From NCBI GenBank assembly GCA_949299135.1, contig CASFZG010000007.1, positions 1-64,000 on the forward strand: a stretch of DNA of 64,000 nucleotides, in the 5' to 3' direction. The translations under genes and the position numbers were made by a program. The stretch is from an uncultured Phascolarctobacterium sp. GTDB taxonomy: Bacteria; Bacillota; Negativicutes; Acidaminococcales; Acidaminococcaceae. The notes beneath the pieces were generated by a model. It was not told the origin of the DNA. It searched no databases and saw only the letters and a program-made list of their open reading frames with translations. This document shows, piece by piece, positions 1 through 64,000 of this stretch. Position 1 is the first letter of the stretch. Every line of letters starts with the position of its first letter.

Positions 1-1
1 C

Positions 2-1015
2 GGCGCTGTTTACAGCCCGGCTCTGACCGACTTCATCTACATGGTAAAGAACACTTCCAAAATGTTCATTACCGGCCCGGCAGTTGTTAAATCCGTTACT
101 GGCGAAGAAGTTACCCAGGAAGAACTCGGTGGCGCTATGACCCACAACCAGACTTCCGGTGTAGCTCACTTTGCTGCTGAAAACGACGAAGACTGCATCA
201 AACAAATCCGTTATCTGTTAAGCTTCCTCCCGTCCAACAACATGGAAGGCGCTCCGATTATTGAAACCGGCGACTCCCCGACCCGTACGGACGAAGCTCT
301 GAACACTTTGATTCCTGATAACTCCAACCATCCTTATGATATGAAAGATGTTATCAGAAGCATCGTTGATAACGGCGAATTCTATGAAAACCAGCAATAC
401 TACGCTCAGAACATCATTACCTGCTTCGCTCGTATGGATGGCCAGACCGTAGGTATTATTGCTAACCAGCCGAAAGTAATGGCAGGTTGCCTTGACATCA
501 ATGCATCTGACAAATCTTCCCGCTTCATTCGCTTCTGCGACGCTTTCAACATTCCTCTGTTGAACCTGGTTGACGTACCGGGCTTCCTGCCGGGCACCAA
601 CCAAGAATATGGCGGCATTATCCGTCACGGCGCTAAGATGCTCTATGCATACTCTGAAGCAACCGTTCCTAAAATCACTTTGATTACCCGTAAAGCTTAC
701 GGCGGTTCTTACCTCGCAATGTGCTCTCAGGAACTTGGTGCTGACCAGGTTATCGCTTGGCCGACTGCTGAAATCGCAGTTATGGGCCCTGCCGGTGCAG
801 CTAACATCATCTTCCGTAAAGATCCTGATGTTGAAGCTAAAACCGCTGAATACATTGACAACTTTGCAACCCCGTATCAGGCTGCAAAACGTGGCATGGT
901 TGATATCGTAATTCAACCGAAAGATTCCCGCCCGACCATCATCAATGCACTGCAGATGCTGGAATCCAAACGTGAAAGCCGTCCGGCTAAGAAACACGGT
1001 AACATTCCGCTCTAA
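2..1015 (+). CDS. mmdA: Methylmalonyl-CoA decarboxylase alpha subunit (carboxyltransferase), 5' truncated by window edge
   Basis: This is the carboxyltransferase subunit of the sodium-translocating methylmalonyl-CoA decarboxylase. It moves the carboxyl group of (S)-methylmalonyl-CoA to the biotin carrier, giving propionyl-CoA. The frame is open from base 2, so the start lies outside the window; the 337 codons seen are the C-terminal two thirds of a family usually near 510 residues. The crotonase-like carboxyltransferase fold shows in [33 protein letters not shown] and the oxyanion stretch [11 protein letters not shown]. The closely related glutaconyl-CoA decarboxylase alpha subunit is the main alternative; the neighbouring dicarboxylate carriers and CoA transferase favour methylmalonyl-CoA. 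It is followed after 22 bp by the delta-type subunit gene and is clearly in one operon with the genes down to 3296. Confidence 0.9.
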
Positions 1016-1037
1016 TGCATAGAAAGGGGAAATCGTA

Positions 1038-1340
1038 ATGGGATTTTTTGGATTATTTGGTAGCAGCAAGAAGAAAGAAGCTCCGAAAGCTGCTCCCGCT
1101 CCGGCTCCTGTAGCTGCAGCAGCTCCTGCAGTTCCTGCCGGTACTCCCCCCGAAGTAATTGCAGCTATCAGCGGTGCAATCGGCATGGTTATGAACGACG
1201 ATGAAATGATTGCAGCAATGGCAGCAGCTATCCAGCATGCTGGCGGCGGCGTAGCTGTAGTACGTATCAAAAAACCGAGTACGCTTTGGGCTCAGACTGG
1301 CCGCTTGTCTTTGATGAACAAAAGACAGGAATGCTATTAA
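1038..1340 (+). CDS. Decarboxylase delta/epsilon-type small subunit lacking a membrane anchor
   Basis: This 100-residue protein has a short basic N-terminus (GSSKKKEAPK), an Ala/Pro linker (about residues 18-36) and a C-terminal segment beginning PPEVIAAISGAIG and rich in Met and Ala, ending in a basic tail. That tail is typical of the delta (OadG/MmdD) and epsilon (MmdE) subunits, which tie the carboxyltransferase to the membrane beta subunit. Delta subunits normally start with one membrane helix; none is present here, so this is more like MmdE or an anchor-less MmdD. The missing helix may be supplied by the 41-residue peptide at 3171. The start ATG follows an AGGGGA ribosome site by 9 bp. 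I leave the symbol open because mmdD and mmdE both fit in part. Confidence 0.75.
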   Translation: MGFFGLFGSSKKKEAPKAAPAPAPVAAAAPAVPAGTPPEVIAAISGAIGMVMNDDEMIAAMAAAIQHAGGGVAVVRIKKPSTLWAQTGRLSLMNKRQECY

Positions 1341-1355
1341 TTTTTAGTTTTGACT

Positions 1356-1380
1356 GCGGCAGGTTCTCATTGCCTGCCGC
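1356..1380 (+). promoter_or_regulatory. Intercistronic hairpin between delta-type and biotin-carrier genes
   Basis: GCGGCAGG (1356-1363) pairs with CCTGCCGC (1373-1380) around a 9-nt loop. The bases that follow are A-rich rather than a T run, so this is not a normal intrinsic terminator. An mRNA stability or processing element that sets subunit ratios is the likelier role (inference). Confidence 0.55.
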
Positions 1381-1424
1381 ACGAAAATAAAAAATTTTTA
1401 AAAATTGAAATGGAGGAATTTCAA

Positions 1425-1844
1425 ATGAGAAAATTCAAAGTTAACGTTAATGGTGTAGCTTACACTGTTGAAGTTGCAGAAGAAGGCGTTGTAGCAGCTC
1501 CGGTTGCAGCAGCTCCGGCTCCTGCAGCAGCTCCCGCTCCGGCTCCGGTAGCAGCTCCTGCTCCGGCTCCCGCAGCAGCTCCGGCTCCCGCTCCGGCAGC
1601 AGCTCCTGCTCCGGCAGCAGTAGCAGCTGGTGACACCCCGCTTACCGCTCCGATGCCTGGTAAAGTAAGCAAAATCGTAGCTAAAGCTGGCGACGCTGTT
1701 AAAAAAGGCGACGTAGTTCTTATGCTCGAAGCTATGAAAATGCAGAACGAAATTGCTGCACCTGTTGACGGCACCGTTAAATCCATCAACGTAGACGTTA
1801 ACGAAAACGTAAAACCTGGCCAGATCATGGCAGTTATCGGCTAA
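1425..1844 (+). CDS. mmdC: Methylmalonyl-CoA decarboxylase gamma subunit, biotin carrier protein
   Basis: This 139-residue biotin carrier has three parts: an N-terminal beta segment (residues 1-20), a long Ala/Pro hinge (about 24-68) and a C-terminal biotinyl domain (about 70-139). Lys105 in the motif EAMKM is the biotinylation site. It accepts the carboxyl group from the alpha subunit and delivers it to the membrane beta subunit, where decarboxylation drives Na+ export. The ATG at 1425 is chosen because it follows GGAGG by 8 bp; an upstream in-frame extension has no ribosome site. The hinge is coded by many near-identical GCAGCTCC/GCTCCG units, so its length could vary between strains. The nearby hairpins at 1356 and 1873 isolate it within the operon. 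Confidence 0.93.
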   Translation: MRKFKVNVNGVAYTVEVAEEGVVAAPVAAAPAPAAAPAPAPVAAPAPAPAAAPAPAPAAAPAPAAVAAGDTPLTAPMPGKVSKIVAKAGDAVKKGDVVLMLEAMKMQNEIAAPVDGTVKSINVDVNENVKPGQIMAVIG

Positions 1845-1872
1845 TTTCCTTCAATTCTTCAAACATAATAGC

Positions 1873-1896
1873 GTGCCGGCAGTTAGCTACCGGCAC
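1873..1896 (+). promoter_or_regulatory. Intercistronic hairpin between biotin-carrier and beta-subunit genes
   Basis: GTGCCGG (1873-1879) pairs with CCGGCAC (1890-1896) around a 10-nt loop. It has no T run, so it is probably an RNA processing or stability hairpin rather than a terminator. Confidence 0.5.
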
Positions 1897-1946
1897 TGCT
1901 ATCAGATGAATTTATAGGAAAGCAATTGAATATTGGAGGTTTAAGA

Positions 1947-3107
1947 ATGGATTCTTTACTCGTACAATACCCTTATCTTGAAGAACTCCTGAAGGGTATT
2001 CTTGGTCTTCACTATACTCATATTATTATGTGGATCATCGGCGGCATCCTGATCTGGCTCGCAGTTAAATACGACTACGAACCTGCTCTGTTGCTTCCTA
2101 TCGGCTTCGGTGCTATCCTGGCTAACATTCCGCATTCTTCTGCAGTATCCACTGAACCGGGTGCTGAAGGTTTCTTGATCACCCTGTACAATGCAGGTAT
2201 CGCAAACGAACTGTTCCCTGTACTTATCTTCGTTGCTATCGGCGCAATGTGCGACTTCGCTCCGTTGATTCGCCGTCCGTCCGTAATGCTGTTCGCAGCA
2301 GCTGCACAGTTCGGTATTTTTGCTACCGCTATCGGCGCTACCTTCCTGGGCTTCTCCTTCCCGCATGCTTCCTCTATCGGTATCATCGGCGCAGCTGACG
2401 GCCCGACTACCATTTATGTAGCAAGCCGTTATGCAGTAGAACTGCTTGGACCTCTGTCCGTAGCTGCATACTGCTACATGTCTTTGGTACCAGTTATCCA
2501 ACCGCCTGTTATCAAAGCTGTTACCACTAAAAACGAACGTTCCATTCGCATGGGCTTCGAAAACGAAGAACCTGTATCCGACACCACTAAATTCTTGTTC
2601 CCGATCATGATCGTTATCGTAGCAGGCGTTGTATCTCCTCTGTCTGTTGCTCTTATCGGTGCTCTTATGTTCGGTAACGTTCTTAAAGAATCCGGTGTTG
2701 TTGACAACCTGTCCAACTGCGCTCAGAACGAACTGTCCAACCTGGTAACCCTCGTACTTGGTATTACCATCGGCGGCACCATGACTGCTGAACGTTTCCT
2801 GAACTTCCAGGTACTTCTCATCATGGCTCTCGGCGCTGTTGCATTCGTATTCGATACCGTTGGTGGCGTAATCTTCGCTAAACTGCTCAACATGTTCAGT
2901 GCTAAGAAGATCAACCCGATGATCGGTGCTTGCGGCATTTCCGCATTCCCGATGTCCGGCCGTGTAATCGCTAAAATGGCTTTGAAAGAAGACCCGACTA
3001 ACTTCATCATCCAACATGCTATCGGCGTAAACGTTGCTGGTCAGGTTGCATCCGTAGTAGCAGGTGGTCTGGTTCTTGCTATGATTCCTGCTCTGGAAAA
3101 AATGTAA
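1947..3107 (+). CDS. mmdB: Methylmalonyl-CoA decarboxylase beta subunit, sodium-pumping membrane protein
   Basis: This 386-residue polytopic membrane protein of the OadB/MmdB/GcdB family decarboxylates carboxybiotin and couples it to outward Na+ transport. The family signature GIIGAADGPT contains the conserved ion-coupling Asp (Asp151 here), and the second inverted half carries GACGISAFPMSGR. Hydrophobic helices cover most of the length. The ATG at 1947 is preceded by GGAGG at a normal distance; an upstream TTG (1926) in frame has none. With the alpha and gamma subunits it forms the energy-conserving core of succinate fermentation. Codon use is strongly biased (few synonymous codons, runs of GTA, CGT and CTG), as expected for a very abundant protein. 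Confidence 0.93.
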   Translation: MDSLLVQYPYLEELLKGILGLHYTHIIMWIIGGILIWLAVKYDYEPALLLPIGFGAILANIPHSSAVSTEPGAEGFLITLYNAGIANELFPVLIFVAIGAMCDFAPLIRRPSVMLFAAAAQFGIFATAIGATFLGFSFPHASSIGIIGAADGPTTIYVASRYAVELLGPLSVAAYCYMSLVPVIQPPVIKAVTTKNERSIRMGFENEEPVSDTTKFLFPIMIVIVAGVVSPLSVALIGALMFGNVLKESGVVDNLSNCAQNELSNLVTLVLGITIGGTMTAERFLNFQVLLIMALGAVAFVFDTVGGVIFAKLLNMFSAKKINPMIGACGISAFPMSGRVIAKMALKEDPTNFIIQHAIGVNVAGQVASVVAGGLVLAMIPALEKM

Positions 3108-3170
3108 TCTGTAACTTGTAACTTTACTTATTAGCGTGCTTTCCACTGGAAATTTTTTGGAGGTGTAAAA

Positions 3171-3296
3171 ATGGGAGCAACTGAAAAAGCTGTTATTATG
3201 ATGGCTGTAGCTCTGCCGACCATGTTTATCGTTATTGGACTTTTCGTTGGTTTAACGAAATTGCTCCATAAATCTTTCCCGGCAGAAGAAGATTAA
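3171..3296 (+). CDS. 41-residue single-helix membrane peptide, candidate detached delta-subunit anchor
   Basis: This small gene has a strong ribosome site (GGAGGTG 8 bp before ATG) and the same codon style as its neighbours. The peptide starts MGATEKAVIMM, has one membrane helix (about residues 8-28, AVALPTMFIVIGLFVGLTKL) and ends in a short charged tail (LLHKSFPAEED). This resembles the N-terminal anchor of OadG/MmdD subunits, whose soluble tail is coded separately at 1038. Its position directly after the beta gene fits an accessory subunit of the complex. The function is inferred from size, topology and context; no catalytic motif is present. Confidence 0.7.
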   Translation: MGATEKAVIMMAVALPTMFIVIGLFVGLTKLLHKSFPAEED

Positions 3297-3353
3297 TTTA
3301 AAACCTGTGACTGAAGGTTAAATCAGTTATTAACTAATTTATAAGCGAAAGCA

Positions 3354-3416
3354 CCGGGTAGGGGAGACCTTACCCGGCGCCGGAGCTTAAAAGCCGTCAA
3401 GTAAATACTTAACGGC
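3354..3416 (+). promoter_or_regulatory. Two successive hairpins between decarboxylase operon and first carrier gene
   Basis: Hairpin one pairs CCGGGTA (3354-3360) with TACCCGG (3371-3377). Hairpin two pairs GCCGTCAAGT with ACTTAACGGC (3393-3416, one mismatch) and is followed by a T-rich stretch at 3421-3430. The second may be a leaky terminator separating the decarboxylase operon from the carriers. Confidence 0.45.
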
Positions 3417-3470
3417 ATTATTATGTTTTTAGCTCTTTTGGGCTAATTTATGAAGATTGGAGTGACGAAA

Positions 3471-4817
3471 TTGGATATTTCACTTCCTGCATTAATGTCC
3501 ATCCTCGCATTAGTTATTCTTGTAGGTATTTCCTGCGTGAATGAGGATCTTAACGTAGGCTTCCTTGGTATTGCATTCGGCATTATCGTAGGCGGCATCT
3601 TCGGCGATACGACGGCAGCAAAAATTATGAATGCCTTCCCGCTGAGCCTGTTTATGATTTTGGTTGGTGTAACCTTCCTTTTTGGTATGGCACAGACCAA
3701 CGGCACCATGGAAAAACTCACTGCTTATTCCATCCGTGTCTGCAAAGGTAACACTGCTTTAATTCCTATCATTATCTTTTTACTTTCCGACTTCTTGACT
3801 ACTATCGGACCTGGCAACATTGCAGGCTGCGCTTTGATGGCCCCTGTTGCTATGGCAATTGCAGGCAAAGTTAGAATGCCTGCATTCCTGATGACCCTGC
3901 TTGTTGTAGGTGCCTGCAACGCGGCTGCATTCTCTCCGTTTGCACCGACCGGCATCATCTCCAACGGCATCATCGCTAAAGTAGCTCCTGAACTCGGTAT
4001 CCCGGCTACTGACCTTGACGCACTTGCATGGATGGTATACTTCAAATCCACCATTGCTCAGGGCTTCGTAACCGTAGTAGGCTTCCTGGTAATGGGCGGT
4101 GCTAAATGGCTGAAAGAACAGAAAGGTGCTTCTCTGGATATCGACGAACTGGCTCCGAAACCGGAACCGTTCAACGCTGCACAGAGCACCACTCTTGCTA
4201 TCGTAGCTATTCTGGTTCTTTTGGTAGTTGTTCCTGGCCTGCCTGGTATTAAAGGTACCCTGCCGAAAATGCTTACCAATATGCTTTCTAACGTAGGATC
4301 TATTTCCTTCGTACTTTCTATTGTTCTTATGCTCACCGGTTATGGTGACTCCAAGGCTGCTGTTAAAGTAATGCCCTGGTCCGTTATCATGATGGTTTGC
4401 GGTGTATCCGTATTGATCGACGTTATGGATAAATCCGGTGGTCTTAACTTCCTTGTACAGATTATGTCTTCTGTAGCAGGCCCGACCACTATCTGCTTCT
4501 GGGCAGCCTTTGTTCCGGCAGTTCTGTCTGCATACTCCAGCTCCTCTGGCGTAATCATGCCGATGTTCCTGCCGATGACTCCTGGTTTGGTAGAATTGAC
4601 TGGTGGCGATGCTATCTCCATCATCTCTGCTATCAACGTAGGTTCCCACCTGGTAGATACTTCTCCGCTTTCCACTTTGGGCGCTCTGTGTATTGCAGCT
4701 GCTCCTGAATATGAAGATAAAGGCGTTCTGTTCCGTAAACTTTTGATTTGGGGTCTTTCCATGTCCATCGTTTCCGGTATCGTATGCTTTGTATTCTTCG
4801 GTGTGCTTGGTCTGTAA
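3471..4817 (+). CDS. Dicarboxylate carrier, MatC/SLC13-like permease, tandem copy 1
   Basis: This is a 448-residue multi-helix permease of the ArsB/NhaD superfamily. Its N-terminal part is like the dicarboxylate carrier MatC N-terminal family, with conserved stretches such as SCVNEDLNVGFLGIAFG and TIGPGNIAGCALMAPV. The start is read as TTG at 3471 (GGAGTG 6 bp upstream), because both downstream copies begin MDISLPAL at exactly this point; an in-frame ATG at 3450 would add seven unmatched residues. The neighbours (methylmalonyl-CoA decarboxylase and CoA transferase) suggest a C4-dicarboxylate such as succinate as substrate (inference). This copy is the most divergent of the three, for example IFLLSDFLTT where the others have IYVL-TFVTT. 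Confidence 0.8.
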   Translation: MDISLPALMSILALVILVGISCVNEDLNVGFLGIAFGIIVGGIFGDTTAAKIMNAFPLSLFMILVGVTFLFGMAQTNGTMEKLTAYSIRVCKGNTALIPIIIFLLSDFLTTIGPGNIAGCALMAPVAMAIAGKVRMPAFLMTLLVVGACNAAAFSPFAPTGIISNGIIAKVAPELGIPATDLDALAWMVYFKSTIAQGFVTVVGFLVMGGAKWLKEQKGASLDIDELAPKPEPFNAAQSTTLAIVAILVLLVVVPGLPGIKGTLPKMLTNMLSNVGSISFVLSIVLMLTGYGDSKAAVKVMPWSVIMMVCGVSVLIDVMDKSGGLNFLVQIMSSVAGPTTICFWAAFVPAVLSAYSSSSGVIMPMFLPMTPGLVELTGGDAISIISAINVGSHLVDTSPLSTLGALCIAAAPEYEDKGVLFRKLLIWGLSMSIVSGIVCFVFFGVLGL

Positions 4818-4949
4818 AAAGTACAAGAACTAATCGGCTATTTTCGAAACAATCTTTAAATAGTCCTAAATACGAATGGTATTATCGCAAAGTGAAATCA
4901 TCCGATTTCAAGCCCCAGCTATTTATCACAAATAGGAGGGACCAAACAA

Positions 4950-6296
4950 ATGGATATTTCACTTCCTGCATTAATGTCAATTCTTGCATTAGTTATTCTG
5001 GTAGGTATTTCCTGCGTTAATGAAGATCTCAACGTAGGTTTCCTCGGTATCGCATTCGGTATTATTGTCGGCGGTATTTTCTCTGACATTACCGCTGCAA
5101 AAATTATGAACGCTTTCCCGCTGAGCCTGTTCATGATTCTGGTAGGCGTAACTTTCCTTTTTGGTATGGCGCAGACCAACGGCACCATGGAAAAGCTGAC
5201 TGCTTATTCCGTACGTGCCTGCAAAGGTAACACCGCACTTGTTCCTTTGATCATTTATGTGCTGACTACCTTTGTTACCACCATCGGCCCTGGCAACATT
5301 GCCGGCTGCGCTCTGATGGCTCCGGTTTCTATGGCTATTGCTTCTAAAGTAAAAATGCCTGCATTCCTGATGACCCTGCTTGTTGTAGGTGCTGCTAACG
5401 GTGCTGCATTCTCTCCGTTTGCTCCTACCGGCATTATCTCCAACGGCATCATCGCTAAATGCGCTCCGGAACTTGGTATTCCTGCTGATTACCTCTCCAC
5501 TCTGGCTTGGAAAATTCACTTCAACTCCACTATTGCACAAGGTTTCGTTAACGTTGGCGGCTTCTTTGTAATGGGTGGTTTGAAATGGATGCGTGAACAG
5601 CGTGGCGCTGCTCTCAACATCGACGAACTGGCTCCGAAACCGGAACCGTTCAACGCTGCTCAGAAAACCACTTTGCTCATGGTAGCAATCCTGATTCTCT
5701 TAGTAGTAGTTCCTGGCCTGCCTGGTATGAAAGGTATGTTCCCGAAACCGATGCTGAACATGCTCTCTAACGTAGGTTCTGTTTCCTTCGTTCTTTCTAT
5801 CGTACTTATGCTCACCGGTTATGGTGATTCCAAAGCTGCTGTTAAAGTAATGCCTTGGGGCGTTATCATGATGGTTTGCGGCGTATCCGTACTTATCGAC
5901 GTAATGGATAAAGCTGGCGGCCTGAACTTCCTCGTTGAAATCATGGCTTCCGTAGCTGGCCCGACCACCATCTGCTTCTGGACCGCATTTGTACCGGCTG
6001 TAATTTCCGCTTACTCCTCCAGCTCTGGTGTAGTAATGCCGATGTTCCTGCCGATGACCCCTGGTCTGGTAGAATTGACCGGCGGCGACCCGATTGCTAT
6101 TATTTCCGCAATCGACGTTGGCTCCCACCTGGTAGATACTTCCCCGCTGTCCACTCTGGGCGCGCTGTGCATTGCATCTGCCGGTGAAGAAGAAGACAAA
6201 GGCGTTCTGTTCCGTAAACTTTTGATTTGGGGCCTCTCCATGTCCATCGTTTCCGGTATCGTTTGCTACGTATTCTTCGGCATCCTTGGCTTCTAA
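4950..6296 (+). CDS. Dicarboxylate carrier, MatC/SLC13-like permease, tandem copy 2
   Basis: The second copy of the carrier is also 448 residues and starts at ATG 4950 after TAGGAGGG. Most of its length is identical to copy 3, including the cytoplasmic loop LAPKPEPFNAAQKTT and the C-terminus GIVCYVFFG. The proposed role is succinate or other C4-dicarboxylate uptake. It sits 132 bp after copy 1 with its own leader, which resembles the leader of copy 3, so each copy may be transcribed or translated separately. No terminator-quality hairpin was seen between copies 1 and 2. Confidence 0.8.
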   Translation: MDISLPALMSILALVILVGISCVNEDLNVGFLGIAFGIIVGGIFSDITAAKIMNAFPLSLFMILVGVTFLFGMAQTNGTMEKLTAYSVRACKGNTALVPLIIYVLTTFVTTIGPGNIAGCALMAPVSMAIASKVKMPAFLMTLLVVGAANGAAFSPFAPTGIISNGIIAKCAPELGIPADYLSTLAWKIHFNSTIAQGFVNVGGFFVMGGLKWMREQRGAALNIDELAPKPEPFNAAQKTTLLMVAILILLVVVPGLPGMKGMFPKPMLNMLSNVGSVSFVLSIVLMLTGYGDSKAAVKVMPWGVIMMVCGVSVLIDVMDKAGGLNFLVEIMASVAGPTTICFWTAFVPAVISAYSSSSGVVMPMFLPMTPGLVELTGGDPIAIISAIDVGSHLVDTSPLSTLGALCIASAGEEEDKGVLFRKLLIWGLSMSIVSGIVCYVFFGILGF

Positions 6297-6412
6297 GAAT
6301 AAATACCGGTTATCCTGAATAACTGAAAACTTAATAGAGTGGTATATTTTGCATAGTGCAAATGTCCGATTTCCGAATTCCGTCTTATTCTATCAATAGG
6401 AGGAAACAAATT

Positions 6413-7759
6413 ATGGATATTTCACTTCCTGCATTAGTGTCCATTCTCGCGCTGGTAATCCTCGTAGGTATTTCCTGCGTAAATGAAGACTTGAACGTAG
6501 GCTTCCTCGGTATCGCATTCGGTATTATCGTTGGCGGTATCTTCTCCGATATCTCCGCAGCTAAAATTATGAACGCTTTCCCGCTGAGCCTGTTCATGAT
6601 CCTGGTCGGCGTAACCTTCCTTTTTGGTATGGCGCAGACCAACGGCACCATGGAAAAGCTGACCGCTTATTCCGTACGTGCCTGCAAAGGTAACACCGCA
6701 CTTGTTCCTTTGATTATTTATGTACTTTGCACTTTCGTTACCACCATCGGCCCTGGCAACATCGCAGGCTGCGCATTGATGGCACCTGTTTCCATGGCTA
6801 TCGCATCCAAAGTTAAAATGCCGGCATTCCTGATGACCCTGTTAGTTGTAGGTGCCTGCAACGGTGCAGCATTCTCTCCGTTTGCTCCTACCGGCATCAT
6901 CTCCAACGGCTTAATCGCTAAAATGGCAGGCGAACTCGGCCTTGCTCCGGATTATCTGAACACTTTGGCATGGAAAATTCATTTCAACTCCGAACTTGCA
7001 CAAGGCTTCGTTAACATCGGCGGCTTCTTTGTAATGGGCGGTTTGAAATGGTTGCGCGAACAGCGCGGCGCTGCTCTGGATATCGACGAACTGGCTCCGA
7101 AACCGGAACCGTTCAACGCTGCACAGAAAACCACTCTGTTGCTCGTATTCATCCTTATCCTCTTAGTAGTAGTTCCTGGCCTGCCTGGTATGAAAGGCGT
7201 ATTCCCGAAAGCTGTTACCAACATGCTCTCCAACGTAGGTTCTATCTCCTTCGTTCTTTCTATCGTACTTATGCTCACCGGTTATGGCGACTCCAAAGCT
7301 GCTGTTAAAGTAATGCCTTGGTCCGTTATCATGATGGTTTGCGGCGTATCCGTACTTATCGACGTAATGGATAAAGCAGGCGGCCTGAACTTCCTCGTAG
7401 AAGTTATGGCTTCCGTAGCTGGTCCGACTACCATCTGCTTCTGGACTGCATTTGTACCGGCTGTAATTTCTGCTTACTCCTCCAGCTCTGGTGTAGTAAT
7501 GCCGATGTTCCTGCCGATGACCCCTGGTCTGGTAGAATTGACCGGCGGCGATCCTGTAGGTATTATTTCCGCTATCGACGTTGGCTCTCACCTGGTAGAT
7601 ACATCCCCGCTGTCCACTTTGGGCGCACTGTGCATTGCATCTGCCGGTGAAGAAGAAGACAAAGGCGTTCTGTTCCGTAAACTTTTGATTTGGGGTCTTT
7701 CCATGTCGATCGTTTCCGGTATCGTTTGCTACGTATTCTTCGGCCTGCTTGGCTTCTAA
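6413..7759 (+). CDS. Dicarboxylate carrier, MatC/SLC13-like permease, tandem copy 3
   Basis: The third copy is again 448 residues from ATG 6413, which follows AGGAGG by 8 bp. An in-frame ATG at 6356 would add 19 residues (MQMSDFRIP...) absent from the other copies and is rejected. Differences from copy 2 cluster in a short window after SNGLIAK (MAGELGLAPDYLNTLAW) and in scattered conservative changes, which could tune substrate affinity. The following hairpin at 7789 probably ends the carrier transcript. Confidence 0.8.
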   Translation: MDISLPALVSILALVILVGISCVNEDLNVGFLGIAFGIIVGGIFSDISAAKIMNAFPLSLFMILVGVTFLFGMAQTNGTMEKLTAYSVRACKGNTALVPLIIYVLCTFVTTIGPGNIAGCALMAPVSMAIASKVKMPAFLMTLLVVGACNGAAFSPFAPTGIISNGLIAKMAGELGLAPDYLNTLAWKIHFNSELAQGFVNIGGFFVMGGLKWLREQRGAALDIDELAPKPEPFNAAQKTTLLLVFILILLVVVPGLPGMKGVFPKAVTNMLSNVGSISFVLSIVLMLTGYGDSKAAVKVMPWSVIMMVCGVSVLIDVMDKAGGLNFLVEVMASVAGPTTICFWTAFVPAVISAYSSSSGVVMPMFLPMTPGLVELTGGDPVGIISAIDVGSHLVDTSPLSTLGALCIASAGEEEDKGVLFRKLLIWGLSMSIVSGIVCYVFFGLLGF

Positions 7760-7788
7760 TTTAATTAGAACTGAGTTTTCGGATTTTT

Positions 7789-7813
7789 GCAGGTACGGTA
7801 TATCCGTACCTGC
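7789..7813 (+). terminator. Perfect hairpin after carrier copy 3
   Basis: GCAGGTACGG (7789-7798) pairs perfectly with CCGTACCTGC (7804-7813) around a 5-nt loop. The following stretch (ACTTTAATTAATAA) is only moderately T-rich, so termination may be partial. Confidence 0.55.
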
Positions 7814-7855
7814 ACTTTAATTAATAACTGTTAACGTAAAATTCACGTTACCGGT

Positions 7856-7884
7856 TTGCATTTTTGATGTTTTTTTGCTAAAAT
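7856..7884 (+). promoter_or_regulatory. Sigma-70-type promoter for the CoA transferase gene
   Basis: TTGCAT (7856-7861) and TAAAAT (7879-7884) are separated by exactly 17 bp. A start near 7891 would give a leader of about 120 nt before the gene. Confidence 0.55.
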
Positions 7885-8014
7885 TAATTTTGTAATATTT
7901 GATCTGTGCGGCTCTCACAGAATAAATATTGTTTGGCTGATGGGCAACGACTAAGGAGAAATCTGGATTTGTTGCTTGAATCAGAGAGTTTTGACAAACA
8001 GGAGGAAAATGATA

Positions 8015-9196
8015 ATGAAACCGTTGGAAAATGTAGTTGTTCTGGACCTCACTCGTGTATTGTCCGGCCCTTATGCTGCTATGATGCTTGCCGACATGGG
8101 TGCAAACGTAATTCACATCGAGCAGCCGAACGTAGGCGACGACAGCCGTGCTTACGGACCTTTTATCGGGAAAGAAAGCGCGTATTTCATGAGCTTGAAC
8201 CGTAACAAACGTTCCATGACCATGAACTTTAAGTCTGATGAAGCTAAAGCCGTTTTTAAAGAAATGGTTAAAAAAGCTGACGTTGTTGTCGAAAACTTTA
8301 AACCCGGTACCATGAAAAAATTCGGCCTTGATTATTCCGTACTGAAAGAAATCAACCCGAAAATTATTTACGCATCCTGCTCCGGCTTCGGCCAGACCGG
8401 CCCTTACACCATGAAACCTGCTTATGACGTAGTTGTACAGGCTATGGGCGGCATTATGAGCATCACCGGCCCGGATAAAGATACCTTCTGCCGTGTAGGC
8501 GCTTCCGTAGGCGATATCATCGCAGGTATCTTCCTTGCAACCGGTATCACCAGCGCTCTTTATAAACGCGAAGTAAGCGGCATCGGCCAGGAAATCGACG
8601 TATCCATGCTTGACTGCCAGGTAGCTATCCTTGAAAACGCAGTAAGCCGTTATTTCGTAAACGGAGAAAACCCGGTTCCTCTCGGAAACCGTCATCCTTC
8701 CATCACTCCGTTCGAATCCTTCACTGCAAGCGATGGCCTTGTAATTGTTGGCGCAGGCAACGACAGACTTTGGAAGAAGCTCTGTGATTTGATTAACAAA
8801 CCGGAACTCCTTGAAGATCCGCGCTTCCTTACCAATGCTGACAGAACCAACAACGAACCTGCACTGAAAGAAATTCTGGACGCAGTATTCGTAACCGATA
8901 CCATTGAACACTGGATTGAAAAACTGGAAGCAGCTGCAATTCCGTGCGCACCTATCAACACCATTGATAAGGTTGTAACCGACCCGCAGGTTAACTTCCG
9001 TGAAATGATTGTCGAAGTTGAACATCCGACTGCCGGCAAGATGAAAATCCCCGGTGTGCCCATTAAATTCTCCGAAACTCCGTGTGCCGTTGAAAAACCG
9101 GCTCCGATTCTCGGTCAGCACACTGATGAAGTGCTGAAAGAATTTGGCTTTGACGACGCTAAAATTGCTGAACTGCACGAACATGCAGCAATTTAA
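8015..9196 (+). CDS. Class III (CaiB/BaiF) CoA transferase, probable succinate activation
   Basis: This 393-residue family III CoA transferase moves CoA between an acyl-CoA donor and a free acid. The N-terminus VVVLDLTRVLSGPYAAMMLADMGANVIHIE is the family's CoA-binding signature. The catalytic Asp that forms the mixed anhydride is Asp167 in ASVGDIIAG, aligned by eye with Asp169 of formyl-CoA transferase. The start is ATG 8015, 9 bp after GGAGG; the ATG at 8009 is too close to that site. Placed after the carriers, it most likely makes succinyl-CoA from succinate using propionyl-CoA, closing the propionate cycle without ATP. Substrate choice cannot be read from sequence alone; other short dicarboxylic or fatty acids remain possible. 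Confidence 0.8.
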   Translation: MKPLENVVVLDLTRVLSGPYAAMMLADMGANVIHIEQPNVGDDSRAYGPFIGKESAYFMSLNRNKRSMTMNFKSDEAKAVFKEMVKKADVVVENFKPGTMKKFGLDYSVLKEINPKIIYASCSGFGQTGPYTMKPAYDVVVQAMGGIMSITGPDKDTFCRVGASVGDIIAGIFLATGITSALYKREVSGIGQEIDVSMLDCQVAILENAVSRYFVNGENPVPLGNRHPSITPFESFTASDGLVIVGAGNDRLWKKLCDLINKPELLEDPRFLTNADRTNNEPALKEILDAVFVTDTIEHWIEKLEAAAIPCAPINTIDKVVTDPQVNFREMIVEVEHPTAGKMKIPGVPIKFSETPCAVEKPAPILGQHTDEVLKEFGFDDAKIAELHEHAAI

Positions 9197-9235
9197 TTTC
9201 TCAATCAATCCAACTTAAAATTTTATTGATATACA

Positions 9236-9264
9236 GGATGGGAACTTGTTTCCCATCCTTTTTT
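9236..9264 (+). terminator. Intrinsic terminator after CoA transferase
   Basis: GGATGGGAA (9236-9244) pairs with TTCCCATCC (9250-9258), followed by six T. Confidence 0.9.
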
Positions 9265-9312
9265 GCTGTATAATAGTAGCGTTGAGTATATTTAATTTTA
9301 GGAGGCTGTTTG

Positions 9313-10026
9313 ATGAGCTTAGCTGTTGATACAACCAAACGCAATAAAAAATATGTTATTACTTACACCGTTGTAGGTATTGCATGTTTTGTTATGTTTA
9401 TCGTTTCCATTTTACGTTATGTATATCTTAACGTGCTGGAACCCGTGCCTATTTTCTTTTACGCAATGCTGGTATGGATTTTGCTGCTGCGCTGCAAACC
9501 GACTTATGACGTCAGCGTAGAGCGCAAATATTTAAAAATTGTCAAGCACGATATCTGGGGCAAAACCAAGGTTTTTGAAATCCCTTACCGTGAAATTGCC
9601 GCTATTTTCAGCTATCAGCCCAAGCTGATGCGTACCGTTAAGTTCCGCTATTCTTACAGATTGAACAGTGCGCTTGATGCGCGTACTTTGTGGACGCTGG
9701 CATGGCGCAGAAGTTTTGACGACGGCAGCGAAGCCAATGTACGCATTTATTTTAAAGCTTCCAAAGAAGTTATGGACGCTTTGGCTGAAAAAATGCCGAA
9801 CCGCGTTAATGTGCCTGAAGAACTGGCTGATTTTAACATGCTGGTTAAAGAGGGCGTAATTGTTAATAACGAAAGAAAATTGAAAGAAGCCGAAGCCGAA
9901 ATTCTGGATAAGAGCGTAGAACAGATTGAAGCTGAAGCAAAAATTGCCGGGGAAATGGTTGCCGAGGCAGAGGCTAAAGAAGACGCAGCCGAAGCTAAAA
10001 AAGCCGAAAAGAAACAAGAGGTGTGA
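9313..10026 (+). CDS. Uncharacterised two-helix membrane protein with charged C-terminal tail
   Basis: I do not recognise this 237-residue protein with confidence. Residues about 14-33 and 42-58 form two membrane helices. A middle part (about 60-150) with alternating beta-type stretches (SVERKYLKIV, VFEIPYREIAAIF) resembles a bacterial PH-like domain. The last 60 residues are a Glu/Ala/Lys-rich coiled coil ending KKAEKKQEV. ATG 9313 follows AGGAGG by 7 bp. It lies directly before a zinc-ribbon gene (3-bp gap), so the two are probably co-transcribed and may act together at the membrane. Confidence 0.6.
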   Translation: MSLAVDTTKRNKKYVITYTVVGIACFVMFIVSILRYVYLNVLEPVPIFFYAMLVWILLLRCKPTYDVSVERKYLKIVKHDIWGKTKVFEIPYREIAAIFSYQPKLMRTVKFRYSYRLNSALDARTLWTLAWRRSFDDGSEANVRIYFKASKEVMDALAEKMPNRVNVPEELADFNMLVKEGVIVNNERKLKEAEAEILDKSVEQIEAEAKIAGEMVAEAEAKEDAAEAKKAEKKQEV

Positions 10027-10029
10027 CGG

Positions 10030-10470
10030 ATGTATTGCAGATTTTGTGGACAAGAGCTGCCGGACGATTCCGCATTTTGCAGTAAGTGCGGCAAAGCTGT
10101 ACAGCATGAAGGTGCGGAAGCTGCACCGGTAAAAACGGAACCCGTAAAACCGCCTGCGCCGCCGAAACCGGCCGTTGAACACTGCCGCATGGAGCTGGTG
10201 GAAATGGACAGCCCGTGGTCGCTGTTTGGCAATACCCGCAACAGATTTGAGGTTATAAATGATAAGGGCGAGGTAATTTACCAGTCTGATAAATTTAAGG
10301 TAAGCGGTTTCAGCTATGACGGGCCGGAGGAAGTAAGTAAAAAATACCGTGACCTGGTGGAAAAAGCGGTTTTGACTTTGGCCGTTGACGGCTGGAAGAA
10401 GCTGCCCGGTTACCGCCGCCGCTGGTTTGAACTGGATTTTGAAAGAAAAATAAAAGATAAAGAAGATTGA
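10030..10470 (+). CDS. Zinc-ribbon protein of unknown function
   Basis: This 146-residue protein opens with a zinc ribbon (residues 1-22): CRFC and CSKC form the metal site. A Pro/Ala-rich linker follows (about 36-50), then a domain of about 95 residues starting near CRMELVEMD. N-terminal double-zinc-ribbon modules like this are common on small regulatory or membrane-associated proteins in Firmicutes, but no specific role can be assigned. The start is three bases after the stop of the membrane protein gene, within the same transcript, which ends at the terminator 10479-10509. Confidence 0.6.
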   Translation: MYCRFCGQELPDDSAFCSKCGKAVQHEGAEAAPVKTEPVKPPAPPKPAVEHCRMELVEMDSPWSLFGNTRNRFEVINDKGEVIYQSDKFKVSGFSYDGPEEVSKKYRDLVEKAVLTLAVDGWKKLPGYRRRWFELDFERKIKDKED

Positions 10471-10478
10471 TTTTAACG

Positions 10479-10509
10479 CTGCCTGCGCAAAAACGCGGGC
10501 AGTTTTTAT
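10479..10509 (+). terminator. Intrinsic terminator after zinc-ribbon gene
   Basis: CTGCCTGCG pairs with CGCGGGCAG (one T-G wobble) around an A-rich loop and is followed by TTTTTATT. Confidence 0.85.
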
Positions 10510-10662
10510 TATATTAAGCTTTTTTGTGAAATTTTTTGCAGAATTTTAGCAATATATACACAGAAGCCGAAAAATTTGATATAATAAATTGGAGTATCTG
10601 TAAACAGGCTGCAAAGTTTTGTTGATACTTGCGACGCTGATTTTTGAAAGGGTGATTATTTA

Positions 10663-11355
10663 TTGAGCCACAACAAGATGATGCTTTTACCGGCCGACGA
10701 CAGGCCGCGCGAGAAGCTGATTGAACATGGCCCGGATATATTAAGCAATTCGGAATTATTGGCGATTTTAATCAGGACGGGTACGACGGAGCGTTCGGCG
10801 CTTGATATTGCACGTGAGCTGACGGATAACGGCGGTTTGTACAGCAATATCGCGCAGGCGCGCAGCGTGGCCGACCTATCTAAAATAAAAGGGCTTGGCC
10901 CGGCAAAAGCGGCGACTATTTTAGCGGCCGTGGAGCTGGGCAGGCGTGTTGCCGGTGCTGACCCGCAGAAGAAAGTGAAGCTGTCATCACCGGAGGCTTG
11001 CGTAAATTATTTAATGCCGCGTATGCGTTATGAGCAGCAGGAAAAGTTCTTGGTACTGCTTTTGGACAGCAAGAACCAGCTGCTTAAATGCCAGCAGGTT
11101 TCGGAAGGTACATTGAACGCATCGGTGGTGCACCCGCGCGAAGTGTTTGCCCCGGCGATGCTGCATCGTGCGGCGTGCGTGCTGGCGGCGCATAACCACC
11201 CTTCGGGTGACCCGGCGCCGAGCATTGAGGACCGCAAGCTGACGCAGGCGCTAGAAGCAACCGGCACGGTAATGGGTATTCCGCTTCTGGACCATATCAT
11301 TATCGGTGACGGCAGGTATTTCAGCTTTAGAGAAAATGGGTATTTGGATGAATGA
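10663..11355 (+). CDS. radC: RadC-family JAB1/MPN-domain protein
   Basis: This 230-residue protein has an N-terminal helix-hairpin-helix part (LSKIKGLGPAKAATIL) and a C-terminal JAMM metalloprotease-like domain. The metal motif is complete: AAHNHPSGDPAPSIED supplies both His and the Asp, with the upstream Glu in SEGTLNASVVHPRE. The molecular role is not settled for the family; a direct part in DNA repair is doubtful. The likely start is TTG 10663, about 9 bp after an AAGGGTG site; ATG at 10678 is the alternative. It lies 10 bp before mreB, the usual radC-mreBCD order of Firmicutes. A TATAAT at 10580-10585 may be the promoter -10. Confidence 0.88.
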   Translation: MSHNKMMLLPADDRPREKLIEHGPDILSNSELLAILIRTGTTERSALDIARELTDNGGLYSNIAQARSVADLSKIKGLGPAKAATILAAVELGRRVAGADPQKKVKLSSPEACVNYLMPRMRYEQQEKFLVLLLDSKNQLLKCQQVSEGTLNASVVHPREVFAPAMLHRAACVLAAHNHPSGDPAPSIEDRKLTQALEATGTVMGIPLLDHIIIGDGRYFSFRENGYLDE

Positions 11356-11365
11356 GGTGTAGTTA

Positions 11366-12400
11366 ATGATTAGTTTTTTCAATAAATTTTCGCATGACAT
11401 GGGTATCGACCTTGGCACTGCCAACACGCTGGTGCATGTAAAGGGCAAGGGCATTATTATCCGCGAGCCTTCCGTTGTGGCGGTTGACAAGGCTAACAAC
11501 GAGGTACTGGCAATCGGCGCGGAAGCCAAGCAGATGATTGGCCGCACGCCGGGGCATATTATTGCTATCCGCCCGATGAAGGACGGCGTTATTGCCGATT
11601 TTGACATTACGCAGTCCATGCTGAAATTCTTTATCAAAAAAGCTATCGGCAGAAATTCGCTGGTACGCCCGCGCATTGTAGTAGGCGTTCCTTCCGGCGT
11701 TACGGAAGTTGAAAAACGCGCGGTTATCGACGCTACTGTGCAGGCAGGCGCGCGTGAAGCATACCTGATTGAAGAACCGATGGCGGCCGCTATCGGCGCA
11801 GGCCTGCCGGTGCAGGAAGCAACTGGCAGCATGGTTGTCGATATCGGCGGCGGTACCTGCGAAGTTGCGGTAATTTCGCTGGGCGGCATTGTTGTCAGCA
11901 AATCCATCCGCACGGGCGGCGACGCTATGGACGATGCTATTGTGCGCTATATCCGCAAAACTTTTAACCTGTTGATTGGCGAGCGTACCGCTGAACAGGT
12001 TAAAATCAATATCGGCACGGCTATGCCTTTGGAAGCAAAAGAAGAAATGGATATCCGCGGGCGCGATTTGTTAACCGGCCTGCCGAAAAATGTTACGATT
12101 AACAGCAACCAGGTTTGCGAGGCCTTGGAAGAACCTGTAACCAATATTATTGACGCTGTTAAAAATACTTTGGAACGTACCCCGCCTGAACTGGCGGCTG
12201 ATATTATGGACAGGGGCGTTGTTATGACGGGCGGCAGTTCGCTTTTGCGCAACCTTGACCGCATTTTGAGCAGGGAAACCGGTATGCCTGTATATGTATC
12301 GGACGACGCGCTGAGCTGCGTTGCGCTGGGCACCGGTCTTGCCGTTGAAAATGTTGACGTTTACAAAAAAGGCTTTATGGCCTCCAATACTACTGACTGA
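11366..12400 (+). CDS. mreB: Rod-shape determining actin homologue MreB
   Basis: This 344-residue actin-like ATPase polymerises under the inner membrane and positions the elongation machinery. The phosphate-1 motif [11 protein letters not shown] (about residues 12-22), the phosphate-2 motif [14 protein letters not shown] (about 157-170) and the adenosine region [11 protein letters not shown] are all present. It heads mreB-mreC-mreD-mrdA-rodA, all in the same direction with gaps of at most about 30 bp, so cell-wall elongation proteins are made together. Confidence 0.95.
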
Positions 12401-12411
12401 AGGAATAAAGT

Positions 12412-13245
12412 GTGAACAAGAAGTATTTAAGCCTGGGGTTAGCTGTGGCAGTGCTGTTGGCGCTGTTTGGCATGGCCTTGCAGGACCCGCTGCGTTTTCC
12501 GGTTATTAACAGGGCAGTAACGGCTGTTATTACGCCTTTTGCGGCGGCAACAAACGCCGTCGGCGGATTTGTGGATGACACCGGCAAAGCCATGACGACT
12601 GTTGAAAGCCTGCAGCAGGAAAACGAAACACTTCACAACGAAATAAACGAGCTGCGCTATGCCAACCTTGCCATGGCGGATATTTACGCCGAAAACCAGC
12701 GCCTGCGCGAGATGCTGAATTATAAAAATTCGCACCCGGATGAGCAGCTGGTTGTGGCCAAGGTGCTGGGGCGTGCCCCCGGCGAACTGCGCGACAGCCT
12801 GTATATCGACAAGGGCACTGAGGACGGCGTGCAGCAGGACATGGCAGTGGTAACACCAGAAGGGCTGGTGGGGCTTGTCGATGAGGCCTATGCTTCTTCT
12901 GCCAGAGTAATGCTGGTGACGAGTACGCGCTGCAATGTAGGTGCGCGCATTTTGCGTGCCAATTCGCGCGCGGTGGGCATTGTTGCGGGTCGCGGCGGCG
13001 ATAACGTACCGCTTTTAATGGAACATCTGCCGCGCGAGGCGGAGGTTTATGCGGGTGATGTGGTAGTAACCAGCGGTTACAGCCAGAACCATCCTTCCGG
13101 CATTGTTATCGGCACGGTTAAGGAAAGCAGTCTTGATGCGGCCGGGCTTCTGCGTAATGCGACGATTGAGCCTGCGGCTGTAAGAAGCGGCATGGAAGAA
13201 GTGTTTGTGGTTATCTGGCATCAGCAGGACGGTATTGCAAAATGA
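12412..13245 (+). CDS. mreC: Rod-shape determining protein MreC
   Basis: MreC (277 residues) has one N-terminal membrane helix (about residues 5-24), a coiled coil (about 57-105, LQQENETLHNEINELRY) and a periplasmic beta-barrel pair. It links MreB to PBP2 outside the membrane. The gene starts with GTG at 12412 after AAGGA and overlaps mreD by 4 bp, indicating coupled translation. Confidence 0.92.
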   Translation: MNKKYLSLGLAVAVLLALFGMALQDPLRFPVINRAVTAVITPFAAATNAVGGFVDDTGKAMTTVESLQQENETLHNEINELRYANLAMADIYAENQRLREMLNYKNSHPDEQLVVAKVLGRAPGELRDSLYIDKGTEDGVQQDMAVVTPEGLVGLVDEAYASSARVMLVTSTRCNVGARILRANSRAVGIVAGRGGDNVPLLMEHLPREAEVYAGDVVVTSGYSQNHPSGIVIGTVKESSLDAAGLLRNATIEPAAVRSGMEEVFVVIWHQQDGIAK

Positions 13246-13724
13246 AAAAGCTGATGTTTTTTATAGTTTATTTAGTGTTGTTTGGCATCCAGCTGACGGT
13301 GGAGCAGCCTGCGTGGTTTAAATTTGACCTGGTGCTGCTGTATGTTTACGCCATGGCGATGGTTTACGGAGCGCAGACGGGCGCGGCTATCGGCGGTGCG
13401 ACCGGTCTGCTGTATGATTTTCTGAGCGGGGCCGTGTTTGGGTTTCATACTTTAACGCGCAGCGCGGTGGGCTTTGTAACCGGCTATATTAAGGAGCAGG
13501 TTTTTAAGGAACATTTTGCCTACCATTTAACTGCGGCACTGGTGATAACAGCAGGCATACGCGTGCTGTTTTTCTTTGTGGCGCTGTTTTTAACGCCGCT
13601 GGCGGACGGCGGCTTTTTATACGCTTATTTGCAGGACACCCTGGCTTATTGCCTGGGCAATATGGTATTTGTGATACCTGTTTACAAGTTGTGCCTGTTA
13701 ATTGCACACTGGCACAGGGAATAA
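13242..13724 (+). CDS. mreD: Rod-shape determining membrane protein MreD
   Basis: This 160-residue, very hydrophobic protein has about five membrane helices and the MreD hallmark of an early helix followed by GAATGLLYDFLSG-type loops (here GGATGLLYDFLSGAVFG). It completes the MreBCD elongasome scaffold. The start ATG overlaps the mreC stop (ATGA). Confidence 0.88.
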   Translation: MKKLMFFIVYLVLFGIQLTVEQPAWFKFDLVLLYVYAMAMVYGAQTGAAIGGATGLLYDFLSGAVFGFHTLTRSAVGFVTGYIKEQVFKEHFAYHLTAALVITAGIRVLFFFVALFLTPLADGGFLYAYLQDTLAYCLGNMVFVIPVYKLCLLIAHWHRE

Positions 13725-13751
13725 CAGGCTTATTTTGAAGGAGTTTGGGCT

Positions 13752-15566
13752 ATGCTGAACAAAAGATATGCCAACCGCTTGGAAGCCATGCTGATTGCGG
13801 CCGTTTGCATTTTACTGGTGCTTTTGGGACGCATGGCCTATTTGCAGCTTTTTAAGGGTGATTTTTACGGCGAACAGGCCGACGGCAACCGTTTGCGCCG
13901 TACAAAGGTTACAGCGCCGCGCGGCATTTTTTACGACAGGGACGGCGTGGAGCTGGTAAACAACCTGCCGGGCTATGTAGTGGCGCTGCGCAGGCAGAAC
14001 AACCCTTACGACGAGGAGCTTTTGCGCGCACTGTCGGATATTATTGACATGCCGGTGGCGGAAATGCGCAAAAAGCTGGAAGAAAACAGCGACAGCTACG
14101 AGCCGACACGCCTGAAAAGCAATATTACCCCGGAAATGCTGACGAAGCTGGAGGAAAAGAAGCGCGAACTGCCCGGCGTGATGATTGAAATTCAGCCGGT
14201 GCGCAATTATTTGTTTAAGGAACTTGGCGTGCATGCTATCGGTTACGTGGGCGAGGTAAGCCAGTACGATATTACGCAGGGTTCTTACAAAAATATGCCG
14301 GTGGGCAGTGTGGTAGGCAAGTTTGGGTTGGAAAAAACTTATGACCGCTATGTGCGCGGCATCGACGGCAGTTATGACGAAGAAGTTGACGTTGCAGGCA
14401 ATGTTGTCAAGCAGCTGGGGCAGATTGACCCCGTGCCCGGCAAAAGCTTGCAGCTGACGATAGATAAGGATTTGCAGCAGGTAATGGAAAATGCTGTGGA
14501 TGACCATCTGGCTTATCTGCGGTCATCGGGCATCGCGCCCGGCGCACGTGCGGCGGCGATTGTGGCATTAGACCCTAAAACCGGCGCGGTGCGTGCCATG
14601 GTAAGCCGCCCGGCTTTTGACCCGAACCTGTTTGTACACGGCATCAGCGAAAAAGACTGGAACATTATCAATAACGACCCCAATTACCCGATGACCAATA
14701 AAGTTATCGGCGGCGAATACCCGCCGGGCTCGCCGTTTAAGATAATTACCGGTGCGGCGGCGCTGGAACTTGGCAAGGTAACGCCTGACGAACTGATTTT
14801 TGACAGCGGCAGGCACTGGCTGATTGATATGCGTAACGCAGGCGGCGAGGCGCTGGGCTGGCTGAACTTCCACGAAGCGCTGCGTAAATCGGATAACGTA
14901 TATTTTTACGAGATGGGCAACCGCCTTGGTATTGATAATATTATAACTTTTGCCAAAAAATTCGGCATCGGCTCGCCGACAGGCATTGAACTGGAAGGTG
15001 AATTAAGCGGCCTTTTGCCGACACCGGAAAATAAAAAGAAAGCCTTTCCGGGCGAAACGTGGATGCTGGGCGATACCTTTAACGCCGCTATCGGGCAGGG
15101 CATTAACCTGGCAACGCCTTTGCAGCTGGCAATGGTAATGAGCTGCGTGGCGGCAGACGGCGTATACCATCCGCCGTATCTGGTGGAAAACCTGCTGAAC
15201 AACGACGGCAGCATTTATCAGAAGGTTGAGCATAAGCCTGCAAGGGATATCGGCATTTCGCAAAACACCTTGCATTTGATACAGAATGCACTGGAAGGCG
15301 TAGCGGAAGAAGGCGGCACGGCGGCGTACTTTGCCAATCTGCCGAGGCAGATAGCGGCTAAAACCGGTACTGCCGAAAACCCGCATGGACAGGACCACGG
15401 TTTATTTGTAGCTTATGGCCCGGTTGAAGACCCGGAAATAGTTGTTGCCTGCATTGTAGAGCAGGGCAGTTTTGGCACTTTGGCCGCAGGCCCGATTGTA
15501 TATAAGGTTTTTGAAGAATGGTTCAGGCAGGAGGGCTTTAACAGCAGCGCCCCGGCCGTGAAATAA
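13752..15566 (+). CDS. mrdA: Penicillin-binding protein 2, elongation transpeptidase
   Basis: This is a class B penicillin-binding protein of 604 residues that cross-links peptidoglycan during side-wall growth with RodA. A membrane anchor lies at about residues 11-28, followed by the dimerisation (pedestal) domain and the transpeptidase domain. The catalytic motifs are SPFK (Ser327), SDN (near residue 380) and KTG (537-539). Its position between mreD and rodA is the standard elongation-operon arrangement. The length is close to E. coli PBP2. Confidence 0.94.
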   Translation: MLNKRYANRLEAMLIAAVCILLVLLGRMAYLQLFKGDFYGEQADGNRLRRTKVTAPRGIFYDRDGVELVNNLPGYVVALRRQNNPYDEELLRALSDIIDMPVAEMRKKLEENSDSYEPTRLKSNITPEMLTKLEEKKRELPGVMIEIQPVRNYLFKELGVHAIGYVGEVSQYDITQGSYKNMPVGSVVGKFGLEKTYDRYVRGIDGSYDEEVDVAGNVVKQLGQIDPVPGKSLQLTIDKDLQQVMENAVDDHLAYLRSSGIAPGARAAAIVALDPKTGAVRAMVSRPAFDPNLFVHGISEKDWNIINNDPNYPMTNKVIGGEYPPGSPFKIITGAAALELGKVTPDELIFDSGRHWLIDMRNAGGEALGWLNFHEALRKSDNVYFYEMGNRLGIDNIITFAKKFGIGSPTGIELEGELSGLLPTPENKKKAFPGETWMLGDTFNAAIGQGINLATPLQLAMVMSCVAADGVYHPPYLVENLLNNDGSIYQKVEHKPARDIGISQNTLHLIQNALEGVAEEGGTAAYFANLPRQIAAKTGTAENPHGQDHGLFVAYGPVEDPEIVVACIVEQGSFGTLAAGPIVYKVFEEWFRQEGFNSSAPAVK

Positions 15567-15576
15567 CGGAGGCAGT

Positions 15577-16683
15577 ATGCAGCTTAACAGATATTTGCGT
15601 AATATAGACTGGTGGCTGGTGTTTGCGGTAGCTGCGCTTATCGGCATCGGGCTGATGCTGATTGCCAGCGCGACGCACAGCTATGCTACGGCAACCGGCA
15701 AGGCGTGGCATGTTGAGCGCCAATCCATGTTTGTCGGCATTAACGTGCTGCTGATGATTTTTTGCCTGCGCTTTGATTACCGGCTTTTGCAGCAGATTGC
15801 CAAACCCTTATACATTTTTAATTTGGTGCTTTTGCTGGCGGTAATGTTTGTGGGGCATTCGCAGCTGGGCGCGCAAAGGTGGATTCAGATTGGTCCTGTA
15901 ACAATACAGCCTTCGGAATTTGCCAAGGCGATAATCATCGTGTGCCTGGCGGCATTTTTAGCCAAAAGGGCAGAGATTTACAGTGACTTTACGGATTACC
16001 TGCCAGCGATAGGTTATGTGTTTGTGCCGTTTGTGCTGGTTATGCGCCAGCCTGACCTTGGCACGGCGCTGGTGTTTGCCGTTATCGCGCTGGGCATGCT
16101 GATTATGAGCGGTTTTAAAATGCGCTGGCTGGCCATGCTTAGCGGCGCGTTTGTGGTGCTGATGCCTGTCTTTTGGATGATACTAAAGGAATATCAGAAG
16201 AACCGCATCCGCGTATTTTTAGACCCGGAGCTTGACCCCTTCGGAGCGGGTTACCATGTCATCCAGTCCAAAATTGCCATCGGCAGCGGGCTGCTGACAG
16301 GTAAGGGCTGGTTTGCCGGTACGCAGAGCCAGCTGAACTTTTTGCCGGAAAACCATACGGACTTTGTTTTTGCCGTGGCGGGCGAGGAGTTTGGCTTTTT
16401 GGGCGTGTGCGTAATACTTTTACTGTACGGCATTATTATCTGGCGCGGGCTGACCATTGCGCTGAACGCCGAAGACGATTTTGGCACGCTGCTGGCGGTG
16501 GGCATAACCTTTATGTTTACCTTCCACATGTTTGTCAACATCGGCATGACGGCCGGCATTATGCCTGTAACCGGCATACCGCTGCCGTTTTTAAGCTACG
16601 GCGTAAGCTCGCTTACAACAAATATGTTTTTGGTAGGGCTTTTGCTTAATATACGCCTGCGCAAGCAGCAGCTGCAATTTTGA
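15577..16683 (+). CDS. rodA: Rod-shape determining SEDS glycosyltransferase RodA
   Basis: RodA (368 residues, about ten membrane helices) polymerises lipid II into glycan strands together with PBP2. SEDS-family marks include GAQRWIQIGPVTIQPSEFAK, RQPDLGTALV and the C-terminal IPLPFLSYGVSSL. The gene starts 11 bp after mrdA, and its stop codon lies within the ribosome-binding stretch of the following radical SAM gene. Confidence 0.94.
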   Translation: MQLNRYLRNIDWWLVFAVAALIGIGLMLIASATHSYATATGKAWHVERQSMFVGINVLLMIFCLRFDYRLLQQIAKPLYIFNLVLLLAVMFVGHSQLGAQRWIQIGPVTIQPSEFAKAIIIVCLAAFLAKRAEIYSDFTDYLPAIGYVFVPFVLVMRQPDLGTALVFAVIALGMLIMSGFKMRWLAMLSGAFVVLMPVFWMILKEYQKNRIRVFLDPELDPFGAGYHVIQSKIAIGSGLLTGKGWFAGTQSQLNFLPENHTDFVFAVAGEEFGFLGVCVILLLYGIIIWRGLTIALNAEDDFGTLLAVGITFMFTFHMFVNIGMTAGIMPVTGIPLPFLSYGVSSLTTNMFLVGLLLNIRLRKQQLQF

Positions 16684-16694
16684 GGAGGAACGAC

Positions 16695-18542
16695 GTGAAC
16701 AAGGACCTGACGATAGATATTTTAAGCAGTGTTTCCAAGCCTGTCCGCTATACGGGCGATGAGTTCGGCAGCATTGTTAAAACGCCGGAGGAAACGGAAG
16801 TCAGCATTGCGCTGGCATTCCCCGACGTGTACGAAATTGGGATGAGCTATCTGGGCTTCAAAATTTTGTACCATATTGTAAACAAACAGCAGGGGCTGGC
16901 GGCAGAGCGCGTGTGCGCGCCGTGGACCGATATGGAAGTCAAAATGCGTGAGCATGATATCCCGCTGCGCAGTCTGGAAACCGATAAAGTGCTGCGCGAT
17001 TTTGATTTTGTGGGCTTTACCTTACAGTACGAATTATCGTACAGCAATATTTTGAACATGCTTGATTTGGGCAAAGTGCCTGTGCTGGCAGCTGAACGCG
17101 GCGAGGATGACCCGTTTGTGGTTGTCGGCGGGCCGTGCGTGTATAACCCGGAACCTTTGGCAGATGTGTTCGATATGGCCGTTATCGGCGAGGGCGAAGA
17201 AGTTTTGGTAGAGCTTTTAAATGCTTACCGCGACTGGAAAAAAGCAGGCTGCCCCGGCGGACGCAGAGGCTTTTTAGAACGCGCCGTTGCCATTAAAGGC
17301 ATTTATGTGCCAAGCTTTTATAAAGTAGAATACAATGAAGACAATACTGTAAAAGAGGTTGTGCCGGTGTATGACGGCGCGCCTAAAACTATCGAAAAAC
17401 GTGTTATTGCCGATTTGAATGATGTGGACTTTCCGACAGCGCCGGTTGTGCCCTTTGGCGAAATTGTACACGACCGCATTATGCTGGAAGTGTTCCGCGG
17501 CTGCACGCGCGGCTGCCGTTTCTGCCACGCCGGTATGGTGTACCGCCCCGTGCGCGAACGTCATCCGGAAGTGTTAAAGGCACTGGCACGCCAGCTGGTG
17601 GATAACACCGGTTACAACGAAATTTCATTGGTATCGTTAAGTACGGCGGATTACACCTGCCTTGCGCCGATGATTCACGATATGATTGCCGAGTTTAAGG
17701 ACGAACGCGTGAGCGTATCGCTGCCTTCCCTGCGCATCGACAGCTTTTCCGTTGACCTTGCCAAAGAAGTGCAGGCAGTCCGCAAAAGCGGCCTTACTTT
17801 CGCACCGGAAGCAGGCAGCCAGCGCATGCGCGACGTTATCAATAAAGGCGTAACCGAAGAAGATTTGATGAACGCCGTCAGCGCCGCTTTTAAATCCGGA
17901 TGGAGCAGCGTTAAGCTGTACTTTATGATTGGCCTGCCCGGCGAAACCGACGAGGACGTGCTGGCTATTGCCGATTTGGCTAAAAAAGTACAGTGGAAAT
18001 ACCGCGAAATTACCGGCAAAGGCGGCTGCAAGGTAACGGTAAGCGCCAGCAGCTTTGTGCCCAAGCCGTATACGCCGTTCCAGTGGAGCGCGCAGGACAG
18101 TATGAACGAACTGCGCCGCAAACAGTACCTTTTAAAGGACGCCTTGAAGGTTAAAAACATTACCTTCCAGTATCACGACCCGGAAACCAGCATTATGGAA
18201 GCCGTTTTTGCACGCGGCGACAGGCGTCTGGGCAAAGCGTTGTACCTTGCATGGCAGCGCGGCGCCAAATTTGACGGCTGGAGCGAACAGTTTGATTATG
18301 AGCGCTGGTTAGAGGCGCTGGCAGACTGCGGTCTTGACAAAGACTTTTACATCGCGCGTGAGCGCGGCGAAAACGAGGTTTTCCCGTGGGAGCATATCCA
18401 GCCTGCGGTATCGCGCGCGTTTTTGCGCAACGAATATAAAAAAGCACAGCGCGGCGAGCTGACGCACGATTGCCGCCGCGGAAGCTGCACCGGCTGCGGC
18501 GTTTGCCAGAAGCTGGGCGTAGAAGTTAAAGTGGAAGGTTAA
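16695..18542 (+). CDS. B12-binding-domain radical SAM protein (TIGR03960 type)
   Basis: This 615-residue protein has an N-terminal cobalamin-binding-like region (about residues 1-180) and a radical SAM domain whose cluster motif CTRGCRFCHAG is CxxxCxxC. The C-terminus carries a second Cys-rich patch, CRRGSCTGCGVC. The start is GTG 16695, 7 bp after GAGGAGG; an upstream TTG lies inside that ribosome site. The family always travels with the DUF2344 gene that follows (4-bp gap here), and the two are fused in some bacteria. The substrate is unknown; a tRNA or rRNA modification role has been suggested from context but is not shown by this sequence. Confidence 0.85.
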   Translation: MNKDLTIDILSSVSKPVRYTGDEFGSIVKTPEETEVSIALAFPDVYEIGMSYLGFKILYHIVNKQQGLAAERVCAPWTDMEVKMREHDIPLRSLETDKVLRDFDFVGFTLQYELSYSNILNMLDLGKVPVLAAERGEDDPFVVVGGPCVYNPEPLADVFDMAVIGEGEEVLVELLNAYRDWKKAGCPGGRRGFLERAVAIKGIYVPSFYKVEYNEDNTVKEVVPVYDGAPKTIEKRVIADLNDVDFPTAPVVPFGEIVHDRIMLEVFRGCTRGCRFCHAGMVYRPVRERHPEVLKALARQLVDNTGYNEISLVSLSTADYTCLAPMIHDMIAEFKDERVSVSLPSLRIDSFSVDLAKEVQAVRKSGLTFAPEAGSQRMRDVINKGVTEEDLMNAVSAAFKSGWSSVKLYFMIGLPGETDEDVLAIADLAKKVQWKYREITGKGGCKVTVSASSFVPKPYTPFQWSAQDSMNELRRKQYLLKDALKVKNITFQYHDPETSIMEAVFARGDRRLGKALYLAWQRGAKFDGWSEQFDYERWLEALADCGLDKDFYIARERGENEVFPWEHIQPAVSRAFLRNEYKKAQRGELTHDCRRGSCTGCGVCQKLGVEVKVEG

Positions 18543-18546
18543 CAAT

Positions 18547-19257
18547 ATGAAGCTGAGATTAAAAATAACCAAAGATAAAAGCATAAGGTTCATATCGCAC
18601 CTTGAATATGTGCGCACTATTGAACGCGCCATCCGCAGGGCCAAGCTGCCTGCTGCATACAGCGAAGGCTTTAACCCGCACTTAAAATTTTCGCTGGCGT
18701 CGGCGCTGGGCGTTGGCGTGGTAAGCTACGCGGAATTTTGCGAAATTGAACTGGCAGAGCCGATGATGGCGGAAGAAGCAGTGGAAAAAATGCAAAAGGC
18801 ACTGCCGCGCGGTATCCGCATTTTGGCGGCGGACGTAACGGCAACCAACGCGCCCGCGCTGATGTCGGAAGCAGGCGGCGCAGATTACCGCGTAACGCTG
18901 CCTTATGATAAGCCGGTGGACGAAGCGGTTCAGGCGTTTAACGCGGCGGAAAGCATTGTTTACGCCAAAGCAGCGCCCAAAGCCAAAACCAAAGTCAAGG
19001 AAATTGATGTTAAGTTTTTTATACCGCATATCGAAGCACAGCAGCAGGACGGCGAACTGGTACTTACCTTTAGTTGCCGCATAACCCCTAACGGCAGCAT
19101 GAAAGCCGTTGACTTAATCAATACCTTAAACCAGCAGTACAGCTTAAACCTGCCTGCCGAAAAAGCAGACATCGAACGCCTCGACCTTTACAAATACGAC
19201 CTCCGCGGCAACAAACATCCGATGCTTGGTGAAGATATGGTTGTTGTTGGGCATTAA
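18547..19257 (+). CDS. DUF2344 / TIGR03936 partner of the radical SAM protein
   Basis: This 236-residue protein begins with the family signature RLKITKDKSIRFISHLEYVRTIERAIRRA and SEGFNPHLKFSLASALGVG. It is the obligate neighbour of the preceding radical SAM protein and probably binds its RNA or protein substrate. No catalytic cysteines are visible. The gene is followed by the infC promoter rather than by a terminator hairpin. Confidence 0.85.
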   Translation: MKLRLKITKDKSIRFISHLEYVRTIERAIRRAKLPAAYSEGFNPHLKFSLASALGVGVVSYAEFCEIELAEPMMAEEAVEKMQKALPRGIRILAADVTATNAPALMSEAGGADYRVTLPYDKPVDEAVQAFNAAESIVYAKAAPKAKTKVKEIDVKFFIPHIEAQQQDGELVLTFSCRITPNGSMKAVDLINTLNQQYSLNLPAEKADIERLDLYKYDLRGNKHPMLGEDMVVVGH

Positions 19258-19279
19258 ACTAAAATAATTAAACAATCTG

Positions 19280-19308
19280 TTGACAAGGCTGCAAGTTTGT
19301 GTTATTAT
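19280..19308 (+). promoter_or_regulatory. Promoter of the infC-rpmI-rplT operon
   Basis: A consensus TTGACA (19280-19285) lies 17 bp before TATTAT (19303-19308). It sits between the DUF2344 stop and the structured leader. Confidence 0.8.
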
Positions 19309-19317
19309 ACTTGGGTA

Positions 19318-19410
19318 ACAAAGTAGAAGCCGCTCGCTTCTCACCTTGCAGCTACGCTCGACAGGGTTGGATAAGATTTAACGCGGGTGGATTTGTTCTG
19401 CCCGCTTTTT
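19318..19410 (+). promoter_or_regulatory. Structured infC leader with attenuator (L20-type)
   Basis: The leader contains the stem GAAGC-cgctc-GCTTC followed by TCACCTTGC, a motif common before infC in Firmicutes, where ribosomal protein L20 or ribosome status controls the operon. It ends in a terminator-like hairpin, GCGGG (19383-19387) with CCCGC (19401-19405) and a T run. Read-through would allow infC, rpmI and rplT expression. Assignment to the L20 leader family is by motif and context, not by a covariance search. Confidence 0.65.
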
Positions 19411-19443
19411 CTTTTGATTGAAATATTTTGGAGGTGACTTGTC

Positions 19444-19962
19444 ATAGCTAAAGAAAACTTGCGTATCAACGAAGAAATTCGGGCACGTGAAGTGCGCGTT
19501 ATCGGCAGCGAAGGCGAACAGCTCGGTATTATGTCCGGCCGCGACGCCCAGCAGCTTGCTTATGAAAAACATCTTGACCTGGTGGAAATTGCACCTACTG
19601 CCAAACCGCCTGTGTGCCGGATTATGGATTACGGCAAGTATCGTTACGAGCAGCAGAAACGCGAAAAAGAGTCTCGTAAGAAACAGAAAACCTTTGACAT
19701 TAAGGAAGTTAAGCTGCGCCCCGGCATTGAGGAACATGACTTTAATGTTAAGTACAAAAATGCCGTGCGTTTCTTAGAAGATGGCGACAAAGTAAAAGTT
19801 ACCATTATGTTCCGCGGCCGCGAGCTTTCGCACCCGGAACTGGGCGAGGTACTTTTGAACAAAATGGCTGAACAGCTTAAGGATACGGCCGTTGTTGAAA
19901 GACAGCCCAAACTTGAAGGCAAAAACATGATTATGATAGTTGCGCCGAAACCGAGTAAATAA
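19444..19962 (+). CDS. infC: Translation initiation factor IF-3, apparent AUA start codon
   Basis: IF-3 (172 residues from 19444) keeps the 30S subunit free and proofreads start codons. The N-domain LRINEEIRAREVRVI and the linker KPPVCRIMDYGKYRYEQQKREKE are typical. There is no ATG, GTG or TTG at a proper distance from the strong AGGTGA site (19432-19437): TTG 19459 is over 20 bp away, and TTG 19439 leads to a stop two codons later. ATA at 19444 is spaced 7 bp and gives an N-terminus (MAKENLRINEE) of normal family length. Rare start codons on infC (AUU in E. coli and B. subtilis) let IF-3 repress its own translation, so AUA fits that logic. Confidence 0.85.
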   Translation: MAKENLRINEEIRAREVRVIGSEGEQLGIMSGRDAQQLAYEKHLDLVEIAPTAKPPVCRIMDYGKYRYEQQKREKESRKKQKTFDIKEVKLRPGIEEHDFNVKYKNAVRFLEDGDKVKVTIMFRGRELSHPELGEVLLNKMAEQLKDTAVVERQPKLEGKNMIMIVAPKPSK

Positions 19963-19976
19963 GGAGGATTTTTTAA

Positions 19977-20177
19977 ATGAAATTGAAAATGAAAACCCGC
20001 AGAGCTGCTGCAAAACGTTTCAAAAAAACCGCTTCCGGTGAATTTAAACGTGCTAAAGGCTATAAGAGCCATATCCTCGAGAAAAAAGCTCCTGCCCGCA
20101 AGAGAAATCTGCGTAAAGCTACTTTAGTGCATAAAACTGACCATGAACGCGTAGTTAAAATGCTGCCGTACGCATAA
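19977..20177 (+). CDS. rpmI: Ribosomal protein bL35
   Basis: This 66-residue basic protein begins [25 protein letters not shown], the classic L35 signature. It follows infC by 14 bp with AAGGAGGA in front and is the middle gene of infC-rpmI-rplT. It is a structural protein of the large subunit. Confidence 0.96.
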
Positions 20178-20205
20178 TTGAGGGACTTAAGGGAGGAAAT
20201 TACCA

Positions 20206-20559
20206 ATGGCAAGAATTAAAGTTGGTGTAACTGCACACCGCCGTCATAAACACATTTTAAAACTGGCTAAAGGCTATCGCGGAGCTAAACATTTACAGTT
20301 CAAAAAAGCTAACGAAACTGTAATGAAAGCTCTGAGCTATGCACGCCGCGACCGCCGCGCTAAAAAACGTGAATTCCGCCGTCTGTGGATTGCACGTATT
20401 AACGCTGCAACCCGCGCTAACGGCATGAGCTACAGCCGTTTCATCTGCGGCCTTACCAAAGCAGGTATTCAGCTTGACCGTAAGGTTCTGGCAGATATGG
20501 CTATTTTCGACGCAGCTGCATTTGCAAAACTGGTTGAAACCGCTAAAGCTGCTCTGTAA
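20206..20559 (+). CDS. rplT: Ribosomal protein bL20
   Basis: This 117-residue protein begins [20 protein letters not shown] and carries [22 protein letters not shown]20 helps early 50S assembly and in Firmicutes represses its own operon through the infC leader; the leader seen here at 19318 fits that role. The operon ends at the terminator 20575-20604. Confidence 0.96.
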
Positions 20560-20574
20560 TTTTGCTTTAACAGG

Positions 20575-20604
20575 GACCGACGTTGTAAAACGCCGGTCTT
20601 TTTT
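20575..20604 (+). terminator. Intrinsic terminator after rplT
   Basis: GACCGACGTT (20575-20584) pairs with AACGCCGGTC (20589-20598, one mismatch), followed by TTTTTT. Confidence 0.88.
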
Positions 20605-20619
20605 ATTTTCTGTAAAAAT

Positions 20620-20647
20620 TTGCAAAAATTTCATAATCTGTTATAAT
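20620..20647 (+). promoter_or_regulatory. Promoter of the potassium uptake operon
   Basis: TTGCAA (20620-20625) and TATAAT (20642-20647) are spaced 16 bp, shortly after the rplT terminator and 49 bp before the ktrB start. Confidence 0.65.
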
Positions 20648-20695
20648 CTTTTGTAGCAAAGTTAATAAAAATTGCTTTTGATGGGGTGAGAATCC

Positions 20696-22072
20696 TTGGG
20701 TAAGGAAAATAAGTTTTTGCGCTGGCTGGGCGAAGTGTTTAACGGCACGCAGCTGGTGGCGCTGAGCTTTATGCTGGTAATATTGGCGGGCGCGTTTTTG
20801 TTTACGCTGCCGATATCGACGCAGAACGGCGAAGGGCTGACGTTTCTGGACGCCATGTTTACGGCGACATCGGCGACCTGCGTAACTGGCCTGACGGTTA
20901 TCGACGTCGGCAACCAGCTGACGTGGTTCGGCAAGATGGTGCTGATTGTGCTGATACAGATAGGCGGCCTCGGCATCATGACGATGACAACGGTGGTAAT
21001 GGTTATCGCCGGACGCAAGGTAAGTCTGCGAGAGCGCCTGTTATTGCAGGAATCAATGAGCCAGACGGAAATATCCGGCGTGGTGCGCATTGCCATTAAC
21101 ATTATTAAATACACCGCGTGCATCGAATTTGTTTTCGGCACGATTCTGGCGCTGCATTTTGCGCTGGTGAAGGACATGGGCTGGCTGGGCGTTATGTACG
21201 GCTACTGGCATTCGGTATCGGCCTTTTGTAACGCGGGATTTGACCTGATGGGCGATTACAAGAGCCTGATTGATTATTCCGGCGACGTGGTTGTCAACTT
21301 AAGCATTGCTCTTTTGATTACGCTCGGCGGTTTGGGCTTTATGGTGCTGGAGGACATTAAGCGCGCCATTAAAAAGAAAGACCTGTCGTGGACGAAATTT
21401 GCGCTGCACACCAAAATCGTACTGGTCAGCAGCGTTGCGCTGAACGTTATCGGCACGGTGCTTCTGTGGCTGTTTGAAAGCGATAACCCTTATACCATGG
21501 GCAATATGTCGCTGTTCGACAGCTGGATGGCAGCGTTTTTCCAGGCGGTGTCCGCACGTACTGCCGGTTTTAACACGGTTGATTTGATGCACCTGCATGA
21601 CAGCAGTTTGTTCATCCTCATTATCTGGATGTTCATCGGCGCGGGCAGCGGCTCTACCGGTGGCGGTATCAAGACAACTACCTTTGTTGTTCTGATGGCT
21701 TCGCTGTGGTACATGCTTAAAGGCCAGCGCGACGTGGTAATGTTCGGCAGGCGCATTGATGAAAAGATTGTCGATAAAAGCTTCGTCATTACCGTTTTAT
21801 GTATGTTGTGGGTAATGTGTGCAACTATGGCGCTGCTCGTCATCAACCACGAAAATTATCCGTTTGTAGATATTTTGTTTGAAGTTGTATCCGGTTTCGG
21901 TACGGTAGGTCTGGGCATCGGCATTACGCCGGATTGGGCGCCGTTTGGCAAATGGATTTTGATTTTGACCATGTATATCGGCCGTATCGGCATTTTGACC
22001 TTTATTTTAAGCTTTTTAAGCACAGGCAACAACAAAATCAGGTTCCCGTCGGAACATATCAACATAGGTTAA
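20696..22072 (+). CDS. ktrB: Potassium uptake membrane subunit, KtrB/TrkH family
   Basis: This 458-residue ion channel-like transporter has four membrane-pore-membrane repeats. Selectivity-filter stretches include TSATCVTGLTV, FCNAGFDLMG, ARTAGFNTVD and SGFGTVGLG. The length (458) and the single-RCK partner that follows match Ktr rather than the larger Trk system. The TTG start at 20696 follows GGGGTGAG. It probably uses the Na+ gradient, which would tie it to the sodium-pumping decarboxylase (inference). Confidence 0.88.
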   Translation: MGKENKFLRWLGEVFNGTQLVALSFMLVILAGAFLFTLPISTQNGEGLTFLDAMFTATSATCVTGLTVIDVGNQLTWFGKMVLIVLIQIGGLGIMTMTTVVMVIAGRKVSLRERLLLQESMSQTEISGVVRIAINIIKYTACIEFVFGTILALHFALVKDMGWLGVMYGYWHSVSAFCNAGFDLMGDYKSLIDYSGDVVVNLSIALLITLGGLGFMVLEDIKRAIKKKDLSWTKFALHTKIVLVSSVALNVIGTVLLWLFESDNPYTMGNMSLFDSWMAAFFQAVSARTAGFNTVDLMHLHDSSLFILIIWMFIGAGSGSTGGGIKTTTFVVLMASLWYMLKGQRDVVMFGRRIDEKIVDKSFVITVLCMLWVMCATMALLVINHENYPFVDILFEVVSGFGTVGLGIGITPDWAPFGKWILILTMYIGRIGILTFILSFLSTGNNKIRFPSEHINIG

Positions 22073-22085
22073 TGGGGTGTAAACA

Positions 22086-22751
22086 ATGGCAAAAAACAAT
22101 AAACAAAAACAATTTGCGGTGCTTGGCCTTGGGCGTTTCGGCACCAGTGTGGCGCTGACTTTGCACGAGCTTGGCTATCAGGTGCTGGGCGTTGACAGCG
22201 ACGAAGAAATCGTACAGGATTTATCGCACGACCTGACCCATGTTGTAAGTGCAGACGCTTCGGACGACAATACGCTGCGCAGCCTGGGCATTAACAATTA
22301 CGAAGTGGTTATCGTCGGTATCGGCGCGCTGGAGGACAACCTTCTGACGACGCTGAACCTGAAGGAAATGGGCGTGCCGTTTGTTGCTGTTAAGGCTACC
22401 AGTGCCGTACACGGCAAAATGCTGGAGAAAATCGGCGCGGATAAAATCATTTACCCGGAACGCGATATGGGCAAGCGCGTGGCGCACAACCTGATTTCCA
22501 GCAGCATTGTTGACTACATTGAAATGAGCAACAACATCAGCCTGATGAGCACTAACATCCCGCCGACGCTGGTGGGCAAAAACCTCATCGAATCCGAACT
22601 GCGTAACCGCTACAATGTTAACGTCGTTGCCATCAAGCACGACGGCGTAACCTACATCAACCCGAAACCGACGCAGGTTTTGCAGGAAGGCGACGAGATG
22701 ATTGTCATTGGCGAACACGAAAACGTTAAAGCCTTAGAGGAAATTGTTTAA
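22086..22751 (+). CDS. ktrA: Potassium uptake regulatory subunit, KtrA/TrkA family
   Basis: This 221-residue cytoplasmic gating subunit has an N-terminal RCK Rossmann domain (VLGLGRFGTSVALTLHELG binds nucleotide, with the acidic VDSDEE after the second strand) and a C-terminal RCK-C domain ending in PTQVLQEGDEMIVIGEHENV. It has one RCK pair, not two as in TrkA of E. coli. Its stop overlaps the start of the next gene. Confidence 0.88.
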   Translation: MAKNNKQKQFAVLGLGRFGTSVALTLHELGYQVLGVDSDEEIVQDLSHDLTHVVSADASDDNTLRSLGINNYEVVIVGIGALEDNLLTTLNLKEMGVPFVAVKATSAVHGKMLEKIGADKIIYPERDMGKRVAHNLISSSIVDYIEMSNNISLMSTNIPPTLVGKNLIESELRNRYNVNVVAIKHDGVTYINPKPTQVLQEGDEMIVIGEHENVKALEEIV

Positions 22752-23536
22752 TGAAAGAAATTGCAAGCCTGAACAACGCCGTTGTAAAGGCTGTAAGTGA
22801 GTTGAAACAGAAAAAATACCGCGAGCGCGAAAACTGCTTTGTGGTGGAAGGCCTGCGTGCGGCGGAAGAAGCAGTAAGCTATGCCAAAGTGCGTAAAATT
22901 TTCGCTGTGGCGGATAAAACTAACGCACGTCTGCAAAAACTTTTGGCTGATGCGGAAGCGAAGGGCATTGAGCTTTACAGCGTTACGGAAGCCGTTATAA
23001 AAAAAATGAGCGATACAGAAGCGCCGCAGGGCGTACTGGCAGTGTGCGAAAAGCCACAGGGCGTGAGTATCGGCGGCGGCGACGTGCTGGTGCTGGATCG
23101 CGTGGCAGACCCCGGCAACGTGGGCACCTTAATCCGCACGGCGGAAGCTGCCGGTATGGCGGGCGTTATTTTGCTGGCGGGCTGTGCCGATGCTTATGCG
23201 CCCAAAACGGTGCGCTCCACCATGGGTTCGCTTTTGCGTGTGCCGGTGCTGGCAGACGTGCCGGAAGCTGATTTTATCGGCTGGGCTAAAGAAAACGGCT
23301 ATGAAATTATGGTAACCTGCCTTGACGGCGCGCAGGATTTGTACCAAACAGCCTTTGCGCCGCGCACGGCGATAGTAGTCGGCAGCGAGGCTTACGGCGC
23401 GAGCGAAGGGCTGAAAACAGCCGCAGCCAAGCGTGTGTTCATCCCCATGCAGGGAAAGGCGGAATCGCTTAACGCGGCGATGGCGGGCGGCATAGTAATG
23501 TTTGAAGCGCTGCGCCGCCGTCTTGCAACAAAGTAA
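22751..23536 (+). CDS. SPOUT (TrmH/SpoU) RNA 2'-O-methyltransferase
   Basis: This 261-residue methyltransferase has an N-terminal substrate-binding domain (about 1-95, ending EAPQGVLAVCEKP) and a SPOUT knot. The three family motifs are DRVADPGNVGTLIRTAEAAG, VVGSEAYGASEGL and FIPMQGKAESLNAAMAGGI. It probably methylates a ribose in 23S rRNA or tRNA. The position just upstream of pheST matches ysgA in Bacillus. The start ATG overlaps the ktrA stop, and the pheS promoter lies in its last codons. Confidence 0.85.
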   Translation: MKEIASLNNAVVKAVSELKQKKYRERENCFVVEGLRAAEEAVSYAKVRKIFAVADKTNARLQKLLADAEAKGIELYSVTEAVIKKMSDTEAPQGVLAVCEKPQGVSIGGGDVLVLDRVADPGNVGTLIRTAEAAGMAGVILLAGCADAYAPKTVRSTMGSLLRVPVLADVPEADFIGWAKENGYEIMVTCLDGAQDLYQTAFAPRTAIVVGSEAYGASEGLKTAAAKRVFIPMQGKAESLNAAMAGGIVMFEALRRRLATK

Positions 23537-23551
23537 GCGCTGTGGTATAAT
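23523..23551 (+). promoter_or_regulatory. Promoter of the pheST operon
   Basis: TTGCAA (23523-23528) and a perfect TATAAT (23546-23551) are 17 bp apart. The -35 lies inside the end of the methyltransferase gene. Confidence 0.75.
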
Positions 23552-23574
23552 AATAAGCGTCAATTTTAAACAAC

Positions 23575-23797
23575 TTTTGCTATGAAAAAGAGAGTAGGCA
23601 GCGCCTGCGACTTAGAGAGCAGGGCCACGGCTGAAAGCCCCGTGATACAGGTTTTGCCGAAGTTCACTTTGGAGCATCCGTTTTGAAATTAAGTAGGGAC
23701 GGCGTTTGCCGCGTTAAGGCGTTATGAGGTACAAAACAGGGTGGTACCGCGGAAGACATTGCAGCTTTCGCCCCTTTGATGGGGCGGAGGCTTTTTT
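23575..23797 (+). promoter_or_regulatory. T-box riboswitch for tRNA-Phe
   Basis: The leader has the AGAGAG kink-turn element of stem I, a likely UUC specifier codon (23663-23665) in GAAGTTCACTTTGGAG, the T-box sequence AGGGTGGTACCGCGG (23738-23752) and a 12-bp terminator stem (23763-23792) with a T run. Uncharged tRNA-Phe would pair with the UUC specifier and stabilise the antiterminator. Confidence 0.93.
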
Positions 23798-23840
23798 ATT
23801 TACCGCCTGCCCCTGATACTGAATTTTTGGGAGGTTAAGT

Positions 23841-24866
23841 ATGAAAGAAGAACTGCAAGCACTTAAAGAGCAGGCGCTGGCAGAACTGGAAACAGTGGCA
23901 AGCGTGGACGCGCTGAAGGATTTGCGCGTTAAGTACCTTGGCAAAAAAGGGCAGATGACGGACATTCTGCGCGGCATGGGCAGCCTGCCGGCGGAAGAAA
24001 GGCCGAAAGTTGGCCAGATGGTGAACGAAGTTAAAAAGGTTCTGGAAGAAGCCATCGCCGCCAAAACCGAAGTGCTGGAGGCCGAAGCATTAAAGCAGCG
24101 CCTTGCAAGCGAAAAAGTTGATATTACGCTGCCGGGACGCAAACCGCAGTGCGGTCATCTGCACCCCATTACGCTGACGATGCGCGAAATTAAAAAGATT
24201 TTTATGCGCATGGGTTTTGAAGTAATGGAAGGGCCGGAAATTGAAAGCGATTACTACAATTTTGAAGCGTTGAACCTGCCGAAAGACCATCCGGCAAGGG
24301 ATATGCAGGATACCTTTTATATTACCGAAGATATTTTGCTGCGTACGCAGACTTCGCCGATGCAGGCGCGTAAAATGCAGGCCAGCGTTCCGGATTCCCC
24401 TATCCGCATGATTTCGCCGGGCACTGTTTACCGCAACGACTACGATGCTACCCATTCGCCGATGTTCCATCAGGTGGAAGGCCTTGTGCTTGGCAAGGAT
24501 ATCAGCCTGGCTGATTTAAAAGGTACTCTGGAAACCTTCTGCAAGGAAATGTTCGGCAGCAGTGTCAGCATCCGCCTGCGCCCGAGCTACTTCCCGTTTA
24601 CGGAGCCGAGCGCCGAGGTTGATATTTCCTGCGTTATCTGCGGCGGCAAGGGCTGCCGTGTGTGCAAAAACAGCGGCTGGTTGGAGATTTTGGGCAGCGG
24701 CATGGTACACCCCAACGTATTGCGCATGAGCGGCTATGACCCTGAAAAAACCAGCGGTTATGCGTTCGGCATGGGTGTAGAACGCATTGCGATGTTGAAA
24801 TACGGCATCGACGATTTGCGCCTGTTCTTTGAAAATGACCTGCGGTTCATCCGCCAGTTTAAATAA
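23841..24866 (+). CDS. pheS: Phenylalanyl-tRNA synthetase alpha subunit
   Basis: This class II synthetase catalytic subunit (341 residues) has an N-terminal coiled coil (about 1-85) and the catalytic core. Motif 2 is in the region [25 protein letters not shown], and motif 3 is in [16 protein letters not shown] form (here [12 protein letters not shown]). The Cys-rich [10 protein letters not shown] insert is usual in bacterial PheS. It is expressed under the Phe T-box, followed by pheT after 11 bp, and forms an alpha2-beta2 enzyme with it. Confidence 0.97.
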
Positions 24867-24877
24867 GGAGGGATACC

Positions 24878-27310
24878 ATGTTAGCATCTATTGATTGGCT
24901 GAAACAATATGTAGATATTGATGTCACTCCTGAGGAGCTGGCTGAAAAACTGACCCGCGTGGGTCTGGAAGTTGAAAGCGTTAACTATCTGGGCGAGGGC
25001 ATTGAAGGCGTAGTTACCGGTAAGGTAACGCAGATTGAACGCCACCCCGATTCCGACCATCTGTGGGTTTGCATGATGGATGTGGGCGGCCCGGAAATTT
25101 TACAGATTTTAACCGGTGCGCAGAACGTGCACCAGTATGATAAGGTGCCTGTTGCTGTTGTCGGCTCGCACCTGCCCAACGGCATGACGCTGAAAAAAGC
25201 GAAAATGCGCGGGCTGGATTCCTTCGGTATGCTGTGCAGCGCAAGCGAGCTTGGCATCGACGCCAAACTTCTTCTGCCGGAACAGCGCGAAGGCATTTTC
25301 ATCCTGCCGCCGGATACTCCGATTGGCGTGGATATTAAAAAAGTGCTGGGCCTTGACGACGTTGTGCTTGACATCGACTTAACCGCTAACCGCGGCGACT
25401 GCACCAACATCATCGGCCTTGCGCGTGAAGCTGCTGCCGTACTTGGCAAAGAACTGCGCCTGCCGGACATGAGCGTGAAAGAAGCTGCCGGCGGCAACGC
25501 TGCCGGTATGGCTGCTATCGAAGTGCAGTGCAAGGATTTGTGCAGCCGTTTTGCCGTACGCGTACTTAAAAATATTAAAATCGGCCCTTCGCCGGAATGG
25601 ATGCAGAAACACCTGCGTGCCTGCGGTATGCGCCCCATCAGCAATGTGGTTGACGTTACCAACTATGTAATGCTGGAACTTGGCCAGCCGATGCATGCTT
25701 ATGATTACGATAAAGTCGGCGGGCATAAACTGATTGTACGCCGCGCCGCAGAAGGCGAAAAACTGGTAACGCTGGACAGCCAGGAACGCATTTTAACGCC
25801 GGATATGATTACCATTGCCGACACGGAACATGCAGTTGGCCTCGGCGGTGTTATGGGCGGTCTGGAAACCGAAGTTACCGGCGCAACCGTAAACGTAATG
25901 CTGGAAGCCGCAACCTTTAACGGTCCGTCCATCCGCCGTACCTCCAAGGCTTTGGGGCTGCGCAGCGAAGCGTCCGGACGTTTTGAACGCGGCGTTGACA
26001 CCATTCTGAACCACAACGCGCTGAACCGTGCCGTACATCTGCTGGAACAGATGGGTGCCTGCGAAACAGTTTGCGGCATTGTTGAGGATTATCCGGAAGA
26101 AGTTAAACCGGCCGTTATCCGCGTAACGCCGAAAGCAATCAACACCCGCATCGGCGTGGAAATTGCCGCTGACGAGATGGTTGACATCCTGAAAAAATTG
26201 CAGTTTGGTGTGGAATATGACGGCAATGAGCTGGTTGTTACCGCTCCGAGCTGGCGTTACGATATCAGCTGCGACGCCGATATCAGCGAAGAAATCGCCA
26301 GAATGCACTCTTATGATAAAATCGAATCGCACAATCCGGAACTGCCGCTGGTACAGGGACGTCAGGCCGTTATCGACGACGTGTGCGAAGAAATTGAAGA
26401 TTACCTTGTGGCCGCAGGTTTGAGCGAGGTTATGACTTATAGCTTCATCAACCCCAACAATTTTGACAAAATGCTGCTGGCTGAAACCGACAGCCGCCGC
26501 GCTGCCATTGAGCTGATGAACCCGCTGAGCGACGAGTTTAAGGTAATGCGCACCAGCATGCTGCCCGGTATGCTGAACACCGCGGCGTATAACCAGGCGC
26601 GTCAGGCTGATTCCGTCAAGATTTTTGAAATCGGCAAGGTATTTTTGCCCAAAGCGCTGCCGCTGAAAGAGCTGCCGGAAGAAAAACAGGTGCTGTGCGC
26701 CGTGCTGACGGGCCGCCGCAGCGCGCTGAACTGGACGGAAAGCAAGGATGAAGTGGACTTCTACGATATGAAAGGTATTGTGGAAGGCCTTTTGGAAACC
26801 GTACAGCTGACCGGCGTTAAATTTGTGCCGGTAGCACAGCCTTACCTGCATCCGGGCAAGAGCTGCGCCATTGAAGCTGACGGCAGGGTAATCGGCTGGT
26901 TTGGTGAACTGCACCCGACTGCTGCGGAAAACTTTGATTTGAACGGCAGCGTCTGCGTGCTGGAACTGGAAGTTGCGCCACTGGTAGCAACCGCAACGCA
27001 TGTGCCGCAGTTTGAACATCTGCCCAAATACCCGGCAACCTCGCGCGATATCGCCGTTGTTGTACCGCTTGAAGTGGCAACGGAAGAACTGGAAAATGTT
27101 ATCCGCGCCAACGCGGGCGAGCTGCTGAAAAAAGTGCAGGTATTTGACGTTTACACCGGCAAACAGGTTGAAGCCGGCTATAAATCCATGGCCTTCAATT
27201 TAACCTTCCAGGCTGACGACCGCACTTTGACCGATGAAGAAATCGACGCCGTTATTAAAAACGTGGTTGAAAAAGTCGGCGAAGCCTACAAAGCAAAACT
27301 GAGAGATTAA
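24878..27310 (+). CDS. pheT: Phenylalanyl-tRNA synthetase beta subunit
   Basis: This 810-residue beta subunit has the normal domain order: an N-terminal EMAP/OB tRNA-binding domain (about 40-150, VVTGKVTQIERHPDSDHL), B3/B4 editing domain (about 210-390), B5 domain (about 400-475), the catalytic-like core and a C-terminal FDX-ACB domain (about 715-810, YPATSRDIAVVVP). The editing domain removes Tyr mischarged on tRNA-Phe. The gene ends at the terminator 27322-27353. Confidence 0.97.
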   Translation: MLASIDWLKQYVDIDVTPEELAEKLTRVGLEVESVNYLGEGIEGVVTGKVTQIERHPDSDHLWVCMMDVGGPEILQILTGAQNVHQYDKVPVAVVGSHLPNGMTLKKAKMRGLDSFGMLCSASELGIDAKLLLPEQREGIFILPPDTPIGVDIKKVLGLDDVVLDIDLTANRGDCTNIIGLAREAAAVLGKELRLPDMSVKEAAGGNAAGMAAIEVQCKDLCSRFAVRVLKNIKIGPSPEWMQKHLRACGMRPISNVVDVTNYVMLELGQPMHAYDYDKVGGHKLIVRRAAEGEKLVTLDSQERILTPDMITIADTEHAVGLGGVMGGLETEVTGATVNVMLEAATFNGPSIRRTSKALGLRSEASGRFERGVDTILNHNALNRAVHLLEQMGACETVCGIVEDYPEEVKPAVIRVTPKAINTRIGVEIAADEMVDILKKLQFGVEYDGNELVVTAPSWRYDISCDADISEEIARMHSYDKIESHNPELPLVQGRQAVIDDVCEEIEDYLVAAGLSEVMTYSFINPNNFDKMLLAETDSRRAAIELMNPLSDEFKVMRTSMLPGMLNTAAYNQARQADSVKIFEIGKVFLPKALPLKELPEEKQVLCAVLTGRRSALNWTESKDEVDFYDMKGIVEGLLETVQLTGVKFVPVAQPYLHPGKSCAIEADGRVIGWFGELHPTAAENFDLNGSVCVLELEVAPLVATATHVPQFEHLPKYPATSRDIAVVVPLEVATEELENVIRANAGELLKKVQVFDVYTGKQVEAGYKSMAFNLTFQADDRTLTDEEIDAVIKNVVEKVGEAYKAKLRD

Positions 27311-27321
27311 AATATTGCATG

Positions 27322-27353
27322 CCGCCGGTTCAGCACCGGCGGTTTTGCTTTTT
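27322..27353 (+). terminator. Intrinsic terminator after pheT
   Basis: CCGCCGGT (27322-27329) pairs with ACCGGCGG (27335-27342), followed by TTTTGCTTTTT. Confidence 0.85.
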
Positions 27354-27370
27354 ATGGCGTGCCGTAAAGG

Positions 27371-27399
27371 TTGCCGCGGCGGCGATAACAGTTTATAAT
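27371..27399 (+). promoter_or_regulatory. Promoter upstream of small gene 27432
   Basis: TTGCCG (27371-27376) and TATAAT (27394-27399) are spaced 17 bp, 33 bp before the start codon. Confidence 0.6.
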
Positions 27400-27431
27400 T
27401 AAAGCAAAGGATACAGAAAGAAGGTGCGTTT

Positions 27432-27686
27432 ATGAAACTTTATGTATGGCGCCATAACAAAACCTACCACAGCCACAGCATGATACAGGAACCATGCGTG
27501 AACAGCGAGTTTTACCTTGATGCCATCGCCATTGTAGCGGCAGAAAGCCTTGATGAAGCGCTGGAGCTTCTGGCGGCGCAGCATAAGGGCTGGCGCACCG
27601 AAGACCTGCGCGAGCTGGAGCCGCAGGTGTACGAGCTTGACAAGGGGCAGGTAATTTTTACCGAGCTGCGCGGCTCAATAGCATAA
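27432..27686 (+). CDS. Small protein of unknown function (84 residues)
   Basis: I do not recognise this 84-residue soluble protein. It starts MKLYVWRHNKTYHSHS and has an Ala/Leu/Glu-rich helix (ESLDEALELLAAQHKG) in the middle, with no signal peptide or cysteine motif. It has its own promoter-like sequence, an AAGGTG ribosome site, and is followed after 12 bp by the CYTH gene, with which it is probably co-transcribed. Confidence 0.65.
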   Translation: MKLYVWRHNKTYHSHSMIQEPCVNSEFYLDAIAIVAAESLDEALELLAAQHKGWRTEDLRELEPQVYELDKGQVIFTELRGSIA

Positions 27687-27698
27687 AAGGAGAGAACC

Positions 27699-28331
27699 AT
27701 GTCCGCAGAAATTGAAGTGAAACTGATTATAGAAGCAGAGGCTTTGCAAAAACTGCTGGCGTCACCGCTGATTACGGAAAAAATTGTGCAAGGCAGCGAA
27801 GCGGTGCAGCATCTGGCGACGAGCTATTACGACACGGCGGCGTACAGCCTGATGAAAAACGGCATTGCCTACCGCGTGCGCCAAAACGGCGATAAATTTG
27901 AAGCAACCATTAAAACCGAAAAAGAAGCACACGGCGCGTTCAGCAGCCGCAACGAATACAACATTGATTTGGCGGATGCTACGCCGGTATTGCAAGGCTT
28001 TGAAGCGGTTGGCTTTAATAGGAATTTAGTAAAAATTACCGGCGGCGAACCGCTGCAAAAGCTGTTTATGGTCAGCGTGGAGCGCAAGCTGTGCCTGCTG
28101 CAAATTACAGAGGCAACAACGCTGGAACTGGCGGTGGACTGCGGGCAGATAACTTCGCCCTTCAGCACGGAGGTTTGCCCGATTAACGAAACAGAGCTGG
28201 AAATAAAAAGCGGCACCAAAGAAGATTTGCTGGCTTACGTCGATAAAATTGCCAAACTTGTGCCCATATCCGGCGAGGAGCGCAGCAAATACGAACGCGG
28301 CATGAAGCTGTGCGGCGTTAATTTAAAATGA
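27699..28331 (+). CDS. CYTH-domain protein, probable inorganic triphosphatase
   Basis: This 210-residue protein forms one CYTH domain, a beta tunnel that binds phosphorylated ligands and metal. The defining ExExK motif is EIEVK at residues 4-8. The basic and acidic residues lining the tunnel are recognisable, such as AYRVRQNGDKFEATIKTEK and the Glu-rich ETELEIKSG. Family members hydrolyse triphosphate or thiamine triphosphate, or make cAMP; inorganic triphosphatase is the commonest activity for stand-alone bacterial members. It ends at a terminator shared with lrgB. Confidence 0.82.
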   Translation: MSAEIEVKLIIEAEALQKLLASPLITEKIVQGSEAVQHLATSYYDTAAYSLMKNGIAYRVRQNGDKFEATIKTEKEAHGAFSSRNEYNIDLADATPVLQGFEAVGFNRNLVKITGGEPLQKLFMVSVERKLCLLQITEATTLELAVDCGQITSPFSTEVCPINETELEIKSGTKEDLLAYVDKIAKLVPISGEERSKYERGMKLCGVNLK

Positions 28332-28333
28332 GC

Positions 28334-28374
28334 AAAAAAAGAACGGTACTACCGAAATGGCAGTACCGTTTTTG
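28334..28374. terminator. Bidirectional terminator between CYTH gene and lrgB
   Basis: ACGGTACT (28343-28350) pairs with AGTACCGT (28362-28369). A T run follows on the plus side and an A run (AAAAAAAG) precedes it, so it can serve both convergent genes. Confidence 0.8.
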
Positions 28375-28389
28375 TATTTGGTTATTAAA

Positions 28390-29109
28390 TTAAAACAGGC
28401 TGTCCAGCATTGGCAGCAGCACAGGCGCCAAAAGGGAAGTGGCAATGCCCGTCAGCCCGATGGATGCGCCGCCGATAGCGAGCTGCAAAGCATTTTTGCT
28501 TGCGCAGACGCTGGTGCCCAAACCGTGGCTTGACGCGCCGATGGAAAGGCCGATAGCGATGTTGTTTTTTACCTTTAATGCTTCCAGCAGCTTGTGGTTA
28601 ATGGTTGCGCCGAACATGCCGGTAAAAATTACGCAGGCTGCCGTTAATGCCGGTATGCCGCCTATAGCAGACGAAATATCCATGGCAATCGGCGTGGTGA
28701 CGGATTTGGGTATCATGGAAAGCAGCACCTGGTCGCTGGCGCCGAAGATTTTGCCGCAGACAAAAATGCTGACGATGCCGGTAACGGTGGCAACAATAAT
28801 GCCGCTGGCGATAACAAACAGATTATCCTTAATGATATGGCGGTTGTTGTATAACGGCAGTGCCAAAGCTACCGTGGCAGGCCCGAGCAGGAAGTTGATA
28901 AAGCCAGCGCCGTTTTCGTAATCATCGTAAGTAATGTACGGCTCCTGAAAATAAATGAACAAAATAATCATAGGGCAGGCCAGCACAAACGGCGGTACAA
29001 TGTTCAGTTCAAATTTATCGACAATCAGTTCGCACAGCACGTAAACCACAACGGTCAGCGCAATGCCGAACAGCGGCGACTGGATAAAGGCTTCGGGTAA
29101 CAAAGTCAT
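28390..29109 (-). CDS. lrgB: LrgB/CidB-family membrane protein
   Basis: This 239-residue polytopic protein is the larger partner of the LrgA/LrgB pair. Its signatures are LLGPATVALALPLY and IGASSHGLGTSVC near the C-terminus. The family was first described as antiholin-like and has more recently been linked to uptake of small monocarboxylates such as pyruvate; which applies here cannot be decided. It overlaps lrgA by 4 bp and is transcribed with it, leftwards. Confidence 0.87.
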   Translation of the reverse strand: MTLLPEAFIQSPLFGIALTVVVYVLCELIVDKFELNIVPPFVLACPMIILFIYFQEPYITYDDYENGAGFINFLLGPATVALALPLYNNRHIIKDNLFVIASGIIVATVTGIVSIFVCGKIFGASDQVLLSMIPKSVTTPIAMDISSAIGGIPALTAACVIFTGMFGATINHKLLEALKVKNNIAIGLSIGASSHGLGTSVCASKNALQLAIGGASIGLTGIATSLLAPVLLPMLDSLF

Positions 29110-29474
29110 TTGCCCTCACCGCCTTTGCCTTTTAACATAAAGTTTAAAAACAGCGCCGTCACAACTAAAATCAGCAGGCTGCTGATAAGCACTGTGGCGA
29201 TAATGGCAGTGCTTTCGGCGACGATGATATCAAGGTACAGCAATATGCTGACGCCTGCCGGTAAAAACAGCATGCCCATTTTTTCTATTAAAATATCGCA
29301 TACATCCTCAACCGTGCGCGGGCGGATAATGTCCTTCAACATCAGCGCCAGCAAAAGCAGCATGGCCAAAAGCGCCGGCGGGAACTTAAAGCCGCACAGG
29401 TTAAGCACGATTGTGCTGACGCCCTGCAATAACAGCAAGACGGCCGTTCCTTTCAGAATAGATGATGGTGTCAT
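29106..29474 (-). CDS. lrgA: LrgA/CidA-family holin-like membrane protein
   Basis: This 122-residue protein has four membrane helices with the LrgA core GFKFPPALLAMLLLL, IIRPRTVEDVCDILIEKMGMLFLPAGVSI. The ATG at 29474 is preferred because a GAGGGG site lies about 8 bp upstream; the longer reading from 29492 would begin with a TTG inside that ribosome site. It works with LrgB in the membrane. Upstream there is a small palindrome (29525-29540) that may bind a regulator. Confidence 0.85.
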   Translation of the reverse strand: MTPSSILKGTAVLLLLQGVSTIVLNLCGFKFPPALLAMLLLLALMLKDIIRPRTVEDVCDILIEKMGMLFLPAGVSILLYLDIIVAESTAIIATVLISSLLILVVTALFLNFMLKGKGGEGK

Positions 29475-29524
29475 AAAAAATTCCCCTCTCAAAAAAATAA
29501 AGTAATGTGTATATTTTGCTTCCG

Positions 29525-29540
29525 TGACAACAATTTGTCA
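29525..29540 (-). promoter_or_regulatory. Palindromic operator candidate upstream of lrgAB
   Basis: TGACA-N6-TGTCA is a perfect inverted repeat 51 bp upstream of the lrgA start. On the minus strand it overlaps a TTGACA that could be the -35, although the matching -10 (CAAAAT) is poor. No regulator gene is adjacent. Confidence 0.4.
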
Positions 29541-29574
29541 AGAAAAAAAGAACAAAAAATCAATAAAATTTTGT

Positions 29575-29602
29575 TTGACTTTTTGACTTTTATTGCTATA
29601 AT
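29575..29602 (+). promoter_or_regulatory. Plus-strand promoter-like sequence with no sense gene downstream
   Basis: TTGACT (29575-29580) and TATAAT (29597-29602) are spaced 16 bp. Transcription would run into the hairpin at 29608 and then antisense to the DUF155-like gene. Confidence 0.4.
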
Positions 29603-29631
29603 ATAAAACAGGAGCAGAAAACTGCCCCTGT
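29600..29631 (-). terminator. Terminator of the DUF155-like gene
   Basis: ACAGGAGCAG (29608-29617) pairs with CTGCCCCTGT (29622-29631, one mismatch). On the minus strand it is followed by TTTTATATT. Confidence 0.65.
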
Positions 29632-29644
29632 TATTAAGGCGTTG

Positions 29645-30706
29645 TTACCTGAGTGCAAGGTAAATCAGCAAGAACATGATTACTACCAGCAGCGTAACGG
29701 CGCTCATACCGATAAATTCAAAACGGTACATGGAAACTTCTTCGTTAAGAAGATTATAGCTGCGCTGGATGACAAGCAGTTTGTTTTCGATGTTGTCCTT
29801 CCAGACGGAAGCACGCAGCAGGTCAAGGTAACGCGTGTAAATGCGCGCGTAGAAAATATCTTCCGTAACCTGCAGGGCGTTGTTGATGTTGCTGGTCAGC
29901 ATGCTGACATCGGCCATCAGTTCCATCAGCCTGCCGCGGATGGCGCGGTAACTGGTCTGGCGGCTGCCGGCGCTGCCTTTTTCGGCGGCTTCCAGCTCGT
30001 CATAGGTGCGGTCGATGGCGTTGTTCAGCGCGTTGTCGTAGTAACGCAGCTCCAAAAACTGGGCGTTGGCAAATTCCAGCAAATCCGGCACGTCAAGGCT
30101 GCCGCTGGGGTCGTACACAACGGCGGAATCCCACGCCAGATAGCAGACGTCATCTGCGTAAGCAAAACGGTTGCTTAGTGTTTCCGCACGGGTTTCCTCG
30201 CTGACGGGTGTGCGGTCCTTCAGGAGCAGCGGCACAATATCCCAGTCTTCGGGCACTTTGTCCTGAAAATAATAAACGACAAAGTCCTCGTCGAAGTCGG
30301 AAACGCGCTCGTTGCTGCACGCCGGGCGGATGGTTTCCAGAACGGCGTCGAGATAGGAGCGGATTTCATCCTCCGGCATATTCTCGCTGACGATGGACAT
30401 GTCCATGTATTCGTCAAAAGTTACATCATCTTCAAAATGAATACGCAGAATAAGGCTGATAACGCCCAAATCAAAAATGCGGGCTTTAACCTCGGTAAGG
30501 TAAGTACCGTTGCCGAGCTTCATATCGTGAGAGCCGAGCTCAACCAGCACCGGCGGGTCCTTAAAAGTAATGGACTTGGTGGATATGCGGTCGAGGCGCA
30601 GCCTGGAAGCGATTTTGTTGCGGCTGGTCCACAGGGCCTGTACCAAATCAAGGTCGATTTCATCGGCAACGTCAAACAGACGGTATACAATCATGGATGT
30701 ATTCAT
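29645..30706 (-). CDS. RMD1/YagE-like (DUF155) C-terminally anchored membrane protein
   Basis: This 353-residue protein has a long soluble part and one C-terminal membrane helix (about residues 330-352, FIGMSAVTLLVVIMFLLIYLAL). The C-terminal third (FYARIYTRYLDLLRASVWKDNIENKLLVIQRSYNLLNEEV) fits the RMD1/DUF155 pattern of helices ahead of a tail anchor. That family is known from yeast and mitochondria as well as bacteria, and its biochemical role is unclear. The start ATG 30706 has GGAGG 8 bp upstream. It is divergent from clpB; the 128-bp gap between them holds both promoters, neither of which is clear. Confidence 0.65.
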   Translation of the reverse strand: MNTSMIVYRLFDVADEIDLDLVQALWTSRNKIASRLRLDRISTKSITFKDPPVLVELGSHDMKLGNGTYLTEVKARIFDLGVISLILRIHFEDDVTFDEYMDMSIVSENMPEDEIRSYLDAVLETIRPACSNERVSDFDEDFVVYYFQDKVPEDWDIVPLLLKDRTPVSEETRAETLSNRFAYADDVCYLAWDSAVVYDPSGSLDVPDLLEFANAQFLELRYYDNALNNAIDRTYDELEAAEKGSAGSRQTSYRAIRGRLMELMADVSMLTSNINNALQVTEDIFYARIYTRYLDLLRASVWKDNIENKLLVIQRSYNLLNEEVSMYRFEFIGMSAVTLLVVIMFLLIYLALR

Positions 30707-30834
30707 AAAATATCCTCCGTGAACAAAGCATTTACTTTGATATTCTCCGCCGCGCGGCTTTTCCCTGCGTATTTAAAATAAAAATTTATGTAAAATATTT
30801 TACTGTTTTGACAGTTTTAAAGGAGGTTAGCGCT

Positions 30835-33408
30835 ATGAACGAACGCTACAGTGAAGAAGTAAAAAGCATTTTGGAAGCTGCACAGCAGCAGGCCGTTATA
30901 AATTATAATCAGGAGCTGACCTGCGCCCATATTTTACTGGCGCTGGCCGGAAGTGAAGGTTTCTTTCCGTTCCTGTTAAAAAACAGCGGCGCTGATGTGG
31001 CGGCTTTTAACGCCGAGGCCAAACGCCTTGTGCAGAAAATCCCCGCCGTTAAAGGGCAGGACCGCGCTTTGATGATGAGCACCGGCGCAGCCCGCGTGCT
31101 GGCCATTGCCGCGCAGAACGCAGGGCAGGGCGAGGTTAACATCTGCCACTTGGTCGGCGCGCTTGCCAGCGACGGCGACAGTGATGTTATCGCGCTTTTG
31201 AAAAAATACGGCATTACCAAAAACAAAGCCGACGGCCTGTACATGGCTTATACCAACAGCGCCGAAGGCGATGAAAACAAACAGACTCTTGAAAAATACG
31301 GTCAGGATTTAACCGCCAAAGCCAAAGAAGGCAAGCTTGACCCTGTTATCGGCAGGGATGAAGAAATCCGCCGCGTTGTGGAAATCCTTTCCCGCCGCAA
31401 AAAGAACAACCCTGTTTTAATCGGCGAGCCGGGCGTCGGCAAAACCGCGATTGTTGAAGGGCTTGCCCGCCGTATTGTGGCAGGCGACGTTCCCGAAAGC
31501 CTTAAAAACAAAACTCTGTACGCGCTTGACCTGGCGGCACTTGTTGCCGGTGCCAAATTCCGCGGCGAGTTTGAAGAACGCCTGAAAAAAGTTTTGAAGG
31601 TCGTTTCCGAATCCGGCGGACAGATTATCATGTTCATTGATGAGCTGCATACCGTTGTCGGCGCGGGCGCTGCCGAAGGCGCAATGGACGCAGGCAACAT
31701 TTTAAAACCGATGCTGGCCCGCGGTGAATTGCGCTGCATCGGCGCAACTACGCTGAACGAATACCGCAAATACATTGAAAAAGACAGCGCTCTGGAACGC
31801 CGTTTCCAGCCCGTTATGGTTAAAGAGCCGGATGTTGAGGATACTATCTCCATTCTGCGCGGCTTAAAAGAACGCTACGAAGTGCACCACGGCGTGCGTA
31901 TTAAAGACGCCGCCCTTGTTGCAGCGGCTGTATTAAGCAACCGTTATATTAATGACCGCTTTTTGCCGGATAAGGCAATAGACCTTGTGGACGAAGCCGC
32001 AGCACGCCTGCGTACCGAAATCGACAGCCTGCCTGCCGAGCTTGACGAAAGCAAACGCCGCATTTTGCAGCTGGAAATTGAAGCACAGGCTTTAAGAAAA
32101 GAAAATGACGACCAGAGCAAAGACCGCCTTGCTAAAATTGAAGAAGAACTGGCGGAACTGAAAAAATCCAACGACGAGCTTGTTAAACGCTGGGAAGCGC
32201 AGAAAGCAGCCATTAGCCGTGTGCGTGAGGTTAAAAAGGAAATTGACGCCGTTAAACACGACATGGAAACCGCAGAACGCAACTACGATTTGAACAAGCT
32301 GGCCGAACTTAAATACGGCCGCCTGCCGGAATTGCAGAAGGAACTGGCCAAACTTTCCAAAGGCGACGCCGAGGATAAAGACGGTGTATTGCTGAAAGAA
32401 GAAGTGGACGAGGAGGACATCGCCAAAGTTGTCAGCACGTGGACTGGCATTCCGGTTGCACGCTTAAACGGCGGCGAACGCGAAAAACTCATCCATCTGG
32501 AAGAACACCTGCATCAGCGCGTTGTCGGTCAGGACGAGGCTGTTAAAGCTGTCAGCGAAGCTGTTATCCGCGCGCGCGCAGGCATTAAGGACCCGAACCG
32601 CCCGATTGGCTCGTTCATCTTCCTTGGGCCTACCGGCGTCGGCAAAACGGAGCTTGCCAAAGCGCTTGCCGAAATTTTGTTTGACGATGAGCGCAACATG
32701 ATCCGTATTGACATGAGCGAATACATGGAGAAACATACGGTTTCCCGCCTGATTGGCGCGCCTCCGGGCTATGTCGGCTACGATGAAGGCGGCCAGTTGA
32801 CCGAAGCGGTACGCCGCCATCCGTACAGCGTAATTTTGCTGGACGAAATTGAAAAGGCCCATGCCGATGTATTCAACGTATTGCTGCAGGTGCTGGACGA
32901 CGGTCGTTTGACCGATGGTCAGGGACGCATTGTCGATTTTAAAAACACGCTGATTATTATGACCAGCAACCTCGGCTCGGCGGAGATTATGCAAAAGAAG
33001 GGCGAAGTAACGCGCGAAGAAGTACAGAACATGCTGATGCGTTTCTTCCGTCCGGAATTTTTGAACCGCGTTGACGATATTGTGGTATTTAAAGCTTTGC
33101 AGGAGGAACAGATTAAGGATATTGTCAAGGAACAGATTAAGGATATTGTCAAACTCATCCTTAAAGAGCTGAGCGACCGCCTGCAGAAACAGCTTGAAAT
33201 TACGCTTACCGCCAGCGACGAAGCGGTGGCCTACCTTGCAAGCGCAGGCTTTGACCCTGCCTTTGGCGCGCGCCCGCTGAAACGCCTGATTGTACACACC
33301 GTTGAAAACATCCTCGGCAAGAAGATTGTTGCAGGCGAAATTACCGGCGGCACCAAAGTAAAAGTAGTGCTGAAAGACGGCAATATCGAAGTTGAAACCG
33401 AAAAATAA
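30835..33408 (+). CDS. clpB: Disaggregase ClpB
   Basis: This 857-residue AAA+ chaperone pulls proteins out of aggregates together with DnaK. Domains in order: N-terminal Clp repeat (1-145), AAA1 with Walker A GEPGVGKT and Walker [11 protein letters not shown], the long coiled-coil middle domain (about 400-520) that separates ClpB from ClpA/C, and AAA2 with GPTGVGKT and [11 protein letters not shown]. The start ATG 30835 follows AAGGAGG. A 24-bp in-frame tandem duplication adds eight residues (EQIKDIVK twice, residues 758-773) after the AAA2 sensor region. No CIRCE or CtsR box is obvious upstream. Confidence 0.95.
33106..33152 (+). repeat. 24-bp in-frame tandem duplication inside clpB
   Basis: The unit starting GAACAGATTAAGG occurs at 33106-33129 and again at 33130-33152, identical over 23 bases. 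It duplicates EQIKDIVK. Confidence 0.9.
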
Positions 33409-33424
33409 TTTAATATGTGTTATT

Positions 33425-33450
33425 AGGGACGGAGCAATCCGTCCCTTTTT
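33425..33450 (+). terminator. Intrinsic terminator after clpB
   Basis: AGGGACGGA (33425-33433) pairs with TCCGTCCCT (33438-33446), followed by a T run. Confidence 0.88.
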
Positions 33451-33541
33451 GCTACTTTAATATATAATTTCTAAAATATAAAGGATTTCTTATAAACTTG
33501 TCGAATTATTTATTATATATTTTTGTTGTACGGAGTTCATT

Positions 33542-36037
33542 ATGATAGATTATACTTTACTTGCCAAAGCGGCGATGCTGCATGATATCGGTAAACTGTG
33601 CTACCGCGCCGGTATGACGGACGATTCTGAAGCGTATGCACAGTTCGGTGCGCAGTGGCTGGCACGTTTGCTGCCGCAGGACGATGAGCGCGCGCAGCAG
33701 CTTTTGCGCTGCGTATCTTACCACCGCAGGCGCGATTTAAAAACAGCAGGCCTTGCGCCTGATGACTGGGCGTATATTATTTATCTGGCTGACGCCATTG
33801 CTTTTGGCGCGGAAAAAGCGGAACGCACTGCCGATGCGGAATTTGACGCCGGGCTGTGCCTGGAATCGGTGTTCAATTATTTTTCGGACAAGGAAACGCA
33901 CAAGCGCTATTTTTTGCCGAAGGAAATGAACATTGCCAAAGAAATTAATTACGCCGTGCGCGATGATATAAGGGCTGGCGCAGAGGATTACCGCCGCATT
34001 TTGCAGATTACCGAAGCGCGCTTGAAGCAGAAGCCGCTGCTGGAGATGTACCCTTACGAGCTTTTGCAGCTGTTGGAGGACACGCTGTACTACCTGCCGC
34101 TGACGGTGCGCAAGGATTTGCCGAGGGATATTTCCCTGTATGAGCATGCTAAGTACGCGGCGGCATTGGCGGTAAGCATTGCTCATTACTGCGAGGCAAA
34201 CGGCATTACGGATTACGCCGCAATGTGCAGCGACGAAGGCATTGCCAAATTGCAGGACGAGCCGCTGTTTTTGATAGTTTCGGCAGATATTGCCGGTATT
34301 TACGGCTTTTTGACGACGCCGGCTGCGCAGGCGCCGCTGGCTTCCATGCGCGGGCGCTCGCTGTATCTGGAATATTTTTCGCAGCTTTTGGCTGACGAAA
34401 TGATATATCATTTAAAACTGACGAAGGCAAATGTTATTTATACAGGCGGCGGGCGTATTTATTTAACAGCGCCCAACACGCCGCAGCTGAAAAAAGAACT
34501 GGACGGCCTTGCCGAATATGTTAACAGCTGGCTGCTGGAAAATTACGGCAATCAGCTTTATGTGGCGTTCGGCACGGCGGAATGCACGCCGCTGGAGCTG
34601 GCGGGCAGGCGTTTGGGCAGCGATATTCTGGCGCGCGTGGATTTAGAGGTGGAAAACCGCAAAAAGAACCGTTACCCTGTCAGTGTGCTGAAAGAACTGT
34701 TTGACCCGCAGAGCAGCCTTAACGCGGCGGAAACCGGCACGGAATGCAGTGTGTGCCACCATGAACTGAGCCGCGGCGACGAGAACCGCAACGACGGCTT
34801 ATGCAGTTTTTGCAGGTCGCTGCTGGAGCTGGGAAAGTCATCCTTCACGGAGGACAGGGTGCTGGCAATATGCACCAACCATGCCGGTGGCAGTGCGGCA
34901 GTGCCGGGCTGGCAGCGCCCATTATATTTAAAACTTGTTGCTGCCAAAGATTTGGAGAAGTTCAAGGCGCATAATAAAATTCTGCACATTTACAGTACCA
35001 AGGGCGGCGATGCGGGCGAGTACCCGATAATGCGCCTGCGCCGCTGCGATTATTTTGTGCGCGACGCCAAAAGCGGCAGGGTGCTGGACGCAGAAAAGCT
35101 GGCTGAAAGCAGCATGGGCGAAACCTACACCGGCGTTAAGCGCCTGGGTGTATTGATGGCGGACGTCGATGCCATCGGCATGGCGTTAAAAGTCGGTTTT
35201 TACCGTAACGATTTGCCAGACCCGCTGCATTATCTGACATCGGCAAGGCAGATTACGCTTTCTTCGCGCTTGTCGTTCTTCTTTAAAGTTATCTTAAACA
35301 AAATTTTCAAGGGCGAAGCGCAGACTGCTTCCGGCAAGGGGCGTCCGCCGTTCCGCCTGTTCAATAAGCCGAAGCAGGCGTGGCGCAACATCCACGTTAT
35401 TTACAGCGGCGGCGACAATATCTTTTTGCTGGGCGCATGGGATGACGTTGTGGAGGTTGCGGTGGATATTCACCGCGCGTTTACCGCTTATACCAGCGGC
35501 AAGCTGGCGTTTTCGGCAGGCATCGGCGTTTTTACGCCCGATTTTCCGATGAGCCAGATGTTCATTCAGGCGGCGCTGCTGAAAAAGACTGCTAAGAACG
35601 TGCCGGGCACGGGCAAAATTGCCTTGTTCGGTCAGGGGGCGGATTTTGTCAGCGGGCCGGGCGAAAGCCTTGCGCATGTGTATGACTGGGATGATTTTGA
35701 AACGCAGGTCTGCGCAGGCAAGCTGCACTTTTTAACAGATAAATTAAGCTTTGGGCTGAACACGGTGCCGGGCAAAATAAAAACGGACAGGAACACGCTT
35801 TACAAGCTGCACGGCGTGCTGGCATCCGCCGGAGGCAAATTTAATTTAGCGGAATTTGCTTATGCCGTGGCGCTTTTAGAGCCGAGGCAGGATAGCGCGG
35901 AGTCGGCGGAAGTTTACAACGAGCTGCGCAGGGCGTTATACGGCTGGGCGCTGGATAAGGAAGGGCGCAGACAGCTTTTAACGGCGCTGGAGCTTTTGAT
36001 TTACAGCCTGCCCAACGCACCCAAGGAGGATTTTTGA
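33542..36037 (+). CDS. cas10: Type III-A CRISPR effector Cas10/Csm1, GGDN palm variant
   Basis: This 831-residue protein is the large subunit of the Csm complex. The N-terminal HD nuclease motif is intact (AAMLHDIGKLCYRAG, residues 11-25; SYHRR further on) and would cut single-stranded DNA at transcribed targets. A zinc-finger-like CSVCHHE...CSFC pair lies near residues 402-425. The second palm domain has LGVLMADVDAIG and then YSGGDNIFLLG: the usual GGDD is GGDN (residues 623-626), so the second metal-binding Asp used to make cyclic oligoadenylate is replaced by Asn. It is the first of six tightly coupled genes with no csm6-like ring-nuclease or CARF gene nearby. Base composition matches the chromosome, so it is not an obvious recent arrival. 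Confidence 0.92.
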   Translation: MIDYTLLAKAAMLHDIGKLCYRAGMTDDSEAYAQFGAQWLARLLPQDDERAQQLLRCVSYHRRRDLKTAGLAPDDWAYIIYLADAIAFGAEKAERTADAEFDAGLCLESVFNYFSDKETHKRYFLPKEMNIAKEINYAVRDDIRAGAEDYRRILQITEARLKQKPLLEMYPYELLQLLEDTLYYLPLTVRKDLPRDISLYEHAKYAAALAVSIAHYCEANGITDYAAMCSDEGIAKLQDEPLFLIVSADIAGIYGFLTTPAAQAPLASMRGRSLYLEYFSQLLADEMIYHLKLTKANVIYTGGGRIYLTAPNTPQLKKELDGLAEYVNSWLLENYGNQLYVAFGTAECTPLELAGRRLGSDILARVDLEVENRKKNRYPVSVLKELFDPQSSLNAAETGTECSVCHHELSRGDENRNDGLCSFCRSLLELGKSSFTEDRVLAICTNHAGGSAAVPGWQRPLYLKLVAAKDLEKFKAHNKILHIYSTKGGDAGEYPIMRLRRCDYFVRDAKSGRVLDAEKLAESSMGETYTGVKRLGVLMADVDAIGMALKVGFYRNDLPDPLHYLTSARQITLSSRLSFFFKVILNKIFKGEAQTASGKGRPPFRLFNKPKQAWRNIHVIYSGGDNIFLLGAWDDVVEVAVDIHRAFTAYTSGKLAFSAGIGVFTPDFPMSQMFIQAALLKKTAKNVPGTGKIALFGQGADFVSGPGESLAHVYDWDDFETQVCAGKLHFLTDKLSFGLNTVPGKIKTDRNTLYKLHGVLASAGGKFNLAEFAYAVALLEPRQDSAESAEVYNELRRALYGWALDKEGRRQLLTALELLIYSLPNAPKEDF

Positions 36038-36429
36038 TGGATATTATAACCAGAGCCGAAAATGCCATTAAAGGCATTATGGTAAAAGATAAATTTAATA
36101 ACAACGTGCTGCTTTTAAGGACGGGGCATATCCGCAAATTTTTAACTTCGGTCAATCTGGTGCGCGACCGCGTTGAGGTTTATAAAATGCAGAGCGCCGA
36201 GCCGGACAAGCTGCCGCCGGAGCTGGTGGCAGAAGTAAAATTTTTAAAGGTTAAGCTCTTGTATCTGGCGGGGCGCGACAAAAACATCGTCGGCGCTTTC
36301 GCGGATAAAACAGGGCTGCCGGAGATGATTGACAACATCGGCGACAGCACGGAGCGTTTTACGGAGTTTGCCAAATACGTGCAGGCTTTGGGCGCGTTTC
36401 ATAAATTTTACGGAGGCAAGGATAAATAA
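36037..36429 (+). CDS. csm2: Type III-A small subunit Csm2 (Cas11)
   Basis: This 130-residue helical protein has the Csm2 pattern: a helix containing LLLRTGHIRKFLTSVNLVRDRV, then VAEVKFLKVKLLYLAGRD and a C-terminal FTEFAKYVQALGAFHKFYGG. It forms the inner filament of the Csm complex along the target RNA. The start ATG overlaps the cas10 stop and follows AAGGAGGA; the stop overlaps csm3. Confidence 0.9.
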   Translation: MDIITRAENAIKGIMVKDKFNNNVLLLRTGHIRKFLTSVNLVRDRVEVYKMQSAEPDKLPPELVAEVKFLKVKLLYLAGRDKNIVGAFADKTGLPEMIDNIGDSTERFTEFAKYVQALGAFHKFYGGKDK

Positions 36430-37127
36430 TGAAGCAGGGTGTTTTAAAAGGTAAATTTTTAATAGAGGCCGTTATTACTCTGGTGACGGGGCTGCATATC
36501 GGCACATCCAGCGATTTTACCCCTATCGGCGCGGTGGAAAGCCCCTTTGTGCGCGACCATTTTACCAAGGTGCCCATCATTCCGGGCAGCTCGCTGAAGG
36601 GCAAGCTGCGTACTTTGCTTGCCAAAATGCGTTCGCCGGGCTATGTGCTTAACAAAATTGAAGATGATGACGACGTTATCTGCCGCCTGTTCGGTTCAAC
36701 GGGCAAAAGCGGCGTTGTGGGCGCGCGCCTGCAATTTTACGACGTGTTTGTAACGCCGGAAAGCATCGAAAAAATCAGCCGCCTCGACACCGATACCTAC
36801 ATGGGCGAAGTAAAGTTTGAAAACTCCATTACGCGCCTGACGGCGACGGCTATCCCGCGCCAGATTGAAAGGGTGCCTGCGGGTACGGATTTTGCCTTTA
36901 AGCTGGTGTACAACATCGAAAACGAAGAAGAAATTGAAGAAGATTTTGCTACCCTTGCGGCGGCGCTGATGATGCTGCAGATGGATTATCTGGGCGGTCA
37001 CGGTTCGCGCGGCTACGGCAGGGTGGCGTTCAGTGATTTTTCGGTGCGTTACGCCGGTTTAAACAAAGGTTTGGAAAGCTTTACGGAAAAATTAAAAGCC
37101 ACGCTTGAAGGAAGCTGCTTAAAATGA
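36429..37127 (+). CDS. csm3: Type III-A backbone RNase Csm3 with Asp-to-Glu at the catalytic site
   Basis: This 232-residue RAMP forms the crRNA-binding backbone and normally cuts target RNA every 6 nt. Family stretches VTGLHIGTSSDFTPIG, PIIPGSSLKGKLRTLLAK and YLGGHGSRGYGRVAF are present. The catalytic Asp (Asp33 in S. thermophilus Csm3, within GA-ID-SP) is Glu37 here, GAVESPFVRD, codon GAA at 36537-36539. Target RNA cutting may therefore be weak or lost. The alignment is by eye from memory of the family. Confidence 0.92.
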   Translation: MKQGVLKGKFLIEAVITLVTGLHIGTSSDFTPIGAVESPFVRDHFTKVPIIPGSSLKGKLRTLLAKMRSPGYVLNKIEDDDDVICRLFGSTGKSGVVGARLQFYDVFVTPESIEKISRLDTDTYMGEVKFENSITRLTATAIPRQIERVPAGTDFAFKLVYNIENEEEIEEDFATLAAALMMLQMDYLGGHGSRGYGRVAFSDFSVRYAGLNKGLESFTEKLKATLEGSCLK

Positions 37128-38122
37128 AATACTACGTTTTGCAGTTTAAGTTTTTAACGCCGGTGCATTTCGGCACGGCGCAAAATAAAAAAAGCGGCAA
37201 CCTGCAATCGTTTAACTGCTGTGCGGATACCTTTTTCAGCGCGCTGGCGACGGAAGCGGCGGCGCTTGATACCGCGCTGTGCGGAAAATTTATCGCCGCG
37301 GTACGGGAGGGCAGCCTGCTTTTCAGCGATTTGCTGCCTTATTACAGCGGCAGCGAAGAAGAATTTTACGTGCCGGTGCCTTATTACCGCAGCGAAAAAA
37401 TCAATACGCTTGATTACGGCCTGTCGTTTACGGATTTGTGTTTGCAGTACGAAGCAAGGCGCGATCACGAAAACCTTGCTTATATCCGCGCGGGCGGCGT
37501 AAAGGCCTATTTGCAGCCTTTTGGCGAAGACGAAGCGCCGGAGCAGGAAAAACACAGCTTTGGCTGGAGCGGTGTGCAGCGGCGTATGGATTTCAGGGAC
37601 GGCGGCACGGCGTACTATGTAAGTAATTACAGCTTTGCGGAGGGTGCAGGGCTGTACTGCATTGTCGGTTTGAATGATGACAGTCTGCTGGACGAGCTGG
37701 TAAAAACAGTTGAGCTTTTGGGGCTCGGCGGCATCGGTGGCAGGCGCAGCAGCGGTTTTGGAAAGTTTGTGCTGCGCAAAGCGCCGTTTGCTTTAAACGC
37801 CGGTTGCAGCGGCGATGCAGGAGTGCTGCATGAGCTGCTTAACAATAACGCCAGCAGCTTGCAGATGACGCTTTCCATCCTGTGCCCGGTTGCGCAGCAG
37901 CTTGACGCCGTTAAGCAGGGCGCGTTCAGCCTTATGCGGCGCAGCGGTTTTGTTTATAACAGCGAAACCGGCGGCTACGAAAAACGCAGCAGCGTGTATA
38001 TGATAAAAGCCGGAGCCTGCTTTGCCCAGAGGATTGACGGGCAGGTGCTGGAATTTGCGGCGGGCGCGGGGCACCCGGTTTACCGCTACGGCAAGGCTTT
38101 GTATATGGGGTTGCCTGTATGA
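37124..38122 (+). CDS. csm4: Type III-A RAMP protein Csm4 (Cas5 group)
   Basis: This 332-residue protein caps the crRNA 5' handle end of the Csm complex and contacts Cas10. It has a ferredoxin-like N-terminus (YYVLQFKFLTPVHFGTA) and the glycine-rich loop LGGIGGRRSSGFGKF near residue 205. It overlaps csm3 and csm5 by 4 bp each, so translation is coupled. Confidence 0.9.
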   Translation: MKYYVLQFKFLTPVHFGTAQNKKSGNLQSFNCCADTFFSALATEAAALDTALCGKFIAAVREGSLLFSDLLPYYSGSEEEFYVPVPYYRSEKINTLDYGLSFTDLCLQYEARRDHENLAYIRAGGVKAYLQPFGEDEAPEQEKHSFGWSGVQRRMDFRDGGTAYYVSNYSFAEGAGLYCIVGLNDDSLLDELVKTVELLGLGGIGGRRSSGFGKFVLRKAPFALNAGCSGDAGVLHELLNNNASSLQMTLSILCPVAQQLDAVKQGAFSLMRRSGFVYNSETGGYEKRSSVYMIKAGACFAQRIDGQVLEFAAGAGHPVYRYGKALYMGLPV

Positions 38123-39309
38123 GTATCAGTAATTTTGAATATAAAAAATTGGTTATAACCTGCCTCAGCCCGGTGCATATCACCGACGAGGTGGGCACGG
38201 TGTACAGCTATCAGTACCTGTACGACGCAAGGACGCAGCGCGTATATTTTTTGAACGAACGCCTGTGGGTTAAGTTTTTGTTTGAAAACAACCTGCTGCC
38301 GGAGTTTGAAGAACTGATTAAAACCAAAATGCGCGCCGGTACTTTGTGCGAATGGCTGCTTGCCAAAGGGTACGATATTGACGCTTTGGGCGGAGCAGTA
38401 ACGGAATACGCCGATGTAGCAGTGCTGCCGGAGGTTATCGCTGCCAACAAAATGCGCCTGACGGAAATTGTGCGCACGGTCCATTCCGTTGACGGCCAGC
38501 CGTACATACCGGGCAGCAGCATTAAAGGCGCACTGCGCACGGGGCTTTTGTTCAGCCTGCTTTTGCAGGAGGACAGGCTGCGCGCACAGGCGTGGGACGA
38601 AGTGACGCGCCTTTTAAGCGATAAGCGTGTGCGCGATAAAAACGCAGCTTTGTCGCGGCTGGCGCAGAAGCTGGAGGTTACGCTGCTGCACCGACTGGAA
38701 ATACCTAAGGGTGAACAGAGCAGCGAGCTTTTGCCGCAGGCAGGCATGAACTGCAGCATTATGAAGGGACTATCCGTCAGCGACGCTTACGGAAGCGGCG
38801 ATATTGTGCCGGTAGTGGTACAGAAGCGTGAAGCCGTGTACATCAACAAAACCGGTCAGGTCAAAAACAAAAACCTTAACCTGTTCCGCGAATGCCTGCC
38901 GCAGGGCGCAAAACAGCATTTCAGCATTACGCTGGATAAAGCCGTGTTCAGCGGCACCGGTATTCAGTCGGTAACGGAGCTGCTGAAACGCCAGCAGGAT
39001 TTTACGGAATTTGTATTGAGCATGAATAAAAACATTTTTGGCGCGGCACTGAAACACGAATTTGCCGGTGCTGACAAAGCCAACCTGCTGTTAGGCAGCG
39101 GCAGCGGCTTTTTAAGCAAAACGCTGCTGGCGGCGTTAGCACCGGATGCCAAAGCATACCGTGCAGCGGCGGCGCTTATTTTGCATAACAATTTTTACAA
39201 GCATGCGCATTTGCAGCTTGACAGGTTTACCGCGCCGCGTGCCTTGCAGACGGTGCGTACGCAGAAGGGCGCAGGTCTGATGGGCGTTTGCACCGTAATG
39301 GAGGAATAA
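38119..39309 (+). CDS. csm5: Type III-A RAMP protein Csm5
   Basis: This 396-residue RAMP sits at the 3' end of the crRNA and helps its maturation by recruiting trimming nucleases. The N-terminal CLSPVHITDEVGTVYSYQY and the glycine-rich YIPGSSIKGALRTG are the visible family marks. It is followed by cas6 after 3 bp. Confidence 0.9.
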   Translation: MSISNFEYKKLVITCLSPVHITDEVGTVYSYQYLYDARTQRVYFLNERLWVKFLFENNLLPEFEELIKTKMRAGTLCEWLLAKGYDIDALGGAVTEYADVAVLPEVIAANKMRLTEIVRTVHSVDGQPYIPGSSIKGALRTGLLFSLLLQEDRLRAQAWDEVTRLLSDKRVRDKNAALSRLAQKLEVTLLHRLEIPKGEQSSELLPQAGMNCSIMKGLSVSDAYGSGDIVPVVVQKREAVYINKTGQVKNKNLNLFRECLPQGAKQHFSITLDKAVFSGTGIQSVTELLKRQQDFTEFVLSMNKNIFGAALKHEFAGADKANLLLGSGSGFLSKTLLAALAPDAKAYRAAAALILHNNFYKHAHLQLDRFTAPRALQTVRTQKGAGLMGVCTVMEE

Positions 39310-39312
39310 GCC

Positions 39313-40065
39313 ATGCCGCAGATTATGGAAATTGCTTTAACGCTGCCGGAAGGTCAGCGCCTGCACCCAAGCATGGGCAGCGTGCTGCATGGCGCGTTGA
39401 TGGAATATGCGCACGAAGATTTTGCCGCTGCCATGCACAGGGCGGGCGTGCGCCCTTTCAGCCAGTTTGTGTATTACGATAAGCAGGCGGAGCGTGCGGT
39501 GTGGCGTTTGGCTGTGCTTAACGGGGAAGCGGCGGCAGAACTTAACCATGCGCTTGCTGCCATGCCGCAAAATTTATGTTTAAAGCAAAAGGGATATGTG
39601 GTACAATTAAGTAAACCGCAGCCTGTCAAAGAAGATGATTATGCCGCCATGGCGCAGCAGTTTTTTACGGAGCAGCCTCCGCGCAAGGCGGAAGTTACTT
39701 TTGTAACGCCTGCGTCCTTTAAAGCTTACGGCGCTTACAAAATCTATCCCGATAATGCCTACATCTTCCGCAGCCTGTTAAAACGCTGGAACGCATACAG
39801 CGGCGGGCTGGTGCTGGAGGAAGAAAATCTGGAGCAGCATCTGGCGGATGCCGTAAAGGTTATCGGCTACAACCTTTCCTTACAGCAGTATTCCGTCGGC
39901 GGCGCGCCGATAGATGCTTTTAAGGGGTGCTACACGCTTTTGCTGCGCGGCACGGAAGCGCAGAACCGGATTGCCGCATTGATGCTTGCTTACGCAGAAT
40001 ATGCCGGTATCGGCATAAAAACGGCGCTGGGCATGGGCGGCGTGTTTATAAACTTTTTACCTTGA
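39313..40065 (+). CDS. cas6: CRISPR repeat endoribonuclease Cas6
   Basis: This 250-residue Cas6 would cut precursor crRNA within the repeat for the Csm complex. The C-terminal glycine-rich loop AGIGIKTALGMGGVFINF is the family hallmark, and the N-terminal half has the RAMP pattern (MEIALTLPEGQRLHPSMGS). A His in the N-terminal part (HPSMGSVLHGALMEYAHED) may be catalytic. The type I-C system uses Cas5c for processing, so this enzyme points to a distinct set of type III repeats, of which only one degenerate copy is seen, at 40109. Confidence 0.88.
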   Translation: MPQIMEIALTLPEGQRLHPSMGSVLHGALMEYAHEDFAAAMHRAGVRPFSQFVYYDKQAERAVWRLAVLNGEAAAELNHALAAMPQNLCLKQKGYVVQLSKPQPVKEDDYAAMAQQFFTEQPPRKAEVTFVTPASFKAYGAYKIYPDNAYIFRSLLKRWNAYSGGLVLEEENLEQHLADAVKVIGYNLSLQQYSVGGAPIDAFKGCYTLLLRGTEAQNRIAALMLAYAEYAGIGIKTALGMGGVFINFLP

Positions 40066-40108
40066 TTGCAGGGACGGAAGCCGTTTTAATTAACGAACCC
40101 AATCATCA

Positions 40109-40144
40109 TTTCTTAAGCAAAAATCCCCTTCAGGGGACGGAAAA
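40109..40144 (+). CRISPR. Single degenerate type III-A-like CRISPR repeat downstream of cas6
   Basis: The stretch holds a small hairpin TCCCC-ttca-GGGGA and ends in AGGGGACGGAAAA. The 12-nt core AGGGGACGGAAA is the same as the 3' part of the well-known S. thermophilus type III-A repeat, whose last eight bases (ACGGAAAC) form the crRNA 5' handle. No second full repeat follows, so this is a remnant or a lone repeat, not an array. A partial echo (GGGACGGAA) sits at 40071, 63 bp upstream. Confidence 0.5.
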
Positions 40145-40231
40145 ATTTTTTGTAAAATGCACAAAACTATTGCATTTTTATTAAATGAGTGTTAGGATTA
40201 GGCTTAACAGTTATTTGAGGGGGCAATGTGC

Positions 40232-40717
40232 ATGATTACTTACCGTCAGGCAACTTTTGACGATGTTGAAAATATTCATAAATTGCTGAATGATTATGCG
40301 CACGAAGGCTTGATGCTGCCGCGCGCGCGCAACGCTATTTACGAAAACCTGCGCGATTATATCGTGGCGATTGAAAACAACCGCCTTGTCGGCTGCGGGG
40401 CGCTGCATTTTGTGTGGGACCGCCTTGCAGAAATACGCTCGCTGGCGATTGACCCGGAGCGCAAGGGCACGGGCATTGGCCGCAACATTGTGCACCTTTT
40501 GGAAAAAGAGGGCATGGAACGCGGCGTAAAAATGTTTTTCACCCTTACTTACCAGCCGGGCTTTTTTGCCAAGTGCGATTACATTGAAACCGCCAAGGAA
40601 AAGCTGCCGCAGAAGGTGTGGAAGGAATGTGTATACTGCCCGCAGTACCCGTACTGCAACGAGATTGCCTTTGTAAAAACCACGGTGGATTACGAACCGG
40701 GCGACATTATGTTTTAA
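40232..40717 (+). CDS. GNAT N-acetyltransferase, ArgA-like
   Basis: This 161-residue acetyltransferase has the acetyl-CoA loop in LAIDPERKGTGIGRNIVHLLEKEG and the C-terminal FTLTYQPGFFAKCDYIE typical of short N-acetylglutamate synthase-like proteins. Cys residues near the end (CVYCPQYPYC) are usual in this subgroup. The ATG at 40232 lies 8 bp after GAGGGGG; the ATG at 40226 is too close. It may start arginine synthesis, but no arg genes are nearby. It is flanked by the III-A locus and the rbs operon, with its own terminator. Confidence 0.75.
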   Translation: MITYRQATFDDVENIHKLLNDYAHEGLMLPRARNAIYENLRDYIVAIENNRLVGCGALHFVWDRLAEIRSLAIDPERKGTGIGRNIVHLLEKEGMERGVKMFFTLTYQPGFFAKCDYIETAKEKLPQKVWKECVYCPQYPYCNEIAFVKTTVDYEPGDIMF

Positions 40718-40730
40718 CCGCAAAATAAAA

Positions 40731-40759
40731 ATCCCGCTCTTTTGGAGCGGGATTTTTTT
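40731..40759. terminator. Bidirectional terminator between GNAT gene and rbsB
   Basis: ATCCCGCTC (40731-40739) pairs with GAGCGGGAT (40745-40753). T runs on both strands allow use by the convergent rbs operon. Confidence 0.9.
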
Positions 40760-40786
40760 ATACGCAATTTGTCAAAGGAAGGTTAA

Positions 40787-41704
40787 TTATTTTTTCTCTA
40801 CGAGTTTAAGAGGAACAGCGATTTTAGCTTCGATTTTTTCGCCTTTAGCCAGTTTAACAGCGGCTTCTACACCCTGCTGGCCCATCAGTTCGGGCTGCTG
40901 GGCAATGGTAGCTGCCATGGTGCCGTTTTCAACTGCTTTAATGCCGTCGTCGGTGCCATCAAAGCCAACGATGAAGATTTGTTTGCCTGCGCTTTTGGAT
41001 GCTTCGATAGCGCCGAGAGCCATTTCATCGTTCTGGGCAAAAATTGCCTGAATGTCCGGGTTAGCCTGCAGCATATTTTCAGCAACGGTCAGGCCTTTGG
41101 TGCGGTCGAAATCAGCGGATTGTTTTGCAACAACGTTTAATTTCTGGTCGGCAACTTTGTGGAAGCCTTCGCCGCGTTCACGGGTTGCGGAAGCGCCGGG
41201 GATGCCTTCGAGTTCGGCAACTTTAACGCCTTCGCCCAGTTTGTTGATGATGTATTCGGCAGCCATTTCACCGCCTTTTACGTTATCGGAAGCAACGAGG
41301 GAAGCAAGGGTGCCTTTGTCGGCGGTGCGGTCAAGGGCAATTACAGGGATATTTGCTTTATTGGCAGCTTCAACGGAAGTGGAAATGGCAGCGGAGTCAA
41401 CCGGGTTTACCAGAAGAACGGTAACACCCTGCTGCAGCAGGTCGGCAACGTCGTTAGCCTGTTTTGCCGGGTCGTTCTGTGCATCAACGATTTTTACGTT
41501 AACGCCAAGCTCTTTGGCTTTGGCTTCAACGCCGTCTTTAACGGATACGAAGAACGGGTTGTTTAAAGTGGAGATGGAGAAACCGATGGTGGTTGCACCG
41601 TCTTTTTTAGCAGCCGGAGCTGCTTCTTCTCCGGAGCTGCAGCCGGCAATCAGCATTACCGACATCATCAGGACTGCCATAACGGCTAATAAAGTTTTTT
41701 TCAT
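40787..41704 (-). CDS. rbsB: Ribose ABC transporter substrate-binding lipoprotein
   Basis: This 305-residue periplasmic-type sugar-binding protein has a lipoprotein signal peptide (MKKTLLAVMAVLMM..., lipobox LIAGC, Cys22). The two-lobed fold is clear from TIGFSISTLNNPFFVSVKDGVEAKAKELG, PVIALDRTADKG, AIFAQNDEMALGAIEA and VGFDGTDDG. It delivers ribose to RbsAC. It is the last gene of the leftward operon rbsK-rbsD-rbsA-rbsC-rbsB. Confidence 0.92.
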   Translation of the reverse strand: MKKTLLAVMAVLMMSVMLIAGCSSGEEAAPAAKKDGATTIGFSISTLNNPFFVSVKDGVEAKAKELGVNVKIVDAQNDPAKQANDVADLLQQGVTVLLVNPVDSAAISTSVEAANKANIPVIALDRTADKGTLASLVASDNVKGGEMAAEYIINKLGEGVKVAELEGIPGASATRERGEGFHKVADQKLNVVAKQSADFDRTKGLTVAENMLQANPDIQAIFAQNDEMALGAIEASKSAGKQIFIVGFDGTDDGIKAVENGTMAATIAQQPELMGQQGVEAAVKLAKGEKIEAKIAVPLKLVEKK

Positions 41705-41719
41705 TTAAAACATAACCTC

Positions 41720-42649
41720 CTATGATTTTTTGCGGTCCATGAGGACTGCAAGCAGAATAACAATACCTTTGACAACTTGCTGGTAGAAACTGGATACGTT
41801 AAGAATGTTCAGGCCGTTGTTCAGCGTACCGATAATCAGTACGCCGATGAGCGTGCCCAAAATGCGGCCTTTACCGCCGGAAAGGCTGGTGCCGCCGAGA
41901 ACTACCGCCGCAATGGCGTCAAGCTCGTAGCCGGTGCCTGCGGTAGGCTGTGCGGAGTTAAGGCGCGAGGTTAAAATGGAGCCTGCCAGCGCGCAGAACA
42001 AACCGGTGATGGCGTAGGCAAAAATTTTAATGCGTTCAATTTTAATGCCGGCGATGAAGGATACCTTTTCGTTGCCGCCGACGGCGTAGGTTTTACGCCC
42101 AAGAGGCGTTTTGTTAAGGATGAACCAGCATACTGCAAACGCCAGCAGCATTACAACTGCCGGTACAGGAATACCAGCAAAATATCCCTGGCCGAACATA
42201 TGGAACAGCGGGTCGTCGGTAAGGCTGCTGATAGGATTGCCGTCGGTGTAAACCAGCGTTAAACCGCGGAAAATGGTCATCGTTGCCAGAGTGGCGATGA
42301 ACGGTGCAACCCTGCCGTAAGAAATTACCACGCCGTTGATGGTGCCAAGAATCAGGCCGATAATGGCGGAAACGAGGATGCCCAGAATCGGGTCCATGCC
42401 GCCTTTAATGAAGCTGGCCATAACCGCGCTGGAAAGCGCCAGCGTGCTGCCGACTGAAAGGTCGATGCCGCCGGTGAGGATGACGAAGGTCATACCGAAG
42501 GAAATCAGCGCGTTAATGGAAACCTGGCGCAGCAGGTTTTTTAAGTTGGACGGGTCGATAAAGCTGCTGTTTAAAGCAGAGATAACGACAAAAAGTACGA
42601 TTAACCCGATTAACGGGCCCATTTTTCTAACTAAGGCAGAAACGTTCAT
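41720..42649 (-). CDS. rbsC: Ribose ABC transporter permease
   Basis: This 309-residue permease has about eight to ten membrane helices and the family motifs LTGGIDLSVGSTLALS and AVVLGGTSLSGGKGRILGTLIG. It forms the membrane channel for ribose with the RbsA ATPase. The start is 3 bp after the rbsA stop in the transcribed direction. Confidence 0.93.
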   Translation of the reverse strand: MNVSALVRKMGPLIGLIVLFVVISALNSSFIDPSNLKNLLRQVSINALISFGMTFVILTGGIDLSVGSTLALSSAVMASFIKGGMDPILGILVSAIIGLILGTINGVVISYGRVAPFIATLATMTIFRGLTLVYTDGNPISSLTDDPLFHMFGQGYFAGIPVPAVVMLLAFAVCWFILNKTPLGRKTYAVGGNEKVSFIAGIKIERIKIFAYAITGLFCALAGSILTSRLNSAQPTAGTGYELDAIAAVVLGGTSLSGGKGRILGTLIGVLIIGTLNNGLNILNVSSFYQQVVKGIVILLAVLMDRKKS

Positions 42650-42652
42650 CTG

Positions 42653-44134
42653 TTATATTCCTCCTGTTGCAAGGGTGATGATATTTTCCTGGGTGGCTTC
42701 TTCGTGCGGGATTTCCCCGGCGATTTTGCCTTCATGCACAACCAGTACGCGGTCGCTCATGCCGATAACTTCCGGCAAATCGGAGCTTACCATGATGATG
42801 GAAACGCCCTGCGCCGTCAGCTCGTTCATCAAATCGTAAATATCGCGCTTGGCGCCGACGTCGATACCGCGTGTAGGCTCGTCCATGATGATTATGGACG
42901 GGTGCATGCCAATCCATTTGGCGATAACGACCTTCTGCTGGTTGCCGCCGCTGAGCGCGCCCGCAGGCAGCTGGATGCTGGCAGTTTTAACGCCGAGCTT
43001 GTGCGACAGGTCATTGGAAAAATCATACTCTTTTTTATCGTTGATAACTGCTTTGGTAGCGAAAGTATCGACGCTGGGCAGGGCAATGTTTTTCAGAATG
43101 GAAAAATCCAGAATCAGCCCTTCTGTTTTGCGGTTTTCGGTAATAAAACCGATGCCTGCCTTGATGGCGTCCTCCGGCTTTTTGATGGTGACTTTTTCGC
43201 CGTGCAAGTAAATCTCGCCCTGCTGGCAGCCGTCAATGCCGAACAGCGCGCGCATAATTTCTGTGCGCCCTGCGCCCATCAGTCCGGCAACGCCCAAAAT
43301 TTCGCCCTTGCGCAGGTTGAAGGATACATGGTCGAACACGCCCGGCTGGCACATGTTTTTAACTTCCAGCACAACCTCGCCCGGCGTTGTTGTGCGCCCG
43401 GGGTAGTATTCGGTAATCGCGCGGCCTACCATGTCCTGTACAACGGCTTCCATTGTGGTGCTGCGCGTCGGGCGGCAGCTGATGGAGTGCCCGTCGCGCA
43501 TTACGGTGATGGTGTCGCAGTGCGTAAATACTTCCTCCATGCGGTGGGAGATATAAACAATCGCCACGCCCTTGTCCTTTAAGGCGTGCATAACTTCAAA
43601 CAGTTTGGCTGTTTCGCGTTCGGTCAGCGCCGCGGTCGGTTCGTCCATAATTACGACCTTGGCATCCAGCATCAGGTTGCGGATAATTTCCGTCATCTGC
43701 TGCTGGCCAACGCTGCATTCGCCCGCTTCTGCGTCCAGCGGCAGCTCAATGCCGATCTGGGCGCATTTTTCTTCGGCCAGCTTACGCATTTTTTTGGTGT
43801 CCAGCATACCGAAGGAGTTGGTAATCTGCTTCATTAAAAACAGGTTTTCCAGAATTGAAAGGTTGGGCCAGATATTCAGTTCCTGATGGATAAAGGCGAT
43901 GCCGTGGTTTTCGGCGTCGCGTGCGTTTTTAAAATGTACTTCCTGCCCATCAACGGTGATTTTGCCGGCATCGGCTTTGTGTATGCCGGTAAGAATGTTC
44001 ATCAGCGTTGATTTGCCGGCGCCGTTTTCGCCCATCAGCGCGTGGATTTCACCGGAATGCAGCGTGAAATCAACCCCGCGCAGGACCTGATTGGTGCCGA
44101 AGGCTTTTGAAATACCTTGCATGGCAATTTCCAT
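42653..44134 (-). CDS. rbsA: Ribose ABC transporter ATPase (double cassette)
   Basis: This 493-residue protein has two fused ABC domains. The first has a normal Walker A (GENGAGKST) and signature SVGQQQMTEI; the second has the degenerate nucleotide site usual in this family (GLMGAGRTE) with LSGGNQQKVVIAKW and IIIMDEPTRGIDVG. ATP use drives ribose import through RbsC. Length and domain order are standard. Confidence 0.94.
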   Translation of the reverse strand: MEIAMQGISKAFGTNQVLRGVDFTLHSGEIHALMGENGAGKSTLMNILTGIHKADAGKITVDGQEVHFKNARDAENHGIAFIHQELNIWPNLSILENLFLMKQITNSFGMLDTKKMRKLAEEKCAQIGIELPLDAEAGECSVGQQQMTEIIRNLMLDAKVVIMDEPTAALTERETAKLFEVMHALKDKGVAIVYISHRMEEVFTHCDTITVMRDGHSISCRPTRSTTMEAVVQDMVGRAITEYYPGRTTTPGEVVLEVKNMCQPGVFDHVSFNLRKGEILGVAGLMGAGRTEIMRALFGIDGCQQGEIYLHGEKVTIKKPEDAIKAGIGFITENRKTEGLILDFSILKNIALPSVDTFATKAVINDKKEYDFSNDLSHKLGVKTASIQLPAGALSGGNQQKVVIAKWIGMHPSIIIMDEPTRGIDVGAKRDIYDLMNELTAQGVSIIMVSSDLPEVIGMSDRVLVVHEGKIAGEIPHEEATQENIITLATGGI

Positions 44135-44153
44135 AGCTGACTTGCTCCTTTTA

Positions 44154-44549
44154 TCAGAATATTACGCCGGAATGTAAAATAACGTTGGCAAACGGCGTAG
44201 TTTCGCCGGTGCGGATAACTGCTTTGGCAGTTCTGGTAGCCTGTTTGAAATGCTCATGGTCGGTAACAATCCATTCCTTGTCGCCGAACAGTCTGTGCAT
44301 TTCCTGCCAGCAGGCTTCGTTTTTGCTCTGCATTTCGGCAGCAACGTGGATTTTTTCGATTTCCATATATTTAACCAGTTCTTCCACAACTTCCAAAAAG
44401 CGGGGAGTGCCCAGTTTTAAAGCAAGGTCAATCTTTTTTACGCCAGCGGGCACCGGCAGGCCGCAGTCGCCGATAACAATGGTATCGGTATGGCCCATAT
44501 CAGCCAGTACTTTGGCAATTTCGCTGTTTAAAATTCCTATTTTCTGCAT
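44154..44549 (-). CDS. rbsD: D-ribose pyranase
   Basis: RbsD (131 residues) interconverts ribose pyranose and furanose so that RbsK can phosphorylate it. The N-terminal ILNSEIAKVLADMGHTDTIVIGDCGLPVP contains the conserved His20, and the C-terminal GETTPFANVILHSGV is also typical. It overlaps the end of rbsK by 13 bp, so the two are translated together. Confidence 0.93.
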   Translation of the reverse strand: MQKIGILNSEIAKVLADMGHTDTIVIGDCGLPVPAGVKKIDLALKLGTPRFLEVVEELVKYMEIEKIHVAAEMQSKNEACWQEMHRLFGDKEWIVTDHEHFKQATRTAKAVIRTGETTPFANVILHSGVIF

Positions 44550-45439
44550 TCGGACAACATCCCTTCCACTTCATCTAAATAAGGCATTCCGCCCTGTGCG
44601 CCAATTTTTTGTACGGATAAGGCGGCTGCCGCATTGGCAAAAGTAATGCTTTCGGACATGGTTTTGCCGCAAGCGCGTGCAACGGCGAAAGCACTGTTGA
44701 AAGTGTCGCCTGCGCCGGTGGTGTCAACTGCTTCAACCTTAAAGGCAGGCACGGTGTTGATAACGCCGTTTTCCGCGTAAGCGACGCCCTTGCTGCCAAG
44801 GGTCATCAGCAGGCGGCCTTCGTTTTCCAGCAAAATCTGTTCGGTGGTTTTGCCGGGGAACAGTGCCTGTGCTTCGTGTTCGTTGGGCGTTACAAAAGCT
44901 GCGTCCTGTGCCCAGTCTCTTGCGCCTTCCAGCACCGGTGCCGGGTTCAGCAGGGCTTTAACGCCTGCTTCCCTGCATTTTTTCAGCGCATACGCGATTG
45001 TTTCAGCCGGTATTTCATGCTGCAGCATAACCATATCGCATTTGGCAATCTGCGGCCACGCTTCGTCGATAAGCGCCGGCGTTACCAGATCGTTGGCGCC
45101 TTTGATGACGATAATGCTGTTATCGCCTTCGGCCAGTGTAATATGCGCCGTGCCGGTGGTTACGCCTTCAACGGTTTTAACGTAATCACTGTTGACGCCG
45201 TTGGCTTCAAAATTTTTCAGTACGGAACGGCCGTAATCGTCGTCGCCGACGCAGCCTACCATATATACTTTTGCGCCCAAGCGTGCAGCGGCTACGGCCT
45301 GATTGGCGCCCTTGCCGCCCTGCGCGATAATCAGGCGGCTGCCTAAAATGGTTTCGCCTGCCAGCGGGCGTTTCGGCGCTTCGACAACAACGTCGATATT
45401 GCAGCTGCCGATAACGGCAATGCTAATCTGGTTCATCAT
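44537..45439 (-). CDS. rbsK: Ribokinase
   Basis: This 300-residue PfkB-family sugar kinase converts ribose to ribose-5-phosphate. The N-terminal GSCNIDVVVEAPKRPLAGETI, QGGKGANQAVAAARLG and the C-terminal catalytic VDTTGAGDTFNSAFA (Asp base in GAGD) are complete. It is the first gene of the leftward rbs operon. AGGAG lies 11 bp upstream of the start at 45439. Confidence 0.94.
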   Translation of the reverse strand: MMNQISIAVIGSCNIDVVVEAPKRPLAGETILGSRLIIAQGGKGANQAVAAARLGAKVYMVGCVGDDDYGRSVLKNFEANGVNSDYVKTVEGVTTGTAHITLAEGDNSIIVIKGANDLVTPALIDEAWPQIAKCDMVMLQHEIPAETIAYALKKCREAGVKALLNPAPVLEGARDWAQDAAFVTPNEHEAQALFPGKTTEQILLENEGRLLMTLGSKGVAYAENGVINTVPAFKVEAVDTTGAGDTFNSAFAVARACGKTMSESITFANAAAALSVQKIGAQGGMPYLDEVEGMLSECRK

Positions 45440-45767
45440 GCTTCATGCTCCTTTAACCGGTAAAATGTTAAATTTACATATAGAAAAATGTACAATATTA
45501 ATATATTGGCTGTTTTGTTTGAAAATCCTGCCCTGAAGCAGGCCGTTGTGTAAATTTTACAACAAAAAACGCACAGCGCAACAAAAAAATTTTACAACAA
45601 AAACCCCTGTTTTTGCAAGTAAAACCGTTAACATTACTATAATTTTTTATGTGGCAAAAGCGTGAACAGTATGGACAAAAACGGCAATGTTTGTTAGTAT
45701 AAAAAAGTATGGACAAGTAATGTTTGCAAAGCTGTTTAAAACGGCATAAAAAAGGAGAGAATATAAA
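45440..45767. promoter_or_regulatory. Divergent control region between rbsK and lepB
   Basis: This 328-bp AT-rich gap has no gene. It holds a near-palindrome GTTGTGTAAATTTTACAAC (45545-45563), a direct repeat AAATTTTACAACAAAA at 45552 and 45587 (35-bp period), a small hairpin CCTGC-cctgaa-GCAGG and, on the plus side, TTGCAA (45613-45618) with TATAAT (45638-45643, 19-bp spacer) as a lepB promoter candidate. A further direct repeat, GTATGGACAA, occurs at 45669 and 45707. The palindrome and repeats may bind a ribose regulator; no rbsR gene lies in the window. Confidence 0.5.
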
Positions 45768-46319
45768 ATGGCATCCAAACAGAAAACTACCTGGCAGGAC
45801 ACGGTCAGCGACTGGCTTGTTTCAATTATCGTGGCGGTGGCACTGGCGTTCTGCATCAGGACTTTTATTGTAGAGCCTTATATGGTTGAAGGTTCTTCCA
45901 TGTACCCGACGCTGGTAAACCATGAGCGCCTTCTGGTAAACAAGTTTACTTATTTTGTTAACGACCCGCAGAAGGGCGAAATTATCGTGTTCCGTTACCC
46001 CAAGGATGAAAGCCGCGACTTTATCAAGCGCGTTATCGCGACGGCCGGTGACACGGTGGAAATGCGCAACGGCAAGGTGCTGGTAAACGGTACGGAAATT
46101 GAAGAAAACTATGTCTGGAAGGAAGACCCCAAAGGGCCGAACATGTCCGATTACAGAAAATCCGTTGTGCCGGACGGGCATATTTTTGTGCTGGGCGACA
46201 ACAGAAATAACAGCGAGGACAGCCGCTTTGCCGATGTCGGCTTTGTGCCGCTGGATCTGGTAAAGGGCAAGGCCAGCCTGGCGTTCTGGCCGGTTGACAG
46301 ATGGCGCATGCTGCCCTGA
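45768..46319 (+). CDS. lepB: Signal peptidase I
   Basis: This 183-residue membrane-anchored peptidase removes signal peptides from secreted proteins. It has one N-terminal helix (about residues 15-34), then the catalytic Ser44 in GSSMYPTL and Lys87 in DFIKRVIATAGD; the C-terminal GDNRNNSEDSRF is box E. It is the short, Firmicutes-type form. The gene stands at the head of lepB-rbgA-rnhB-yraN-comM. Confidence 0.94.
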   Translation: MASKQKTTWQDTVSDWLVSIIVAVALAFCIRTFIVEPYMVEGSSMYPTLVNHERLLVNKFTYFVNDPQKGEIIVFRYPKDESRDFIKRVIATAGDTVEMRNGKVLVNGTEIEENYVWKEDPKGPNMSDYRKSVVPDGHIFVLGDNRNNSEDSRFADVGFVPLDLVKGKASLAFWPVDRWRMLP

Positions 46320-46334
46320 TGGAAGGTGTAGTCA

Positions 46335-47192
46335 ATGGATTTTAAAATACAGTGGTTTCCGGGTCACATGACCAAAGCCAAGCGCATGATGGAGCAGCAG
46401 ATTAAGCTGGTTGACGTTGTGGTGGAAATGCTGGACGCGCGTGTGCCGCGCAGCAGCACCAACCCGATGCTGATTCAGCTGCTGGGGCAGAAGCCGAAAA
46501 TTATTGCGCTGAACAAGGTTGACATGGCCGACCCAGCCAAAACGGAAGCGTGGAAAACTACCTTTAAAAATAACGGTTTGCCTGTTTGTACTGTGGACTG
46601 CAACACCGGCAAAGGCGTTAAGCAGCTTGTAAGCGAAGTGCAGAAGGCTGCGCAGCCGGTGCTGGATAAATGGCTGAAACGCGGCGTTAAAAACCGCTCT
46701 ATCCGCGTGATGATTGTCGGCATACCGAATGTCGGCAAATCGACACTGATTAACCGCCTTGTAGGCAAAAACAAGGTTATGGCTGCCGATAAGCCGGGCG
46801 TTACGCGCGGGCAGCAGTGGGTTACCATCGCCAAAGGGCTGGAGCTTTTAGACACGCCGGGTGTGCTGTGGCCGAAGTTTGACGACCCGCAGATTGGCTT
46901 AAACCTTGCGCTTACCGGCGCGATTAAGGAAGAAGTTTATGACCGCGAGCAGGCAACGGAGCTTTTGACGGAAAAATTGATTGTGGATTACCCGGAATTG
47001 TTAAAGGAAAAATACGCGATTGATTTTGAACCGGGCGCTGCCGTGCGCGAGGTTTTTGAAAAAATTGCCGTCAGCCGCGGCTGCTTAAAGGGCGGCGGGC
47101 AGCTGGATATCGACAAGGTAATTCAGCTGGTGCTGCGCGATTTCCGCAGCGGCAAGATTGGCAGAGTAACTTTAGATGAACCCGATAAATAA
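46335..47192 (+). CDS. rbgA: Ribosome assembly GTPase RbgA (YlqF)
   Basis: This 285-residue circularly permuted GTPase is needed for a late step of 50S subunit assembly. The G motifs appear in permuted order: G4 NKVD (near 55), G1 GIPNVGKST (near 130), G3 DTPG (near 174). The N-terminal WFPGHMTKAKRMM is family-specific. It is followed by a small hairpin with a T run (47198-47217) before rnhB. Confidence 0.93.
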   Translation: MDFKIQWFPGHMTKAKRMMEQQIKLVDVVVEMLDARVPRSSTNPMLIQLLGQKPKIIALNKVDMADPAKTEAWKTTFKNNGLPVCTVDCNTGKGVKQLVSEVQKAAQPVLDKWLKRGVKNRSIRVMIVGIPNVGKSTLINRLVGKNKVMAADKPGVTRGQQWVTIAKGLELLDTPGVLWPKFDDPQIGLNLALTGAIKEEVYDREQATELLTEKLIVDYPELLKEKYAIDFEPGAAVREVFEKIAVSRGCLKGGGQLDIDKVIQLVLRDFRSGKIGRVTLDEPDK

Positions 47193-47197
47193 TAAAA

Positions 47198-47217
47198 GCC
47201 GCTTTAAGCGGCTTTTT
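47198..47217 (+). terminator. Weak terminator between rbgA and rnhB
   Basis: GCCGC (47198-47202) pairs with GCGGC (47208-47212) around TTTAA, followed by five T. It is short and probably partial, because the neighbouring genes look like one operon. Confidence 0.55.
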
Positions 47218-47235
47218 GTTTGAGGAGCTGTTGAC

Positions 47236-48051
47236 GTGAAAATTGCAGAAATTAAAGAAGCACTTAATAATAACCCGAGTGACAAGCTTTTGGCAGAGCT
47301 GGCGCAAGATGAGCGCAGCGGCGTGCAGAAGCTGTTGGCGGCGTATTACAAAAAGCAGCAGGCGGAAGCGGCGGAGCGTGAGCGTTTTGCAAAAATGCTG
47401 CTGTACGAAAAGCAGTGCTATGAAAGCGGCGCGCAGTATGTTGCCGGTGTGGATGAAGCAGGGCGCGGGCCGCTCGCAGGGCCGATGGTTATCGGTGCGG
47501 TTATTTTGCCGCCGGACGTGTTTATCAAAGGCCTGAACGATTCCAAAAAGCTGACAGCCGCCAAACGCGGGCAGCTTTACGATGAAATTCTGGCAAAGGC
47601 GCTGGCAGTATCGGTAAATATCGTCAGTGTGTACAACATCGACCGCCTGAATATTTACCGTGCCACGCAGGAGGGCATGGCACAGGTGCTGGAAAATTTA
47701 AAAATCCGTCCGCAGGCGGCGTTTATTGATGCGATGCCGGTGCAGGCAGAGGGCATAAAAACGTATTCCGTCATTCACGGCGACGCATTGAGCGCTTCGA
47801 TTGCGGCGGCTTCCGTTATTGCCAAGGTAACGCGTGACCGTATGATGGACAAGCTGGCGCAGCAATACCCGCAGTACGGCTGGGAGCACAACAAAGGCTA
47901 CGGCAGCGGCGCACACATGCAGGCAATTTTGGAACATGGCGCAACCTGCTGGCACCGCCGCAGCTACGAGCCTGTTAAAAGCATGAATCTGCCGGAAGCG
48001 GAACATGTGCCCAATAAATTAATCCGCCTGCCGGAAGAAGCCAATGGCTGA
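47236..48051 (+). CDS. rnhB: Ribonuclease HII
   Basis: This 271-residue enzyme removes RNA from RNA-DNA hybrids, including single ribonucleotides. After an N-terminal helical extension of about 70 residues, common in Firmicutes, the catalytic core starts at VAGVDEAGRGPLAGPMVIGAVIL (the Asp-Glu pair), with further acidic residues in IDAMPV and the HGDALSASIAAASVIAKVTRD stretch. The start is GTG 47236, 10 bp after GAGGAG. Its end overlaps yraN by 8 bp. Confidence 0.94.
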   Translation: MKIAEIKEALNNNPSDKLLAELAQDERSGVQKLLAAYYKKQQAEAAERERFAKMLLYEKQCYESGAQYVAGVDEAGRGPLAGPMVIGAVILPPDVFIKGLNDSKKLTAAKRGQLYDEILAKALAVSVNIVSVYNIDRLNIYRATQEGMAQVLENLKIRPQAAFIDAMPVQAEGIKTYSVIHGDALSASIAAASVIAKVTRDRMMDKLAQQYPQYGWEHNKGYGSGAHMQAILEHGATCWHRRSYEPVKSMNLPEAEHVPNKLIRLPEEANG

Positions 48052-48397
48052 TAAGCGCGGCGATTTTGGACGGCGCGGTGAGGACGCAGCCTGCGCGTAT
48101 TTAGAACGGCACGGTTACAAAGTGATTGACCGCAATTACCGCTGCCGCTGGGGCGAAATTGACGTTATCGCCGTTAAGGGCGGCACGTTGGCATTTGTGG
48201 AGGTTAAAACGCGGCACAACCTGCGTTTCGGCACGCCGGGCATGGCGGTTACTTATGCCAAGCAGCAGAAGATACGCACCACGGCGCTGCACTACCTGCA
48301 GCAGCACGGGGGCTACAACAACATAAGCTTTGATGTAATAGAAATTTTAGCAGATGACGGCAAGGCAAAACTGCGCCATCTGCCAAATTGTTTTTAG
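48044..48397 (+). CDS. yraN: YraN/UPF0102 endonuclease-like protein
   Basis: This 117-residue member of the UPF0102 family has a small restriction-nuclease-like fold: GRRGEDAACAYLERHGYKVIDRNYRCRWGEIDVIA followed by LAFVEVKTR, where Glu-x-Lys marks the nuclease core. Its role is not established. Conserved context with rnhB and comM suggests a link to DNA processing. Confidence 0.88.
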   Translation: MADKRGDFGRRGEDAACAYLERHGYKVIDRNYRCRWGEIDVIAVKGGTLAFVEVKTRHNLRFGTPGMAVTYAKQQKIRTTALHYLQQHGGYNNISFDVIEILADDGKAKLRHLPNCF

Positions 48398-48406
48398 GGG
48401 GTTTTT

Positions 48407-49933
48407 ATGTACGCGAAAACGTATGGCGAAACTGTTTGTGGTATTAACGGCGAAGAAATTACTGTTGAGGTGGATATTTCCAACGGATTGCCAGGCTTTG
48501 ACATAGTCGGGCTGCCGGATACGGCGGTAAAGGAATCGCGTGAGCGTGTAAAGGCGGCGCTGAAAAATTCGGGGCTAATCTTTCCGATGACGCGCATTAC
48601 GGTAAACCTTGCACCTGCCGATTTGCGCAAGGACGGCAGCAGCCTTGATTTGCCGATTGCCGTGGGTATTTTAACGGCGGCGGGCAGCCTGATGCAGGAG
48701 GAAACAAGCGGCAAAATTTTTGTGGGCGAGCTGGCTCTTGACGGCAGCATCCGCCAGGTAACGGGCGTTTTGCCGATGATTTTATACGCCAAAGAACACG
48801 GCTGGCGCGAGATTTACATTCCGCAGGGCAATGCCAGTGAGGGTGAACTGGTAGATGGCATTGACGTTTACACGCCGCAAAATCTTGGTGAGATGGTTAG
48901 CCATTTGAAGGGGCAGGAGCGTTTGCCGAAGCTGCCCAAAACGCAGTTGAACGCAGACTGTGTTAACGCTTACGATGTTGACTTTGCCGAAGTGCGCGGC
49001 CAGCAGGTGGTTAAGCGTGCGCTGGAAATTGCGGCGGCAGGCGGGCACAACGTGTTAATGGTAGGCGCGCCCGGCAGCGGCAAAACAATGCTGGCACGCC
49101 GTTTGCCTACTATTTTGCCTCCGATGACGGAGGATGAAATTCTGGAAGTTACCAAAATTTACAGCATCGCCGGTTTGCTGAACGGCAAAAAGCAAATCGT
49201 GCTGGAGCGTCCGTTCCGCAGCCCGCACCATACCGTATCTGCCAGCGCGCTGATTGGCGGCGGCAGCATACCGCGCCCCGGCGAAGTAACACTGGCGCAC
49301 AACGGCGTACTGTTTTTGGACGAGCTGCCGGAGTTTTCGCGCGCTACGCTGGAAGTTCTGCGCCAGCCGTTAGAGGACGGCGTGGTGACAATCAGCCGCG
49401 TGCAGGCAAGCATGTCTTTTCCAGCGAATATAATCCTCATAAGCGCACAGAACCCGTGCCCCTGCGGTTGGAACGGCACACGTGATAAAGTGCATGAGTG
49501 CAGCTGCAAGCCGCATGAGATAGAACGCTACAACCGTAAAATTTCCGGCCCGCTGCTGGACCGTATCGACATTCAGGTCAGCGTGCCGCGTCTGGAATAT
49601 GACGATTTAAAAGATAAAGCCGCCGGTGAAAGTTCGGCGCAAATCCGCAGCCGCGTGGTGAAGGCACGCGATATCCAGCGTAAGCGGTTTGAAGGCAGCG
49701 GCGTACACTGCAACGCGCAGATGAACAAAAAGCAGCTTAACGAATTCTGCAAAATGCAGCCGCAGGCCGAAGCCATGCTTGGCAAATACTTTACCGCGCT
49801 TGGGCTCAGCGCCCGCACGCATGACCGCATTGTTAAAGTGGCGCGCACCATTGCCGACCTTGAAGGCAGCGCAGCTATAAAAGCGGCGCATATTGCCGAA
49901 GCCATACAACTGCGTACGAGTGTACAAAGATAA
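48407..49933 (+). CDS. comM: ComM/YifB AAA+ helicase (Mg-chelatase-like)
   Basis: This 508-residue AAA+ protein has an N-terminal lon-protease-like fold (DIVGLPDTAVKESRERVKAAL), the AAA+ core with Walker A GAPGSGKTMLARRLP and Walker B LFLDELPEF, a Cys-rich CPCGWNGTRDKVHECSC segment and a C-terminal Mg-chelatase-like domain. ComM promotes branch migration during natural transformation in other bacteria. It ends the lepB-comM gene series. Confidence 0.92.
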   Translation: MYAKTYGETVCGINGEEITVEVDISNGLPGFDIVGLPDTAVKESRERVKAALKNSGLIFPMTRITVNLAPADLRKDGSSLDLPIAVGILTAAGSLMQEETSGKIFVGELALDGSIRQVTGVLPMILYAKEHGWREIYIPQGNASEGELVDGIDVYTPQNLGEMVSHLKGQERLPKLPKTQLNADCVNAYDVDFAEVRGQQVVKRALEIAAAGGHNVLMVGAPGSGKTMLARRLPTILPPMTEDEILEVTKIYSIAGLLNGKKQIVLERPFRSPHHTVSASALIGGGSIPRPGEVTLAHNGVLFLDELPEFSRATLEVLRQPLEDGVVTISRVQASMSFPANIILISAQNPCPCGWNGTRDKVHECSCKPHEIERYNRKISGPLLDRIDIQVSVPRLEYDDLKDKAAGESSAQIRSRVVKARDIQRKRFEGSGVHCNAQMNKKQLNEFCKMQPQAEAMLGKYFTALGLSARTHDRIVKVARTIADLEGSAAIKAAHIAEAIQLRTSVQR

Positions 49934-49958
49934 TTAATATTTTTGGAAAATTGAACAC

Positions 49959-49979
49959 TTACCACTCATTTTATGGTAA
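49959..49979 (+). promoter_or_regulatory. Inverted repeat in the promoter region of the ACT-PFL genes
   Basis: TTACCA (49959-49964) and TGGTAA (49974-49979) form an inverted repeat with a 9-bp centre. It lies between a TTGAAC (49951) and a TAAAAT (49977) that are too far apart (20 bp) for a good promoter, as often seen where an activator binds. Confidence 0.35.
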
Positions 49980-50027
49980 AATATAACATATTTATAATTT
50001 TAAGGTCCCTTAAGAGGAGGAACAAAA

Positions 50028-50297
50028 ATGCGCATAGTTGTAACAATTGTAGGTAAAGACAGAGTAGGTATTATTGCACGTGCCAGCAATGTACTGGCAG
50101 AGCATAACATTAATATCCTTAATATTAACCAGAATATTATGGATGGCTTTTTTAACATGGTACTTATTGCCAATATGGAAAAAGCCGATTTGCAGCTTGA
50201 TAAATTAAAAGATGTGTTTACTGCGCTTGGCAATGAAATAGGCGTGGAAATCCGCGTGCAGAGCGAAGAAATTTTTACGGCTATGCACCGTATTTAG
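50028..50297 (+). CDS. ACT-domain protein (UPF0237)
   Basis: This 89-residue protein is a single ACT domain: [44 protein letters not shown] domains bind amino acids or other small ligands. It always pairs with the PFL/DUF711 protein that follows 10 bp later, so the two probably form one regulated unit. A strong AGGAGGA site precedes the start. Confidence 0.9.
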
Positions 50298-50307
50298 GAG
50301 GCCGCCT

Positions 50308-51666
50308 ATGTTTGAAATTAAAGACGTTTTAGAAACCACGCGCATGATTACCGAAAATAATCTTGATGTGCGCACCATTACCATGGGCATCAGCCTGCGT
50401 GACTGCGCACACCCAGATATTAAGGTAACGGCGCAGAAAATTTACGATAAAATTACCAAAAAGGCAGAGAACCTTGTTAAAGTTGGGCAGGAACTGGAAA
50501 CCGAACTCGGCGTGCCAATCATCAACAAGCGCGTATCCGTTACGCCAATCGCCATTGTGGGCGAAAGCTGCGACGCCGAAAGCTATGTACCGTTGGCGAA
50601 AGCGTTGGACGAAGCTGGACGCACTATCGGCGTTGACTTTGTCGGCGGCTTTTCCGCGCTGGTGGATAAAGGCTATACCAACGGCGACCGCAAGCTGATT
50701 GCATCCATTCCGGAAGCATTGGCAGAAACGCAGATTGTTTGCTCGTCCGTCAGCGTAGGTTCTACAAAATGCGGCATCAACATGGATGCCGTTGCCGAAA
50801 TGGGACGCATCGTCAAACAGACGGCTGACCTTACGGCAGACCGCGATGCTATCGGCTGCGCCAAGCTGGTAATTTTCTGCAATGCCGTGCAGGATAACCC
50901 GTTTATGGCGGGCGCGTTCCACGGTGTAACCGAACCGGAAAGCGTTATTAACGTCGGCGTCAGCGGCCCGGGCGTAGTTAAACACGCGCTGGAAGCTGTG
51001 CGCGGCGAAGATGTAGGCACCGTTGCCGAAACGATTAAAAAGACGGCGTTTAAAATTACCCGCGTCGGCCAGCTGGTTGCGCAGGAGGCAGCACGCCGCT
51101 TAAATACGCAGTTCGGCATTATCGACCTTTCGCTTGCGCCGACGCCTGCCATTGGCGACAGTGTTGCCCACATTCTTGAAGAAATCGGCCTTGAAAGTAC
51201 CGGCGGCCCTGGTACAACAGCTGCACTTGCAATGCTTAACGACGCGGTTAAAAAAGGCGGCCTGATGGCGTCCAGCTACGTCGGCGGTTTAAGCGGTGCG
51301 TTCATTCCCGTCAGCGAGGACGCAGGCATGATTGCCGCTGTTGAACGCGGCAGCCTGACGCTGGAAAAACTGGAAGCCATGACCTGCGTTTGCTCCGTAG
51401 GCCTTGATATGATTGCCGTGCCCGGCGATATCACTGCGCAGACCATCTCCGCCATTATCGCGGACGAGGCTGCCATCGGCATGATTAACAATAAAACCAC
51501 GGCTGTGCGCCTTGTGCCCGTGCCCGGCAAAAACGTCGGCGACAGGGTAGAGTTTGGCGGTCTTCTGGGTTATGCGCCTGTTATCGGCGTAAGCAAATTT
51601 AAACCGGACGTATTCATCGCCCGCGGCGGCAGAATACCTGCGCCGGTAAGGAGTCTGACGAACTGA
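50308..51666 (+). CDS. PFL/UPF0210 (DUF711) family protein
   Basis: This 452-residue member of the DUF711/UPF0210 family is distantly related to pyruvate formate-lyase in fold. Typical stretches are [35 protein letters not shown] and [17 protein letters not shown]. The reaction is unknown. The obligate ACT-domain neighbour suggests control by a small metabolite. Its stop overlaps the nth start. Confidence 0.9.
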
Positions 51667-52304
51667 TGCGCAAACAGCAGCGTGAAGAAATTTTAAAGGT
51701 TCTGGAAGAAACCTACAAGGATACTAAAATCGCGTTAAACTATAACAGCCCGTTTGAACTTTTGGTGGCGGTAATTATGTCCGCCCAGTGTACGGATGAG
51801 CGCGTCAACAAAATAACGGCGCGCATCTTCCCCAAATACAACACGCCGGAGAAAATGGGCGCGCTGACGCAGGAAGAACTGGAAAACGAAATTCGCGACT
51901 GCGGCCTGTTCCGCGCCAAGGCGAAAAATTTGCTGGCAACCTGCCACATGCTGGTGCAGGAATATGACAGCACTGTGCCCGACACGGTTGAAAAGCTGAT
52001 GACGCTGCCGGGCGTTGGCAAAAAAACTGCTAACGTCATTGCCAGCATCATCTACAACGTGCCCGCTATCGCTGTGGATACACATGTGTTCCGCGTTTCT
52101 CACCGTTTGGGGCTGGCTAAAGGCGCAGACCCGCTGGCTACGGAAAAGGAACTGCAAAAAGCCATCCCGATGGATAAATGGAGCGACGCGCACCACTGGC
52201 TTATCTGGCACGGCCGCAAAATCTGCAAGGCGCGCAAGCCGCTGTGCAGCGAATGTGTGCTTCTGGATTTATGCCCGTACAAAGAGAAAAATTTTGCCAA
52301 ATAA
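51666..52304 (+). CDS. nth: Endonuclease III
   Basis: This 212-residue DNA glycosylase/AP lyase removes oxidised pyrimidines. It has the helix-hairpin-helix LPGVGKKTANVI with catalytic Lys, the catalytic Asp in AVDTHVFRVSHRLG, and a C-terminal 4Fe-4S cluster motif (CKARKPLCSECVLLDLC, C-x6-C-x2-C-x5-C). It is complete and of normal length, and ends at a shared terminator. Confidence 0.95.
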   Translation: MRKQQREEILKVLEETYKDTKIALNYNSPFELLVAVIMSAQCTDERVNKITARIFPKYNTPEKMGALTQEELENEIRDCGLFRAKAKNLLATCHMLVQEYDSTVPDTVEKLMTLPGVGKKTANVIASIIYNVPAIAVDTHVFRVSHRLGLAKGADPLATEKELQKAIPMDKWSDAHHWLIWHGRKICKARKPLCSECVLLDLCPYKEKNFAK

Positions 52305-52322
52305 ATTGATGTTTAAAATAAA

Positions 52323-52359
52323 AAATAACCCCGAATCCGTAATGGATTTGGGGTTATTT
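52323..52359. terminator. Bidirectional terminator between nth and DUF4127 gene
   Basis: AAATAACCCC-g-AATCC pairs with GGATT-t-GGGGTTATTT around a 5-nt loop, a long stem with A/T flanks on both sides. Confidence 0.85.
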
Positions 52360-52369
52360 GCTGTCTGCG

Positions 52370-53959
52370 TTATTTTTTGTTTGTGGGCGTTACGCTGATT
52401 TCAAATAGCCTGTCCCACGGAAAGCCGATTTTAAATTTAAAATCGCGGGTAAAATCATATTTGCGCGCCAGCGTGTTGCAGGTATCCTGCGCAATGGAAG
52501 CGACAGGCTTTTTCATGGAGCCGAGTTTGTAAACGGCGGCGCTGTGGTTGTTCTTTTCAAGATAATCCGTCGCGTCGCGGCGTGCATTGGATTGGTAGAA
52601 CCAGTCGTCCACAAGGCGCTGCTGCATAAGTTTTGCGTTATCTTCCGCACTTATCTGCGGCGCTAAAACGCCCTGCGCAATGGCAAAGCCGATGGTGTTG
52701 TCGGCGGTGTTCCAGCCGTTGTAGGCAGTCAGCTTCTGTAAGTTGCCGCGCTTGGCAAACTCATTCATAAAGCCGTTATCCGCACCGTTGGAATACGCAA
52801 CGTCCGCCAGCGAAACTTTATAGCCTCTGGCAAAGTAGCCTTCCAGCTGGCTGATGGATTTTTTATCGGGTATCGAAGCAAAGAACTGATTGCTCGGCGC
52901 GGTACTGTCCAGCATTACGCCGTCTTTAGGAGTGTTCACTGCCAGCACAAAATCAGCTTTGGTAATATCCGCTGTGGCGCGTGCGTCGGCGGCAAGTATC
53001 TGTTGCGGCACGGATTCGCCCAGCGTGCTGTCGGAATACTGCGGCACGGTCATGCGCCCGCTGCCTTCGGCGTAATAGGTGTAAACCAGCGGGTGAGCGT
53101 TGTTCATTTCGTTAACGGCGCGGGTCAAAAGCAGCATGCCAAGCTGGTCAACACCCGGCAGAATCTGAAAAATCTGCTGTGAAAGCGCAAAAGCCTCGCG
53201 CTTGATGTGACGTGCTTCCATATGCGTTGCCGACAGCGGCGCGTTATCATCCTTGCCGATGGCAAGATAATGGAAACGGTATTTGCCTGCTAGCTCCGTC
53301 AGCGATTTGTTGACGTTGTAATTTTTAATGCGCCTTTGCAGCCAGTCGTTTAAATCCTGTTCGGGCAGATTATTTTTTAACGCTTTTTTGGTCAGGCTTT
53401 CGCGGATATTCAGACCGGTGAAGTCCTCTTTATCGACCAGTTCGGAATAACGGAAAATGGCCGGTCCGATTTCGCTGTAATAGGGCGGCTCCACATTGCC
53501 GAAGCTGGCACGCGGCGTGCGCATTAAAGTGCTGTACACATACAGCGGCATCGGCAGCTTTTCGCGCAGCAGTTCCAAACGCTGTACGCGGCTTTGCAAA
53601 GTCGTATCGTCGTAAAAATGGGTGCGGCTGGCAACCAGCCCGCCGTAAATCAGCGCATCGCTGCTGATAATTGCCGCATCGGCGTCGGGCGCGTTTTCCA
53701 TCAGCCATTCCCAGATTTTATCCGGGTCACCGTTGCGGTTGGCGGAAGCCAGATATTTTTGCGGCGGCGTCAATACTTCATAGCCTGCCGCTTCCAAATT
53801 GGCAACAGGGTAGGTGTAAGTAACCGGCCTGTCGTCCAGCGGGATATAAATAAACGTAGCTTTATATTTTTCCCTGGCCTGTGCGCCCGGCATCAGCAGG
53901 CACACAAACAGCGCCGCCATAAAAATCCGCGCGGCGGCTTTATATAAATTTAATTTCAT
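52370..53959 (-). CDS. Secreted DUF4127 protein
   Basis: This 529-residue protein has a clear signal peptide (MKLNLYKAAARIFMAALFVCLLMPGAQA) and the DUF4127 opening YIPLDDRPVTYTYP, followed by SSDALIYGGLVASR and LPMPLYVYSTLMRTPR. The family is found in Firmicutes and its activity is unknown. Runs of conserved Asp and Arg suggest an enzyme acting outside the membrane. It is a single gene facing nth. Confidence 0.85.
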   Translation of the reverse strand: MKLNLYKAAARIFMAALFVCLLMPGAQAREKYKATFIYIPLDDRPVTYTYPVANLEAAGYEVLTPPQKYLASANRNGDPDKIWEWLMENAPDADAAIISSDALIYGGLVASRTHFYDDTTLQSRVQRLELLREKLPMPLYVYSTLMRTPRASFGNVEPPYYSEIGPAIFRYSELVDKEDFTGLNIRESLTKKALKNNLPEQDLNDWLQRRIKNYNVNKSLTELAGKYRFHYLAIGKDDNAPLSATHMEARHIKREAFALSQQIFQILPGVDQLGMLLLTRAVNEMNNAHPLVYTYYAEGSGRMTVPQYSDSTLGESVPQQILAADARATADITKADFVLAVNTPKDGVMLDSTAPSNQFFASIPDKKSISQLEGYFARGYKVSLADVAYSNGADNGFMNEFAKRGNLQKLTAYNGWNTADNTIGFAIAQGVLAPQISAEDNAKLMQQRLVDDWFYQSNARRDATDYLEKNNHSAAVYKLGSMKKPVASIAQDTCNTLARKYDFTRDFKFKIGFPWDRLFEISVTPTNKK

Positions 53960-54054
53960 TCAATCATCTCCGTCAGTAATTTTACATTACCTTATATATT
54001 ATAAGTTGAATTGCCGGTTTTTTCCAGTTTTAATAAAAATTATTTGCCGGGGAT

Positions 54055-54083
54055 TTGACAAGCGGCGCGCAGGTGCTTATAAT
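54055..54083 (+). promoter_or_regulatory. Consensus promoter of thrS
   Basis: Perfect TTGACA (54055-54060) and perfect TATAAT (54078-54083) are separated by 17 bp. Transcription would start near 54090. Confidence 0.9.
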
Positions 54084-54089
54084 ATAAAC

Positions 54090-54337
54090 ATAATTTGATA
54101 TTTTATCAGTAATGCGAAGGAAAAGGCGTTTGCGCAGGCCTTACAGAAAAAGCTGCCGCGGCTGAGAGTAGCTTGGTACGGTAAACAGCCAGACCACCTT
54201 CAAACTATGCCCCGAAATTACAGTAGGCGGCATCGTATACCGGCGTTAACGGTTAACTAAGAGGGCTGCTATGCAGCCAATCAGGGTGGAACCGCGGATT
54301 ACTCCGTCCCTTTGCGAGGGATGGAGTTTTTATTTTT
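54090..54337 (+). promoter_or_regulatory. T-box riboswitch for tRNA-Thr
   Basis: A GAGAGTAG kink-turn element, a likely ACC specifier (54193-54195, in AGACCACCTTC), the T-box sequence AGGGTGGAACCGCGG (54283-54297) and a 10-bp terminator stem (54301-54327) with a T run make up the leader. Low charged tRNA-Thr would allow thrS transcription. Confidence 0.93.
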
Positions 54338-54353
54338 TTCAGGAGGTAAAATT

Positions 54354-56258
54354 ATGGTAAAAGTTACTTTAAAAGACGGCAGCGTAAGGGAATACGAAGA
54401 TGGCGTAACCCTGCTTGAAGTTGCCAAAAGCTTATCGCAAAAACTGGGGAAGCAGGCTTTGCTTGCCGTTGTAGATGGGGACAATAAGGATTTGTCCGAT
54501 AAACTGACGCATGATGCCAGTGTAGAATTTGTAGTTCCGGAAAGCGAAGAAGGTTTGCATGCCATCCGCCACACTGCGGCGCACGTTATGGCGCAGGCAA
54601 TCCAGCACCTGTTCCCGGACGTTAAATTCGCCATCGGTCCTGCCATTGCCAACGGTTTTTATTACGACCTTGACAGCGAGCACGTTTTCACTCCGGAAGA
54701 CCTCGCCGCTATCGAAAAGGAAATGGCAAAAATCATCAAAGCCAACATTCCTCTCGTAAGGGCTGAAATCCCGCGTGCGGAAGCGCTGAAAATGTTTGAA
54801 GCCAAAAATGAAAAATACAAAGTTGAACTGATTAACGATTTGCCGGAGGATGCCGTTATCAGCACCTACACCCAGGGCGATTTTACCGATTTGTGCGCAG
54901 GCCCGCACTGCCCTTCCACCGGCAGGGTTAAAGCATTTAAGCTGCAAAGCATTGCCGGTGCTTACTGGCGCGGCGACGAACACAATAAAATGCTGCAGCG
55001 TATTTACGGCACCGCGTTCCCCAGCAAGGAAGAACTTGACGCTTACCTGCACATGCTGGAAGAAGCTGCCAAGCGCGACCACCGCAAACTGGGCAAGGAG
55101 CTTGACCTGTTCAGCATTCAGGATGAAGGCCCGGGCTTCCCGTTCTTCCATCCCAACGGCATGATTATTAAAAACACTTTGATTGATTACTGGCGCCAGG
55201 TACATCGCCGTTACGGTTATTACGAAATCCAGACCCCGATGATTCTTTCCCGCACCTTGTGGGAACGCAGCGGACACTGGGACCATTACCGCGACAACAT
55301 GTACTTTACCAAAATTGACGAGGCAGACTTTGCAATTAAACCGATGAACTGCCCGGGCGGCATGCTGTACTACCGTACCCATCCGCACAGCTACCGCGAA
55401 CTGCCTCTGCGCGTGGGCGAACTTGGCCTTGTACACCGCCACGAACTGAGCGGCGCGCTGCACGGCCTGTTCCGTGTACGCTGCTTTACACAGGACGACG
55501 CGCACATCTTTATGACCACCGACCAGATTAAAGATGTAATTCAGGAAACCATCCACCTGTTTGACGAAGTTTATGCAACCTTCGGTTTGAAATACCATGC
55601 AGAACTTTCCACCCGTCCGGATGACAGCATGGGCGACGACGAAACGTGGGAAAAAGCAACTAACGGCCTTAAAGCCGCAATGGATGACTTCGGCCTGCCG
55701 TACACCATTAACGAAGGCGACGGCGCATTCTACGGACCGAAGATTGACTTCCACCTGACGGACAGCATTGGCCGTACCTGGCAGTGCGGTACTATCCAGC
55801 TGGATATGCTGCTGCCGGAAAAATTTGATTTGACCTACACTGGTGAAGACGGTCTGAAACACCGTCCGGTAATGATTCACCGCGTTGTTTACGGTTCTAT
55901 CGAACGCTTCATCGGCATTTTGATTGAAAACTATGCCGGTGCGTTCCCTGCATGGCTGGCTCCGTGCCAGGTACGCATTCTGCCGATTACCGACAAACAG
56001 CATGACTACGCACAAAAACTGTATGACAAAATGTTTGATATGGGCCTGCGCGTACACATGGACGACCGCAACGAAAAAATCGGTTACAAAATCCGCGAAG
56101 CGCAGATGCAGAAAGTACCGTACATGCTCGTTATCGGCGATAAGGAAGTTGAAGAAGGCACCGTTGCGGTACGCCGCCGCGGCGAAGGCGACATCGGCGC
56201 AATGAAACAGGACGAATTTATCGCCATGCTGCAAAAAGAAATTGCCGAGAAGAAATAA
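54354..56258 (+). CDS. thrS: Threonyl-tRNA synthetase
   Basis: This class II synthetase (634 residues) has the full bacterial domain set: TGS (1-62), second additional editing domain (HTAAHVMAQA and CAGPHC supply metal ligands, about 65-230), catalytic core (ERSGHW, MNCPGGMLYYRTH with the zinc Cys, RPVMIHRVVYGSIERF motif 3) and an anticodon-binding C-terminus (about 535-634). ATG 54354 is chosen because AGGAGG lies 8 bp upstream and the TGS domain begins there; a longer frame from 54312 runs back into the terminator stem. Confidence 0.97.
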   Translation: MVKVTLKDGSVREYEDGVTLLEVAKSLSQKLGKQALLAVVDGDNKDLSDKLTHDASVEFVVPESEEGLHAIRHTAAHVMAQAIQHLFPDVKFAIGPAIANGFYYDLDSEHVFTPEDLAAIEKEMAKIIKANIPLVRAEIPRAEALKMFEAKNEKYKVELINDLPEDAVISTYTQGDFTDLCAGPHCPSTGRVKAFKLQSIAGAYWRGDEHNKMLQRIYGTAFPSKEELDAYLHMLEEAAKRDHRKLGKELDLFSIQDEGPGFPFFHPNGMIIKNTLIDYWRQVHRRYGYYEIQTPMILSRTLWERSGHWDHYRDNMYFTKIDEADFAIKPMNCPGGMLYYRTHPHSYRELPLRVGELGLVHRHELSGALHGLFRVRCFTQDDAHIFMTTDQIKDVIQETIHLFDEVYATFGLKYHAELSTRPDDSMGDDETWEKATNGLKAAMDDFGLPYTINEGDGAFYGPKIDFHLTDSIGRTWQCGTIQLDMLLPEKFDLTYTGEDGLKHRPVMIHRVVYGSIERFIGILIENYAGAFPAWLAPCQVRILPITDKQHDYAQKLYDKMFDMGLRVHMDDRNEKIGYKIREAQMQKVPYMLVIGDKEVEEGTVAVRRRGEGDIGAMKQDEFIAMLQKEIAEKK

Positions 56259-56264
56259 AATAAA

Positions 56265-56305
56265 AAATAGTGCATTGCACAAAATGTGCAATGCACTATT
56301 TTTTT
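56265..56305. terminator. Strong bidirectional terminator after thrS
   Basis: A 16-bp perfect stem (AAATAGTGCATTGCAC, 56265-56280, with GTGCAATGCACTATTT, 56286-56301) is followed by T on the plus strand and by TTTATTTTATTTC on the minus strand. It can end thrS transcription and also any leftward transcript coming from 56367. Confidence 0.92.
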
Positions 56306-56367
56306 ACTATTCCGTAGTAATAGCATTAACAAATATTTCAATCCACGCTACTTAATTATATAGCGAC
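56302..56367 (-). ncRNA. Candidate crRNA-like regulatory RNA: lone degenerate I-C repeat plus spacer-length segment
   Basis: On the minus strand, 56367-56335 reads as a single I-C-type repeat: GTCGC at the start, stem CGCTA/TAGCG, and the I-C end GCGTGGATTGAAAT. The inner stem and loop are AT-only and no longer pair, so the repeat is degenerate. It is followed by 33 nt (56334-56302), the length of an I-C spacer, and then by the strong terminator. A promoter-like pair (TTGTAT, 17 bp, TATTAT) ends 6 bp before the first repeat base. No other repeat copy is found in the window. The layout matches Cas-regulating crRNA-like RNAs (CreR) described for other type I systems; a dead array remnant is the alternative. 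Confidence 0.5.
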
Positions 56368-56373
56368 ATATTT

Positions 56374-56402
56374 ATAATAGCTTAGTTGAAAGATAAATAC
56401 AA
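56374..56402 (-). promoter_or_regulatory. Minus-strand promoter reading into the lone repeat
   Basis: On the minus strand TTGTAT (56402-56397) and TATTAT (56379-56374) are spaced 17 bp. The +1 position expected 7 bp downstream is 56367, the first base of the repeat. Confidence 0.5.
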
Positions 56403-56478
56403 GATAATCTTTTGTTTTTTTTTGTTACAAATGAAATTGGAATAAATTGCTCATTTGATAATATATTATTAATTTGTG

Positions 56479-56507
56479 TTGACATATTCTTGGCCGGATA
56501 CTATAAT
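56479..56507 (+). promoter_or_regulatory. Consensus promoter of the type I-C cas operon
   Basis: Perfect TTGACA (56479-56484) and perfect TATAAT (56502-56507), 17 bp apart, lie 31 bp before the cas3 start. A full-consensus promoter on a cas operon suggests it needs repression, which fits the candidate regulatory RNA upstream. Confidence 0.9.
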
Positions 56508-56538
56508 GTAATTAAAGTAAAAGTATGGAGGTTGAATT

Positions 56539-58938
56539 ATGATTATCTTTCCAGCACATATTAGAAAAGACGATAATGTAGAATATATTCAAACCGTTTC
56601 AGAACACTGCCGTGGTGTGGCTAAAGGTGCTGCATTGTTGTTGAAAGATATTGGATTAGAAAAAACTGCTTATCTTGCGGGATTAGTCCACGATCTTGGA
56701 AAAAGTACAGTTGCTTTTAAACAGTATATTGAAAAAGCTGCCGCTGGCGAAAAAGTGCAGCGCGGTTCTGTAAACCACACCTTTGCAGGAGCACGGTTTT
56801 TGTTGGAAAAACATAATTCCGAGTGTCCGGACGGAATTCGCGATATAGTTTTAGAAATACTTGCGTATGCCGTTGGAGCTCATCACGGTTTATTTGATTG
56901 TGTCGATGATAAAAGTAATAACGGTTTTACAAAACGTGTTCAAAAAGATGATATTGATTATGATAAAGCGTTAAAAGAGTTTTTTAATTCCTGCAGCAGC
57001 GAGCAGGAAATTAATGATTTATTAGAGCAGGCTGAAAATGAATTGTTGCCTGTTTTTAATGCAATAGAGAGTCTTGCTGAAAATAATGCTAATGATATAT
57101 ATAATACACAATTAACTTTCTATACCGGCTTTTTAACAAGGCTTATTCTTTCGGCAATTATAGAAGCGGATAGAAGTGATACGGCTCGGTTTATGAATGG
57201 TACTTCGGAAATAACGGCAAGAAATATGCAGGAAGTATGGAAAAGCTGTATTAAAAATGTTGAAGAAAAGTTGGGCAATTTGAAACCTGATACGCCAATT
57301 AATAAAACACGGTCACAAATATCAGATTTATGCGTTGAAGCAGCAAGTTTAGAAAGTGGGATATATCGTCTTAATTTGCCAACCGGAGCAGGAAAAACCT
57401 TAACTTCTTTAAGATATGCTTTGCATCATGCACTAAAGCATAATAAAAAGCGTATCATTTTTACCATGCCATTGCTTTCGATTATCGAACAGAACGCCGG
57501 TATTATTCATAAATATATAAACAACGAAGATATAGTGTTGGAGCATCATTCAAATGTTATTGAAACAGAAGAAAGCGAAGAATTGGATAAACGGGAACTT
57601 TTAATGGAATCGTGGAATGTGCCTGTTATTATAACTACTATGGTGCAGCTGCTTAATACGTTGTTTACAGGCAAGTCTGCCAATATCAGACGTATGCATT
57701 CGTTATGCAACAGCATTATTGTAATTGATGAAGTACAAACTGTTCCGAACAAAATGTTGTCTCTGTTTAATTTAGCTATAAACTTTCTGGCGAAGATATG
57801 CAATACTACAATTATTTTATGTTCTGCAACACAGCCGTGCTTTGAAAAAACAAAATATTCATTGGATAATGGCGTAAAAGATTTAATTACGCTTACCAAA
57901 GAACAAGCAGATGTTTTTAAAAGAGTACAGCTTGAAGATAAAGGCGAGATGGATGAGACTGAATTAACTAATTTTGCTGCTGAAATTTTAGAAGAAAATA
58001 ATAGCCTGCTGCTTGTATGTAATACTAAAAATGAAGCGGCTGTAATGTTTAATATGATAAGCAGCAAGATAACAAATGTTAAAACATTCCATATTTCTGC
58101 CGGCATGTGCACAGCACACAGAAAGAAAACTATTGCAGAATTGCAAAAGGCATTGGAAAATAAACAAAATAAAATATTCTGCGTGTCAACTCAGGTTATA
58201 GAAGCCGGGGTAGATGTATCGTTTGCAAGGGTAATTCGTCTGTTGGCGGGAATGGATAATATTGTGCAGGCAATAGGGCGCGAAAACAGAAACAGAGAGT
58301 TTGACGGATTAGCGCCCGGATATATAGTTCGCCTTAAAGGTGAGTTTTTGAGAGGTTTGTCTGAAATTGAAGAAGCTAAAAATGCATCTGCAAATTTGTT
58401 AATTAAGTACAAAAACAACAAAGAAAAATATGATGGAGATTTAATGTCCGAAAAAGCTATAAATGAATATTATAGCTGCCTTTATGAGAACGTAAAATCC
58501 GGTTATCACGATTTTTATGTAGAGTCTGAACGCGATAGTATATTGAATTTGATGTCGTGTAATAAAAATGTGGATGCACAGAAAGTTCCGGAATATAATA
58601 AATATTTTATGCATCAGGCGTTAAAAACGGCAGGAGGATTATTCGAAGTTTTTGACGAATCTTCTATTGATGTAATTGTTCCTTACGAGAGAGGAAAAGA
58701 AATCATCCAGGAGATTTTTTCTATTGGCAATAGAGATTATGGAAAATTAAAAGAGCTTTTAAAAGAAGCCAAATTATACACGGTATCGTTGTTTAAATAT
58801 CAAAAAATAAAATTAGAAGAACAGGGGGCGCTGATATTTGCGGAAAATGCCGGTGTATATTTTTTGCAGGAAGGTTATTATGATGATTTAACCGGGTTAA
58901 ATTTTAGTCAGGGTGAGTTGCCTTTGCAAATGGTTTGA
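56539..58938 (+). CDS. cas3: Type I-C Cas3 helicase-nuclease
   Basis: Cas3 (799 residues) unwinds and degrades DNA marked by Cascade. The N-terminal HD nuclease domain has LAGLVHDLGKSTVAFKQYI (near 50) and AVGAHHGLFD. The SF2 helicase has Walker A LPTGAGKTLTS, box II VIDEVQTVPN, box III SATQP and the C-terminal QVIEAGVDVSFARVIRLLAGMDNIVQAIGRENR. A GGAGG site precedes the start. The gene is visibly AT-rich (about a third GC by eye) against near half in most of the window, which suggests it was acquired by transfer. Confidence 0.95.
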   Translation: MIIFPAHIRKDDNVEYIQTVSEHCRGVAKGAALLLKDIGLEKTAYLAGLVHDLGKSTVAFKQYIEKAAAGEKVQRGSVNHTFAGARFLLEKHNSECPDGIRDIVLEILAYAVGAHHGLFDCVDDKSNNGFTKRVQKDDIDYDKALKEFFNSCSSEQEINDLLEQAENELLPVFNAIESLAENNANDIYNTQLTFYTGFLTRLILSAIIEADRSDTARFMNGTSEITARNMQEVWKSCIKNVEEKLGNLKPDTPINKTRSQISDLCVEAASLESGIYRLNLPTGAGKTLTSLRYALHHALKHNKKRIIFTMPLLSIIEQNAGIIHKYINNEDIVLEHHSNVIETEESEELDKRELLMESWNVPVIITTMVQLLNTLFTGKSANIRRMHSLCNSIIVIDEVQTVPNKMLSLFNLAINFLAKICNTTIILCSATQPCFEKTKYSLDNGVKDLITLTKEQADVFKRVQLEDKGEMDETELTNFAAEILEENNSLLLVCNTKNEAAVMFNMISSKITNVKTFHISAGMCTAHRKKTIAELQKALENKQNKIFCVSTQVIEAGVDVSFARVIRLLAGMDNIVQAIGRENRNREFDGLAPGYIVRLKGEFLRGLSEIEEAKNASANLLIKYKNNKEKYDGDLMSEKAINEYYSCLYENVKSGYHDFYVESERDSILNLMSCNKNVDAQKVPEYNKYFMHQALKTAGGLFEVFDESSIDVIVPYERGKEIIQEIFSIGNRDYGKLKELLKEAKLYTVSLFKYQKIKLEEQGALIFAENAGVYFLQEGYYDDLTGLNFSQGELPLQMV

Positions 58939-58957
58939 TAAAATTGGAGGTGAAAAA

Positions 58958-59680
58958 ATGCATCCTAATATAGTTGAGTTTGAAGTGTTTGGTGATTATG
59001 CTTTGTTTTCTGACCCTGTTATGAGAGTTGGCGGTGAAAAATGTACTTATCAGGTACCTACTTACGAAGCATTGAAAGGAATTTTATCATCTGTCTATTG
59101 GAAACCAACGATCACCTGGGTCATTGATAAGGTCAGGGTTTTGAATCCTATTCAAACAGAAGTAAAAGGAATAAGACCCATAAAATATACCGGTGGTAAT
59201 GATTTATCGTTTTACACTTATTTAAAAAACTGCCGATATCAGGTAATGGCGCATTTTGAATGGAATGAAAACAGACCTGAACTCGCCGGAGACCGTAACG
59301 AAAATAAACATCATAATATCGCTAAACGTATGATAGAAAAAGGCGGGCGGCGCGATATTTTTTTAGGAACACGCGAATGCCAGGGCTATGTTGTACCGTG
59401 TAAATTCGGTGAAGGAGAAGGGCATTACGATAATATTCAGGAACTGGCCTTTGGTCTAATGTATCATGGTATTACCTATGCTGATGAAGCATTCTCCGAA
59501 GAAACCAAAAATTTTATGACAGCAAGGTTTTGGTATCCTAAAATGCAAAACGGCGTTATAACTTTTTTACGTCCGGAGAAGTGCCCGCTGTATAAAAAGC
59601 TGCGTCCTATGGAGATGAAAACTTTTTCTGAACAGGATAATAATTTTATCGGTTTGAAAGAATTTGGGGAGGTGTATTAA
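58958..59680 (+). CDS. cas5c: Type I-C Cas5c (Cas5d), crRNA-processing subunit
   Basis: Cas5c (240 residues) caps the crRNA 5' end and, in type I-C, also cuts the precursor because no Cas6 belongs to the system. The core shows VEFEVFGDYALFSDPVMRVGGEKCTYQVPTYEALKGIL and, further on, NKHHNIAKRM, where the Lys-His pair may match the catalytic residues described in other Cas5d proteins. ATG 58958 follows GGAGGTG; the longer frame from 58913 overlaps cas3 and lacks a ribosome site. Confidence 0.93.
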   Translation: MHPNIVEFEVFGDYALFSDPVMRVGGEKCTYQVPTYEALKGILSSVYWKPTITWVIDKVRVLNPIQTEVKGIRPIKYTGGNDLSFYTYLKNCRYQVMAHFEWNENRPELAGDRNENKHHNIAKRMIEKGGRRDIFLGTRECQGYVVPCKFGEGEGHYDNIQELAFGLMYHGITYADEAFSEETKNFMTARFWYPKMQNGVITFLRPEKCPLYKKLRPMEMKTFSEQDNNFIGLKEFGEVY

Positions 59681-61480
59681 ATGGGCCTTTTCCAAAAAGC
59701 ACTTGAAACTTATAATTGTTTTTCAGCTAAAGCCGGTGTTGCTGAAGAAGGGCATGCTGCGTTGCTGCCGGTATCGCATATAATGCAGAATGCACAAATT
59801 GAAATTAGTATAGATATAAGTGGTAATTTTGCAGGAGCTGTTCTTGTAGATAAGAAAGAACAGAAAACAATTATACCTGCGACGATAGAATCAGCCAGCA
59901 GAACCGGGGATAATAACAGGGCGCATCCGTTATCTGACCAGTTAAGGTATCTTATTAAAATAAACGAAGATAAATATAATGCTTATATTTCACAGCTTCA
60001 AGCGTGGACTGAATCTGTGTACTGTCATCCGAAAGCAGCTGCTGTTTTAAAATATGTGCAAAATGGCACAATTTTAAAAGATTTAGCGGCTGATAAAATA
60101 ATTGTTTTAAATGACCAAGGAGAACCGGCAGAACCTAAAGGCTGCGATAAATTTATGGTGCGCTGGCGTGTACTGGGAGACTCACAAAATAATGTTACTG
60201 CTTGCTGGATGGATACGAGTCTGTTTGAAGCATATATAAATTATTATGACAGCCAGATTAAAGATAATGCTATGGATTTATGCATGCTTGATGGCGATAT
60301 GGATGTTGTCCTTGAAAGTAACCCAAAAGGTATAGTTGCCGCCAATTATGGCGCTAAACTTATATCTGCCAATGATACAAGCGGCTTTACTTTTAGAGGA
60401 CGTTTTACAGAAGGACGGCAGGCTGCGACTGTTGGCTATCATGCTTCACAAAAGGCGCATAATGCATTGCAATGGGTTGCAAGCGACCAAGGCGTTATTA
60501 TCGGCGGCAGAACTTTTATTTGCTGGAACCCTAAAGGCAATACTGTACCGAAACGAATGAGTTTAATAAAACCAAACAATCAGCCTGTAGGAGATAATCA
60601 GGTTGATTATTTAAAAAATTTGCAGCGCACTATGCTTGGATGCCGCAATGATTTGCCGGCAAATGACGATGTTATTATAGCTTCTTTAGATGCGGCAACG
60701 ACCGGCAGGCTCTCAGTTGTTTATTACAATGAACTAAAAGCATCTGATTTTTTGGACAGAGTAGAAAACTGGTATCAAACATGTTGCTGGTATGCTTGGG
60801 ATTGGAAAAATAAAAAAATATATGTACAGTCACCGCTAATAACTGATATTGCACGTTTTGCTTTTGGCGTTGAAAGAAAAGGCAAAGAAAATGCGGATAT
60901 CGACATTAATGATAAACTGTTGCGTGAACAGGTGCAGCGCTTGTACAGATGTATTGCTGATGCTGTTAAAATACCGTTTGATATTGTTAAAGCTTTGGCA
61001 AAACGTGCTTCTATGCCTTTAGCTTATGAATTTGTTAACAGAAACAAATTGCTTTTTATAACCTGTGCAGTGATACGTAAATACCATAATGATATTTTAG
61101 GCAAGGAGGAGTGGAAAATGAGCTTGGAGGATAATAAAAAAGACCGCAGCTATCAATTTGGGCGGTTGCTTGCGGTGATGGAAAAAATTGAACGTGATAC
61201 TTATGATAAAGATGAGATGCGCGAGCCGAATGCTATCAGAATGCAAACGATATTCTGCGAACGTCCGCTGTATGTAAGCAAAATTTTAAATTTGCGTGTA
61301 ACGCCTTATCTGCAGCGGCAAAATATACAAAGCAGGGCTTTTTACAGAAATTTGATTGGCAAAATAATGGAAGAACTTTCTTGTTATTCAGAGTTTGAGC
61401 TGAATAAGCCGCTTAAAGAAACCTATTTGATGGGTTATTATTTACAGCGCAAAGAATTATATACACCTGTTAATAAATGA
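59681..61480 (+). CDS. cas8c: Type I-C large subunit Cas8c (Csd1)
   Basis: Cas8c (599 residues) recognises the PAM and holds the non-target strand in the I-C Cascade. The Csd1 pattern shows in ISGNFAGAVLVDKKEQKTIIPATIES, HPLSDQLRYL and the long C-terminal helical region. The start codon follows GAGGTG by 7 bp, directly after the cas5c stop. The last 120 codons contain a separate start with its own ribosome site (see the entry at 61118). Confidence 0.92.
   Translation: MGLFQKALETYNCFSAKAGVAEEGHAALLPVSHIMQNAQIEISIDISGNFAGAVLVDKKEQKTIIPATIESASRTGDNNRAHPLSDQLRYLIKINEDKYNAYISQLQAWTESVYCHPKAAAVLKYVQNGTILKDLAADKIIVLNDQGEPAEPKGCDKFMVRWRVLGDSQNNVTACWMDTSLFEAYINYYDSQIKDNAMDLCMLDGDMDVVLESNPKGIVAANYGAKLISANDTSGFTFRGRFTEGRQAATVGYHASQKAHNALQWVASDQGVIIGGRTFICWNPKGNTVPKRMSLIKPNNQPVGDNQVDYLKNLQRTMLGCRNDLPANDDVIIASLDAATTGRLSVVYYNELKASDFLDRVENWYQTCCWYAWDWKNKKIYVQSPLITDIARFAFGVERKGKENADIDINDKLLREQVQRLYRCIADAVKIPFDIVKALAKRASMPLAYEFVNRNKLLFITCAVIRKYHNDILGKEEWKMSLEDNKKDRSYQFGRLLAVMEKIERDTYDKDEMREPNAIRMQTIFCERPLYVSKILNLRVTPYLQRQNIQSRAFYRNLIGKIMEELSCYSEFELNKPLKETYLMGYYLQRKELYTPVNK
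61118..61480 (+). CDS. cas11c: Type I-C small subunit Cas11c, internal start within cas8c
   Basis: An in-frame ATG at 61118 inside cas8c is preceded by AAGGAGGAG at 7-8 bp, a better ribosome site than that of cas8c itself. It would give a separate 120-residue helical protein beginning MSLEDNKKDRSYQFGRLL, identical to the Cas8c C-terminus. Internal translation of Cas11c from cas8c is established for type I-C systems, and the size matches. The protein forms the Cascade belly filament. Confidence 0.85.
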   Translation: MSLEDNKKDRSYQFGRLLAVMEKIERDTYDKDEMREPNAIRMQTIFCERPLYVSKILNLRVTPYLQRQNIQSRAFYRNLIGKIMEELSCYSEFELNKPLKETYLMGYYLQRKELYTPVNK

Positions 61481-61499
61481 TTTAAGGAGGAAATCTATC

Positions 61500-62354
61500 A
61501 TGGAAAGTTTGAAAAACAAAATTGATTTTGTGGTTTTAGTAACGGCAGATAAAGCAAATGTAAATGGTGATCCGCTTGATGGTAACAGACCGAGAACTGA
61601 TTATGACGGCTATGGTGAAATTTCGGATGTTTGCATTAAAAGAAAAATTCGTAATCGTATGCAGGATTTAGGCAATAATATTTTTGTACAGTCTGATGAC
61701 CGTTGTGATGACCATTGCGGTAGTTTAAGTGAACGTGCTTCTAAAGAATTAAAAGATATTAAAGAAAAAGATAAATATGCTGAAGCTGCTTGCGAAAAAT
61801 GGCTTGATGTTCGCAGCTTCGGACAGGTTTTCGCCTTTAAGGCAAATAAAAAAGGCGAAGGCGTTTCTGTCGGTGTCCGCGGCCCTGTATCAATCCATCA
61901 GGCGGTAAGCGTTTCTCCGGTACAAATTCAGTCTATGCAAATAACCAAAAGCGTAAACGGCGAACCGGGAGAAGGCAAATCTTCCGATACTATGGGCATG
62001 AAACACATGGTTAATTTCGGTTTGTATAAAATTAAAGGTTCAGTTAATGTGCAGTTGGCAGAAAAAACAGGCTTCACTGATGATGACGCAAATGTTTTAA
62101 AAGAATGTCTGCGTACCTTGTTTGTAAACGATGCATCTTCGGCACGTCCGGAAGGTTCTATGGAAGTTTACAAATTGTATTGGTGGCAGCATAACTGCAA
62201 GGATGGGCAGTATTCTTCTGCCAAAGTGCACAGGTCTGTAAAAATTGAGTTGAAAAATAAAGATGATATGCCAAAAAGTGTTGATGATTATGTAATTCAA
62301 TATGATGATAGTGAAATCAAAGGACTGAATGTAGAAATCATTGACGGTATTTAA
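61500..62354 (+). CDS. cas7c: Type I-C backbone protein Cas7c (Csd2)
   Basis: Cas7c (284 residues) wraps the crRNA as a multi-copy backbone. Csd2 features are DFVVLVTADKANVNGDPLDGNRPRTDYDGYGEISDVCIKRKIRNRMQ near the start and VRGPVSIHQAVSVSPVQIQSMQITKS in the middle. AAGGAGG precedes the start, and the stop overlaps the cas4 start by one base. Confidence 0.95.
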   Translation: MESLKNKIDFVVLVTADKANVNGDPLDGNRPRTDYDGYGEISDVCIKRKIRNRMQDLGNNIFVQSDDRCDDHCGSLSERASKELKDIKEKDKYAEAACEKWLDVRSFGQVFAFKANKKGEGVSVGVRGPVSIHQAVSVSPVQIQSMQITKSVNGEPGEGKSSDTMGMKHMVNFGLYKIKGSVNVQLAEKTGFTDDDANVLKECLRTLFVNDASSARPEGSMEVYKLYWWQHNCKDGQYSSAKVHRSVKIELKNKDDMPKSVDDYVIQYDDSEIKGLNVEIIDGI

Positions 62355-63034
62355 TGATTATGAAAGAATACAGTGACGAAGAATTACTTATGCTGTCCGG
62401 CATACATCACTTTGCTTTTTGTAAAAGACGATGGGCATTAGTGCATTTAGAAAATCAGTGGGCAGATAATGTAAAAACCGTTGAAGGCAATATTTTGCAT
62501 GAGCATTGTCATGATACCGATTTTACTGAATCAAGAGGCGATTTGTTAATCGTCAGGGGCTTATATTTTTCGTCCTACAAATTAGGAGTAACCGGGCAAT
62601 GCGATGTAGTTGAATTTACACGTCGTAATGATGGCAAGGGTGCTGTGCTTTTCGGCAGAGAAGGCACTTGGGATATATGCCCGGTGGAATATAAAAAAGG
62701 CAGGCCGATTTCAGGGCTGACTGACATCTCCCAACTCTGCGGGCAGGCACTGTGCCTTGAAGAAATGTTCGGCTGCCGTATAGAGTATGGCTATTTGTAT
62801 TACGGAGAGCCGCGCAAACGCCAAAAAGTTATTTTTACTGATGAACTGCGTACGCAGGTAAAAGATATGCTTAAAGAAATGCACGAATATTATAAACGCG
62901 GCTACACCCCAAAAGTAAAAACAACGCCAAAGTGCAAAAGCTGTTCGCTGAAAGATATTTGCCTGCCAAAATTATGTAAAAATATTTCTGTCGCTGCATA
63001 TTACAGCAAAAATTTAGGAGCGGACGAAAAATGA
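62354..63034 (+). CDS. cas4: CRISPR adaptation nuclease Cas4
   Basis: Cas4 (226 residues) trims prespacers and selects PAMs with Cas1-Cas2. It is a RecB-family nuclease with motif CPVEYKKGRPISG and four Cys for an Fe-S cluster: one in FAFCKRRW near residue 20 and CKSCSLKDICLPKLC at the C-terminus. Base composition rises towards the window average in this gene. The cas1 start overlaps its stop (ATGA). Confidence 0.94.
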   Translation: MIMKEYSDEELLMLSGIHHFAFCKRRWALVHLENQWADNVKTVEGNILHEHCHDTDFTESRGDLLIVRGLYFSSYKLGVTGQCDVVEFTRRNDGKGAVLFGREGTWDICPVEYKKGRPISGLTDISQLCGQALCLEEMFGCRIEYGYLYYGEPRKRQKVIFTDELRTQVKDMLKEMHEYYKRGYTPKVKTTPKCKSCSLKDICLPKLCKNISVAAYYSKNLGADEK

Positions 63035-64000
63035 AAAAGCTGCTTAATACTTTGTTTGTAGTTTCTCCAGATACCTATCTTGCGTTGGAAAATGAAAACG
63101 TCGTTATTTATCGGGAAGAAACGGTTTTACGCAGGATTCCGCTTTTGACGCTGGAAAATATTTTGTATTTTGGCTATAAAGGTGCCAGTCCGGCTTTAAT
63201 GGGCGCTTGCGCGGAACGGAATATAGGCTTGTGCTTTTTAAAGCCCGGCGGCAGATTTTTGGCGCGCGTTTGCGGCTCATCTTATGGCAATGTGCTTTTG
63301 CGCAAAGAACAGTACAGAATTTCCGATAATCCTGAAATCGCCTGCCGCTTTGCCCGTAATTTTATTGCCGGAAAAATCTATAATTCACGCAGTGTTATAA
63401 GGCGCGCTTTGCGCGACCATCCGCTGAGCGTTGATAAAGAAAAGCTTGAATTTGTTGCCAATGAGCTGATGCACAGCGTAAGGCTTGCGCGCGTATGCGG
63501 TGATTTGGATGAGCTGCGCGGAATAGAAGGCAACAGTGCCAAACTTTATTTCAGCGTTTTTGAGCAGTTAATTTTGAATGATAAAACTACTTTCAGTTTT
63601 AACGGCAGGGTGAAGCGTCCTCCGGGAGATGCGGTAAATGCAATGCTTTCGTTTGTTTATGTGCTGCTTGCGCATGATTGTGCCAGTGCCTTGGAAAGCG
63701 TCGGGCTGGATTCTTATGTTGGCTTTTTGCATGCAGACAGGCCGGGACGGCAATCGCTGGCGCTTGACCTGATGGAAGAACTTCGTTCGGTTTATGCGGA
63801 CCGTTTTATTTTGTTTTTAATAAATAACAGGATGATTAAGGCAAATTGCTTTGATTACCGTGAAAACGGCAGCGTTTATCTGAATGATGAGGGCAGAAAA
63901 ACAGTTTTGGCAGAGTGGCAAAAACGTAAGCAGGATTCAATTACGCACCCGTTTTTAAACGAGAAAATACAGTGGGGGCTTGTTCCGTATGCGCAGGCGT
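63031..64000 (+). CDS. cas1: CRISPR integrase Cas1 (type I-C), truncated by window edge
   Basis: The frame is open from ATG 63031 to the window end (323 codons), close to the full Cas1 length. The N-terminal beta domain (TLFVVSPDTYLALENENVVIY) and the helical catalytic domain are present. The metal-binding residues sit in LRGIEGNSAKLYF (Glu) and GFLHADRPGRQSLALDLMEELR (His, with the acidic residue in DLMEE). It integrates new spacers with Cas2, which is presumably just beyond the edge along with the CRISPR array. Base composition is close to half GC, unlike cas3-cas8c. Confidence 0.93.
   Translation, partial: MKKLLNTLFVVSPDTYLALENENVVIYREETVLRRIPLLTLENILYFGYKGASPALMGACAERNIGLCFLKPGGRFLARVCGSSYGNVLLRKEQYRISDNPEIACRFARNFIAGKIYNSRSVIRRALRDHPLSVDKEKLEFVANELMHSVRLARVCGDLDELRGIEGNSAKLYFSVFEQLILNDKTTFSFNGRVKRPPGDAVNAMLSFVYVLLAHDCASALESVGLDSYVGFLHADRPGRQSLALDLMEELRSVYADRFILFLINNRMIKANCFDYRENGSVYLNDEGRKTVLAEWQKRKQDSITHPFLNEKIQWGLVPYAQA

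Follow-up and report, generated by a model that had tools for sequence, protein, structure and literature searches.

Why does a Phascolarctobacterium-like bacterium carry three tandem permease genes behind the genes of a propionate-forming enzyme? Succinate in the gut affects the host and nourishes other microbes, and Phascolarctobacterium converts succinate to propionate. We analysed a 64,000-nucleotide stretch of DNA (the window), which lies on contig C7 (CASFZG010000007.1) of a 1.87-Mb Phascolarctobacterium-like genome. We lean towards an explanation in which carriers of the MatC/CitMHS type supply a succinate-to-propionate operon with succinate or a close dicarboxylate and are kept as an array, with copies 2 and 3 converted save for one block and copy 1 specialised.

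Results

The Permeases Follow a Succinate-to-Propionate Operon

All features described for the window lie on the + strand. The window opens within mmdA, the gene for the methylmalonyl-CoA decarboxylase alpha subunit (1..1015; PF01039, E 1.8e-133), whose 5' end is cut by the contig start; the frame is open from base 1 up to an ATG at 41, and in the profile search the TIGR01117 match begins at model position 181. Behind it lie a small delta/epsilon-like decarboxylase subunit (1038..1340), named from its place and look and with a comparable ORF in the corresponding position of loci L002, L003 and L007, and mmdC, the biotin carrier subunit (1425..1844; PF00364), with a start, MRKF, that was read from the ORF and a score of 111.4 bits against NF047903 MmDecMmdC, under the cut-off of 200. 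The carboxybiotin decarboxylase mmdB, the Na+-pump subunit, occupies 1926..3107 (PF03977, E 5.7e-144; TIGR01109 above cut-off) and is followed by a small ORF of 41 aa (3171..3296) that is hydrophobic by eye and has its DNA conserved in relatives. The claim of a sequence-only reading that the permeases adjoin the propionate-forming enzyme is thus borne out by the four genes at 1-3107, the product of the enzyme being strictly propionyl-CoA.

The remaining pathway genes are found on contig C25 of the same genome, which holds, in order, succinate CoA-transferase, mutase, B12-binding subunit, MeaB, an epimerase-like gene named from a glyoxalase-type match and its place, and the start of mmdA. The succinate CoA-transferase scores 715.5 bits against TIGR03458 (cut-off 658.7) and 702.2 against NF053853 (cut-off 500). 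In a related genome, ET69, one contig spans the end of the mutase gene through the class III CoA-transferase and is 95% identical to C25 over 3.4 kb; because ET69 holds that stretch on one contig, C25 most likely adjoins C7 in the window genome. With the order across the C25/C7 break taken from ET69, the succinate CoA-transferase, mutase, epimerase-like gene and Na+ decarboxylase of the pathway are all present. Judged from gene context only, succinate is the likeliest permease cargo, since these genes form one operon with the decarboxylase. The permeases would take up succinate (or a close dicarboxylate), CoA transfer would yield succinyl-CoA, mutase and epimerase would convert it to methylmalonyl-CoA, Na+-pumping decarboxylation would give propionyl-CoA, and CoA exchange would release propionate.

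A comparable operon is described for Phascolarctobacterium faecium JCM 30894, where, in the portion of the report available to us, the same pathway genes are listed and a transporter is numbered directly after mmdB (RS04470/RS04475 in Table A2; PMC7568257). That transporter belongs to SLC13/DASS, whereas the window has three permeases of MatC type. In the same portion, the text names RS03075 as the neighbour, at odds with the locus numbers, two SLC13/DASS carriers have a much larger TPM in co-culture with a succinate producer, and SLC13 carriers are proposed for succinate uptake from these expression data (PMC7568257). P. faecium and P. succinatutens are described, in the part of a second paper at hand, which cites earlier work, as being without fumarate reductase and dependent on external succinate (PMC11494908). 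PF00939 (DASS) has three matches elsewhere in the window genome, so succinate uptake need not depend on the permease array.

The CaiB-type class III CoA-transferase that follows the array (8015..9196; PF02515, E 2.5e-132) falls below the cut-offs of all seven NCBIfam models that it matched; the equivalog scores for SUGCT, YfdE and Mct are 374.3 of 750, 371.5 of 522 and 347 of 700 bits. Its nearest solved structures are SUGCT (9br6/9br7) and YfdE (4hl6).

Family and Predicted Fold of the Permeases

The three permease genes (copy 1, 3471..4817; copy 2, 4950..6296, assigned from its ORF and Pfam matches; copy 3, 6413..7759) encode 448 aa each, with copy 1 counted from the TTG at 3471, which confirms three tandem permeases of identical length. 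Protein identity is 86.2% between copies 1 and 2, 84.6% between copies 1 and 3 and 93.8% between copies 2 and 3 (DNA identity 81.8%, 81.7% and 89.5%), in agreement with the earlier view of copy 1 as the most divergent. An assembly artefact is unlikely, because the copies differ at 10-18% of bases and the same triplet occurs in ET69 and in a further genome, BRZ.

All three copies match PF07158 MatC_N (E 5.8e-29 to 2.4e-30; 101.5, 104.8 and 106 bits against a cut-off of 23) and PF03600 CitMHS (52.2-61.8 bits against 31.9). The DcuA/DcuB family PF03605 was not among the Pfam matches of the three permeases and had no match in the window's own genome, while the E. coli control was matched. The description of the permeases as dicarboxylate carriers therefore stands as to type, by family and predicted fold; nothing in the analysis points to fumarate or malate. 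MatC, the malonate importer of Rhizobium trifolii, shares the MatC_N domain with the window permeases and has matA/matB as its context, as opposed to the succinate/methylmalonyl-CoA genes of the window. The accessible part of one paper treats MatC of Rhizobium as a malonate importer and reports a MatC model that resembles VcINDY (PMC12303837), much as our copy-2 model resembles SLC13 carriers. Since MatC is used as a malonate importer, malonate or methylmalonate is a possible cargo. Among the matches listed (20 of 118 records), rhizobial plasmid relatives are 27-29% identical to the window permease.

The AlphaFold model of copy 2 (pLDDT 83.1, pTM 0.80) best matches SLC13/DASS structures, with NaDC3-succinate (8uve_B) giving a VIA Z of 31.0 over 425 residues at an rmsd of 3.2 and 13% identity, and a Foldseek E of 1.7e-8. 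The membrane domains of ArsB and TRAP are high-scoring matches of this model too; together with SLC13/DASS they form one superfamily. The overall fold is thus shared in prediction with VcINDY and NaDC3, although a shared fold shows no function, and SLC13/DASS carriers transport divalent carboxylates, like the presumed cargo of the window permeases. At the sequence level, the Pfam scan of the window permeases gave no PF00939 match at E 0.001, the PDB profile search gave no significant SLC13/DASS match (best E 0.062), and the single-protein sequence search found no solved permease relative at E 1. Two SNT motifs are the signature of the SLC13/DASS family; the motif is absent from all three window copies, and its letters occur somewhere in 3 of 42 family rows. 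In a weak alignment (E 0.062), the SNT of VcINDY aligns with G115-N116-I117 of the permease. The permeases may be elevator-type carriers with Na+ or H+ as the coupling ion.

Evidence for Gene Conversion between Copies 2 and 3, with One Block Spared

The DNA trees of the array conflict along the gene. For nt 1-465, a clade of copies 2 is rejected (AU p 0.002) and a clade of copies 3 is not (p 0.138); neither clade survives the test for nt 601-1344 (p 0.009 for copy 2 and 0.002 for copy 3). The tree of nt 466-600, a partition picked after the data had been seen, recovers both clades, that of copy 3 with 100/99 and that of copy 2, unsupported, with 52/80. BRZ copies 2 and 3 share an identical tract of 471 nt that could be the product of a collapsed metagenome-bin assembly, and the tests were therefore rerun minus the BRZ rows and copy 2 of a further genome, O95: the p values became 0.007 (nt 1-465) and 0.036 (601-1344) for the copy-2 clade, and 0.35 and 0.011 for the copy-3 clade. 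Runs of shared variable sites were longer than in shuffles for the pairs B2/B3, W2/B3 and W3/B2 (p 0.0005 in each case, the lowest value that 2000 shuffles allow), and the longest run shared by window copies 2 and 3 (W2/W3) was unexceptional (p 0.20), as in some other cross-copy pairs.

Comparison of identities places the exception in the same part of the gene. For copies 2 and 3, orthologue identity most exceeds paralogue identity in a 45-codon stretch inside codons 151-205 (about 0.93 versus 0.79), and the block maximum, BRZ included, exceeds all 20,000 codon permutations, a procedure that ignores that conversion runs in tracts; the reverse sign, paralogue over orthologue identity, is seen in 46% of 404 stretches. 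In copy 2 of the window, the copy-specific block comprises codons 156-200 (5415..5549) and is distinct where copy 2 is intact. The exception is the genome A94: within the block its broken middle copy is closer to copy 1 (84%) than to copies 2 and 3 (72-77%), and elsewhere it is a mosaic; unless that bin is a chimera, the A94 block did not, on this comparison, stay copy-specific.

Altogether, the tree conflict indicates that gene conversion, or a like recombination, has acted on copies 2 and 3 but has passed over a block of about 50 codons, and in the window genome, ET69 and BRZ the alignments point to homogenisation outside the block and not inside it. In the copy-2 model the block runs from the end of one helix (159-171) through a loop into the first part of a second helix (179-217), just after the SPFAPTG break. 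We take this region, by analogy with VcINDY, to be the transport domain, so that the block presumably borders the substrate-site region. Gene conversion would hold copies 2 and 3 alike over most of their length, and the block near the presumed transport site would keep them distinct; the spared block may, however, be an unconverted remnant rather than a selected segment.

Copy 1 Has Changed at Near-Invariant Residues

Copy 1 carries K188M, H190Y and N192K in all five orthologues. At these sites K, H and N are kept in 28, 29 and 29 of 29 relatives, respectively (K188 is R in one), in a comparison that, like the family-tree rows, omits L018, L019, L022, L028, L029, L030, the partial first copy of L004 and the broken A94 copy 2. 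The changes are absent from the four copies 2, the four copies 3 and the 29 relatives compared, and the broken A94 middle copy also carries the copy-1 letters at 188-192. A fourth residue, G151, is likewise missing from copy 1 alone of the three copies, although one distant relative also has A there; all four positions lie near the SPFAPTG motif. Of the columns that are at least 90% conserved among the 29 relatives, nine have a fixed change in copy 1, against four in copy 3 and three in copy 2, with some changes shared. Because the five copy-1 sequences are related by descent, their changes amount to a single event.

The dN/dS between copy-1 orthologues is 0.07-0.10 in three pairs, a sign of strong purifying selection that rules out pseudogene decay. 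Copy 1 is therefore probably a specialised carrier, differing in affinity, substrate or coupling, and not a weak spare; that it differs in function is our reading of these sequence comparisons.

Leaders, Start Codons and Signals

The leaders of copy 2 (4818..4949) and copy 3 (6297..6412) are related, as had been proposed, with an alignment score reached in none of 1000 mononucleotide shuffles. That of copy 1 (3330..3470) is unlike the copy-3 leader (p 0.68, shuffles) and marginally like the copy-2 leader (p 0.035, shuffles). It is structured, with three hairpins in the RNA fold; the fold of 3330-3475 has a z of -6.2, with none of 200 shuffles as good, and 67 of the last 80 bases are invariant across five genomes. 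Among these five sequences only, two-sided changes occur in 3 of 37 pairs and the covariation term, at +1.96, is unfavourable.

The TTG start of copy 1, earlier taken as a hint that this copy may be expressed at a lower level, is kept as a codon at 3471 in all five orthologues, window included, and so is an in-frame ATG at 3450 (455 aa) in the five genomes compared. The TTG is preferred, though not proven, as the start because it has a GGAG eight bases upstream and yields the family's usual start. Copy 3 is read from the ATG at 6413, with a longer GTG ORF from 6356.

A hairpin of 11 pairs 3' of copy 3 (7788..7814), with a stem kept in five genomes, is likely a terminator; the fold around it (7775-7825) has a z of -6.0, and terminator-like sites are not commoner than in shuffles (5 versus 6.9 expected). 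Promoter-like sites in the region number 7 versus 10.4 in shuffles, and the site found by sequence match before the CoA-transferase gene (7855..7884) is therefore weak. The search for known RNA elements near the genes gave none at the gathering threshold and three sub-threshold matches in 3050-9400, all far below cut-off, and the CoA-transferase leader did not align with the leaders of five loci from other genera.

The Array Recurs in Relatives

Three genomes have an intact triplet: that of the window, ET69 (L002) and BRZ (L003). A frameshift breaks the middle copy of A94 (L001), contig ends divide the array of O95 (L007/L030), and a sixth, fragmented genome of the genus (G016) yielded only a distant paralogue. 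These comparisons suggest an array common to the Phascolarctobacterium-like genus and kept there. A fourth paralogue, on contig C21 of the window genome, is 66% identical; a clade of the 13 array rows with this paralogue outside has an AU p of 0.348.

Among 30 loci found by their permease, 14 have mmdB, and at least two permeases lie behind mmdB in 11 of the 14 (one each in L006 and L025; L028 ends within its first permease), so the linkage of permeases to the decarboxylase operon holds in other genomes. A similar class III CoA-transferase occurs in 13 of the 30, seven of them mmdB loci, several loci being too short to tell. Sporomusa malonica (L011), S. acidovorans (L009) and Anaerospora (L012) have mmdA, mmdC and mmdB followed by tandem permeases, like the window, with two permeases in place of three. 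In the family tree, the Phascolarctobacterium copies group together and the L020 pair are sisters. The first copies of Sporomusa type form their own deep clade (5 rows, 100/100) and hence do not derive from the same duplication as the window array. Tandem expansion has thus apparently occurred on more than one occasion, a pattern that conversion can nonetheless mimic.

Discussion

The carrier family, the pathway and their clustering are ordinary. Less ordinary are the recurrent tandem carriers at this place, the conversion by segments that has left one block untouched, and the changes of copy 1 at near-invariant residues; none of the papers listed in our literature searches announces this triplet.

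The sequence-only reading had offered uptake capacity or different affinities as the reason for three copies. Different affinities are favoured, because copy-specific residues are kept across species despite conversion elsewhere in the genes; the capacity half of the proposal fares less well. Pure dosage, in which three equivalent succinate carriers are kept for flux and their differences are neutral drift, we regard as unlikely. It would agree with the recurrence of tandem permeases at the locus in several lineages and with copies 2 and 3 being 94% identical and kept alike by conversion, but it leaves aside that copy-specific residues persist in four or five intact copies of each kind, that copy 1 differs in leader and start codon, and that its three fixed changes are radical and affect positions conserved by 28-29 of the 29 relatives, with a dN/dS of 0.07-0.10. 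Because copy 1 is without K188, H190 and N192 in all five genomes and yet is under purifying selection, with its TTG kept in all five, dosage alone is a poor account, and a different affinity or substrate would appear to fit the triplet better.

A comparably doubtful explanation is that the array imports not succinate but another acid, such as malonate, methylmalonate, glutarate or similar, that is activated by the class III CoA-transferase. Malonate import by MatC speaks for this explanation (PMC12303837, in the part available). So does the presence of a separate succinate CoA-transferase in the operon, which may leave the class III enzyme to act on a different acid. This enzyme accompanies the permease about as often as mmdB does (13 versus 14 of 30 loci), also in Accumulibacter and Propionivibrio, where the stretch covered has no mmd gene. 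Its best-scoring named relatives (succinate-glutarate, succinyl-CoA:mesaconate, SUGCT) nevertheless also handle succinate, with YfdE (oxalate) scoring as well, and it is seen at only 7 of the 14 mmdB loci, so that the permeases manage in its absence in some. Least probable, in our view, is that copy 1 is an exchanger of succinate for propionate, or an acid exporter, beside two importers: the loss of K188, H190, N192 and G151 in copy 1 alone would suit such a change, but nothing in the analysis places its changed residues at substrate or ion sites or links a carrier of this fold to such exchange. A broader division of roles is conceivable at a tentative level, in which copies 2 and 3 would be importers of different affinity, copy 1 would work by a changed coupling (for instance by exchanging succinate for propionate, or with another acid as cargo), and conversion would homogenise the gene bodies while selection protects a specificity segment of about 50 codons.

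In the reading that we favour, succinate import by an array with a specialised first copy, this lineage has tandemly expanded a carrier family other than SLC13 at the same operon position as in P. faecium. The copy-specific residues are candidate specificity residues and directly testable, and if roles are indeed divided among the copies, the array would amount to a natural domain-swap experiment.

Sequence features flanking the permease genes

The roughly 100 bases 5' of the class III CoA-transferase gene (window 7900-8014) hardly vary across five genomes of the genus, and are better conserved there than the DNA that precedes them. A search of this segment against Rfam returned nothing over the cut-off, as did a search with the leader of permease copy 1 (3330-3470). 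That leader has a strong predicted fold with three hairpins, the first of which varies widely in sequence among species. A 238-residue protein is encoded at 9310-10026, with zero matches in Pfam or NCBIfam, and many of the 30 loci found by their permease have similar open reading frames 3' of the permeases or the CoA-transferase. Elsewhere in the window, the RNA family search identified T-box leaders at 23573-23778 and 54103-54314.

Relatives' permease genes with a frameshift or an in-frame stop

In bin A94 (L001 1947-3285), the middle permease copy carries a frameshift, and in the block of about 50 codons that is copy-specific elsewhere it is closest to copy 1; this copy is either a broken gene or an assembly chimera. 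In another of the loci (L006 9518-10861), an in-frame stop lies within the permease gene.

Further mutase gene clusters in the same genome

Contig C30 (L069, G000:C30:6000-16020) holds a succinate CoA-transferase gene, which exceeded two cut-offs in a profile search, alongside genes for a mutase and an MmgE/PrpD protein. Next in order are genes that resemble the B12-binding, epimerase and mmdA-start genes of C25, the likely neighbour of the window's contig. Contig C21 (L065, G000:C21:14000-23921) carries the end of an mmdA-like gene, so called for its resemblance, a small subunit gene and the fourth permease. The genes on C30 and C21 make up a second module in the genome; since both contigs break inside mmdA, they may adjoin. 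A third cluster, on contig C13 (L068, G000:C13:4000-16000), again contains mutase and MmgE/PrpD protein genes, with a LysR-like regulator and a CoA-transferase-like gene, both named by appearance alone. Two cases of a mutase adjoining an MmgE/PrpD protein within a single genome seem unusual. The substrate of the second module could be another dicarboxylate.

Follow-up and report, generated by a model that had tools for sequence, protein, structure and literature searches.

Our findings point to a gene for a small guide RNA in the gap between thrS and cas3, and we consider it very probable that this element is a CreR-type gene (encoding a Cas-regulating crRNA-like RNA) for the neighboring type I-C CRISPR-Cas system. 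The element lies within the window, by which we mean the whole stretch of 64,000 nucleotides analyzed (positions 1 to 64,000 of contig CASFZG010000007.1, whose numbering is used throughout unless a locus is named). It combines the features by which CreR genes are recognized, namely a degenerate repeat with its handle, located off the array and beside a cas operon, a partial match to a promoter next to a PAM, a predicted promoter and terminator of its own, and a complete Cascade encoded alongside. Because similar elements occur at about a quarter of the related loci we surveyed, it appears to be a conserved regulator and not a decayed array. The strongest feature, a match between the spacer-like part and the cas3 promoter, was missed by the initial annotation, which had proposed a CreR-type element from anatomy alone; the predicted target over the -35 box of cas3 lends that proposal support.

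Anatomy of the element

A leftward unit occupies the gap between the end of thrS (56258) and the start of cas3 (56539), and consists of a promoter, a 33-nt degenerate repeat (psiR), a 36-nt pseudo-spacer (psiS) and a terminator. The predicted creR-like promoter, on the minus strand, comprises a -35 box TTGTAT at 56397-56402 and a -10 box TATTAT at 56374-56379, separated by 17 nt and followed by 6 nt to the first psiR base, where the initial annotation had placed the expected start. These boxes are where it had described them. Taken alone the promoter is weak (three of six consensus bases in the -35 box and five of six in the -10 box, a moderate closeness overall), and a scan for consensus promoters did not list it among its predictions; it gains weight because its geometry is common to the relatives described below.

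The lone repeat reported on the minus strand from 56367 to 56335 is present there. Comparison with the true array repeat beyond position 64,000, which had been proposed as a check, identifies psiR (GTCGCTATATAATTAAGTAGCGTGGATTGAAAT, 56335-56367) as a degenerate type I-C repeat, identical to the array repeat at 6 of 6 bases at the 5' end and 15 of 15 at the 3' end, and at 2 of 12 in the mid-part. The claim that the ends were kept therefore stands for all 21 end bases. The accompanying claim that the inner stem had decayed does not: in the predicted RNA fold the stem within psiR is shortened yet intact (CGCUAU/GUAGCG, 6 bp), and at pair 5 a compensatory change from G-C to A-U indicates that pairing has been kept. 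The 11-nt 5' handle within psiR (TGGATTGAAAT) is also intact; handle and stem have been retained and the loop has been lost. When the whole genome was searched for GTCGC-N16-GTGGATTGAAAT with 0-1 mismatch, the only matches were the psiR copy and the array and decayed array 8-11 kb away, the remaining matches carrying 2-3 mismatches, which is chance level.

Next to psiR on the minus strand lies psiS (guide part ATTTGTTAATGCTATTACTACGGAATAGTAAAAAAA, 56299-56334), followed by a hairpin with a T-run at 56262-56304. The spacer-length segment and terminator of the initial annotation are thus both present, with the segment measuring 36 nt instead of 33 and the terminator comprising 20 predicted pairs instead of 16. 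Since the hairpin is symmetric, thrS on the plus strand could end there too, in line with the sharing that had been suggested. The predicted RNA, with its 6-bp stem and 20-pair terminator, gives z = -6.6, the terminator contributing most. An Rfam search at the element gave no CRISPR-related family. Separately, a T-box leader upstream of thrS (54103-54314, plus strand) scored above the Rfam threshold.

The cas operon and its array

cas3 (56539-58938, plus strand) is the first gene of a complete type I-C operon, including Cascade, in the order cas3, cas5c, cas8c, cas7c, cas4, cas1, cas2. Its promoter, TTGACA-17-TATAAT at 56479-56507 on the plus strand, matches the consensus at 12 of 12 positions, as the initial annotation had it. 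Only 31 bp separate the -10 box from the cas3 ATG, which leaves no space for an extra gene, so the promoter reads straight into cas3. The true array, with 19 exact copies of GTCGCTGCCCGCATGGGCAGCGTGGATTGAAAT, runs from contig position 64489 on, past the window end; psiR exists as a single copy on the strand opposite to this array, and the operon lies between the two. A second I-C array at contig 66786-67238 (L003 10787-11240), about 1 kb past the main one, is irregular and degraded, with repeats that differ from one another. The last spacer of the array (L003 9734-9767) matches major capsid genes of gokushoviruses (Microviridae), the closest of them agreeing at 27 of 28 bases, and in the one partial protospacer the preceding bases are CTT; exact spacer scans of IMG/VR for the PAM of the window system returned no match.

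The window Cas5c shares 80% identity with proteins from Clostridia and 78% with that of G048, and only 42-63% with those of the other Negativicutes-class loci compared. Judged from these sequences, it is plausible that the effector module and its regulator were acquired together horizontally. A sister I-C locus in a genome of the same genus (G004, locus L140 4649-11988) is by eye very close to the window in Cas1 and Cas4, and its repeat is similar too, whereas its Cas3-Cas5-Cas8-Cas7 module is divergent from that of the window; effector modules seem to have been swapped against a common adaptation module and array.

Match of the pseudo-spacer to the cas3 promoter

We scanned psiS (ATTTGTTAATGCTATTACTACGG...) against both strands of the 64 kb and of the 1.87-Mb genome. 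In a type I guide each sixth base flips out, which makes pairing at positions 6, 12 and 18 dispensable. Positions 1-5 and 7-10 of psiS match the cas3 promoter at 56453, with a single mismatch at flip position 6. A candidate PAM, CTC, occupies 56450-56452 next to the match, and the predicted 35-nt protospacer extends over 56453-56487, both on the plus strand, with the -35 box of cas3 at protospacer positions 27-32. Within the 64 kb the cas3 promoter is the sole site with all nine seed positions and a TTC, CTC, TTT, TCC or CCC PAM. The full genome holds four sites with a full seed and a YTY PAM, one being the cas3 promoter and three lying elsewhere, and a search across it for a better psiS target found none. 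The ungapped match has P = 0.0023 when the region is shuffled by dinucleotides and P = 0.0013 when psiS is. If G11 of psiS is left unpaired, positions 13-17 match too, giving mismatches at 6, 12 and 18 and a score of 14/15 (next-best window site, 11), with P = 0.00045 and 0.00015 in shuffles, values that are partly post hoc since this gapped reading was seen after the ungapped one.

Pairing in the window stops at position 10 without a gap, or at about 17-20 with one unpaired base, and would presumably be too short for target cleavage. The run of 9 falls below that of most relatives (14-16), which makes the element one of the weakest members of the family. Its PAM, CTC, departs from the I-C consensus TTC, and among the relatives only L068 uses CTC. 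PAM screens reportedly found CTC to be accepted by type I-C, and its use in L068 agrees with this. The pairing in the window may be tuned or partly decayed.

Comparison across type I-C loci

A Cas3-only scan of the genome contigs returned no loci, and Cas5c was therefore used as the query. Similarity to Cas5c, which takes no account of the element, yielded 80 I-C loci, of which we analyzed the 71 that extended 300 bp or more upstream. A lone degenerate repeat occurs upstream of cas3 or cas5 in 20 of these 71 other loci, usually in the antisense orientation that it has in the window. At 16 of these 20 loci psiS has a match of 10-16 consecutive non-flip positions in the local cas promoter region, beside a PAM that is mostly TTC and in some cases TTT or CTC. 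For seven loci (L050, L061, L063, L089, L095, L100 and L106) the claim extends only to the "promoter region", as a crude promoter finder put no cas promoter over the protospacer. For L061, L068, L070, L075 and L077 the distances to the coding sequence are only approximate, since automatic cas3 starts were taken at the earliest start codon. L097 has a psiR and no convincing psiS target, and two initial candidates, L043 and L057, were discarded for poor repeat or stem structure.

In the set used for statistics (n = 22, window included), psiS and its own promoter reach a run of 9 with a PAM in 17 of 22 pairs, and swapped psiS/promoter pairs do so in 0 of 460, with a maximum of 8. Target sites fall into a few geometries overall; one of them, with the -35 box at protospacer positions 25-32, is common to L058, L070, L072, L075 and the window. 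Guide and target vary jointly: L038 reads GTTTG.TGGAT.ATGTA and L041 reads ATTTG.TGGGC.GTATA, each matching its own promoter, and joint change is seen across L072, L075 and L077 as well. Since L038, L039 and L041 are akin, as are L072, L075 and L077, the independent cases number fewer than 20. Most relatives pair to position 16-17; L068, with a run of 10 and a CTC PAM, is short like the window.

In the 20 psiR, complementarity of the first four stem pairs holds in 78 of 80 cells (shuffles averaged 54.6 and peaked at 67, with relatedness ignored), with pair 2 varying among G-C, A-U and G-U and pair 3 among C-G, G-C, A-U and U-A, and the handle TGGATTGAAAN is nearly invariant across the set. In most loci a -10 box, often an exact TATAAT, stands 5-8 nt ahead of the repeat, with a TTG-type -35 box at a near-constant distance.

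Within the window's own class, three of about 29 I-C loci carry a recognizable lone repeat: the window, L013 and L027. G004, the sole same-genus genome with a Cas3 match, has a divergent effector module (identity 34% for Cas3 and 28% for Cas5), and nothing resembling the repeat stands upstream of its cas operon; nor was a recognizable lone repeat found upstream of cas3 in G048, the closest relative in the family (Cas3 50%). The record L118 (MT838487.1, 1-500), filed as "Bacteriophage sp." from human faeces, contains an I-C-type array of several repeats; it is probably a misfiled host contig and possibly a phage-borne array.

Proposed mechanism

We infer transcription, processing, binding, repression and a physiological role of the element from its sequence. 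Transcription would start at the first repeat base and run leftward through psiR and the 36-nt psiS to the terminator. Cas5c would then cleave at the foot of the short stem, leaving the standard 11-nt handle and a product that begins UGGAUUGAAAU. Cascade would load the psiS guide, whose seed would pair with the cas3 promoter beside the CTC PAM, and on 56450-56487 the complex would cover the -35 box and block RNA polymerase. With pairing too short for cleavage by Cas3, the outcome would be repression only. This would make a negative feedback loop, in which free Cascade represses cas and the occupation of Cascade by crRNAs or anti-CRISPRs relieves the repression. I-C Cascade can serve as a repressor: in Neisseria, guides next to TTC direct it to silence a promoter, and TTT works there too (PMC10865793). 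The PAM consensus of the B. halodurans I-C system is NTTC (PMC6546366).

Alternative explanations

Relics do occur in this genome, as the truly decayed array at contig 66786-67238 attests, and the ungapped psiS match spans only nine contiguous positions; the element could then be a remnant of a decayed array without present function, its match a coincidence in AT-rich DNA. We regard this as improbable, given that psiR is single, on the strand opposite to the array and on the other side of the operon, that handle and stem were kept while the loop was lost, that the architecture recurs at 20 of 71 loci, 16 of them with strong target matches, and that the P values for coincidence are 0.0002-0.002. 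Nor would an array remnant be expected to show promoter boxes at so regular a distance from the repeat, for which the simplest reading is a single transcript that begins with the first repeat base. The initial annotation had itself named the end of a decayed array as an alternative, which is a poor fit to 20 of 71 loci with single promoter-linked repeats, covarying stems and local psiS targets. A more substantial minority possibility is that a formerly functional CreR has been partly inactivated through a missing target base at position 11 and the CTC PAM, such that RNA might be made with little repression. Pairing that ends at position 10 without a bulge, where most relatives reach 16-17, agrees with such a loss, but L068 is likewise short (run of 10) with a CTC PAM, the promoter, handle, stem and terminator of the window element are all intact, and contact through the seed may suffice for binding.

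Two readings would assign the RNA another task altogether. That it is a CreA-type antitoxin RNA of a CreTA or CrePA module, aimed at a toxin gene instead of cas3, is suggested by L013 and L027, where psiS targets a small-ORF promoter and not that of cas3. In the window, however, it is cas3 that follows the matched promoter, 31 bp from -10 box to ATG, and no adjacent toxin gene, which makes this reading very unlikely. Slightly less likely still is an RNA anti-CRISPR, a Racr-like decoy left by a mobile element that would bind Cas proteins via its repeat and not guide Cascade. Racrs are indeed solitary repeat units (PMC10651486), but this element sits between thrS and a host cas operon instead of in a virus or mobile element, and its psiS matches a target that shows the PAM pattern of type I. 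A CreR-type gene acting on cas3 remains the reading we favor.

Units at small open reading frames and wider significance

At L147 (G340, which includes L027), the psiS of a psiR-psiS-terminator unit (72-106 and 515-610) matches not cas3 but a small-ORF promoter, with a TTT PAM and a run of 14, the -35 box overlapping the far end of the protospacer. The target ORF (171-428) encodes 85 aa and gave no Pfam or PADLOC match; the unit is a candidate CrePA/CreTA-like module of type I-C. At L146 (G071, which includes L013; 1964-2110 and 2270-2551), psiS matches a downstream site over 16 consecutive non-flip positions beside a TTT PAM, and within its first 19 positions only position 6 is mismatched. 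This site lies upstream of cas3, before a strong Shine-Dalgarno sequence with a three-codon mini-ORF (ATG GAT TAG) and a 93-aa ORF, and the arrangement makes a CreTA-like module possible.

Type I-C is among the commonest CRISPR subtypes, and to our knowledge little is known of how its expression is restrained. Our survey suggests that about a quarter of the sampled I-C loci, a sample dominated by Clostridia, encode a self-repression guide RNA processed by Cas5c and not Cas6, which makes cas autoregulation directly testable in I-C and bears on the sensing of anti-CRISPRs and on the reuse of native I-C systems as repressors. It is also relevant to genome annotation, where lone repeats are easily written off as array debris. 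A broader view, which we hold as a serious possibility somewhat short of probable, is that a large family of regulatory RNAs that guide Cascade, each with one repeat and starting at its first base, belongs to I-C itself, most repressing cas and some (L013, L027) repressing small, possibly toxic ORFs. If so, units of the L013 and L027 type would represent CreTA/CrePA-like addiction modules for I-C.

Relation to known systems

CreR is reportedly the subject of a 2023 paper in Cell Host & Microbe, and a survey of CRISPR-derived RNA regulatory elements is said to have appeared in the same year. Our literature search returned no report of a type I-C CreR; the primary CreR papers lay outside its coverage, and an earlier prediction for I-C is possible. 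CreR has been demonstrated for types I-B, I-E and V-A (PMC12737573, PMC13131331). The window element, predicted to act in the manner of CreR, resembles it in joining a degenerate repeat to a spacer-like guide beside a cas operon, with partial complementarity to a cas promoter. It differs in its effector type, I-C, where Cas5c processes the RNA and there is no Cas6, and in its single repeat, with transcription predicted to start at the first base of that repeat and no further copy downstream. CreA of the CreTA and CrePA modules likewise consists of a psiR and a psiS and, through partial complementarity, directs Cascade to a promoter, but its role is toxin repression and two repeats are usual (PMC9458426, PMC8501985), whereas the window element has one repeat and the cas3 promoter as its predicted target. 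Racr shares with the element the form of a solitary repeat unit off the array but is a virus-encoded inhibitor (PMC10651486), whereas the element described here adjoins a host cas operon and has a predicted promoter target.
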